A stretch of 35,416 nt of DNA, from contig CANQEE010000008.1 in the NCBI GenBank assembly GCA_947594595.1, forward strand, positions 1-35,416, in the 5' to 3' direction. The notes below the pieces were generated by a model, which saw only the letters and a program-made list of their open reading frames with translations, was not told where the DNA came from and made no database searches. This stretch comes from an uncultured Bacilli bacterium (GTDB lineage Bacteria > Bacillota_I > Bacilli_A > RF39 > UBA660). A program made the translations under genes and the position numbers. Shown in pieces: positions 1-35,416 of this stretch (the stretch's first letter is position 1; each line of letters begins with the position of its first letter).

Positions 1-305
1 TCCTTTTCTAATTCCCCTTCATAATAAAAATTAAACTTTACTTTCCTTTGATTCTCATTCCTTACTCTAATCTTAATTTCTTTGGTTTTATTTCCTTCTA
101 CTGTTATAACTTTCTTTTCATAAGATGGATCTTCTGACTCTATTGTTGCGATTAAATTCCCTGTAGTAATTCTAATTGCATTTTTATGTTCTTCTTCTAC
201 TGTAAAATATGCATAACTTATATATCCAACCATTAAAAATATACTGGTTAATCCTAATGCAAGTAGATAACTATTTTCTATTTTTTTGTGTAAGATTTTT
301 TTCAT
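1..305 (-). CDS. Partial exported/membrane-anchored protein, SipW-signal-like N-terminus
   Basis: The gene runs off the left edge, so only the first 101 residues are visible. The ATG at 305 is preceded by AGGGTGTGATC, a reasonable ribosome site. Residues 1-10 are Lys-rich. A hydrophobic stretch follows at about 13-33 and ends in a GYISYAYF segment, after which the chain turns polar and beta-rich (TTGNLIATIES at about 47-57). This layout resembles the N-termini of TasA/CalY-like or other proteins with SipW-type signal peptides, where a short mature beta-sandwich domain follows. That family call is inference from a short segment. The only promoter hint is a TTGACT box at 382-387, pointing leftward, with no good -10 box. 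It is divergent from the glycosyltransferase gene. Confidence 0.6.
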   Translation of the reverse strand, partial: MKKILHKKIENSYLLALGLTSIFLMVGYISYAYFTVEEEHKNAIRITTGNLIATIESEDPSYEKKVITVEGNKTKEIKIRVRNENQRKVKFNFYYEGELEK

Positions 306-493
306 TTGATCACACCCTATTCTCTTTTATTTTACTATACCTAAATGACCTCTTGTTTTTTTATGCTTATTTTGCATAGCTAGTCAAATTTCTTCTTCTA
401 TTTATTTATTTTTCTCTAAAAAACTTAAAATTATGAGAAGAGAGATCGTGTTTTTTTATTCTTTTTCCGTTATAATAAAAAAAGGAGGTACAT

Positions 494-1834
494 ATGACTT
501 ATTTAAAACGATGGATTCCCTATTTACTTGGAATCATGCTTCTATTTCCTTTTTTATTTCCACTTACTAAAATAGGAATCATTCCTTTTCTTTTATTATT
601 CATAGGAATTTGGTTTTTCGTAAAAAAAACAAAAATAAAACAGTTTGCTTTTTTCCTTTTTATTTTTTCTTTTCTTCTTAGATTTCTTGCAATTCTTTTG
701 ATTGATACACCGATTGTATCTGATTTTAAAACAATGTTTGAAGCAGCCATTGAAATCAATCGTGGCAATCTTGCTCTTGTACAATCATCTTCATATTTCT
801 CTCTTTGGTCTTACCAATTTGGACATACTCTTTATATGAGTCTCTTTTTAAAACTCATTCCAAATGTATTTTTCTTAAAATTTTTAAATGCCTTATTCTC
901 ATCAGGTTCCATTGTTCTTCTTTATCTAATTGGAAAAGACTTTGTAAAAGAAAGAACAGCAAGATTTCTCTGTCTTCTTTATAGTTTTTTTCCATTTTCT
1001 CTTCTTTTAAATACAGTTCTTACAAATCAACACCATTCTACCTTCTTTTGTCTTCTTGCACTCTATTTTTTGATAGGAAAAAAATTTGAAAAGATCTCTC
1101 CCATAAAAAAAGGAATCCTTGTTGGTAGTATGCTTGCAATAAGTCAAATATTAAGACCCGAAGGAATTGTATTTCTTGTAGCACTTCTTGTATATATCTT
1201 ATTGACTCTAAAGAAGAAAGAAGAAAAAAAATCGTTCCTTTTACTAGCTTTTATTTTTCTTGTCTACTTTGCTCTTACAACTTCTACTTCTTTTCTTCTT
1301 CAAAAAGCAAAAATCAGTGAAACTGGTTTAAAAAATAATGACTTCTATTGGAAATTTGTAACAGGACTAAATGTGAAAACCAATGGACAATATAGTGAAG
1401 AAGATGCTCTTATTTATCCATTTGGGCAAAAAAAAGAGGGACTTGCTTTTCTAAAAAGACGGATTTCACAAGACTTAACAAAATATCCAACTCTCTTTTT
1501 AAAGAAAGAAACCATTCTATGGATGCAATCTGATCTTTCTTGGTCTATTGGACATTTTCCTGAAAAAGGCAAGACTGAACTCTACCAATTTCTTACTTCT
1601 TTCAATCAAATCTTCCTATTCTTTTTTGTAGCCATCGGAATTATTGGATGTTTTTGTAAAGAAAAAAGAAAAGAATTCCTCTTTCTTATTCTATTCTTGG
1701 GAGCTTATTTTGGTGTTTATTTATTCATTGAAATCATGCCTCGCTATGCATATACTCCTCAAATGATTTTACTTCTAATTGGGATGATAGGATTTGAACA
1801 AATTGAAAAACAATTCAAAGAAAAAAAAGCATAA
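494..1834 (+). CDS. GT-C family membrane glycosyltransferase (PMT/ArnT-like)
   Basis: A 446-residue polytopic protein with roughly ten or more hydrophobic helices over its whole length. After the third helix the first extracytoplasmic loop carries Asp71 and Asp77 (LIDTPIVSDF), the position where GT-C enzymes of the PMT/ArnT/GT39 type keep a catalytic Asp. Such enzymes move a sugar from a lipid-linked (polyprenyl-phosphate) donor to a protein, lipid or wall polymer on the outer membrane face. Donor and acceptor cannot be read from sequence. AAAGGAGG lies six bases before the ATG. It is a single-gene transcript facing ddl, with a shared terminator between them. No flanking sugar-nucleotide genes are present to suggest the polymer modified. 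Confidence 0.72.
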   Translation: MTYLKRWIPYLLGIMLLFPFLFPLTKIGIIPFLLLFIGIWFFVKKTKIKQFAFFLFIFSFLLRFLAILLIDTPIVSDFKTMFEAAIEINRGNLALVQSSSYFSLWSYQFGHTLYMSLFLKLIPNVFFLKFLNALFSSGSIVLLYLIGKDFVKERTARFLCLLYSFFPFSLLLNTVLTNQHHSTFFCLLALYFLIGKKFEKISPIKKGILVGSMLAISQILRPEGIVFLVALLVYILLTLKKKEEKKSFLLLAFIFLVYFALTTSTSFLLQKAKISETGLKNNDFYWKFVTGLNVKTNGQYSEEDALIYPFGQKKEGLAFLKRRISQDLTKYPTLFLKKETILWMQSDLSWSIGHFPEKGKTELYQFLTSFNQIFLFFFVAIGIIGCFCKEKRKEFLFLILFLGAYFGVYLFIEIMPRYAYTPQMILLLIGMIGFEQIEKQFKEKKA

Positions 1835-1835
1835 A

Positions 1836-1860
1836 AAAACAGGAGAACTTCTCTTGTTTT
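1836..1860. terminator. Bidirectional Rho-independent terminator between GT-C gene and ddl
   Basis: A ten-pair stem (1836-1845 with 1851-1860, one G-U pair) closes a five-base loop. On the minus strand a run of seven T follows, and on the plus strand TTTTACTTTTG. The ddl stop codon (1859-1861) touches the stem. Confidence 0.8.
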
Positions 1861-3085
1861 ACTTTTGTTTCATTCCTTTTATACCCTTTAATCCTTTTAT
1901 TCCAGCATTTTGGGCAAAACCTTCTAAAATATTAGTTTGAAAAGAATGAGTTTTTGCACCTCTTTTTTTATAATCACGAATTCCTATGGTAATCATTTCA
2001 TCTAACAGATCTGTATAATCTTTTCCTGCAGGCTCCCATAGATAGAAAGCAAGACTTCCAGGAATAGAGTTAATTTCGTTCAAATATAGTTTTTTTGTTT
2101 TATTATCAATCAATAAATCTACTCTTGCAACACCACTACTTCCAAGTGTTTTAAAAGCTTTCTTTCCATACTCTTGCACTTCTTTTTCAAGTTTTTCTGA
2201 AAGATCAGCAGGAATTTTACGATCTAAAGATGCCATTCCTTTGGATCCCTTCACTGGATATTTTGCTCCTAACTTTCCCTTCACTTTTGAAGAACCTACA
2301 TATTTATCTTCATAAGTTAAAATCTTATCTTTTGAAAAGACTTCTTCAATCACACTGACTTCTTGTGTTTCATAGTTTCCAAGAACACTAATATTTACCT
2401 CTTTTAAATTTTGAACCATCTCTTCTACAATAACTTTATGATCATATGAAATTGCATCATCGATCGCTTCAGTAAGTTCTTTTTCATTATTTGCAGTTCC
2501 TATTCCAATACTGCTTCCTGTTGTTGCAGGTTTTACAATAACAGGATATTTTAAAGTATTGATTTTCTTAAGAACTTCTTGTTCTTCATTCTTATAATCG
2601 GTATCATAAAACCAAACGTACTTTGTAATAGGAAGCCCTGCCTCTTTAAAAAGTGCTTTCATATAAACTTTATCTTGACCTACTACAGACGCATAAACAT
2701 TACTTCCTACATATGGAACACCTACTGTTTGCAAATATCCTTGCAAAACTCCATCTTCCACATTTGTACCATGTGTAATTGGAAAAATAAGATCCACTTC
2801 TCCTACTTCTCTTTTAAAGAACCCTGTTCCTTGTAATACAAACCGTCCTCCTTTCTCTATTAAATTGACATTTTTCGCATATTTTTTCAAAAGATGCAAA
2901 TCCTGATAAATTTCGATATCTCTTAGAATCTCTCCTGTATACCATTTCCCATCTTTAGTAATATAAAGAGGAATAATTTCATATTTTTCCCCGTTCATTT
3001 TATTCATGGCTTGAATGGCAGAAATAATAGAAACTTCATGTTCTACACTTTTCCCACCAAAAACAACACCTACTTTTACTTGCAT
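1859..3085 (-). CDS. ddl: D-alanine--D-alanine ligase
   Basis: An ATP-grasp ligase of 408 residues making the D-Ala-D-Ala dipeptide for peptidoglycan. Visible landmarks are GGKSVEHEVS at 11-20 (the family's N-terminal Glu), HGTNVEDG at 105-112, the glycine-rich ATP loop TTGSSIGIG at 188-196, EDKY at 259-262, RVDLLID at 321-327 and the metal site LNEINSIPGS at 335-344. In E. coli DdlB the matching EAKY tyrosine marks D-Ala rather than D-lactate specificity, so this should be a normal vancomycin-sensitive type. The chain is longer than usual: after the ligase core a Lys/Gly-rich tail of about 30 residues (GIKGLKGIKGMKQK at the end) has no known role. AGGAGGAGAG precedes the ATG. The MurF-like ligase that would use its product lies 14 bases upstream in the same operon. 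Confidence 0.93.
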   Translation of the reverse strand: MQVKVGVVFGGKSVEHEVSIISAIQAMNKMNGEKYEIIPLYITKDGKWYTGEILRDIEIYQDLHLLKKYAKNVNLIEKGGRFVLQGTGFFKREVGEVDLIFPITHGTNVEDGVLQGYLQTVGVPYVGSNVYASVVGQDKVYMKALFKEAGLPITKYVWFYDTDYKNEEQEVLKKINTLKYPVIVKPATTGSSIGIGTANNEKELTEAIDDAISYDHKVIVEEMVQNLKEVNISVLGNYETQEVSVIEEVFSKDKILTYEDKYVGSSKVKGKLGAKYPVKGSKGMASLDRKIPADLSEKLEKEVQEYGKKAFKTLGSSGVARVDLLIDNKTKKLYLNEINSIPGSLAFYLWEPAGKDYTDLLDEMITIGIRDYKKRGAKTHSFQTNILEGFAQNAGIKGLKGIKGMKQK

Positions 3086-3099
3086 GAATTTCTCTCCTC

Positions 3100-4713
3100 C
3101 TATTCATTATATGTATCTGGCAAGTCATTTTCGAATAAAGCATATATTTCTTTTTTCGTTTTTAACTCTCGAAGAAATACATAAGCATCTCGAACATCAT
3201 TATAGACAATCACATTTTTCATGTCAAACTTTTTATTTTCCAATCCTTTTAAAATTGGTTTTGTCTTCTTTTCTCCAATTAGAAGAACATAATCAGCAAC
3301 TTCTGCAATTTCTTCTCCAAATGTTTCATTATAGGCATCTTCCTTCTTACCTAATTCAACCATTCCAGGAGTAACTACCACTTTAACTCCTTTCATCATT
3401 CCTAATACTTGTAAAGCAGAAGAGGCTCCTATTGGATTCGAATTATAAGCATCATCAATTTGATAAAAATTTCCCAATCGCTTTAATTCAAGGCGATGTT
3501 CTACTGGTCTTACAAGACGAACTGCTTGTTGAAGTTTTTCAATCGAAATTCCAAATTCCCGTCCCAATGCAAGAGATGCTAAAATATTATAGACATTATG
3601 TTCTCCTAAAAGTTTTGTCTCAAAAGTATACTTTTTCTTATCCCCTTTAAAAGTCACTTGAAAAGAAGTTCCATTAGAAGAATATTTTAAATGAGAGGCA
3701 CGTACATCTACTTCTTTTTCATGAATTCCAATCCAAAGAATTTTACAAGAATTTTGAAGTGGATAAGTAACTTGTTTTGGATCATCCCTATTTAACACAC
3801 CAACACCATCTAATGGAAGAGATTCAATCAATTCAAATTTTGTTTTTTGAATGTTTTCTTCACTTCCAAAACTTTCAAGATGAGCCGTTCCTATTTTTGT
3901 TAAAATTCCATATTTAGGATGTACCAAATCGCAAAGTTCTTTTATTTCTCCAACTTGATAGGCACCCATTTCTGCAATTAAAATTTCATCAAATTTATCC
4001 AAATGATTATTGATGGTAAAAATCAGACCATAAGGTGTATTTAAATTTTTTGGAGTTGGACATGCAATATACTTACAATTTAAAATGTCACTTAAAATAT
4101 TCTTGCTCGATGTTTTTCCATAACTTCCTGTAATTCCTACTACTTTCAGATGATTCATTGTATGTAATTTTTTCATTGCAAGTCTTTTAAAATGATGATA
4201 AACATATTTTTCTGTGGTATATTTATTGATTGTATTAGCAAAGAGAAAAACAAAAGCATTGGCATAGAGAAAAAGAGAAAAAACAAAAACACAGATCGAT
4301 GCAGAATGTATATTTTGATAAGATAGAGCAAAGAAAACAAGGGGTATTAAATAGAAAATAGTTGTTGTTACCAATAATCTTTTTACTCTTGCTGTAATAA
4401 CTAAAGGTTTTTTCTGTTGATCTTTCTTTAAAAGCTGATAAAAATTTACTATATAAATAGCATAAAGAAAGGCTACCAAAATCAATACAATTTGAAAGAA
4501 AGATTCATCCTTATAAAAAACAAAAGCATTAAGACCTAATAGGAAAAGGCAGAGAAGATCTATTTTAAAAAAAAGTTGTTTATTTTTTAAAATCCACTTT
4601 ATATAACGATTGTTTTCATTATATAAATTTTGTTGTAACATATGAAGATATTTTTTTGATTTAATTAAAATAGCAAGCACCATAATAAGAATTAAAAAAA
4701 ACATTGTAATCAT
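3100..4713 (-). CDS. murF: MurF-like ligase with an N-terminal five-helix membrane domain
   Basis: The C-terminal two thirds are a Mur ligase: P-loop GITGSYGKTS at about 193-202, TAHLESFGS at 276-284 with the carbamylated-Lys region IQKTKFE after it, GEHNVYNILA, DDAYNSNP, and a C-terminal ALFENDLPD typical of MurF. MurF adds D-Ala-D-Ala to UDP-MurNAc-tripeptide. The first ~185 residues are not the usual UDP-MurNAc-binding domain. They hold about five hydrophobic helices (roughly 2-19, 49-67, 72-95, 112-131, 138-160) joined by basic linkers. This suggests a ligase held at the inner membrane face. The start overlaps the hydrolase stop (ATGA), with GGAGG just upstream, so translation is probably coupled. 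No other murF is visible in the window, so whether this is the only MurF or a paralogue acting on another substrate cannot be decided here. Confidence 0.85.
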   Translation of the reverse strand: MITMFFLILIMVLAILIKSKKYLHMLQQNLYNENNRYIKWILKNKQLFFKIDLLCLFLLGLNAFVFYKDESFFQIVLILVAFLYAIYIVNFYQLLKKDQQKKPLVITARVKRLLVTTTIFYLIPLVFFALSYQNIHSASICVFVFSLFLYANAFVFLFANTINKYTTEKYVYHHFKRLAMKKLHTMNHLKVVGITGSYGKTSSKNILSDILNCKYIACPTPKNLNTPYGLIFTINNHLDKFDEILIAEMGAYQVGEIKELCDLVHPKYGILTKIGTAHLESFGSEENIQKTKFELIESLPLDGVGVLNRDDPKQVTYPLQNSCKILWIGIHEKEVDVRASHLKYSSNGTSFQVTFKGDKKKYTFETKLLGEHNVYNILASLALGREFGISIEKLQQAVRLVRPVEHRLELKRLGNFYQIDDAYNSNPIGASSALQVLGMMKGVKVVVTPGMVELGKKEDAYNETFGEEIAEVADYVLLIGEKKTKPILKGLENKKFDMKNVIVYNDVRDAYVFLRELKTKKEIYALFENDLPDTYNE

Positions 4714-5441
4714 TTTGATTCCTCCAAAAATTCATTTAAAATGACAAGAACTCTTTGTAAGTTTTCTAAATAAGCATAATGAGTTCCTGGTAAAACAATT
4801 AAAGCACCATCCTCTAATAATTTTTCCAAAAGTTTCGCATCTTCTAAAGGAGCTTCTTGATCCTGATCTCCCCAAATTAACAAGGTAGGAACTTTGATTT
4901 TTTTAGCAGCTTCTGAAAGATCTAAATTCACTGTATTAACAAGAATATTACGCATAACTGGGGTCGCATTTTTATAATCTTCTGATCCAATATACTTTTT
5001 CATTTTCTCTGCAATTTGTGCCATTCCAGGAAGATTTTTAGCTGTTTTCAAAAGTTTTTCTTTGAAAGTCAAACCTTTTTTAGTTCGAACACAAGGAGAT
5101 CCAAAAAGAACAATTTTTTGAACGGAATACATAGAAGCATATAAGATAATAATTCTTCCTCCAAAGGAGTGACCTATTAAAATTGGTTTCTTTATTTTTA
5201 GTTGTTTAAAAAACTCATGTAGAAAATCAACGTATTCTTCTAAAGTCCAGGAAGAAACTGGCTCACTGCTTTCTCCAAACCCTGGTAGATCTAAAATAGT
5301 CACTCGATATTTTTGACTTAGGAAATCTCCTAGTGGCTTCATCATTTCTATCTTTTGACCCCATCCATGAAGAAGCACTACATCTCGACCCTTACCATAT
5401 TGTATGTAAGAAAGGTCTATATTTTTCACACAGGTTTTCAT
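4710..5441 (-). CDS. Alpha/beta-hydrolase fold protein
   Basis: A 243-residue single-domain hydrolase. The oxyanion-hole segment is LHGWGQ (24-29). The nucleophile elbow is GHSFGG with Ser92, the acid is probably Asp194 in GDQD, and the His is His221 in GTHYAYLE. There is no signal peptide, so it is cytoplasmic. The substrate is unknown; candidates include esters or thioesters, as with many small family members. AAGGAGGATAT precedes the ATG closely. It sits first in a tight hydrolase-murF-ddl unit, which suggests but does not prove a link to envelope metabolism. Upstream (5458-5469) lie overlapping TATACT and TATGAT boxes pointing leftward without a clear -35, so this operon may have its own promoter. 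Confidence 0.85.
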   Translation of the reverse strand: MKTCVKNIDLSYIQYGKGRDVVLLHGWGQKIEMMKPLGDFLSQKYRVTILDLPGFGESSEPVSSWTLEEYVDFLHEFFKQLKIKKPILIGHSFGGRIIILYASMYSVQKIVLFGSPCVRTKKGLTFKEKLLKTAKNLPGMAQIAEKMKKYIGSEDYKNATPVMRNILVNTVNLDLSEAAKKIKVPTLLIWGDQDQEAPLEDAKLLEKLLEDGALIVLPGTHYAYLENLQRVLVILNEFLEESK

Positions 5442-5484
5442 ATATCCTCCTTTTATTAGTATATCATATTTTTTCTTGAAAAAG

Positions 5485-8400
5485 TTAAAACAGTGAAAGT
5501 TGATTTGAATCTGGTAAATTACTGATAATTCCCATCGTAATCATCTTATCAATCAAAGTTTTTGAAACTTTTCCACGTACTTGCAAATCTTCTTTAGACA
5601 AGAAGGGGCGTTTTTCTCGCTCTTCCACGATTGCTTGAGCCACTGTTGCACCAAGGCCTGAGATGGCAGAAAAAGGAGGAATTAAAGTATTTTCCTTCGT
5701 CTCATCAATTACAAATTTAGTAGCTTCACTTCTTTCCAAATCAATAGGTCCAAAAGAAATACCTCTAGCTGTTGCTTCTAAAGCAATTCGAAGAGTTTCT
5801 ATAATATTCCCCTCTTTATTAGTAGCCTCAAATCCTTTGGCAAGTAAATCTTCTAGAATTTTTTTAATTTCTTCTTTTCCTTTAATCATGGTATCAATGT
5901 CAAAATCATCTACACGAACAGAAAAATACGTTGCATAATAGTAAAGAGGTTGATACACTTTAAACCAAGCAATTCGAAGAGCACTCATAACATAAGCACA
6001 AGCATGAGCCTTTGGAAACATGTATTTAATTTTATGGCAAGATTCTATATACCAATCTGGAATTTTTGCTTGCTCCATTTTTTCTTTCCACATAGCCCAT
6101 GTCTCAGGATCTTTACTTGCTCTTCCTTTTCGGACAAATTCCATAATTTTAAAGGCATCTTTGGGCTCCATTCCTTCATTCATTAAAGTGACCATAATAT
6201 CATCACGACATCCAATAACATCTTTAAATGGAACAACATTATTGCGAATCAACTCACTTGCATTTCCTGACCAAACATCAGTTCCGTGTGAAAGTCCTGA
6301 TATTTTAACAAGTTCAGAAAACGTTTTTGGTTTTGTTTCTACCAACATTTGAATGACAAATCTTGTTCCTAATTCAGGAAGTCCCAGTGTTCCTGTAGGA
6401 CATAGAATATCATTTTCTTCAACTCCTAAAGCGGAAGGAGAGCAAAGAAGAGAAAAGACTTTTTCATCATCCATAGGAAGCTTTGTAACATCAAGTCCTG
6501 ATAAATCTTGTAACATTCGAAGCATTGTTGGATCATCATGTCCTAGAATATCTAATTTTAATACATCTTGATCAATGGCATGATAATCAAAGTGAGTGGT
6601 TCTCCAACGAGAAGTATTATCATCTGCCGGATATTGGAAAGGTGTAAAATCAAAGACATCCATATATCCTGGAATTACAACGATTCCACCTGGATGTTGT
6701 CCTGTTGTTCGTTTGACTCCTGTACAGCCAAGTGCAAGACGTTCTATTTCTGCTGCTCTCACATTTAAAATATTTTGTTCTTCTAAATAACCTCGTACAT
6801 ACCCAAAGGCTGTTTTCTCAGCTACAGTTCCAATTGTTCCTGCACGATAAACATTATCCACACCAAATAATTCTTTTGTATATTCATGAGCTTTCCATTG
6901 ATATTCCCCTGAAAAATTCAAATCAATATCTGGAACTTTATCTGCATTGAATCCCAAGAAAGTAGCAAAAGGCATATCTTGTCCTTCTTTTCCTAATTTT
7001 TTTCCACACATAGGACAATTTTTATCTGGTAAATCATATCCAGAAGAATATTCTTTTCCATAAGCTTCCCCTTCACTATTTTCAAACTCAGAATATTTGC
7101 AATGAGGGCAAAGATAGTGAGCTGGAAGCGGATTGACTTCTGTAATTCCCATCATCGTTGCAACAAAACTAGATCCAACAGAACCTCTGGATCCTACAAT
7201 ATATCCATCATCATTAGAATGTTTCACCAATTTTTGAGCAATTAAATAAATGACATCAAATCCTCCATTGATAATTCCTGTTAACTCTTGTTCAATTCTC
7301 TCTTCAATAATTTTAGGTAAAACTTCTCCATACATTGCATGAGCTCTTCCATACACAAGATCTTTTACAGTTTGCTCTGAATTTTCAATTTTAGGAGAAA
7401 ACGGAATACCTCCTGTATCAATAATAACTTCAATTTCTTCAGCCATATCTAAGATACGATTTGGATTGGTTATGACAATTTCTTCTTTTGTTGCATCATC
7501 TAGAAAAGAAAAAGCTTCCAACATTTCTTCTGTAGTTCTAAGATGATTGGATGGAATTTCTGTAATTCCATTTTTAGATAGAGGATGTCTTCCTCCTCCT
7601 GGTACTCGTTGATGAATAATAATTTCACGATAAATTTTATCTTCTCTTTTAATATGATGAACATCTCCTGTTGCAACAATCCATTTTCCTGCCTCTTTTG
7701 TTGTTCGAATAATTTTTTCAAGATGAGCTTGTAATTCAAGTTGATTTCCAAAATCTCCTAATTCAATTAAATGTTGATAACATTCCATTGGTTGAACTTC
7801 TATATAATCATAGAAACGAATAATATTGGTAAGCTCCTCTTCACTTTTACTCTTTGCTTCATTAAAAACTTCACTTTCATAACAACCACTTCCAATAAGA
7901 AGTCCTTCACGTAACTCTTCTACTTTACTTCGAATAATTCGAGGTGTCTTATAAAGATAAGTGGTATTCGCATAAGAAATCAGCTTAAATAAATTTTTTA
8001 AACCCGTCTTATTTAAAGCCAATAGATTGATATGATGTCCTCTTCCAAATTTATAAATTTCTTTCGTATCTACTAATTGATCTAATTCATTCATTTTAGA
8101 AATATTACGATTATCTAATTTCTTTAACATTTTCCAAAAGACAAGTGCAGTTCCTTCTGCATCATAATCTCCTCGGTGATGAGCTGATTCATCCCATGGA
8201 ACATCATAACGTTTTACAAGAGCAGAAAGAGAATGTCTTGCATAACCACTATCTAGGGTTCTTGATATTTCTAAAGTATCTAAAACAGGATTTGTAAAAG
8301 AGCCTAACTGATATTTTTTCATAGCCATTTCTAAGAAAGAAACATCAAATTTTGCATTATGTGCTACCATAGGAAGATCTCCTACCCATGAAAGAAACCG

Positions 8401-9870
8401 TTTCACAGCATTTTCTTCTGTATCTTTATCTATTAACATAGCGTCTGTAATATTGGTAACTTCTACAATTTTTTGTGGAAGAGTTCTTCCTGGGTTAATA
8501 AGTTCATCATATCGTTCTTGAATTTCTCCATCTTTGATTTTAACAGCACCAATTTCAATAATTGAATCGGCCCCTCCTGCATTAAATCCTGTGGTTTCAA
8601 AATCAAAGACAACATACTCTTGCTCTAACAAAACTTTCTCATTTGGACGTATTACAATATCAACACTATCATCAATCATCAAAAGTTCTGTTCCATAAAG
8701 AACTTTAAAAGGTTCTTCTCCTGCATTCAATTTTTTATTATATCCTCTTACATAATTATAAACATGAGGAAAAGCTTGAGCTCCATTATGATCTGTAATT
8801 GCAATTCCACGATGTCCAAATTCAATGGCTTGTTGTACTAATTTAACTTCATCTGCAACCCCATCCATTTGACTCATCATGGTATGAGCATGTAATTCTA
8901 CTCGCTTTTTAGGGGCTTGATCCAATATTTTTTCTTCTTTTTTAGAAATGGATAAAATATCACGTGCATTTAAGACAAGCTCTTTCGCAAAAGCATCATT
9001 TTTAGTATATCCTCTTATTTTTAACCAATTTCCTACTTTTAACAATTTACAAAGTCTTACATATTCATCTTTTTCACGAACAAAAACTTTACAGTAAATA
9101 CTATCTGTATAATCTGTAATTTTTAAAGTAATAATCTTAAAATCTGATTTACTAGACTCAAAATAATCAACTCCAAATACAAAAGCTTCTACAACAACAT
9201 CATTATCTTCTCCTTGTAAAGAAGAAATTGGAAGAGCAGGCGCAGAAATTCCTCTTCCAAGAATACATCCTTCTTCCGTTTCACTTTTTCTATTTCTTTT
9301 AGAATTTTTCGGATTTTTTGTTTCTACTTTTTTAGAAGAAGATTGTTGTTCTATGAGTTCTTTTGTACTTTCTAATTCTTTTTGAATCTCATCTTGAATA
9401 GGATCCTTGGAGTGACGAATTAGTATGGGGATTTCTTCTCGATATCCAAACTTAATATATTGCTTTTCAATTTCTTTTTGAACTTCTTTTAATCGTTGTG
9501 CTTCGATTTTATTCTCAGCAATCAAACGAAGTTCTCCTTCTTCTTCTACCAAGGAAGAAAGATAACGTTCTTTTAACGGAAGGGCATCAATTTGATCTAG
9601 AATTTCTCCAAATCCTTCTACAAGATTGGTTAAATCTTTTCCTTTTACAGTATAGTAAAAAGTAACTTCCTTTTCTGTTAGATTGTGCTTTAATCGTTCT
9701 AATTCCATAAACAATGAAATGGGTAAATAATTCTCTAACTCGATACAAACCAACCATTCTCTTTGATTTTTACTAACAACAATTTTAGTAAGCTTAGCCT
9801 TTTGAAAAAGAGGATAATTTTCCTCCTTCATTTGTAACTGATCAAGTAAAATTTTTAAATGATGATCCAT
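5485..9870 (-). CDS. polC: DNA polymerase III alpha subunit, PolC type
   Basis: At 1461 residues it is close to the usual ~1440 of Gram-positive PolC, the main replicative polymerase with built-in proofreading. In order: an N-terminal region of ~200 residues, an OB-fold with VREKDEY near 265, PHP domain (VELHAHTMMSQMDG near 323), a DEDD exonuclease inserted in PHP (VFDFETTGF near 416, then HNAKFD and HRGDYDAEG), polymerase palm with a CPHC/CPMC zinc finger (near 919 and 950) that marks PolC, and catalytic PDIDLNFSGEYQ near 978. All catalytic blocks look intact. AGGAAGTGG precedes the ATG, and it follows an unknown gene by 14 bases, so the two are probably cotranscribed. Confidence 0.97.
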   Translation of the reverse strand: MDHHLKILLDQLQMKEENYPLFQKAKLTKIVVSKNQREWLVCIELENYLPISLFMELERLKHNLTEKEVTFYYTVKGKDLTNLVEGFGEILDQIDALPLKERYLSSLVEEEGELRLIAENKIEAQRLKEVQKEIEKQYIKFGYREEIPILIRHSKDPIQDEIQKELESTKELIEQQSSSKKVETKNPKNSKRNRKSETEEGCILGRGISAPALPISSLQGEDNDVVVEAFVFGVDYFESSKSDFKIITLKITDYTDSIYCKVFVREKDEYVRLCKLLKVGNWLKIRGYTKNDAFAKELVLNARDILSISKKEEKILDQAPKKRVELHAHTMMSQMDGVADEVKLVQQAIEFGHRGIAITDHNGAQAFPHVYNYVRGYNKKLNAGEEPFKVLYGTELLMIDDSVDIVIRPNEKVLLEQEYVVFDFETTGFNAGGADSIIEIGAVKIKDGEIQERYDELINPGRTLPQKIVEVTNITDAMLIDKDTEENAVKRFLSWVGDLPMVAHNAKFDVSFLEMAMKKYQLGSFTNPVLDTLEISRTLDSGYARHSLSALVKRYDVPWDESAHHRGDYDAEGTALVFWKMLKKLDNRNISKMNELDQLVDTKEIYKFGRGHHINLLALNKTGLKNLFKLISYANTTYLYKTPRIIRSKVEELREGLLIGSGCYESEVFNEAKSKSEEELTNIIRFYDYIEVQPMECYQHLIELGDFGNQLELQAHLEKIIRTTKEAGKWIVATGDVHHIKREDKIYREIIIHQRVPGGGRHPLSKNGITEIPSNHLRTTEEMLEAFSFLDDATKEEIVITNPNRILDMAEEIEVIIDTGGIPFSPKIENSEQTVKDLVYGRAHAMYGEVLPKIIEERIEQELTGIINGGFDVIYLIAQKLVKHSNDDGYIVGSRGSVGSSFVATMMGITEVNPLPAHYLCPHCKYSEFENSEGEAYGKEYSSGYDLPDKNCPMCGKKLGKEGQDMPFATFLGFNADKVPDIDLNFSGEYQWKAHEYTKELFGVDNVYRAGTIGTVAEKTAFGYVRGYLEEQNILNVRAAEIERLALGCTGVKRTTGQHPGGIVVIPGYMDVFDFTPFQYPADDNTSRWRTTHFDYHAIDQDVLKLDILGHDDPTMLRMLQDLSGLDVTKLPMDDEKVFSLLCSPSALGVEENDILCPTGTLGLPELGTRFVIQMLVETKPKTFSELVKISGLSHGTDVWSGNASELIRNNVVPFKDVIGCRDDIMVTLMNEGMEPKDAFKIMEFVRKGRASKDPETWAMWKEKMEQAKIPDWYIESCHKIKYMFPKAHACAYVMSALRIAWFKVYQPLYYYATYFSVRVDDFDIDTMIKGKEEIKKILEDLLAKGFEATNKEGNIIETLRIALEATARGISFGPIDLERSEATKFVIDETKENTLIPPFSAISGLGATVAQAIVEEREKRPFLSKEDLQVRGKVSKTLIDKMITMGIISNLPDSNQLSLF

Positions 9871-9884
9871 ACTACCACTTCCTG

Positions 9885-10724
9885 TTAAATAATTTCTAAT
9901 TCTGCAATTTTAACAATTCTTTTTTGATTTCGAACACAAAAATCAATAAATGTATAAAAATCTACTTTTCCTAATTCTTTTTCATAGGTATAAGCATCTA
10001 AATCAAATACAATTTTATCTCGCATCATATAAGTAAGACATTCTTCTTTCGTCGCTCCTAAATACATTAAAAAATAAGGGTAAATTTGTCTTTTTAAAAA
10101 AGCAAGGGATGCTTCACCTTTTAAATACTGACTTTTCTTCTCAATTCTTGTATATAATTCATTATCAATTGCAAGTTCTACAATCGCTTCTACGATTTCA
10201 TGATACTCACTTTGATAATCTTTTAATTCTTTTTTGACAATACTAGAAATAATTTTTATAAGAGTTTCTATGGAATTGTCATTTTTTTTCGCACATCCCC
10301 AAGTAATGGTATTTACCTTTTTTCCTTTAATTGTTTCTACATCGATCACATCTAACTTAGGATGAACCACTAAAACATGATAAAGACGAATATCCATTCG
10401 TAAAATTTCTTTACATTCTTTTATAATTTCTTTTTTATTTTGATCCCATGTCTGCATTAAAGAAAGGCGGAAATTTTCTGTTTCTTCGAATAATTGCTTA
10501 TAGGTCTCTGTTTTTTTTACCATATCATAGATTGTATCATCAGAGGGAATATAATTTTTTGGATCTTTCAATAAAACTTCTTTTTCTTGATACATAGCAT
10601 GATAACTTTTACGATAATTTTTCCACAATTTCTGTTTTAAAGCATGAATTTCTGGTGTAATAGATGCTTGAAAAAGTAAATTCCAAATCAATGCATATTC
10701 GTTCAGTACAAACTTTAAATTCAT
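9885..10724 (-). CDS. Conserved-looking hypothetical protein upstream of polC
   Basis: I do not recognise this 279-residue protein. It is soluble, mostly helical, rich in Lys and Glu, with no signal peptide or membrane segment. Scattered aromatic residues (RLYHVLVVHPKLDVIDVETIKG in the middle) suggest a folded beta segment around residues 110-140, flanked by helices. It ends 14 bases before polC, so it is translated in the same unit. A weak ribosome site (AGGGGAAAGAT) precedes the ATG. The 75-base gap upstream holds TATGAT and TATAGT boxes pointing leftward, so it may carry an internal promoter. Being placed with polC makes a replication or housekeeping role conceivable, but nothing in the sequence shows it. 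Confidence 0.75.
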   Translation of the reverse strand: MNLKFVLNEYALIWNLLFQASITPEIHALKQKLWKNYRKSYHAMYQEKEVLLKDPKNYIPSDDTIYDMVKKTETYKQLFEETENFRLSLMQTWDQNKKEIIKECKEILRMDIRLYHVLVVHPKLDVIDVETIKGKKVNTITWGCAKKNDNSIETLIKIISSIVKKELKDYQSEYHEIVEAIVELAIDNELYTRIEKKSQYLKGEASLAFLKRQIYPYFLMYLGATKEECLTYMMRDKIVFDLDAYTYEKELGKVDFYTFIDFCVRNQKRIVKIAELEII

Positions 10725-10799
10725 ATCTTTCCCCTGCCTTTACTTCTATTATTACTATATCATAGTCTACTTCTTTTTGAAAAGAAAAAGCTTCTATTT

Positions 10800-11642
10800 C
10801 TAGAAACTTTTCACAATAAAGTATGCTCCTACAATCACAACCACCATTAAGATAAGAAGAAGGAAAATTTTAAGAAGAATAATGGCTTTTGAATCTTTTG
10901 TTTCTTCTTCAAGTTCATCATCCATATCAAAATCTTTATCAGATAAATCCATTGATCTTGTGTAAAAAGAAGAATCCAAATCTTGCACCAGCCTTTGATC
11001 ATCAATTCCCTTCAAAGTAATTTCTTCTTCTTTTTCTTCTATTTTAGGAGCGATCTTATCAGATGCTGAAGTTGCCATTAAATCAGCAAGAAGTCCTCCT
11101 TCTTGAGCTTCATCTATTTCTTTTCTTAAGTTATGAGAGGTAATGGTATCAATTAGCTCCTGTAATTCTTCTTGGTCTTTTTCCTCCTGAAAGAGGTTCT
11201 TTTTCTTTTTCAAAGCTTCTAATTCTTTTTCATTAGAATGAGATAATATATTATATTTTTCATTTTTTAAATTTCTTTTCTTCTCTTTTTCATCAATCAT
11301 TGTTCTTTCTTTTTTTGCTTGTTCTAGAATACTATTGATATCATAAACTTTTGCACCTTCTAAATCATAAAGAGAATGTAGTGCCTGTAGTTCTTTCTTA
11401 GATTCCTTTATTTCTTCATCAAAAAGATTCGCAAATTCTTTTCCTTGATGGTATCCTTCTCTTGTTCGATAATTTTTTCGAACTTCATCTAAAGGAACTG
11501 CAGGAATTTCTCTTGAGATGGTTGTATATTTCATTGTAGTTCCTAAATCTTCATAAAGTTCTTCATTTTTAGCAAGGCGACTCATTGGTCGTTTTGTTGA
11601 AGTTGTTTCTTGATTTTGATATCGATCCATACGACTTTTCAC
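10800..11642 (-). CDS. Tail-anchored coiled-coil protein of unknown function (GTG start)
   Basis: An unrecognised 280-residue protein. Residues 1-60 are polar and basic. The middle (about 75-170) is highly charged and predicted to be helical or coiled coil (EKELEALKKKKNLFQEEKD). A strongly acidic linker follows (DLSDKDFDMDDELEEE near 230-247). The last ~28 residues form one hydrophobic helix ending in FIVKSF. There is no N-terminal signal, so it would be inserted by its tail with the bulk in the cytoplasm. This layout fits a membrane-tethered scaffold, perhaps for division or wall enzymes, but that is inference. The start is GTG at 11642, seven bases after the GGAAGG core of a ribosome site. 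An ATG at 11630 is the alternative. A near-consensus promoter lies just upstream. Confidence 0.75.
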   Translation of the reverse strand: MKSRMDRYQNQETTSTKRPMSRLAKNEELYEDLGTTMKYTTISREIPAVPLDEVRKNYRTREGYHQGKEFANLFDEEIKESKKELQALHSLYDLEGAKVYDINSILEQAKKERTMIDEKEKKRNLKNEKYNILSHSNEKELEALKKKKNLFQEEKDQEELQELIDTITSHNLRKEIDEAQEGGLLADLMATSASDKIAPKIEEKEEEITLKGIDDQRLVQDLDSSFYTRSMDLSDKDFDMDDELEEETKDSKAIILLKIFLLLILMVVVIVGAYFIVKSF

Positions 11643-11665
11643 ACTATCACCTTCCTATTATTATC

Positions 11666-11694
11666 ATCATAACATAGAATTATTTTTTTGGCAA
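11666..11694 (-). promoter_or_regulatory. Promoter for the tail-anchored protein / polC unit
   Basis: Read leftward: TTGCCA (11689-11694), a 17-base spacer, TATGAT (11666-11671). It lies in a 143-base divergent region shared with the ferredoxin promoter. Confidence 0.72.
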
Positions 11695-11736
11695 AAAAAT
11701 AGGGAAGAAAACACTGTCAAAATCTTTGAAAAGGGA

Positions 11737-11764
11737 TTGTAAAGTAAAAAAAGTTGCGTATAAT
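11737..11764 (+). promoter_or_regulatory. Promoter for ferredoxin gene
   Basis: TTGTAA (11737-11742), a 16-base spacer, then a perfect TATAAT (11759-11764). Transcription should begin about 15 bases before the ATG, leaving a very short leader with AGAAAGGAAG as ribosome site. Confidence 0.7.
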
Positions 11765-11785
11765 AGGAAGTAGAAAGGAAGTATT

Positions 11786-11980
11786 ATGAAAGTAAAAGTA
11801 AATCAAGATGCTTGTATCGGTTGTGGAGCTTGTGCTTCTATTGCCGAAGATGTATTTGAATTAAATGAAGAAGGACTTTCTACTGCAAAGAAAGAGGAAG
11901 TTCAAAAAGAAGAAGAACAAGAAAAAGTAAAAGATGCTGCTGATTCTTGTCCTACTGGTGCCATTGAAGTAGAAGAGTAA
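11786..11980 (+). CDS. Single-cluster [4Fe-4S] ferredoxin
   Basis: A 64-residue electron carrier. The ligands are Cys10, Cys13 and Cys16 in CIGCGAC and Cys55 in the distal SCPTGAI, the pattern of Bacillus-type ferredoxins holding one 4Fe-4S cluster. The second cluster of clostridial ferredoxins is absent. A Lys/Glu-rich stretch (about 35-50) separates the two halves and makes the protein acidic overall, as usual for ferredoxins docking with reductases. It is cytoplasmic. It forms a one-gene transcript with its own promoter, and its terminator begins inside the last codons. No partner oxidoreductase is adjacent, so its electron donor and acceptor cannot be named. Confidence 0.93.
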   Translation: MKVKVNQDACIGCGACASIAEDVFELNEEGLSTAKKEEVQKEEEQEKVKDAADSCPTGAIEVEE

Positions 11981-11995
11981 CTACTTCTTTTTTTT
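11966..11995 (+). terminator. Terminator of ferredoxin gene, stop codon in loop
   Basis: GAAGTAG (11966-11972) pairs with CTACTTC (11981-11987), followed by eight T. The TAA stop lies in the eight-base loop. The right arm and T-run also encode the 3' end of the convergent pseudouridine synthase gene. Confidence 0.85.
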
Positions 11996-12706
11996 CATCT
12001 TAAGAGCATACACTTTAGAAACTTCTTTGGGGGTAAGAGGTCGATAAGCTCCACTTTTAAGTCCTGTGGTATCAAAAAATCCATATTGTTTTCTCGTTAA
12101 TTTGATAACTTCAAAACCAATCGCTTTAAAAAGTTCTTTTACTTCATGATTTTTTCCTTCTTGAAGAGCTATTTCTACAAAAGAAGTTTGCGTCTTAGAA
12201 TCCACTTTTTTTATTTTCACTTTTGTTGGATAAACTTTCTCTTTTCCTATTTGAATTCCCTTCTTTAAAGTTTGAATAGAAGAGCCTTTAATGATTCCTT
12301 TTAATTTTGCAAGATATATTTTCTCAACTCCATAAGATGGATGCATTAAAAGATTGGCAAATTCTCCATCATTTGTTAACAATAAAACTCCTGTGGTATC
12401 ATAATCAAGTCTCCCTACAGGATAAATACGTTCAGAGCAAGGGATTAAATCCACAACAGTTTTTCTCTTCTTTTCATCTTTTGTTGTTGTTACGACACCT
12501 CTTGGTTTATTCAATAAATAATAAACTTTTTTTTCTTTCAAAAGAAGTTTTTGATCTACTTCAATTCGATCTTTGGAAGAGACTTTTACACCCAATTCTG
12601 TAACAACTTTTCCATTGACTGTAACCTGTCCTTTTTGAATGAGTTCTTCTGCCTTTCTACGAGACATCAGTCCACTTTGAGCAATTCTTTTTTGTAACCG
12701 TTCCAT
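11981..12706 (-). CDS. rluB: RluB/RsuA-family pseudouridine synthase
   Basis: A 241-residue enzyme that isomerises a specific uridine in rRNA. An S4 RNA-binding domain fills residues 1-50 (QKRIAQSGLMSRRKAEELI). The catalytic core follows with LLNKPRGVVTT at 64-74 and the family motif GRLDYDTTGVLLLTNDG, in which Asp101 is the catalytic residue. EGKNHEVKELF takes the place of the common EGKNRQVRRMF. Length and layout fit the large-subunit RluB type, though RsuA-like specificity cannot be excluded by eye. The C-terminus is a run of Lys. GAGGGATC precedes the ATG. A strong promoter and a leader of about 110 bases with a hairpin lie upstream. Its 3' end abuts the convergent ferredoxin gene without any gap. 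Confidence 0.9.
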   Translation of the reverse strand: MERLQKRIAQSGLMSRRKAEELIQKGQVTVNGKVVTELGVKVSSKDRIEVDQKLLLKEKKVYYLLNKPRGVVTTTKDEKKRKTVVDLIPCSERIYPVGRLDYDTTGVLLLTNDGEFANLLMHPSYGVEKIYLAKLKGIIKGSSIQTLKKGIQIGKEKVYPTKVKIKKVDSKTQTSFVEIALQEGKNHEVKELFKAIGFEVIKLTRKQYGFFDTTGLKSGAYRPLTPKEVSKVYALKMKKKK

Positions 12707-12780
12707 AAGATCCCTCTTTTTCTATATCTCTAAATTCTTATCTGAAGATGGATGAATAAATAAAATTGATTTTGTAAATA

Positions 12781-12812
12781 GAAAGAGCACTCAACCTAGA
12801 GTAAGTGCTTTC
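12781..12812 (-). other. Hairpin in the 5' leader of the pseudouridine synthase gene
   Basis: On the minus strand AGCACT pairs with AGTGCT about a 12-base loop, extended outward by GAAAG/CTTTC with a small bulge. It starts roughly 10 bases after the predicted transcription start and is followed only by T-rich sequence, not a clean T-run. It may be an RNA-stabilising or regulatory leader; function unknown. Confidence 0.5.
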
Positions 12813-12821
12813 AACAATTTC

Positions 12822-12850
12822 ACTATATCATAAACTTAGTGACTTGACAA
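12822..12850 (-). promoter_or_regulatory. Promoter for the pseudouridine synthase gene
   Basis: Read leftward: TTGTCA (12845-12850), a 17-base spacer, TATAGT (12822-12827). Each box is one base from consensus. It lies directly behind the recA terminator. Confidence 0.75.
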
Positions 12851-12864
12851 GTTTCATCCGTTCT

Positions 12865-12890
12865 AAAAAGAGGACTTTTAATTAGTCCTC
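12865..12890 (-). terminator. recA terminator, stop codon in loop
   Basis: On the minus strand GAGGACT pairs with AGTCCTC around a seven-base loop, followed by TTTTT. The left arm encodes the last Glu-Asp of RecA and the TAA stop runs into the loop. Confidence 0.85.
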
Positions 12891-13901
12891 GCTTTCTATA
12901 TTATAATATTCCCTTACCTTTTTCTCTAATTCATCTCTTAACTCTACCTGCTCCTTCAAAAGTAGTTTTACATTTTCTTTTCCTTGTCCTAACTTTTCTC
13001 CTTGATAACTATACCAAGCTCCTGCTTTTTCAATAATATTCGCATCACTTGCTAAATCCACAATTTCTCCTTCTCTTGAAATTCCTTCTCCATACATGAT
13101 ATCCACAACAGCTGTTTTAAAGGGAGGAGCAACTTTATTTTTTACAACTTTGACAGTTGTTTTATTTCCAACAACACCATCTCCCATTTTTAACTGTTCA
13201 TTTCTACGAATATCAAGACGAATACTAGAGTAAAATTTTAAAGCTCTTCCTCCAGGTGTTGTCTCAGGATTTCCATATAGAACTCCTACTTTTTCTCGCA
13301 ATTGATTGATAAAAATGGCAATGGTGTTCGTCTTACTAATGGTTCCCGATAATTTTCGTAAAGCTTGACTCATTAAACGTGCCTGCAAACCTACATGTGA
13401 ATCTCCCATTTCACCATCAATTTCTGCCTGTGGGACAAGAGCTGCCACAGAATCTATAACAACAATACTTACTGCTTCACTTCGAACAAGTGCTTCACAA
13501 ATTTCTAAAGCTTGTTCTCCTGTATCCGGTTGTGATAATAAAAGTGAATTCGTATCTACTCCTAATCGTTTTGCATAAACAGGATCCAATGCATGCTCTG
13601 CATCAATAAAAGCAGCCCGTCCTCCTTTTTTTTGAACTTCTGCAATCGCTTGTAAGGCAAACGTAGTTTTTCCACTAGATTCAGGTCCATAAATTTCAAT
13701 AATTCTTCCTTTCGGATATCCTCCAACTCCAAGGGCAATATCAAGAGCTAAACATCCACTTGAAATAACATCTATTTTCATATGTGGATTTTCTCCTAAA
13801 CACATAATAGAACCTTTTCCAAATTGTTTTTCAATATCTGCTAACACTTGTTCCAATGCTTTATCTTTTGTTTCTTTTTTATTTGCGACAGTTTTTGCCA
13901 T
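12882..13901 (-). CDS. recA: Recombinase RecA
   Basis: A 339-residue strand-exchange ATPase for homologous recombination and SOS signalling. The Walker A loop is GPESSGKTT at 72-80. [11 protein letters not shown], the [11 protein letters not shown] Walker B strand and the [23 protein letters not shown] segment (loops L1/L2 region) follow in normal order. The acidic C-terminal tail is short (YYNIESED), at the lower end of the family's range. AGGAGG lies before the ATG. The upstream 211-base gap holds a TTGACT/TAGAAT promoter and, just beyond it, a perfect 14-base palindrome. In Bacillus subtilis cinA lies between pgsA and recA; here it is absent. Confidence 0.98.
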
Positions 13902-13930
13902 AAATACCTCCTAGTAATCTTTACATGTTC

Positions 13931-13960
13931 ATTCTATCATTATAAATTGGAAGAAGTCAA
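13931..13960 (-). promoter_or_regulatory. Promoter for recA
   Basis: Read leftward: TTGACT (13955-13960), an 18-base spacer, TAGAAT (13931-13936). The start should fall about 25 bases before the ATG. Confidence 0.65.
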
Positions 13961-13969
13961 GCATTTTTT

Positions 13970-13983
13970 CAAACAATTGTTTG
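13970..13983. promoter_or_regulatory. Palindrome CAAACAATTGTTTG upstream of recA promoter
   Basis: A perfect 14-base inverted repeat nine bases before the recA -35 box. It has the C-x-AAC-N4-GTT-x-G outline of Gram-positive LexA boxes with G-to-A changes, so it is a candidate operator. The identity of the binding protein is inference. Confidence 0.45.
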
Positions 13984-14101
13984 TTATTTTTATATCCCTT
14001 TCAGTTCCCTTTTTAAATTTATGAAAGAAAATAGAGAAAAACTTTAAATATCTTCTAAAAAATCCTTATAAATACTTCTTTTTCATCTTATCTACAAAAA
14101 G

Positions 14102-14123
14102 AAAAAAAAGTGCTACAACACTT
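14102..14123 (-). terminator. pgsA terminator overlapping its stop codon
   Basis: On the minus strand AAGTGT pairs with GCACTT (one T-G pair) around a four-base loop and is followed by at least six T. The TAG stop straddles the loop and right arm. The stem is short. Confidence 0.65.
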
Positions 14124-14727
14124 CCTCTTCCACCTCTTTTTGTGGCAAAATTGCTTCTTTATTTAAAGTGAAATACTCAATCATAGAAACAACACTCATA
14201 ATAGTTGCAAAATAAAGAAGAAAATCAGATATTCGGATTCCTTTTAATTCAAATGGTAAATTATAAAAGAAAGTGAATACAAGACCTGTCATCATAGAAG
14301 CTGTTTTAATCTTTCCAGAAGAAATAGCTGCCTGAACTTTTCCTTTTCGAACAGCTTCCATTTTAATGGCATCTACTACAATATCTCTAAAAATAATAAT
14401 GACTGGAATAAAAGATGGAATAAACCCTTGAATTGCTAAAACAATTAAAACTGGATTTACCAATAGCTTATCTGCGATAGCATCTAACATTTTTCCGAGA
14501 TCAGTCACTTGCTTATTCTTTCTTGCAAGATATCCATCTAGAAAATCTGTAAAAGAAGCAATCAAGAATATTCCTCCTGCTATAAAATACTCTGTTTTTA
14601 TATAAATACCCTGAATGAAAATTCTTGGAAACTCAATTCCTACTTCATAAAATGGAAACAATAGTAAAATAAGAATAAGGATCGTAAGAAAAATTCTTAA
14701 AATGGTTAATTTAGTAGGTGTATTCAT
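14113..14727 (-). CDS. pgsA: CDP-diacylglycerol--glycerol-3-phosphate 3-phosphatidyltransferase
   Basis: A 204-residue integral membrane enzyme that makes phosphatidylglycerol phosphate from CDP-diacylglycerol. The CDP-alcohol phosphatidyltransferase motif D-x2-DG-x2-AR-x8-G-x3-D-x3-D is complete: Asp61, Asp64, Gly65, Ala68, Arg69, Gly78, Asp82 and Asp86. Four to six hydrophobic helices surround it, starting at about residue 8. An acidic tail (EVEEEVL) closes the chain. The start overlaps the RodZ-like gene by 17 bases, so the two are translationally linked, as in many Firmicutes where rodZ precedes pgsA. It ends in its own terminator. Confidence 0.94.
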   Translation of the reverse strand: MNTPTKLTILRIFLTILILILLLFPFYEVGIEFPRIFIQGIYIKTEYFIAGGIFLIASFTDFLDGYLARKNKQVTDLGKMLDAIADKLLVNPVLIVLAIQGFIPSFIPVIIIFRDIVVDAIKMEAVRKGKVQAAISSGKIKTASMMTGLVFTFFYNLPFELKGIRISDFLLYFATIMSVVSMIEYFTLNKEAILPQKEVEEEVL

Positions 14728-15193
14728 CTATAATACTTCCTTTCAATTCACTGGTACGGATTGGTTCTTTATTGATTTCTCTTACAATTAAAATTGCAAG
14801 AAGAATACATAAAAAAAGGATTAAAATAGCAAGAACGATTGGAGCTATATTGATTTTCTTTTTATGTGGAATGGTATAGGGAGAGGCAATTTTCTTTTCT
14901 TCTTCTGTTTTGATTTTTTTGGCTTCTAAAATATCTTCTAAAGAAATTTTAGAGGTATGTTCAAATAAAAAATCATTAAATTCTTCAGTCACTTCTTCCT
15001 TGTTAAGTCCTAAATATTTTGCATAATCTTGTAACAAATGTCTTAAATGATAGATGTCTTTAAAAGCTCTTGTGTTTCCACTTTCCATATTTTCAAGTTC
15101 CATAACAGAAAGTCCTAAATCATCACTAGCTTCTTCTAAACTCACACCATGACTTTTTCGAACCTCTTTTAAATAGGCTCCTAACTCTTTCAT
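14711..15193 (-). CDS. RodZ-like protein: HTH domain plus one membrane helix
   Basis: A 160-residue protein. Residues 3-65 form an XRE/RodZ-type helix-turn-helix (LKEVRKSHGVSLEEASDDLG, then LRHLLQDYAKYLGL). A charged linker leads to one membrane helix at about 115-137, and only some 20 residues follow outside. RodZ links MreB filaments to the elongation machinery through the HTH domain. The periplasmic/extracellular domain of full RodZ is missing here, as in other short Firmicute homologues. Its place before pgsA supports the RodZ assignment. AGAGGTGACAC precedes the ATG. It lies 20 bases after rnpB and is probably read from the same transcript or from readthrough. Confidence 0.82.
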   Translation of the reverse strand: MKELGAYLKEVRKSHGVSLEEASDDLGLSVMELENMESGNTRAFKDIYHLRHLLQDYAKYLGLNKEEVTEEFNDFLFEHTSKISLEDILEAKKIKTEEEKKIASPYTIPHKKKINIAPIVLAILILFLCILLAILIVREINKEPIRTSELKGSIIDEYTY

Positions 15194-15213
15194 GTGTCAC
15201 CTCTTCTCAAATA

Positions 15214-15563
15214 AAAAACATTTCATAAGCCATGTTCTGTCCCTATTTCTAGGTGGCAAACATTTATCTACCATAACTGGTCCCTAACGCCATTCTGATT
15301 CTTTTGTTAGAGTTCCCCTACCAAAATTTGGGTTTCTCACTCGCGGGGTTTACCTCGTTTCACTTCTTCGTTTCCAAAGAATTCGTCACTGTGGCACGTT
15401 ACTAAGGATGCATGGATTCCTCTTTAGCATTCCTTTTTTGCCGTTAGATTTCTCTACCCTAGGTTATTTTTTCCCTAGGCACGAACACGACTGCCATCAC
15501 AGGTCAGTGTGAGCATGGACTTTCCTCTACTTCCATGAAAGAAGCAGCGTTTGCCGAAATGTT
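15214..15563 (-). ncRNA. rnpB: RNase P RNA, bacterial class B
   Basis: The catalytic RNA that trims tRNA 5' ends. On the minus strand the universally kept blocks appear in order: AGAGGAAAGTCCATGCTC near the 5' end, GTGTTCGTGCCTAG, GTGCCACAGTGACGAA, GGTAAACCCC, GAGAAACCCAAATTTTGG with GGTAGGGGAAC, and ACAGAACATGGCTTA near the 3' end. These match the Bacillus-type (class B) molecule. The ends AACATTTC and GAAATGTT pair to form P1, which sets the limits within a few bases; six T follow the 3' strand. The 5' end abuts the gpsB stop codon, the same gpsB-rnpB order as in B. subtilis, so it may be processed from a gpsB transcript or have a promoter inside gpsB. Confidence 0.96.
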
Positions 15564-15896
15564 TTATTCTTCTTTTCCATAGACCATCTTTTCAAGTTGA
15601 GATAGTCGACGCAATATATCTACATTGGTTACTTCTCCCCCTTGATTTTCTTGGTTTTTAGCAATTTCCACATTCATTCTTGCATTTCTAAGTTCTTGTT
15701 TAAGATTCATATTTTCTTTTAAAAGCTCTGCTTTTTCCTGTTCCATTTGATCAACAATTTGAAAAAACTGTTCATAATCTCCAATCACAGTATCCAAAAA
15801 TTGATCTACTTCTTTTAAACGATATCCTCTTGTATCAATTTTAAACTCTTTCTCAAGAATTTCTTGTGGAGAAAGTGTAATTTTATTCTGGTACAT
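15564..15896 (-). CDS. gpsB: Cell-division/wall-synthesis adaptor GpsB
   Basis: A 110-residue DivIVA-family protein that docks PBPs and other wall enzymes at sites of growth and division. Residues 1-35 are the membrane-binding/PBP-binding head (TLSPQEILEKEF, GYRLKEVDQFLD). A coiled coil covers about 36-75, and a Gln/Gly-rich linker separates it from the short C-terminal helix VDILRRLSQLEKMVYG, a GpsB hallmark. Full DivIVA is much longer, which excludes it. GGTGAGAG precedes the ATG. The class A PBP encoded about 10 kb away contains a cytoplasmic basic N-terminus suited to GpsB binding; that link is inference from the family. Confidence 0.95.
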   Translation of the reverse strand: MYQNKITLSPQEILEKEFKIDTRGYRLKEVDQFLDTVIGDYEQFFQIVDQMEQEKAELLKENMNLKQELRNARMNVEIAKNQENQGGEVTNVDILRRLSQLEKMVYGKEE

Positions 15897-15944
15897 ATTC
15901 TCTCACCAATCCCTTTGTCCAAATTTATTTTACGAAAAATTGGA

Positions 15945-16067
15945 CTATTTGTCAATTGATTTGCTAGAAAGACAATCAAGTATTTTTCGCGTCTTTTCTT
16001 CAATTAAAATTTCTTTAATTTCTTCATGCATTTTATTCAATAAAAAAATTACTTCTTTTGTTTTCAT
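15945..16067 (-). CDS. Small ORF (40 aa) upstream of gpsB
   Basis: A short reading frame with a good AGGTGAT ribosome site seven bases from its ATG. The product is 40 residues, starts MKTKEVIFLLNKMHEEIKEI and ends SSKSIDK with a TAG stop. It is charged and would form one or two amphipathic helices, with one Cys and no membrane segment. I do not recognise it. It fills most of the gap between the unknown 506-aa gene and gpsB and is followed by gpsB after 48 bases, so it may be the first gene of a gpsB-rnpB transcript. The strong ribosome site and upstream promoter-like boxes favour a real gene, but length alone could be chance. Confidence 0.55.
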   Translation of the reverse strand: MKTKEVIFLLNKMHEEIKEILIEEKTRKILDCLSSKSIDK

Positions 16068-16083
16068 AGAATCACCTATCTAC

Positions 16084-16112
16084 AATGTAATAGATTTCAT
16101 TAGAATTTGCAA
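16084..16112 (-). promoter_or_regulatory. Candidate promoter for small ORF-gpsB-rnpB
   Basis: Read leftward: TTGCAA (16107-16112), a 17-base spacer, TACATT (16084-16089). The inverted repeat AGAATT-TGC-AATTCT (16102-16116) overlaps the -35 box. Box matches are modest (four of six each). Confidence 0.45.
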
Positions 16113-16148
16113 TTCTTTCGACAAAAGTAGCAATTTTTCGAAAAAGAA

Positions 16149-16189
16149 AAGAGTTGATCAAGAAACCAATATCAATCTCTTATTTTTTT
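16149..16189. terminator. Terminator after the 506-aa unknown gene
   Basis: AAGAGTTGAT (16149-16158) pairs with ATCAATCTCTT (16171-16181) with one bulged base and a 12-base loop. Leftward it is followed by TTTTCTTTTT, so it can end transcription of the gat operon; rightward a run of seven T follows. Confidence 0.72.
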
Positions 16190-17708
16190 AACGACTCCCT
16201 ATTTTTTTTTGAAGAGTTCCTTTAACTTCTAAAGACTTATCTGCTTGTTTAATTACATAAGAATAATCTGGAATTTTAAGAATAATTCCATCTTCCAATT
16301 CTACTTCTTTCGTATCTCCTGGCAGTAAATTGAATGCATTTTTTCGTAATGTTTCATCCTCTTCTTTTAAAATATTTAATTCTACTCGTCCTACAAATAG
16401 ATCAGCTCTTCTATCATCAAATACATTCTGAAATCTAGATAAAATAGATTCAAACATAGCATCTTGTGTGATACCATCTAAAGAAAGGAGTCTGATGTAG
16501 TCTTTTGCTATTTCAATAGTAGGAGCATTTTGTATATGCTTTAGAATATTCAAAGGAAACCTAGTTTGCTGAAAAATTGGAGTTTCAAAAAGTTTCACTC
16601 TTTCTTGAAGAATTTGTAAATCCTCCGTTTTTAGATAAGAAAGATACTCTTCTTGTAACTCTTTATCTTCTTGAAAGGAAGCATCCTCTATAAGTTTTCC
16701 TGTTAAGAAAGGATATCTTGCATCAAAAAGTTCCTGTTCTTGGTAAATCTTACTATTTTCATAGATATCTTTTATTAAAGATCTTTTCCAAATGGAAGTA
16801 CCTTCCAAAAAACTAGGAGAGCAAAGAATCTTCCATGTATTTTTTGCAAGTTGGGTATTTCCTCTTCCAGAAAAAACATCTTTTACAATTTCTACATCAT
16901 CCTCTTCCTTAATATTACAGAATTGATCTATTTCATTTAAAACATCTACATAATCTTTGTTCTGCTCTTTTATAAATGCTTCATTGAGAAAAGAAAAAGT
17001 ATCCATATTACATTTTCCAAAAAGAGAAAGAAGTTTCTTTCGATGATTACATGGAACTTTATTAAGAAAATAGCAATAAAACTCTTCTGCATAAACAATA
17101 GAATAAAACCCCGTTTGAATTTTAAAAGATCCTAGAAAAGTTTTCATATCTTTTAATTCCTCTAAAGAATAAGAAAGACTAAAAGAAAAAGAAAAGAAGT
17201 TTTTCAAAAAGCCATTCTTACATAATTCTGTTAAAATTTGGATTTGATCTTCTCCTAAATTTTTAATAGCATCTCTTAAAGGTGTTTTTTCTCTTTCTAT
17301 GAATTCATGATACATTGACACTGGAAAATTTTGAAGAATATTGGTATCTAAAAGAGGAAGGATTTTTGGATTTTTTTTCATCATGGAAAGTTCTATAGAA
17401 AGCTTTATGATACCTGCTTCATCATAACAAGGTGCTAAAAGAGAAGAATCCTTTTCTAAATCTAAATCTGGTATTTTTTTTAAAAGAGATTTTTTTTGAT
17501 AATATAGAGAAGAAGCGGCTTCTTTGTCTACTATATTGCAGTAAGTTGTTAAGTGACGAAATAAAAATCTCCTTTCTTTTTCTGTTCGAAGTTTTAAAAA
17601 ATCGAAATCAGAACGAATGAGTTTTCGAGCGATAGAATAATTACTAGAATACTTCTTTAATTCTTTTCTCATGCCCCTTTTTAAAAAATATTTATCTATT
17701 AAATTCAT
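16188..17708 (-). CDS. Unknown 506-aa protein at the end of the gat operon
   Basis: Not recognised. A soluble protein without signal peptide or membrane helix, mostly helical, with repeated short helix-turn units and a dispersed set of Cys residues. The start (MNLIDKYFLKRGMRKELKKY) is basic. The last ~70 residues look more beta-rich (KEVELEDGIILKIPDYSYV). The many Leu/Lys/Glu-rich segments could be an alpha-solenoid, but no clear repeat period is visible. It begins 9 bases after the gatB stop with AAGGGA as ribosome site, and a terminator follows its stop codon, so it is the last gene of the gat transcript. No functional link to transamidation is known from the sequence. Confidence 0.75.
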   Translation of the reverse strand: MNLIDKYFLKRGMRKELKKYSSNYSIARKLIRSDFDFLKLRTEKERRFLFRHLTTYCNIVDKEAASSLYYQKKSLLKKIPDLDLEKDSSLLAPCYDEAGIIKLSIELSMMKKNPKILPLLDTNILQNFPVSMYHEFIEREKTPLRDAIKNLGEDQIQILTELCKNGFLKNFFSFSFSLSYSLEELKDMKTFLGSFKIQTGFYSIVYAEEFYCYFLNKVPCNHRKKLLSLFGKCNMDTFSFLNEAFIKEQNKDYVDVLNEIDQFCNIKEEDDVEIVKDVFSGRGNTQLAKNTWKILCSPSFLEGTSIWKRSLIKDIYENSKIYQEQELFDARYPFLTGKLIEDASFQEDKELQEEYLSYLKTEDLQILQERVKLFETPIFQQTRFPLNILKHIQNAPTIEIAKDYIRLLSLDGITQDAMFESILSRFQNVFDDRRADLFVGRVELNILKEEDETLRKNAFNLLPGDTKEVELEDGIILKIPDYSYVIKQADKSLEVKGTLQKKIGSR

Positions 17709-17717
17709 AAAAATCCC

Positions 17718-19145
17718 TTACTGATTTTGTAACATTTCCTTCAATTTTTCATTAGCGATTTTTGGATTGATTGTCCCTTTTGCTTCTTTCATTACTTGTC
17801 CCATTAAATATTTTAAAGCACGATCTTTTCCCTGATGATAATCTTTTACACTCTCTTGATTTTGATCAAGAACTTTTTGAATCACTTCTTCTACAAAAGA
17901 AACATCTGTAATATTTTGAATATGATTTTCTTTCATAATAGTTTCAATAGAAGAGTCTTTTTCTAAAATCTCTTCCAAAATATCTTTCACATTTTTATTT
18001 GAGAGTTCTCCTACCTCTAATTTTTTTACTAAATCCAAGAATTTTTCATCGGTTAGTTTAGTCTTTTCTAGGGAAAGAAAATTTTTATTTAAATAAGAAG
18101 AGATATCTCCCAACAATAAGTTTGCTGCAATAACAAAGTTTAATGGAGTAGAAAGGAATCTATTAAGATAATCTGACAATGCTTTATTCGCAAGAATTTT
18201 TTCAATGCTAAGCTCCTTCATTCCTTTTTCTTGATATTGTCTTCTTCTTTCATCTGGAGTCATTGGAAGGAGGGAAATTGCTTTTGTGATTTGTTCTTGA
18301 GAAAGAGTAATCATTGGAATATCTGGTTCTGGAAAATATCGATAATCATTTCCTGTTTCCTTCATTCTCATTAAAATCGTATCTCCGATTTTATCATCAA
18401 ATCGTCTTGTCTCTTCTTTTAAGGTTTCTCCCTTTTCTAAAAGAGTTGTTTGTCTTTCAATTTCTTTTTCAATCGCAATTCCTACGTTATGAATCGATCC
18501 AATATTCTTAATTTCACACTTTGTTCCTAATGTCTTACTTCCGATCGGAGCAATCGAAACATTGGCATCACAACGCATACTTCCCTCTTCTATTTTACAA
18601 TCACTAATTTCTCCATAAAAGAAAGTTTCTCGCAACTTTTCAAGATATAAAACAGCTTCTTCTTTGGTATGCATGCAAGGCTTACTGACAATTTCAATTA
18701 AAGGAACCCCTGCTCGATTAAAATCTAAGAGACTTACTGTTCCTCGATGAGCACTTTTACAAGTATCTTCTTCTAAGTGCATCTCTTCAATTTCTATTTT
18801 TTTCAAACCTAAAGAAGTTTTAATTTCCAGATACCCTTCTCTTCCAATAGGTGTTCTATTTTGAGTAATTTGATAGTTTTTAGGATTATCAGGATAGAAA
18901 TAATTTTTTCGATCAAAGTGCATTTTCTTAGTTAGCTTACAATGAGTTAAATGAACGGCTCTAATTCCCTGATTGATTACTTCTTCATTGATCGTTGGAA
19001 GGGTTCCTGGATAACCTAAATCAACTACTGTACAAGAAGCATTGGCATTTTTTCCATATCCATTTTCACTAGAAGAAAAGAACTTACTTTTTGTTTTTAC
19101 CTCTACATGAACTTCAATTCCAATCGTTGCTTCGTACTTGGTCAT
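17718..19145 (-). CDS. gatB: Asp/Glu-tRNA amidotransferase subunit B
   Basis: A 475-residue subunit that binds misacylated Asp-tRNA(Asn) or Glu-tRNA(Gln) and activates it for amidation. It opens with YEATIGIEVHVEVKTKSK, the GatB signature, and contains HFDRKNYFYPDNPKNYQITQ-type sequence near residues 98-117, DFNRAGVPLIEIVSKP near 146 and RCDANVSI near 192. The helical tail and YqeY-like domain fill roughly residues 290-475 (LMGQVMKEAKG near the end). AGGAGG lies nine bases before the ATG, and the start overlaps the gatA stop by four bases. GatC, GatA and GatB are all present, so a complete GatCAB complex is encoded. Confidence 0.97.
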   Translation of the reverse strand: MTKYEATIGIEVHVEVKTKSKFFSSSENGYGKNANASCTVVDLGYPGTLPTINEEVINQGIRAVHLTHCKLTKKMHFDRKNYFYPDNPKNYQITQNRTPIGREGYLEIKTSLGLKKIEIEEMHLEEDTCKSAHRGTVSLLDFNRAGVPLIEIVSKPCMHTKEEAVLYLEKLRETFFYGEISDCKIEEGSMRCDANVSIAPIGSKTLGTKCEIKNIGSIHNVGIAIEKEIERQTTLLEKGETLKEETRRFDDKIGDTILMRMKETGNDYRYFPEPDIPMITLSQEQITKAISLLPMTPDERRRQYQEKGMKELSIEKILANKALSDYLNRFLSTPLNFVIAANLLLGDISSYLNKNFLSLEKTKLTDEKFLDLVKKLEVGELSNKNVKDILEEILEKDSSIETIMKENHIQNITDVSFVEEVIQKVLDQNQESVKDYHQGKDRALKYLMGQVMKEAKGTINPKIANEKLKEMLQNQ

Positions 19146-20593
19146 TGTCTTTTTCCTCCTTCTAAATCAAGATCTAGCATCTTTTCAAGAAAACTAGCCA
19201 ATTGATACATCTTTCCTTCTTGAAAAGGAGCTCCTATAATTTGCATTCCAATAGGAAGATTTTCTTTACTAAATCCTGCTGGAAGATTCATTGCAGGAAG
19301 TCCTGCCATATTCGCTGGAATAACTAAGATATCATCCATAAATCCCTTTAATGGATCATCAAGGCCTTGTCCTAAAGGATAAGCAGCTGTCGTTGTAGTA
19401 GGCGCAATTAACAAATCATAATCTTTAAAAGCAGCAAGAAAACTTGATCGCATATCATCCCTAATTGAAAGAGCCTTATCATAATATTTTTTTGCATTTT
19501 CTCCTGATAAAAGACTAGATCCCACCATAATTCTTCTTTTTACTTCCTCTCCAAACCCTTCTTTTCTGGTTTGTTCATAAAGAAAGTCTATATTTTTAGA
19601 ATCTTCTATTCGATAACCATACCGAATTCCATCAAATCTTGCTAAATTACTACTAGCTTCTGCCATAGCAAGAATTTGATAAAGTGGAACCGCTTGTTCT
19701 AAATATGAAACTTCCACCATTTCTACGGTATTTCCATGTTTCTTTAAAAGGTCAACCACATGATTAAAAACATCTCTTACTTCTTCACTTACTACTTCAC
19801 TTACTAAATAAGATGGAATTCCAATCTTTAAAGATTGAGTCTCTTTTCCAAGATAAGCTGTATAGTCTTCTACTTTTTTCTTGGAACTGGTTAAATCCTT
19901 TTCATCAAATCCTGCAATCACATTTAAAAGTACTGCATTTTCATACACAGTTCTAGTCATGGGTCCAATTTGATCAAGACTCGAAGCAAAAGCAACCAAA
20001 CCATAGCGAGAAACTCTTCCATAGGTTGGTTTCATTCCAACAAGACCTGTATAACTTGCAGGTTGACGAATAGATCCTCCTGTATCACTTCCGAGTGCAA
20101 AAGGAACCATCCTAGAAGCAACAGCACCTGCACTTCCTCCACTAGATCCTCCTGTGATATAGATAGGATTCCATGGGTTTTTAGGGGGACCAAAATAAGA
20201 GGTTTCACTGGTAGATCCCATAGCAAATTCATCCATATTTGTTTTTCCAACAATGATCATACCTGCTTTTAAAATTTTATCTATTACTGTTGCTTGATAA
20301 ATTGGTATAAAGTTTTCTAGCATTTTAGAAGCACAAGTAGTTCGAATTTGCTTTGTAATAATATTGTCTTTGATTACAATTGGAATTCCCCATAAGGGAC
20401 CCCCTACTTCTTCTTTGGAAAGTTCCTCTGCTCTTTGATAAGCTTCTTCTTTGGTAGCTGTAATGATACAATTTAAATCTTGACATGCATCCATTCTTTC
20501 AAAAACTTCATCCAAAAGCATTTTAGGTGTAAGTTCTTTTTTTAAGTATGCAACATGAATTTCATCAATGGTTAAATCTAAATACTTATTCAT
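19142..20593 (-). CDS. gatA: Asp/Glu-tRNA amidotransferase subunit A
   Basis: The glutaminase subunit, 483 residues, releasing ammonia from glutamine for GatB. The amidase-signature triad is intact when numbered from the chosen start: Lys75 (VIKDN), cis-Ser150 in TGGSSGGSAG and nucleophile Ser174 in GSDTGGSIRQP. The ATG at 20593 (MNKYLDL) is six bases after GGTGG. An in-frame TTG two codons earlier (20599) is less likely. The start overlaps the end of gatC and the stop overlaps gatB, so the three subunits are translationally coupled, as expected for a fixed-ratio complex. Confidence 0.97.
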   Translation of the reverse strand: MNKYLDLTIDEIHVAYLKKELTPKMLLDEVFERMDACQDLNCIITATKEEAYQRAEELSKEEVGGPLWGIPIVIKDNIITKQIRTTCASKMLENFIPIYQATVIDKILKAGMIIVGKTNMDEFAMGSTSETSYFGPPKNPWNPIYITGGSSGGSAGAVASRMVPFALGSDTGGSIRQPASYTGLVGMKPTYGRVSRYGLVAFASSLDQIGPMTRTVYENAVLLNVIAGFDEKDLTSSKKKVEDYTAYLGKETQSLKIGIPSYLVSEVVSEEVRDVFNHVVDLLKKHGNTVEMVEVSYLEQAVPLYQILAMAEASSNLARFDGIRYGYRIEDSKNIDFLYEQTRKEGFGEEVKRRIMVGSSLLSGENAKKYYDKALSIRDDMRSSFLAAFKDYDLLIAPTTTTAAYPLGQGLDDPLKGFMDDILVIPANMAGLPAMNLPAGFSKENLPIGMQIIGAPFQEGKMYQLASFLEKMLDLDLEGGKRQ

Positions 20594-20879
20594 TAACAAC
20601 CACCGGTACTTCTATAAATTTTCCATTTTTACGAGGAGCATTCAAAAGAACTTCTTCAAAAGAAAGCATAGGTCCTACCTCATCTTTTCTAAGAGAAGGC
20701 TCTTCATCAAATGGAGTAATCATCATATCATCATTATATCCTTTTATCTCATGGATTTGATCAATCATTTCATAAAGAGCACCAAGACGAACTTGATACT
20801 TTTCGATTTCTTCTTCTGAAATTGCAATACGTGCAAGATGTGCTACATGTTTTACTTCTTCTACACTTAATTTTTTCAT
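20586..20879 (-). CDS. gatC: Asp/Glu-tRNA amidotransferase subunit C
   Basis: A 97-residue belt-like subunit that stabilises the GatA-GatB interface. VKHVAHLARIAISEEEIEKY at about 9-28 is the family signature, and the rest (MMITPFDEEPSLRKDEV) matches the extended C-terminal half. An upstream in-frame ATG (20924) would add 15 residues. The start at 20879 is preferred because AAGGAGGAATTT precedes it at proper spacing and family members begin at this point. It is followed directly by gatA with overlapping codons. Confidence 0.95.
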   Translation of the reverse strand: MKKLSVEEVKHVAHLARIAISEEEIEKYQVRLGALYEMIDQIHEIKGYNDDMMITPFDEEPSLRKDEVGPMLSFEEVLLNAPRKNGKFIEVPVVVNE

Positions 20880-20929
20880 AAATTCCTCCTTTTTTATTGT
20901 ACCAAACAAAAAGAATCTTGCCAAAATTT

Positions 20930-21220
20930 TTAAGAATCTTTTTCTAATATTTTTTGTTGTACTATAGAAATATCTCTATGTTCTTTCAAATAAAATTGAA
21001 TCTTTTCTGCAAGCTCATAAGAGAGAAAGGAAAGTAACCTAGGATGTTCTAGAATGACTTGTTCATAATTAGAAAAACAAAGAGAACCAATTGTAATAAG
21101 AGTCTCCTCTAAATCACTTTCTTTTTTCTGTTTTAAGAAAGGATCATTTTGAAGAAGTTCTAAAAGATCCTTCTTTTTAAATTGAAATTTTTCATGCCAT
21201 GGTGAAATTTTATTTTTCAC
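20930..21220 (-). CDS. Unknown 96-aa protein preceding gatC (GTG start)
   Basis: A 96-residue soluble protein of unrecognised family. It is rich in Leu, Lys and Glu, with likely helices (KKKDLLELLQNDPFLKQKK, then YELAEKIQFYLKEHRD) and no membrane segment. The start is GTG at 21220, six bases after AGGGGGGAT, a strong ribosome site that decides it. It ends 50 bases before gatC, so it probably heads the gat transcript. TATGAT and GATAAT boxes lie in the 30 bases upstream of the ribosome site with a T-rich stretch before them, but no good -35 box is spaced correctly. No function can be assigned. Confidence 0.7.
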   Translation of the reverse strand: MKNKISPWHEKFQFKKKDLLELLQNDPFLKQKKESDLEETLITIGSLCFSNYEQVILEHPRLLSFLSYELAEKIQFYLKEHRDISIVQQKILEKDS

Positions 21221-21287
21221 GGTATCCCCCCTATGGCAATTATCCTATCATAGAAAAGAAAAAAAGAAAACAAAAAGTGACTGTTTG

Positions 21288-21314
21288 AAAGAAAAGAGAG
21301 CTCCTTTTCTTTTT
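21288..21314. terminator. Possible terminator downstream of the DUF362 gene
   Basis: AAAGAAAAGAGAG (21288-21300) faces CTCCTTTTCTTTTT (21301-21314), forming a stem with one mismatch or bulge centred on GAGCTC. The T-run is better on the plus strand, where no gene needs it. A weaker AT-rich hairpin (AAAAACAA/TTGTTTTT, 21333-21351) lies nearer the gene. Confidence 0.4.
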
Positions 21315-21361
21315 GTTTCATAAAAAATGCATAAAAACAAACATTGTTTTTACACATTGAT

Positions 21362-22264
21362 TTACTCTACTCCTTCATCATCTATACAGATGAGTTCATA
21401 TTCTCTTGTTCCAAGATGTAGAAGGCTTGCTGCTTCAACCGTATGAATGGCATGTTTTTCTCTCATTCTCTCTACCAAAGAGGCTTTTCCCTCATCTTGA
21501 GAAGCAAGAATTTGATCATAACAACACTGATCAAGAGCAACAGGATCAAGGCTTGCAAAAATACCAATATCTTTCATTTCAGGATCTTTTGGATTTGAAT
21601 CACAATCACAGTCAATAGAAAGATTGTTTGCAACGTTAATATAGGCAAGGTTTTCTTTACCAAAATATTCAATGACTGCTTTATCTGCTTCTGCCATACT
21701 TTCTAAAAAACCATCTTGATCTTGCACATGATTCCACATCTCATCTGGATCTTTTGTAATTCCTACAGAATGAATCCAAGCTTTTCCTTCTCTTGATGCA
21801 ACTCCAATGCTCATATTCTTAAGAGCTCCACCAAATCCACCCATAGCATGTCCTTTAAAATGAGACAAGAGTAGCATAGAGTTATAATGAGTTAGATGAC
21901 TTCCTACATAGTTGACCCCTTTTAAATGTGTTCCTCCTTCAAAATGAAGAGGAATTTGTCCTTCTTCGTCTAAAAGATCACAAGGAGCAATTTCATAAAA
22001 TCCATGATCTTTAATAGCTTGCCAATGACTTTCAGGATCAAATCTTTTCCCACGGTAAGCAGTACAACACTCTACAATCGTCCCATTTAATTGATGAACA
22101 AGTTTTTGAATGAGTTGAGGGTTTAAAAAATTATGCCCACCAGGTTCTCCTGTAGAAATTTTTACAGCAACTTTTTCTTGTAAGGTAATTCCTAACCTTT
22201 CATAAATTCTAACAAGTGCTTCTGCACTAATTTCTTTTGTAAAATAAACACGAGCTTTTTCCAT
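21362..22264 (-). CDS. DUF362-domain protein
   Basis: A 300-residue member of the DUF362 family (PF04015), marked by SHFKGHAMGGFGGALKNMSIG near residues 134-154. It also has VAVKISTGEPGGHNFLNP at 33-50 and a Cys-rich patch DCDCDSNPKDPE around 209-220. Many DUF362 proteins are fused to a ferredoxin domain; here there is none. Members often handle redox or cofactor chemistry, but the reaction is not established. It has no signal peptide and is cytoplasmic. It starts 22 bases after the adhesin stop codon (AAGGAGAAAAAT ribosome site), so the two genes are likely cotranscribed, though a functional link is unproven. Confidence 0.85.
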   Translation of the reverse strand: MEKARVYFTKEISAEALVRIYERLGITLQEKVAVKISTGEPGGHNFLNPQLIQKLVHQLNGTIVECCTAYRGKRFDPESHWQAIKDHGFYEIAPCDLLDEEGQIPLHFEGGTHLKGVNYVGSHLTHYNSMLLLSHFKGHAMGGFGGALKNMSIGVASREGKAWIHSVGITKDPDEMWNHVQDQDGFLESMAEADKAVIEYFGKENLAYINVANNLSIDCDCDSNPKDPEMKDIGIFASLDPVALDQCCYDQILASQDEGKASLVERMREKHAIHTVEAASLLHLGTREYELICIDDEGVE

Positions 22265-22286
22265 TTTATTTTTCTCCTTTTTTATT

Positions 22287-25103
22287 TTATATTTTTGGTT
22301 TTCTAAATGCTAGATAGACAAAGCCTCCTCCTAAAATCAGAATAAGAGCTCCTACCAAATAAATATATATTGGAATAGTAGCATTTGTATTAGGAACAGG
22401 AATTTCTGGAACATTTTTCATCTCTACTTCTATTTTTTCTCCTGCAACTACTTGAAACTCTATTTTAGAAGAAAAACGTACATATCCATCTGGAGCCTTT
22501 TCTTCCTGTAAAAAGTAAGTTCCTTTTGGAAGAGCAATCACATAAGGTTCATCTGTTGAAGTAAAACGAGCAATTTCTTTTTCATCTTCATCTAAAAGAA
22601 CTAAAGTCGCTCCCTCTATCTTTTTTCCAGTTGTTGCATCTATCTTTATGATTTGAGCTGTTCCATAAGGTTCATTCTTCATCTCTACTGGGGTGGTTTT
22701 TCCTGCTGTTATTGTAAAGGAAACTGTTTCTACATTTTTTACGTATCCTATAGGAGCAAGAATTTCTGTTAAGGTATATTCTCCATCTGGAAGAGAGAAT
22801 ACATGAGCTTCTTCTGTAGAAATAAAGCGTTCTACTTCTTCTCCTTTGCTATTTTTTATAAGAAGAGTGGCTCCTTTCACTTCCTTTCCTGTTACCAAAT
22901 CTGTCTTTCGAATGCTTGCCTTTCCCTGCTCTTGATTTTCCATTTCAATTTGTTTTGTTTTTCCTGCTTCAATTTGAACAGAAATAGTTTCCTGATTGAG
23001 CTGATATCCATCAGGTGCTTTCTTTTCTTTTAGAGTATAAGTTCCCTTTGGAAGAGAGACTTTATGTGCTTCTTTATTTGTTGTCCACTCATCTACTTGA
23101 TGTTGCTCCTGATCAAGAAGAAGTAAAGTGGCTCCTTCTAATGGTTGTCTAGTTGTAGCATCTATTTTTATGATTTGAGCTGTTCCATAAGGTTCATTCT
23201 TCATCTCTACTGGAGTGGTTTTTCCTGCTGCTACTGTAAAGGAAACTGCTGTTGTGTTTTTGACATATCCATCAGGTGCGATTTCTTCTTTCAAAGTATA
23301 CTCTCCATCTGGAAGAGCATCAATCTCATGAGGTGTTTTAGTAGAAACCCATCGAGCAATTTCTCTTCCTTCTTGATTGGTAATCACAAGGGTGGCTCCT
23401 TCAACTTCACTTCCTGTTACCAAATCTGTCTTTCGAATGATTATTTTTCCAAGCTCTTGATTTTCCATTTCAATTTGTTTTGTTTGTCCTGCTTCAATTT
23501 GAACAGAAATAGTTTCCTGATTGAGCTGATATCCATCAGGAGCCTTCTTTTCTTTTAGAGTATAAGTTCCCTTTGGAAGAGAGACTCTATGTGCTTCTTT
23601 AGTTGTTGTCCACTCATCTACTTGATGCTGCTCCTGATCAAGAAGAAGTAAGGTGGCTCCTTCTAAAGGTTGTCTAGTTGTAGCATCTACTTTTAAAATA
23701 CTGGCTATTCCATAGGGCTCATTTTGCATCTCTACTTCCTCTACTTCACCAGACTCTACAGAACAAGTAAGAGTTTGCGTATTTAAAATATACCCATCAG
23801 GTGCAGAGATTTCTGTTAAAGTATAAGTTCCTACTTGAATAGGATCAATGACATATGGTTCAGTAGTAGAAGTCCATCTGGCAACTTCTTTTCCTGCCGC
23901 ATCTTTCAAAAGCAAAACGGCACCTTTTACTGCTTCATTTGTAACTGAATTTTTCTTACTAATTCGAAGACTTCCCATTGGATCATCAATGACCAAATGA
24001 ACCTCTTTATCTAAAGGAGTTAACTGCATTACTCCTACTAAAGCTCTTTGAACTTCACTACTTTCAGGCAAATAATAGTAAGCATCTTTGGAGGAAAAAG
24101 TTCCTTTTACAGTAACATTTAAAGAAAGTTTTCCTGCACTTCGAATTGTTTCAATAGGCACTCGAATTTTAAATTTAGTTCCTGGATCTACTTCGCTGCC
24201 AGATAAAATTTGTTCTCCATTTTCCTTATAAAAGGTAACTTGATCATTAGAAGTTGTTAATACATAATGTAAAAAATTGCTTCCACTTGTTTGCACTGAA
24301 ATCAAATTACTTTCCATAAATTGTTTATCTTCTGTAAGAGAAAAATGTACTTGAGAAGGATCTAGTGAAACTTCATAATTTCTATCTTCCTGATAATTCA
24401 TAGCAGCAGTTAAAATTTGCTCCATCTCGCTCCAATATTCACTTTCTCTAATCTTCTTCTTTTCTTCTTTTAATAAAGAATTCTTCCAATAATGTGTAAT
24501 TTCATCAACTGGATCCAAGCAAGTATCTTGGATTGCTGTAGGATGATTAACAAGATCACATTGATCAGCTGCATCATCTTGATACCCTGCTTTTCTATCT
24601 TGATAATACCAAATCAAAATTTGGGAAATATAGCGTTTTTCATCCTCACTTTTTCCTGCTAAAAATTGATCGTTATTGGGATAAATTTGAGAGAGCAAAT
24701 AAGCCATTCCCTTATCTTCAATAGGTTGATCTTGTTTGGTATATTTTTTTCCACGAATTTGAACAAGCCAACGATCCAGACAATAAATATCAAATTCATT
24801 TCCACCACTTTCACTATCATTATCAACAGTATAAAAACGTTTAATTAAAGAAATACCATCAATAAATTCTGATCGAATGGGTGCCATAACTCCTGCTGCA
24901 TAAGAAGTATCTTCTGTTCTTGAATAAAGAATTTTAGGAAGAGATTCCACAGGAGAAAGAGCAGCGTAACTACTTCTTACATATTGAATAATTTGTGCAC
25001 CTGTTATCATTATAAGAATTAAAAAAAGGCCCAACAACATACTTTTAACGGCTTTGTCTCTTCTTAAAGCATCCCTTTTTTTTCGCTTTTTCATTATCTT
25101 CAT
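22287..25103 (-). CDS. Surface adhesin: predicted thioester domain, six Cna-B repeats, sortase-like signal
   Basis: A 938-residue exported protein. Residues 1-20 are very basic and 21-48 hydrophobic (signal or anchor). The next ~300 residues hold FDIYCLDRW with Cys108 and the SQILIWYYQD segment with Gln161. These resemble the Cys and TQxxIW halves of a thioester domain, which binds host or cell-surface amines covalently. From about residue 377 six Cna-B (SpaA-type) domains of ~88 residues follow. Each keeps the isopeptide trio: an early Lys (KTD/KID), a Glu in TLKEKKAPDGY-like strands and an Asn in MENQ/MKNEP. The C-terminus is VPNTN (903-907), a hydrophobic helix and RKPKI, a sortase-sorting-like signal that is not LPXTG. 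AAGGTGA precedes the ATG. The thioester call is from motif only. Confidence 0.88.
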   Translation of the reverse strand: MKIMKKRKKRDALRRDKAVKSMLLGLFLILIMITGAQIIQYVRSSYAALSPVESLPKILYSRTEDTSYAAGVMAPIRSEFIDGISLIKRFYTVDNDSESGGNEFDIYCLDRWLVQIRGKKYTKQDQPIEDKGMAYLLSQIYPNNDQFLAGKSEDEKRYISQILIWYYQDRKAGYQDDAADQCDLVNHPTAIQDTCLDPVDEITHYWKNSLLKEEKKKIRESEYWSEMEQILTAAMNYQEDRNYEVSLDPSQVHFSLTEDKQFMESNLISVQTSGSNFLHYVLTTSNDQVTFYKENGEQILSGSEVDPGTKFKIRVPIETIRSAGKLSLNVTVKGTFSSKDAYYYLPESSEVQRALVGVMQLTPLDKEVHLVIDDPMGSLRISKKNSVTNEAVKGAVLLLKDAAGKEVARWTSTTEPYVIDPIQVGTYTLTEISAPDGYILNTQTLTCSVESGEVEEVEMQNEPYGIASILKVDATTRQPLEGATLLLLDQEQHQVDEWTTTKEAHRVSLPKGTYTLKEKKAPDGYQLNQETISVQIEAGQTKQIEMENQELGKIIIRKTDLVTGSEVEGATLVITNQEGREIARWVSTKTPHEIDALPDGEYTLKEEIAPDGYVKNTTAVSFTVAAGKTTPVEMKNEPYGTAQIIKIDATTRQPLEGATLLLLDQEQHQVDEWTTNKEAHKVSLPKGTYTLKEKKAPDGYQLNQETISVQIEAGKTKQIEMENQEQGKASIRKTDLVTGKEVKGATLLIKNSKGEEVERFISTEEAHVFSLPDGEYTLTEILAPIGYVKNVETVSFTITAGKTTPVEMKNEPYGTAQIIKIDATTGKKIEGATLVLLDEDEKEIARFTSTDEPYVIALPKGTYFLQEEKAPDGYVRFSSKIEFQVVAGEKIEVEMKNVPEIPVPNTNATIPIYIYLVGALILILGGGFVYLAFRKPKI
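22931..23163. repeat. Tandem DNA repeat inside the adhesin gene, copy 1
   Basis: Near-identical to 23456-23688 (about 9 differences in ~233 bases), 525 bases apart. Both encode Cna-B domains of the KID/KVDATTRQPLEG type; the unit that duplicated is a two-domain module of 175 codons. Confidence 0.85.
23456..23688. repeat. Tandem DNA repeat inside the adhesin gene, copy 2
   Basis: Partner of 22931-23163. Low divergence at silent sites indicates a recent duplication, gene conversion, or length variation by recombination. Confidence 0.85.
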
Positions 25104-25124
25104 AAAGTCACCTTACTTTCTTTG

Positions 25125-25153
25125 ATTATATCGAATTGTCTTAAGATTGTAAA
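25125..25153 (-). promoter_or_regulatory. Promoter for the adhesin/DUF362 unit
   Basis: Read leftward: TTTACA (25148-25153), a 17-base spacer, perfect TATAAT (25125-25130). Transcription would start about 15 bases before the ATG. Confidence 0.75.
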
Positions 25154-25192
25154 GAATTGCTAAGACGAATTTTTTTTAATTTTAGGAAAAGA

Positions 25193-25221
25193 TTGTTTCA
25201 TTTTTTTGCCCATGTTATAAT
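25193..25221 (+). promoter_or_regulatory. Promoter for the 235-aa unknown gene and recU-PBP1A
   Basis: TTGTTT (25193-25198), a 17-base spacer, perfect TATAAT (25216-25221), then AGGTGAT as ribosome site. It is divergent from the adhesin promoter with about 40 bases between the two -35 boxes. Confidence 0.62.
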
Positions 25222-25241
25222 AAGGAAAAGCAGGTGATTCA

Positions 25242-25949
25242 ATGGAACTAAGAAAAGAAAGTGCTTCCTTCTTAGAAGAGCAAGAAGAACAAGAAGTTCT
25301 TGCACTTTTTCATAAAACGTTAGAAAAAAAAGAAAATCAAATTTTTCTTGTGGATACAATTTCAAAACAAGAAAGAAAAATACAAGATCTTTCTCAACAA
25401 AATCTTCCTACTGAAATAAAAATTGAAACAGAAGATTTGTTATTCTTTTTAAATAAAGATCCTATCGAAAAAAAATTTCATTTGACTCGAATTTTCTTCT
25501 CAAAAAAAGATGGAATCTATGAAAGTTCTTTGCACATACAAAAAAAGCATTTCTTTTCCATGCAATTCCTTGGTGAAACAGATATAAGTCAAGAACCTAT
25601 TTTTTATATCTTTGATCTTTCAAAAAAACAAATCAACTTTTCCATTACAAATTCTGAAGAATTACATAATTACTTCTTTGCTATTTATACGAAAGAAGAA
25701 GATGCTTGGGGAACTAAAAGTGCAGCGATGCGTTTTATTTTAAAAAAGGCCTGGCAAAAAGCACCTACTATCATGCAATATTTAGAAGAGAAAGAACCCA
25801 TTCTTCAAACAGCAAGAGAACAATTACTCCCACATCTTTTTGAAGAAAAACAAGAAAAACCCATAAAATTTCAGGTTCTTTCTGGAGGATTGGATCCAAC
25901 CTCATCAAAATTAAAAGAAAGTGGAAAAAATTCTCATAAAAAAGGATAA
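25242..25949 (+). CDS. Unknown 235-aa protein upstream of recU
   Basis: I do not recognise this soluble, Lys/Glu-rich protein. Residues 1-60 look helical. The middle (about 60-140) is beta-rich with alternating hydrophobics (KFHLTRIFFSKKDGIYESSLHIQ). A Trp-containing segment (DAWGTKSAAMRFILKKAWQ near 155-175) is the best candidate for a conserved core. The C-terminal ~30 residues are basic and low in complexity, possibly disordered. AGGTGATTCA precedes the ATG. The gene is read in the same direction as recU, 74 bases upstream, so the three may be one transcript. No membrane segment and no catalytic motif is evident. Confidence 0.7.
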   Translation: MELRKESASFLEEQEEQEVLALFHKTLEKKENQIFLVDTISKQERKIQDLSQQNLPTEIKIETEDLLFFLNKDPIEKKFHLTRIFFSKKDGIYESSLHIQKKHFFSMQFLGETDISQEPIFYIFDLSKKQINFSITNSEELHNYFFAIYTKEEDAWGTKSAAMRFILKKAWQKAPTIMQYLEEKEPILQTAREQLLPHLFEEKQEKPIKFQVLSGGLDPTSSKLKESGKNSHKKG

Positions 25950-26023
25950 AAAAGGAAAAGAATTCGTATACTTTCTATGGAAAAAAGATCTAAGTTATGC
26001 TATGATAAAAAATAGGTGAGGGA

Positions 26024-26614
26024 ATGAATTATCCAAATGGAGTCAAAAAACAACAAAAACAAAACATCAATTATAAAAATAGGGGAATGTGTTTAGAAGA
26101 TGATTTAAATGAAACCAATCTTTATTATAGGCAACAAGATATTGCTTATATCTACAAAAAACCAACTCCTATTCAAATTACAAAAGTAGATTATCCTTCT
26201 AGAGAAAAAGCAATTATCAAAGAAGCTTATTTTAAAGAGCCATCTACTACTGATTACAATGGACTTTACAAAGGATATTACATAGACTTTGAAGCAAAAG
26301 AGACAAAAATAAAGACTGCTTTTCCACTTTCGAACATTCATCCACACCAAATAGAACATATTCGAAATGGAATTCGTCATGGTGGAATTTGTTTTTTAAT
26401 TGTTCGATTCACCTTTCAAAACGAAACGTATTTATTATGGGGAGAAGATTTTATAAATTTTCTAGATCAAACAAAAAGAAAATCTATTCCCTATACCTAT
26501 TTTAAAGAAAAAGCGATAGAAATTCCTTTTATGTATCAGCCAAGATTACCCTATTTAACTATAATCGATAAAAGGATAGGAGGACATTATGAAAATGAAA
26601 AAAACGGGGGCTAA
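26024..26614 (+). CDS. recU: Holliday junction resolvase RecU
   Basis: A 196-residue nuclease resolving recombination junctions in Firmicutes. The family blocks are plain: NRGMCLEDDLNETNLYY near residue 19, IYKKPTPIQITKVDYPSR near 43, then TTDYNGLYKGYYIDFEAKET (residues ~76-95). The Asp, Glu and Lys of the last block form the PD-(D/E)xK-like active site. GGICFLIVRF and LLWGEDF follow. It is usual in Bacilli that recU pairs with the class A PBP gene; here the stop codon lies 26 bases inside the PBP1A frame, in the order recU-PBP1A. AGGTGAGGGA precedes the ATG. Together with RecA it supplies late and early steps of recombination. Confidence 0.96.
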   Translation: MNYPNGVKKQQKQNINYKNRGMCLEDDLNETNLYYRQQDIAYIYKKPTPIQITKVDYPSREKAIIKEAYFKEPSTTDYNGLYKGYYIDFEAKETKIKTAFPLSNIHPHQIEHIRNGIRHGGICFLIVRFTFQNETYLLWGEDFINFLDQTKRKSIPYTYFKEKAIEIPFMYQPRLPYLTIIDKRIGGHYENEKNGG

Positions 26615-29450
26615 ACAGAAACAAACAAGGACAGCAACAAAACCAAGAAGAGAAAAAAGACAGACAAAGACAACTTCTTCTGAGAATTTTTCAACAATCA
26701 AATGGATTCTTCTGATTGCTTTTCTTATTCTTTTAGTTGTATGCTATTTTTCAATTGGAGCTATTTTAACTATTTTCTTTGGAGTTGGAATTCTCTTAAT
26801 TGTTGGAATGGCAAGACTTCTTGATAAATTAAGGAATAAACCAAAGCAAAGAAAGATTGTCAATATTTTTCTCATTCTCTTTCTTTCTTTAGCTATTCTC
26901 TTTCTTATTTTAGTTTGTTGTTTCTTTATCTATATTGCTATTACAGCTCCTTCTTTTGATCCTAAAGAATTAGAAAGAAAAGAAATGACAATTCTCTATG
27001 ATAAAGATGGAAATGAATTTGCTAAATTAGGGGCAGAAATGAGAACCAAAATTACCTATGAAGAATTACCTCAAGTCTTTATTGATGCTTTAGTAGCAAC
27101 AGAAGATTCAAGATTCTTCCAACACAATGGTTTTGATGCACCTCGCTTCTTAAAAGCATCTGTTGGACAAGTCTTAGGACATAGTGATGCTGGAGGAGCT
27201 TCTACTATTTCAATGCAAGTTATTAAAAATAGTTATACTGGTTCTGAAAGTCATGGAATCGCTGGAATCATTCGAAAATTTACAGACATTTATCTAGCGA
27301 TCTTTAAATTAGAAAAAAATTATACCAAAGAGCAAATTTTAGAATTTTATGTCAATAACCATTTATTAGGAGGAAATGTTTGGGGAGTTCAACAAGCATC
27401 ACGTGCTTACTTCAATAAAGATGTTCAAGATCTAAATTTAAGTGAAGCAGCTACTTTAGCTGGTATGTTTAAATCTCCTAACTATTATCGACCTCATGTC
27501 AATCCAAAAAATGCAACTGCAAGAAGATCTACTGTTCTTTATTTGATGAAAACACACGGATATATTACAGAAGAAGAAAAGAAAATCGCGGAAAGCATTC
27601 CAATGGAAGATTTGGTGAATGTCAATGCCAAAGAAATGGCAACTGGAAATGCAGAATATCAAAGTTATATTGATACTGTTGTAGAAGAGCTTTCTGACAA
27701 ATATAACGTAAATCCTTATACAACACCTCTTCTCGTCTATACCAATATGGATCGTTCCAAACAAGATGGTGTAAATCGTGTGATGAATGGAGATGGATTT
27801 AATTGGCCAGATGATGTAATTCAAAGTGGTGTAACTGTTCTTGATACAGGAAGTGGAAAAATTCAAGCCATCGGTGCAGGGCGTGCAATCGGAGAAAAAG
27901 CTGTTGGAGTTAATACACTAAATTATGCAACAGGAATTTGGAGACAACCTGGGTCTACTGCAAAACCATTATTTGATTACGGACCTGGAATGGAATTTTA
28001 TAACTGGTCTACCTATGGAATTAACGATGGAGAAGATAATTATAGTCCAATCACAGATGAGCCTTATTCTTATAGCAATGGGCAACCTATTCACAACTGG
28101 GATTTAGGATACATGGGAACAATGACAATTCGAAGAGCGCTTGCTCTTTCTAGAAATATTCCTGCACTAAAAGCTTTCCAAACAGTTAGCACAAGTGAAA
28201 ATGGTGCTGGAAATAGAAAGATTTCTGAATTTGTACAAAATTTAGGAATCACACCAGAAACAGATGAAAGCACAACTAAGCTACATGAAGCTCATGCAAT
28301 TGGAGCTTTCAATCCTGGTGTTTCTCCAATGGAATTAAGTGCCGCTTATGCAGCATTCTCAAATGGAGGAACTTACTATGAACCTTATTCTGTAGAACGA
28401 TTTATCTATAGAAGTGATGCAAAAGAGATCAAGCACAAAGAAGTCAAACGTGAAGTAATGAGTGATGCAACAGCTTATATGATTACAAGTATTTTACAAA
28501 ATGTAGCAATTTATGGAAGCCCTATTCCAGGAGTTGCAGCAAAAACTGGAACAACAAACTGGGATGAAAATCAAAAAGCAATGTTTGGTATGAGTGATGA
28601 TGCAATTCGAGATTCTTGGGTCGTTGGATATACAACAAAAACCTTAATTGGTATGTGGTATGGTTATCCAGAAGCAGACACAGCAAGAGAAGGATATTAT
28701 TGTCATAACCTTGCTTGTTCTAATCAAAAAGACAAACTTTATAGAGCTTTGGCTGATAATATTTTTGAGAAAAATAAAGAGGAATTTAAAACTCCTGATA
28801 GTGTTGTTGGAATTGAGATGGGTGGAAATTTAGAATACTTTAAAAAAGGTCATGAACCAAAAAATAAAGTAGCATCTAAATTGGCTACTCCAACGGGTCT
28901 TACTGTTAGTTATTCTGGAGGAAAAGCATCCATTTCATGGAATGCGGTAGATCCACAAGAAACAGATGAAAACTATGGTTCTTTTGGATACAATGTGTAC
29001 TTTAATGACTCTTTATTAGGATTTACAACCAAAACAAGTTATACCATGAATACAAATGATCCTTATGGAACATATAAAGTAATAGCTACCTATCAAAAAT
29101 ATAATGCCAATCAAAGTGATCCTGCTACATATACACTTTCTAAACCAAAAGCAAATCTTACCATCAGTCCTTCTTCCTTTACTGTGAACTTTGGAACCAC
29201 TGTCGGAGAATTAGAAAATCAAATTAAAGTAAAAGAAGATGGCGCAGTTGTCTCTGTTACGGTGACAGCGATTAGTGTTGACAATCAAAACATGGCATTT
29301 TCTAATATCTTATCTCCTGGAAAACACAGTGTTAAATTTACTTTTACCTATAAAGGTGAAAGCAGAACAAGTGCTTCCATTATTGTAACAGTCTTAGAAG
29401 ATTCTAGCGGTGGAGAAGAAGAGGACAATAATCCAGAAGAAAACACATAA
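26589..29450 (+). CDS. ponA: Class A penicillin-binding protein (PBP1A type) with C-terminal Fn3-like domain
   Basis: A 953-residue bifunctional peptidoglycan synthase. A basic cytoplasmic tail (1-35) is followed by more than one hydrophobic helix (about 37-110), unusual since most class A PBPs have one. The GT51 glycosyltransferase has catalytic Glu172 in EDSRFFQHNG, GGASTISMQV and the EKNYTKEQILEFYVN helix. The transpeptidase carries Ser456 in PGSTAKP, SRN and KTGTTN from about Lys652. A fibronectin-type-III-like module (about 757-850) and an Ig-like tail end in an acidic Glu/Asn-rich segment. AGGAGG lies before the ATG, inside recU. GpsB encoded elsewhere in the window is a likely partner. 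The terminator overlaps the stop codon. Confidence 0.94.
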   Translation: MKMKKTGAKQKQTRTATKPRREKRQTKTTSSENFSTIKWILLIAFLILLVVCYFSIGAILTIFFGVGILLIVGMARLLDKLRNKPKQRKIVNIFLILFLSLAILFLILVCCFFIYIAITAPSFDPKELERKEMTILYDKDGNEFAKLGAEMRTKITYEELPQVFIDALVATEDSRFFQHNGFDAPRFLKASVGQVLGHSDAGGASTISMQVIKNSYTGSESHGIAGIIRKFTDIYLAIFKLEKNYTKEQILEFYVNNHLLGGNVWGVQQASRAYFNKDVQDLNLSEAATLAGMFKSPNYYRPHVNPKNATARRSTVLYLMKTHGYITEEEKKIAESIPMEDLVNVNAKEMATGNAEYQSYIDTVVEELSDKYNVNPYTTPLLVYTNMDRSKQDGVNRVMNGDGFNWPDDVIQSGVTVLDTGSGKIQAIGAGRAIGEKAVGVNTLNYATGIWRQPGSTAKPLFDYGPGMEFYNWSTYGINDGEDNYSPITDEPYSYSNGQPIHNWDLGYMGTMTIRRALALSRNIPALKAFQTVSTSENGAGNRKISEFVQNLGITPETDESTTKLHEAHAIGAFNPGVSPMELSAAYAAFSNGGTYYEPYSVERFIYRSDAKEIKHKEVKREVMSDATAYMITSILQNVAIYGSPIPGVAAKTGTTNWDENQKAMFGMSDDAIRDSWVVGYTTKTLIGMWYGYPEADTAREGYYCHNLACSNQKDKLYRALADNIFEKNKEEFKTPDSVVGIEMGGNLEYFKKGHEPKNKVASKLATPTGLTVSYSGGKASISWNAVDPQETDENYGSFGYNVYFNDSLLGFTTKTSYTMNTNDPYGTYKVIATYQKYNANQSDPATYTLSKPKANLTISPSSFTVNFGTTVGELENQIKVKEDGAVVSVTVTAISVDNQNMAFSNILSPGKHSVKFTFTYKGESRTSASIIVTVLEDSSGGEEEDNNPEENT

Positions 29451-29477
29451 AAGAGAGGACAGCCTCTCTTTATTTTT
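29450..29477. terminator. Bidirectional terminator between PBP1A and nth genes
   Basis: AAAGAGAGG (29450-29458) pairs perfectly with CCTCTCTTT (29463-29471) around a four-base loop, with T-rich tails both ways. It includes the last base of the PBP1A stop codon and part of the nth stop codon. Confidence 0.9.
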
Positions 29478-30114
29478 TCTTTTTATTTTGAATTTTCTTC
29501 TCCCTACAACTTTTCTGTAATGGACACTCATCACACATTGGTTTTACCGCCTTACAATAATATCGTCCAAAAAGAACAAGTTGTAAATGTCTTTTTCCCC
29601 AAGTTTCTTTCGAAAACTTTTTCATTAGTTTTTTCTCAACTTCTAAAGGGCTATCCTTTATTGCAGCAAGATAAAGTCTTTTACTAATTCTCTCTACGTG
29701 AGTATCCACCGCAATTGCAGGATATTGATACAATTCTGACAAAACTACATTTACTGTTTTTCTTCCAACTCCAGGAAAACTTTCTAAAACCTCCCTTTCT
29801 TTTGGAAGTATTCCACCATACTTTTCTTCTAAAATTGTAGCAATTGATTTTACATAACTTGCTTTTTTTCGAAAAGAACCAATAGGTTTTAAAATGGATT
29901 CTAACTCTACAAGTTCTGCATTAGAAAGAGCCTTTAAAGTAGGATATTTTGAAAATAAAATGGGAGTTACTTGATTTACTCTTTTATCAGTTGTTTGTGC
30001 ACTCAACACAACGGCTATTAAGAATTGCCAATCTTTATGATAGATGAGTTCACAATGTGGATTAGGAAACAAAAAATCTAAATATTCTTCTAATTGTTTT
30101 ACTTTCTCATTCAT
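29470..30114 (-). CDS. nth: Endonuclease III (DNA glycosylase/AP lyase)
   Basis: A 214-residue base-excision repair enzyme that removes oxidised pyrimidines. The helix-hairpin-helix is FPGVGRKTVN with catalytic Lys119, and Asp137 lies in AVDTHVERIS. The iron-sulphur loop is complete: Cys187, Cys194, Cys197 and Cys203, spaced C-x6-C-x2-C-x5-C. The C-terminus is a run of Lys. The start overlaps the dnaD stop region by eight bases, so translation is coupled. The dnaD-nth order matches that seen in B. subtilis. Confidence 0.97.
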   Translation of the reverse strand: MNEKVKQLEEYLDFLFPNPHCELIYHKDWQFLIAVVLSAQTTDKRVNQVTPILFSKYPTLKALSNAELVELESILKPIGSFRKKASYVKSIATILEEKYGGILPKEREVLESFPGVGRKTVNVVLSELYQYPAIAVDTHVERISKRLYLAAIKDSPLEVEKKLMKKFSKETWGKRHLQLVLFGRYYCKAVKPMCDECPLQKSCREKKIQNKKKK

Positions 30115-30769
30115 CTATCTCATCCTCAAACCAATTATATTCAAACATTTCAATCGATTGATCTTCTTCTTTTTTTCGATACTGATTTCTCTTCTCTACT
30201 TCTTTTTTAGTATGAATTCCCTTTTTATTCCACTCATACAAAATTTTATCAATATAACGCAAATTAGATACCCCATTAAAAGTTGCTTCTTTAATAGCCG
30301 CTTCAATTAACTCTTCCTTAAATCCATCTTCTAACCATGCTTTTATAATTTCCATCTCAATAGGGCTCAATGTTCTTCCAAATTCTTGTTCAATCATATC
30401 AAAGATTGTAGAATTAGAAACATGGTTCTCTTCTAAATCTTCCCTGACCTTTTCCATATAACGTCGATAAAAGTCTTCTAAAGATAAAAAATCTTCTAAA
30501 ATACCTTTTTCATTTTTCTTTGTTTCCATCCTCAAAAAATGTTTATTTTCTAAATCTCCTATATATTTCATAACTTCTTTCGAAGAAATTGATAAATCTT
30601 CTTCAATTTCCCTAGGATTAAAAGGCACATACTTCCCTTTATCTTTTAAATACATTAAAAGGATAAATTCAGGATAATCTAGTTTCCAACTTTCTCTAAA
30701 AGAATACATAGAAAAAGGAATCTGTATACTTCTCCCACATAAATGTTTTTGTAAATTTTCTTGATTCAT
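30107..30769 (-). CDS. dnaD: Replication restart/initiation protein DnaD
   Basis: A 220-residue DnaD-family protein acting in primosome assembly in Bacilli. The N-terminal winged-helix-like domain (about 1-90) includes FREIEEDL-like PREIEEDLSISSKEVMKYI. The C-terminal DnaD domain (about 120-190) holds IEQEFGRTLSPIEMEIIKAW and LRYIDKILYEW, the family signature. An upstream in-frame ATG at 30820 would add 17 residues. The ATG at 30769 has AAAGGTGATTTT ahead of it and is preferred. It lies between cca and nth in the same orientation, 20 bases after cca. Confidence 0.92.
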   Translation of the reverse strand: MNQENLQKHLCGRSIQIPFSMYSFRESWKLDYPEFILLMYLKDKGKYVPFNPREIEEDLSISSKEVMKYIGDLENKHFLRMETKKNEKGILEDFLSLEDFYRRYMEKVREDLEENHVSNSTIFDMIEQEFGRTLSPIEMEIIKAWLEDGFKEELIEAAIKEATFNGVSNLRYIDKILYEWNKKGIHTKKEVEKRNQYRKKEEDQSIEMFEYNWFEDEIDE

Positions 30770-30789
30770 AAAATCACCTTTTTCTTTTG

Positions 30790-31887
30790 TTATCCTATCA
30801 TAAATTGATGTTCTAAACAATAAGAAAGCAGCGCTTCTTTTTGATTAGCAACATGTCCTTTAACTACTTCTTCTTCCAGAAAAGAAAGTGTTTTATGAAC
30901 ATAAGGACCTGGTTCTTTTTTGAATGCTTTCATCAAATCTTTCCCATTGATAGCAAGCTCTCTACGACTATGAATGGGAAGAGATTCATATTTTTGAGCA
31001 ATCTCTTTTTTAGAAATTCCTACAAGTTCTCCTGCAACACTACTTGCATAAAGTCCATTTTCATAAAGAGAAAGCTCTGACAAAACTGCTTTGCTGGCTT
31101 TCCGAATTGATTTCATAAGAGCCTCTTCATTTTTGGAAAAAGGGTATTGTTTTTCTACTTCTAAAAAAGACCAAATTCCAATACTAGGTGGGAAATGTTT
31201 CAGCTTTTTCAATTTAGGAAGTTGTAACACTTCATCGAGTCCATAGATAAGTAAATAGGAAATTCCTTTCTGAACATTTGAAGAAGAAAAAATTTTATCA
31301 AGTTCCTCTTTTTTTCTTTCTTGAGACAAATTTTTTAATAATCCTTTCTTTCTATAGATGGCTTGTTCAATTTCTTGACTCAGAGAAAAATCTAATAAAG
31401 TTGCAAAACGAATTGCCCTTAAAATACGAAGGGCATCTTCTTCAAAACTCTCAAGACTAGGTTTTACTGTCTCAAGAATTTTTGCTTCCAGTGCTTTTTT
31501 TCCTCCTAATAAGTCAATAATTTCACCATGAGAATTCATACAAAGAGTGTTTACAATAAAATCACGACGAAGAAGATCTTCTTTCAAGTCTTGTATGTAC
31601 ATAACCTTAGTAGGTCTCCTATTTCCTTCATAACTAAATTCTTTTCGAAATGTGGTAATTTCAAAATGAATTTGATTGACTGATAATGTGACTGATCCAT
31701 ATTCTTTAGAAGGAAGAATAGCATCTGGAAAAATTTTGCATAATTGTTGTGGTGTAGCATTGGTAGTAATATCAATATCATTTGTTGTAATTTTTAATAA
31801 AGAATCTCGTACAAATCCACCTACTATATAGGCTTTATATCCTTCATTTTCAATTTTTTCTAATAATTTTAAAGCCGTTTCTTTCAT
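30790..31887 (-). CDS. cca: CCA tRNA nucleotidyltransferase
   Basis: A 365-residue class II enzyme adding or repairing the tRNA 3' CCA end. The active-site blocks are VGGFVRD (22-28), the metal-binding Asp37 and Asp39 in NDIDITT, RRDFIVN (motif B region) and FEEDALRILRAIRFA. The ATG at 31887 has AGAGGAGATCTT before it; an in-frame ATG 9 codons earlier (31914) lacks any ribosome site. The C-terminal half is longer and less conserved, as normal. A TATAAT box (31906-31911, leftward) just behind the HU terminator may provide its own promoter, with a poor -35. With RNase P it covers both ends of tRNA maturation in this window. Confidence 0.95.
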   Translation of the reverse strand: MKETALKLLEKIENEGYKAYIVGGFVRDSLLKITTNDIDITTNATPQQLCKIFPDAILPSKEYGSVTLSVNQIHFEITTFRKEFSYEGNRRPTKVMYIQDLKEDLLRRDFIVNTLCMNSHGEIIDLLGGKKALEAKILETVKPSLESFEEDALRILRAIRFATLLDFSLSQEIEQAIYRKKGLLKNLSQERKKEELDKIFSSSNVQKGISYLLIYGLDEVLQLPKLKKLKHFPPSIGIWSFLEVEKQYPFSKNEEALMKSIRKASKAVLSELSLYENGLYASSVAGELVGISKKEIAQKYESLPIHSRRELAINGKDLMKAFKKEPGPYVHKTLSFLEEEVVKGHVANQKEALLSYCLEHQFMIG

Positions 31888-31925
31888 AAGATCTCCTCTA
31901 ATTTTATTATACATTTAAAAGACAA

Positions 31926-31948
31926 ATAAAAAAAGCCTTAGGCTTTTT
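31926..31948 (-). terminator. Terminator of HU gene
   Basis: On the minus strand AAAAAGCC pairs with GGCTTTTT around a three-base loop, followed by more T. The HU stop codon overlaps its left arm. Confidence 0.88.
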
Positions 31949-32219
31949 AATTTACTGCATCTTTTAATGCTGAACCAGCTTTGAATGAAACAGCGTTTCT
32001 AGCAGCGATTTTAACAGTTTCTCCAGTTCTTGGATTACGTCCTTCACGAGCTGCTCTTTTTGAAACTGCAAATGTTCCAAATCCAACTAGTGGCACTTTA
32101 TCTCCTTTTACCAAAGCTTCTTTGATTGATTCGATTGTAGCATCAATTGCACGAGTAGCATCTGCTTTTGTAAGTCCAGCTTTTTCGGCAACTGCTTCTA
32201 CTAATTCAACTTTTTTCAT
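31947..32219 (-). CDS. HU family DNA-binding protein
   Basis: A 90-residue nucleoid protein that bends and compacts DNA as a dimer. The start MKKVELVEAVAEKAGLTKADATRAID and the VPLVGFGTFAVSKRAAREGRNPRTGE arm (about 47-73, with the intercalating Pro in RNPRTG) are standard. Length is typical. AGGGAGGAGTATTACA precedes the ATG. It has a clear promoter of its own (32268-32296) with an inverted repeat right at the predicted transcription start, and a strong terminator, so it is transcribed alone. Compared with its right neighbours it has the optimised codon use of highly expressed genes. Confidence 0.97.
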   Translation of the reverse strand: MKKVELVEAVAEKAGLTKADATRAIDATIESIKEALVKGDKVPLVGFGTFAVSKRAAREGRNPRTGETVKIAARNAVSFKAGSALKDAVN

Positions 32220-32243
32220 TGTAATACTCCTCCCTAAATGTTT

Positions 32244-32260
32244 TAAGCATACTATGCTTA
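32244..32260. promoter_or_regulatory. Perfect inverted repeat at the HU transcription start
   Basis: TAAGCATA-C-TATGCTTA: eight-base arms with a single centre base. It occupies the first ~17 bases of the predicted HU transcript, between the -10 box and the ribosome site. Either an operator or a 5' RNA hairpin. Confidence 0.55.
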
Positions 32261-32267
32261 CATATTA

Positions 32268-32296
32268 AGAATAGCATGTTACTTTTTAAAAAGCAA
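32268..32296 (-). promoter_or_regulatory. Promoter for HU gene
   Basis: Read leftward: TTGCTT (32291-32296), a 17-base spacer, TATTCT (32268-32273). Transcription should begin near 32261. Confidence 0.65.
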
Positions 32297-32536
32297 TATA
32301 AAATAAAGGAATTTTTAACTTTTTGTTGGATTAGGGAAGAAAAAAGAAAAATTTTTATCTTGATTTTTTCAAAAAATCTTTTCTTTGAAAAGTAAAATAA
32401 CTTCTTCTAAGGTAGAATTTTAATTGTTGATTTTTCTCTATTAAATTCAATGATTTCGAGTATTTATCTACTTCATTGTTTTTCATCTTAATTACTACTA
32501 TATTGATTATAAGATTTCAGATAAGATGTAAACTTA
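32297..32536. other. Intergenic AT-rich stretch between HU and the nucleotidyltransferase gene
   Basis: No gene I can support. It holds the AT-only-arm palindrome GATTTTTT-C-AAAAAATC (32362-32378), which could end the nucleotidyltransferase transcript, and a 43-codon leftward frame without a ribosome site. It marks the change from compact housekeeping DNA to the accessory segment. Confidence 0.5.
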
Positions 32537-33547
32537 TTATTCCGTAGAATTTCCATTATGATACTCTCCTTCAATATTTGATATTATTGAATGAGTTACA
32601 AGTTTATGATTTACATCAATGTTATTTTTTCTTTCCTCATCCAGTTTGTAATCAATCATCATATCTACGTGATCTTCGATCATTTGTGCATCGTATCTAT
32701 CTTTTGATCTAGAATTTTTCTTAAAATTATAAATACTTTCTAAACTCATCATTCTATATGGTATACCATTATGTTCTCTTATTTGATTAGAAAAAGACAT
32801 TTCTGTATATTCCTTAGAAAAATGATGCTCATCAACATATAATTGATTTTGATTTTCAAAGTAATACTCTTTCACAGTTATACTATTATCAAGTTGTCTT
32901 TCAAATAAGAATAATCCAATACTCATAGGAGTATCTTTATATACAATTTTATATTCATGACCATGAACTTCTTTATGACTCATATTACTGACAAAAGCAA
33001 AATCATGACTAGAATCCACTAATTTTTTTAAAGCAACTAATTGCTCTTCATTGACAAATAAATCTAAGTCTCCATGATATCTTTCTAACTGATGATTGAT
33101 TGCTAAATATCCCACTAAACCACCCGTATAATAACAATCAAAATTGTCATTTAATAACTCATTAAATTTATCAAAAACTTCCATGACTATTTGATGATTT
33201 TCAGATAATGACATCTTAGGATATTCCATATTCATGTCTTTAATCCAATTGAGTCTTTCGATTAAATTACTAGCAGATGTATATTTCTCAGAATTTAAAC
33301 TTATAATAGCATCAATATTTGAAAAAATATCCTCCTTAGTTATCATTTTTCTATCTAATAAATCATTTAATGAAACTAAAATAGCATCAATAGCATCATT
33401 TATATTCATTGAACATAATCTATGAATGGTATAAATAATTTCGTCTTGATTGGTTATATTTGCTTTTTGAGCAAATGTATGAACGAATTGAGTAATGATT
33501 CGTTTTTGATCTTCATTCATATTATATAACCTACTTTCTTTCATCAT
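32537..33547 (-). CDS. Putative MNT/LinA-like nucleotidyltransferase with helical N-terminal extension
   Basis: A 336-residue protein. Its second half carries the nucleotidyltransferase outline: YTGGLVGYL (Gly142-Gly143), HGDLDLFV with metal-ligand-like Asp160 and Asp162, and a late SRSKDRYDAQ (Lys282-Asp283, Asp286). These are comparable with the G-G, DxD and K-D-x2-D positions of lincosamide nucleotidyltransferases and of AbiEii-type toxins. The first ~125 residues are helical and unrecognised. A TATAAT lies two bases before the ATG-ATG start at 33547. That makes the start near ATG 33520 (MNEDQKRII, with AGTAGG ahead) possible. Function is open: antibiotic modification, a toxin without visible antitoxin, or tRNA/protein modification. 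It looks accessory. Confidence 0.68.
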   Translation of the reverse strand: MMKESRLYNMNEDQKRIITQFVHTFAQKANITNQDEIIYTIHRLCSMNINDAIDAILVSLNDLLDRKMITKEDIFSNIDAIISLNSEKYTSASNLIERLNWIKDMNMEYPKMSLSENHQIVMEVFDKFNELLNDNFDCYYTGGLVGYLAINHQLERYHGDLDLFVNEEQLVALKKLVDSSHDFAFVSNMSHKEVHGHEYKIVYKDTPMSIGLFLFERQLDNSITVKEYYFENQNQLYVDEHHFSKEYTEMSFSNQIREHNGIPYRMMSLESIYNFKKNSRSKDRYDAQMIEDHVDMMIDYKLDEERKNNIDVNHKLVTHSIISNIEGEYHNGNSTE

Positions 33548-33887
33548 TATATCACATTAGCAAATTATACTTTTAAAATTTATTTATCTATTTTGTTTAT
33601 GAAAAAATAATTAGCCTCTTAGGTTGTTTTAATATTTATGTCAAAATAACTTATTGAGAAATAATAAAAATTATTCAATGTTCGATTATTTATAATATCA
33701 ATTATAGTATAATATTTTATAGGAACATTTGATGTGAGTGTGATCCTCCAATCTTGAGAAAGAAAGAAGAAATATAATGAAAAAAGAACTTTTTGCAAGT
33801 TCTCTATATAAAAGTTCGAACAGAAACATCAATGGTACCCTAACGAAAGGAGTATGACAACTTTTGCTTTATATGTTTTTTAATTTT
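33548..33887. other. Non-coding or remnant stretch with short plus-strand ORF and hairpin
   Basis: 340 bases without a normal gene. On the plus strand there is an AT-rich region with TATAAT-like boxes (33690-33715) and a purine-rich stretch. A 26-codon frame follows (33777-33857, MKKELFASSLYKSSNRNING and six more residues). A hairpin, AGAACTT/AAGTTCT with a five-base loop, starts inside it near 33785. The frame ends in an ATGA overlap with a nine-codon frame. AAAGGAG lies two bases before that second ATG, too close for a usual site. It could be a leader-peptide region, a remnant of an inserted element or an antisense RNA to the next gene's 3' end. Confidence 0.4.
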
Positions 33888-34832
33888 CTAATTTTGAGTA
33901 ACTTTCACTAATTCTTTTTGTATTGAAGATTCTATTTCCCATTGTTGAGGTCTTAACTTATGCATCTGTTTGCAAAATTGTATTTCATTCCATATTCTAT
34001 CAGTAGTCTTTTTATGACCATAAAATCTTAACAGTTCTTCATAAGAATATTCATACATTTGAAATTTATCAAATTGCGGCAATGCTTCTCCTTTATAATT
34101 AGCACTATCATTAGCTACGCCCCATTCCCACTGTTCCAAAACTTCATCATACACATCATCATCAGCCCAGAAATCCATAATTAACTTTTGCTTTTCGTCC
34201 AAAGTCCAGTTTGGATTTCTAAGTATCCAATATCTAATATCAAAATCCCCATGTCCATGAGCTTGAGTATTACTTAATGAAGCAAAAACACTTGCCATAT
34301 ACATACTACCTGTTTTAGCCCCAACAGGATTTATAGACCCACTAAATTCAGTATACATCGTTTGCTCATCTGTAATTCCTTTTTCATCAAGTTTTTTGGA
34401 ATAATTATTCATATCATTTTCATATCTAGTAGTCCCTATTTTATTCATTGCTTCATGAACTGCAAAAGCTTTTTGCTTTTCAGTTAATTTTATATTATAG
34501 TTCCATAAACTCATCAATAAGTAAGAATTACCACCATTACTTGCACCATCTATAACAATCCGAGCTATATCCGTATTTGTATAAATATTTTGAATCAATT
34601 CATTGTATGCTATTTGATCTACATTGCTAAAATCAGTTAACATTGCATCACAAATTGTTAATCCATTCACTATATCTCCATTATCCCATTTGTTTCTTTT
34701 GATTTTTACAGCTTCTCTTAATATTTCTGGTTTGTTTTTAATTGTTTCCCATATGATATGAGCATCTCCAATTCTTGGCACTCCATACATCGCTCTATAT
34801 AATTCATCATCTACTTTTTTAATTTCTAACAT
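33888..34832 (-). CDS. Unknown 314-aa accessory protein
   Basis: Not recognised. A soluble protein with many Trp, Tyr and Asp residues and no signal or membrane segment. Notable stretches are YGVPRIGDAHIIWETIKNKP near 16-35, VIDGASNGGNSYLLMSLWN near 93-111, AHGHGDFDIRYWILRNPNW near 191-209 and a WADDDVYDEVLEQWEWG block near 222-238. The HGHGDFD cluster could bind metal, but no catalytic family can be named. AAGGGAGGGTTTATT precedes the ATG. It lies 107 bases after the KilA-N gene, both read leftward; an imperfect inverted repeat sits in the gap. Codon use is less biased than in housekeeping genes of the window, consistent with horizontal acquisition. Confidence 0.68.
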   Translation of the reverse strand: MLEIKKVDDELYRAMYGVPRIGDAHIIWETIKNKPEILREAVKIKRNKWDNGDIVNGLTICDAMLTDFSNVDQIAYNELIQNIYTNTDIARIVIDGASNGGNSYLLMSLWNYNIKLTEKQKAFAVHEAMNKIGTTRYENDMNNYSKKLDEKGITDEQTMYTEFSGSINPVGAKTGSMYMASVFASLSNTQAHGHGDFDIRYWILRNPNWTLDEKQKLIMDFWADDDVYDEVLEQWEWGVANDSANYKGEALPQFDKFQMYEYSYEELLRFYGHKKTTDRIWNEIQFCKQMHKLRPQQWEIESSIQKELVKVTQN

Positions 34833-34889
34833 AATAAACCCTCCCTTAAATAATTAAAAAATTTATACAATCTAAAATGATTACCACTT

Positions 34890-34920
34890 CACACATATTG
34901 TTTGACAATATACAAGTGTG
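34890..34920. repeat. Interrupted inverted repeat between the KilA-N gene and the 314-aa gene
   Basis: CACAC-ATATTG (34890-34900) faces CAATAT (34906-34911) and GTGTG (34916-34920), with a five-base loop and a four-base bulge. There is no T-run on either strand, so it may be an operator rather than a terminator; leftward TTGTCA inside it could be a -35 box. Confidence 0.5.
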
Positions 34921-34939
34921 TTTTCTAAACTGACAATGA

Positions 34940-35416
34940 TCATTTAGTTTCAATTAAATATTTATCAATATTTTCTAATTCTTTTATTTCATTATTATTC
35001 TTTAAGATTTCCATTTGATTTCTAGCAGAATCATTAAGTTTTATTAATCTTTCTTTTTGTGACATTCCTAGTTTAATAAATTCTGCATTTGAATTTTCTA
35101 GATTATTCAATATAACTAAATGTACTAAATCTGTGTAATCTCTAATATTTCCTTCTTTAGCCAGTTCGGGATTAACTTCTCTCCATTCTTTTGCTGTCAT
35201 ACCAAATAAAGCAACATTTAAAACATCAGCCTCTTCTGCATATACATATTGTTTTTGTTTTTCTGTTAAGGTTGGAACAATATAATTTTTTATAGCATCC
35301 GTGTGAATTAAATAATTTGTTTTAGCTAAAACTCTGTTAGCATGCCATTCAATTTTCTCTTGATATGCTTCATTCTTTTTTAATCTTTCAAATTCTTTAA
35401 TCAAATATAATTTAAA
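34940..35416 (-). CDS. KilA-N domain protein, C-terminal part (runs off right edge)
   Basis: The visible 158 residues match the C-terminal region common to bacterial KilA-N proteins: KLYLIKEFERLK at the edge, WHANRVLAKTNYLIHTDAIK, VYAEEADVLNVALFGMTAKEW, GNIRDYTDLVHLVILNNLE and MSQKERLIKLNDSARNQ. A TTG at 35404 could be read as a start, but the frame stays open to the window edge and the residues before it also fit the family. The KilA-N DNA-binding domain therefore lies outside, and this is a 3' partial gene. KilA-N proteins are typical of phages, prophages and mobile islands, with mostly unknown roles, often regulatory. It ends in TGA. Confidence 0.82.
   Translation of the reverse strand, partial: FKLYLIKEFERLKKNEAYQEKIEWHANRVLAKTNYLIHTDAIKNYIVPTLTEKQKQYVYAEEADVLNVALFGMTAKEWREVNPELAKEGNIRDYTDLVHLVILNNLENSNAEFIKLGMSQKERLIKLNDSARNQMEILKNNNEIKELENIDKYLIETK

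Follow-up and report, generated by a model that had tools for sequence, protein, structure and literature searches.

The gene considered here is a single intact reading frame on the minus strand (22287-25103) with an ATG start, coding for a protein of 938 residues; an earlier note on this DNA had proposed that it encodes a large adhesin. It lies in the window, the whole stretch of 35416 bases that was analyzed, which is one complete contig (C8) of a 1.04 Mb genome assembled in 70 contigs and 97% complete. The close relatives found by sequence are genomes named "uncultured Bacilli bacterium" in sets labeled Lapin (French, rabbit), and from this label the source habitat is likely the rabbit gut. 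Table 1 lists the features of the gene product, which is probably a rod-like surface protein with a predicted covalent grip on its target.

Table 1. Features of the adhesin gene product in window coordinates
Feature	Position	Strand	Basis
Signal peptide (residues 1-48)	24960..25103	-	Translation: basic N-terminus, hydrophobic core, SYAA-L cleavage-like site
Class II thioester domain (TED), residues about 60-372	23988..24926	-	Pfam TED, AlphaFold2, Foldseek
Cys108, thioester Cys, motif YCLD	24780..24782	-	C in 68/68 ungapped rows
Gln161, SQILIW helix motif (TQxx-hydrophobic-W type), not the bond Gln	24621..24623	-	PMC4450167, PMC6194298
Gln352, predicted thioester Gln, motif VQRAL	24048..24050	-	69/69 invariant; spacing to Lys383
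Cna-B domain 1, triad K383/E431/N461	23712..23975	-	Pfam and triad reading
Cna-B domain 2, triad K471/E518/N548	23448..23711	-	Pfam and triad reading
Cna-B domain 3, triad K558/E606/N636	23190..23447	-	Pfam and triad reading
Cna-B domain 4, triad K646/E693/N723	22926..23189	-	Pfam and triad reading
Cna-B domain 5, triad K733/E780/N810	22668..22925	-	Pfam and triad reading
Cna-B domain 6, triad K820/E867/N897	22404..22667	-	Pfam and triad reading
Sorting motif VPNTN, residues 903-907	22383..22397	-	Instance of VP[D/N]T-x
Transmembrane segment and RKPKI tail, residues 910-938	22290..22376	-	Translation

In the window genome the adhesin gene adjoins the gatCAB cluster. The genes that flank the segment formed by gatCAB, a DUF362 gene and the adhesin gene are direct neighbors in three relatives, so this segment is placed differently here; judging from gene order, the stretch 15564-25103, in which a DivIVA-like gene, the gatCAB cluster, the DUF362 gene and the adhesin gene stand between the two blocks adjacent in those relatives, may be a relocated or inserted segment. 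Downstream of gatB is a 506-residue reading frame (16188-17708) without a Pfam match, which is weakly conserved (29%) and occupies the same place in relatives. A further gene without a Pfam match (25242-25949, 235 residues) is only 23-29% identical between species, while its neighbors RecU and PBP1 are 64-74% identical, indicating a fast-evolving gene.

The protein has the layout of a sortase-anchored surface protein, with a signal peptide whose SYAA is invariant in nine homologues and, at the other end, VPNTN followed by a hydrophobic segment and a basic RKPKI tail. The Pfam anchor model gives this tail 14.1 bits, below its cut-off of 20; the genome's anchored proteins were sampled through weak matches to anchor models. 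Pfam recognizes six SpaA/Cna-B stretches (E 1.6e-99), and the Lys/Glu/Asn triad is complete in all six domains with a Lys-Asn spacing of 77-78, in agreement with the six isopeptide-capable Cna-B domains originally proposed. At the DNA level, domain 4 is 93% identical to domain 2 and domain 5 is 76% identical to domain 3, indicating that a two-domain Cna-B unit was duplicated.

The N-terminal region matches the Pfam TED profile over residues 106-172 with 26.7 bits (E 7.8e-6); this exceeds the cut-off of 22, and thus the match is more than chance, although several orthologues score below that cut-off. An AlphaFold2 model of residues 45-464, calculated with eight homologues, reached a pLDDT of 80.3 and a pTM of 0.63 and shows residues 325-373 as a long beta hairpin. 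The top PDB matches by Foldseek are 6fwv (BaTIE, E 5.8e-20) and 6fwy (the TED of EfmTIE86, E 9.6e-10), both class II TEDs, and these matches together with the 325-373 hairpin indicate the beta-sandwich insert that distinguishes class II domains, between helix 3 and strand P. The whole-chain TM-score to 6fwv is 0.43, a moderate value that would be expected if the angles between domains differ, so that this match rests on its E-value and on the order of the elements. With the TED region as a single query sequence, phmmer recovered no relative from the PDB, and a profile search returned only Cna-B relatives and a weak match to 5dcq, so that it took a comparison of folds to place the domain. A viral fold library gave generic beta-sandwich matches only, and viral contigs yielded no homologue. 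The proposal of a thioester adhesin on an isopeptide stalk is supported by the Pfam TED profile, the class II fold match and conservation.

In known TEDs the thioester Cys stands in a [YFL]C-hydrophobic-hydrophilic motif (PMC6194298), and its partner Gln belongs to a weak motif close to the domain end, hydrophobic-Q-polar-hydrophobic-hydrophobic. A second Gln, in a TQxx-hydrophobic-W helix, makes a hydrogen bond to the Cys, but the thioester can form without it (PMC4450167, PMC6194298). The adhesin has YCLD at residues 107-110, which fits the Cys motif, VQRAL at residues 351-355, which fits the Gln motif, and SQILIW, the helix motif with Ser for Thr. The earlier note had instead likened the contexts of Cys108 and Gln161 to the two halves of a thioester domain and had placed the VPNTN tail between class A and class B motifs. 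The corresponding reading, a Cys108-Gln161 thioester and a hybrid tail recognized by a class B-like sortase, we consider highly improbable. The choice of Cys108 stands, since all 68 ungapped rows of the bacterial-family TED alignment have Cys there. Gln161 is invariant as well, and in solved TEDs the helix Gln lies beside the bond; however, it only hydrogen-bonds the Cys in those structures, and an invariant downstream Gln, Gln352, exists. Conservation of the helix motif proves nothing in the 69-TED alignment, which was selected for Cys108 and for that motif; it was not selected for Gln352, which is invariant in nine genus homologues and in all 69 TEDs of the wider bacterial family. Furthermore, 31 residues separate Gln352 from the first isopeptide Lys (Lys383), the same spacing as from Gln266 to Lys297 in BaTIE. 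Gln352, rather than Gln161, is thus the predicted bond glutamine on sequence grounds, and Cys108 and Gln352 would form the thioester. The distance between Cys108 and Gln161, proposed earlier as a check, would mislead, because the helix Gln sits beside the bond in known structures.

BaTIE and EfmTIE86 resemble the adhesin in their N-terminal class II TED, Cna-B isopeptide stalk and sortase tail. They differ in the separation of the bond Cys and Gln, which is 195 and 204 in the two known proteins versus 244 here, and in the tail, which is LPATG in BaTIE and VP[D/N]T-x in the adhesin and its relatives. The adhesin also has an extra, poorly modeled loop (residues 179-206), the worst-modeled part of the TED, which contains Cys182 and Cys195 (window 24519-24560); both are conserved among the genus homologues and perhaps form a disulfide. 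SfbI/FbaB shares covalent capture by an internal thioester and binds fibrinogen covalently, but has the class I TED fold, whereas that of the adhesin is class II.

To place the VPNTN tail, we compared it with those of TED proteins across the bacterial family, in which 137 of 193 genomes have a TED. Among 64 complete TED proteins, 55 end in a VP[D/N]T tail. Only 12 of the 55 have Gly as the next residue, the others having Ala, Ser, Lys, Asn, Glu, Tyr, His, Thr, Arg or Gln (entropy at this fifth position, 3.0 bits). VPNTN itself occurs in TED proteins that adjoin their own sortases (loci L102, L162 and L177); this, together with the variable fifth residue, indicates that VPNTN is one case of VP[D/N]T-x. 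The view of VPNTN as intermediate between class A and class B motifs does not survive this comparison, since the tails of relatives read VPDTA, VPNTA, VPDTG, VPDTS and VPDTY. VPNTN does resemble the class B motif NPQTN, and class B sortases are present in the genome; on the other hand, close relatives with VPDTA, VPDTG, VPDTS and VPDTY stand beside class C/D-like sortases, and the class B sortase on contig C1 adjoins a protein ending in NPNTSD, the tail type that accompanies the genome's class B sortases, unlike VPNTN. Thus, where a class B substrate would have an NPxTN-type tail near a class B sortase, the TED proteins have VP[D/N]T-x tails with class C/D-like sortases. The Asn that the adhesin shares with NPQTN substrates at the fifth position is a coincidence: the first residue is Val, other sortases are paired with the family, and the fifth residue is not conserved among relatives.

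Tails of another type, in which [N/G]P[D/N]T[A/S]D is followed by a transmembrane segment, were seen at L031:3630-4328, L031:4343-5212, L034:208-1440 and L035:4426-5400. One protein of this type lies head-to-head with a class B sortase, and it thus seems that the genome has two separate anchoring systems. Reading frames of 24,000 residues next to some TEDs (L184, L185; G069, G149) are masked runs of N, not giant proteins.

The window contains no sortase gene, as had been noted before; the six sortases of the genome lie on contigs C54, C12, C53, C1, C4 and C39. The first three of these contigs each carry a further TED-type protein directly followed by a sortase gene, an arrangement that is typical of the family, where the sortase gene is downstream on the same strand in 56 of 64 TED loci and mostly overlaps by some 3-90 bases. 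The window protein is closest to the C53 paralogue (44-47% identity in the TED region), a shorter protein with a VPDTA tail whose gene overlaps that of its sortase. In two sister species a long form (855-859 residues; 53% and 47% identical) is encoded directly upstream of a C53-type pair. Within its own genome, the window gene counts as an orphan paralogue of the TED-sortase pair located elsewhere. The sorting signals of the window protein and the C53 paralogue share 24 of 45 residues, which makes the C53 sortase the leading candidate for anchoring the window protein in trans, and it probably does so.

The same two species bear on the possibility that the adhesin is a pilus tip or pilin which, with the shorter paralogue and a class C-like sortase, makes a polymer like that of Cpa in group A streptococcus. 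Besides this gene order, in which the long form immediately precedes the short TED protein with its sortase, the best scores of TED-paired sortases against the class C model, the occurrence of Cna-B domains in pilins and a weak similarity to pilus ancillary protein 1 are consistent with a pilus. We consider it unlikely, since those sortases fall far below the class C cut-off (58-66 versus 160 bits, NCBIfam), reading of the sequences revealed no lid motif of the DPF/DPW type and no pilin lysine motif, and most loci consist of a single substrate and a single sortase.

The cognate sortase had been suspected of being unusual because of the VPNTN motif; the TED-paired enzymes are indeed unusual, but for another reason. 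In this genome, the three give their highest or nearly highest scores with class C and class D models (NCBIfam NF033745, NF033746, NF058671), far below the cut-offs, and share with these classes the conserved His and Cys; they differ in their VP[D/N]T-x substrates and in a Gln past the catalytic Cys where Arg is expected, e.g., TLITCTNYDDTTQTVYIF. Their fold family is clear by Pfam, yet the His/Cys/Arg triad of the sortase superfamily is replaced by His/Cys/Gln. The remaining sortases comprise two class B enzymes, which score slightly above and slightly below the cut-off, respectively, and a divergent class B-like one; the two clear class B enzymes keep the Arg (TLSTCQNNQGKRIVVHAK). Among 62 TED-adjacent sortases of the family, 56 were scored as Gln and one unscored enzyme reads Gln by eye, with 3 Arg, 1 His and 1 unclear. 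The Gln lies at Cys+7 to Cys+9 (L030:3490-4140, L028:4702-5349, L029:2357-2926 and about 55 more loci), and His138, Cys200 and Gln208, the last at Cys+8, are invariant in 15 diverse TED-paired sortases that are down to 23% identical. This spacing is the same as that of the Arg in Clostridioides difficile SrtB, where Arg234 is Cys226+8 (PMC4371152). The AlphaFold2 sortase model has a pLDDT of 53, and the Gln position is taken from the sequence alignment.

The first sortase set was collected with a profile seeded with Gln-type sequences, and sets based on Pfam are the fairer control; in these, class C and other sortase types have Arg. In a search of 392 genomes from other Bacillota families, the nearest relatives reached no more than 78 bits, compared with at least 100 for the Gln-type matches within the family, and every readable one carries Arg. 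Literature searches, conducted largely outside subscription journals, returned no report of natural Arg-to-Gln sortases. The catalytic Arg is described as essential (PMC4371152), and the genome has Arg-bearing class B sortases, so one might suppose that the Gln-type enzymes are degenerate or inactive and that the adhesins are anchored by the Arg-type class B enzymes. This appears rather improbable, because a decaying enzyme would not retain catalytic invariance and substrate pairing at once, whereas here His, Cys and Gln are invariant down to 23% identity and the pairing with substrates is kept in dozens of genera. The Gln-type sortases are accordingly predicted, from conservation, to be active.

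In class A sortases, fifth-position selectivity is governed by the loop between strands beta7 and beta8, which connects the catalytic Cys with the Arg (PMC8361268). The changed residue at the end of this loop, combined with the free fifth position of the VP[D/N]T-x tails, is suggestive of a causal link, but Arg-type sortases with fifth-position freedom are also known (PMC8361268), and the Gln need not be responsible. We lean, somewhat beyond even odds, towards the view that this group of gut Bacilli has dedicated His-Cys-Gln sortases for thioester adhesins, which would read only VP[D/N]T and leave the residue after the scissile bond free. Sortases of this Arg-to-Gln type, with no constraint on the fifth motif position, look like a new variant. 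The adhesin adds one more member to a known kind, and of the two the sortases are the more novel.

Our main reading, to which we give a probability of about 0.7, is that the window protein is a wall-anchored TIE-type fibrillar adhesin anchored by the C53-type His-Cys-Gln sortase. We propose that it is secreted by the Sec route and that its six Cna-B domains lock themselves by Lys-Asn isopeptide bonds into a stiff stalk, at the distal end of which the class II TED would form the internal Cys108-Gln352 thioester. This thioester may then trap an amine on its target, which could be host, mucus or bacterial, giving a covalent bond. A sortase from another part of the genome would cut the VPNTN tail. 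The likeliest one is the C53 enzyme beside the shorter paralogue, a member of a lineage-specific His-Cys-Gln group whose substrates share VP[D/N]T and not the fifth residue, and this Gln-type enzyme would fix the adhesin to the wall.

Covalent-type adhesins have been described mainly from pathogens and conjugative plasmids. The present survey, with a TED in 137 of the 193 genomes sampled, indicates that they are also common among uncultured gut commensals with reduced genomes. The sortases paired with them provide a test of whether the catalytic Arg is truly required. If the Gln-type enzymes are active and the fifth position is free, the textbook active site of sortases would change, and such enzymes would be useful for protein ligation.
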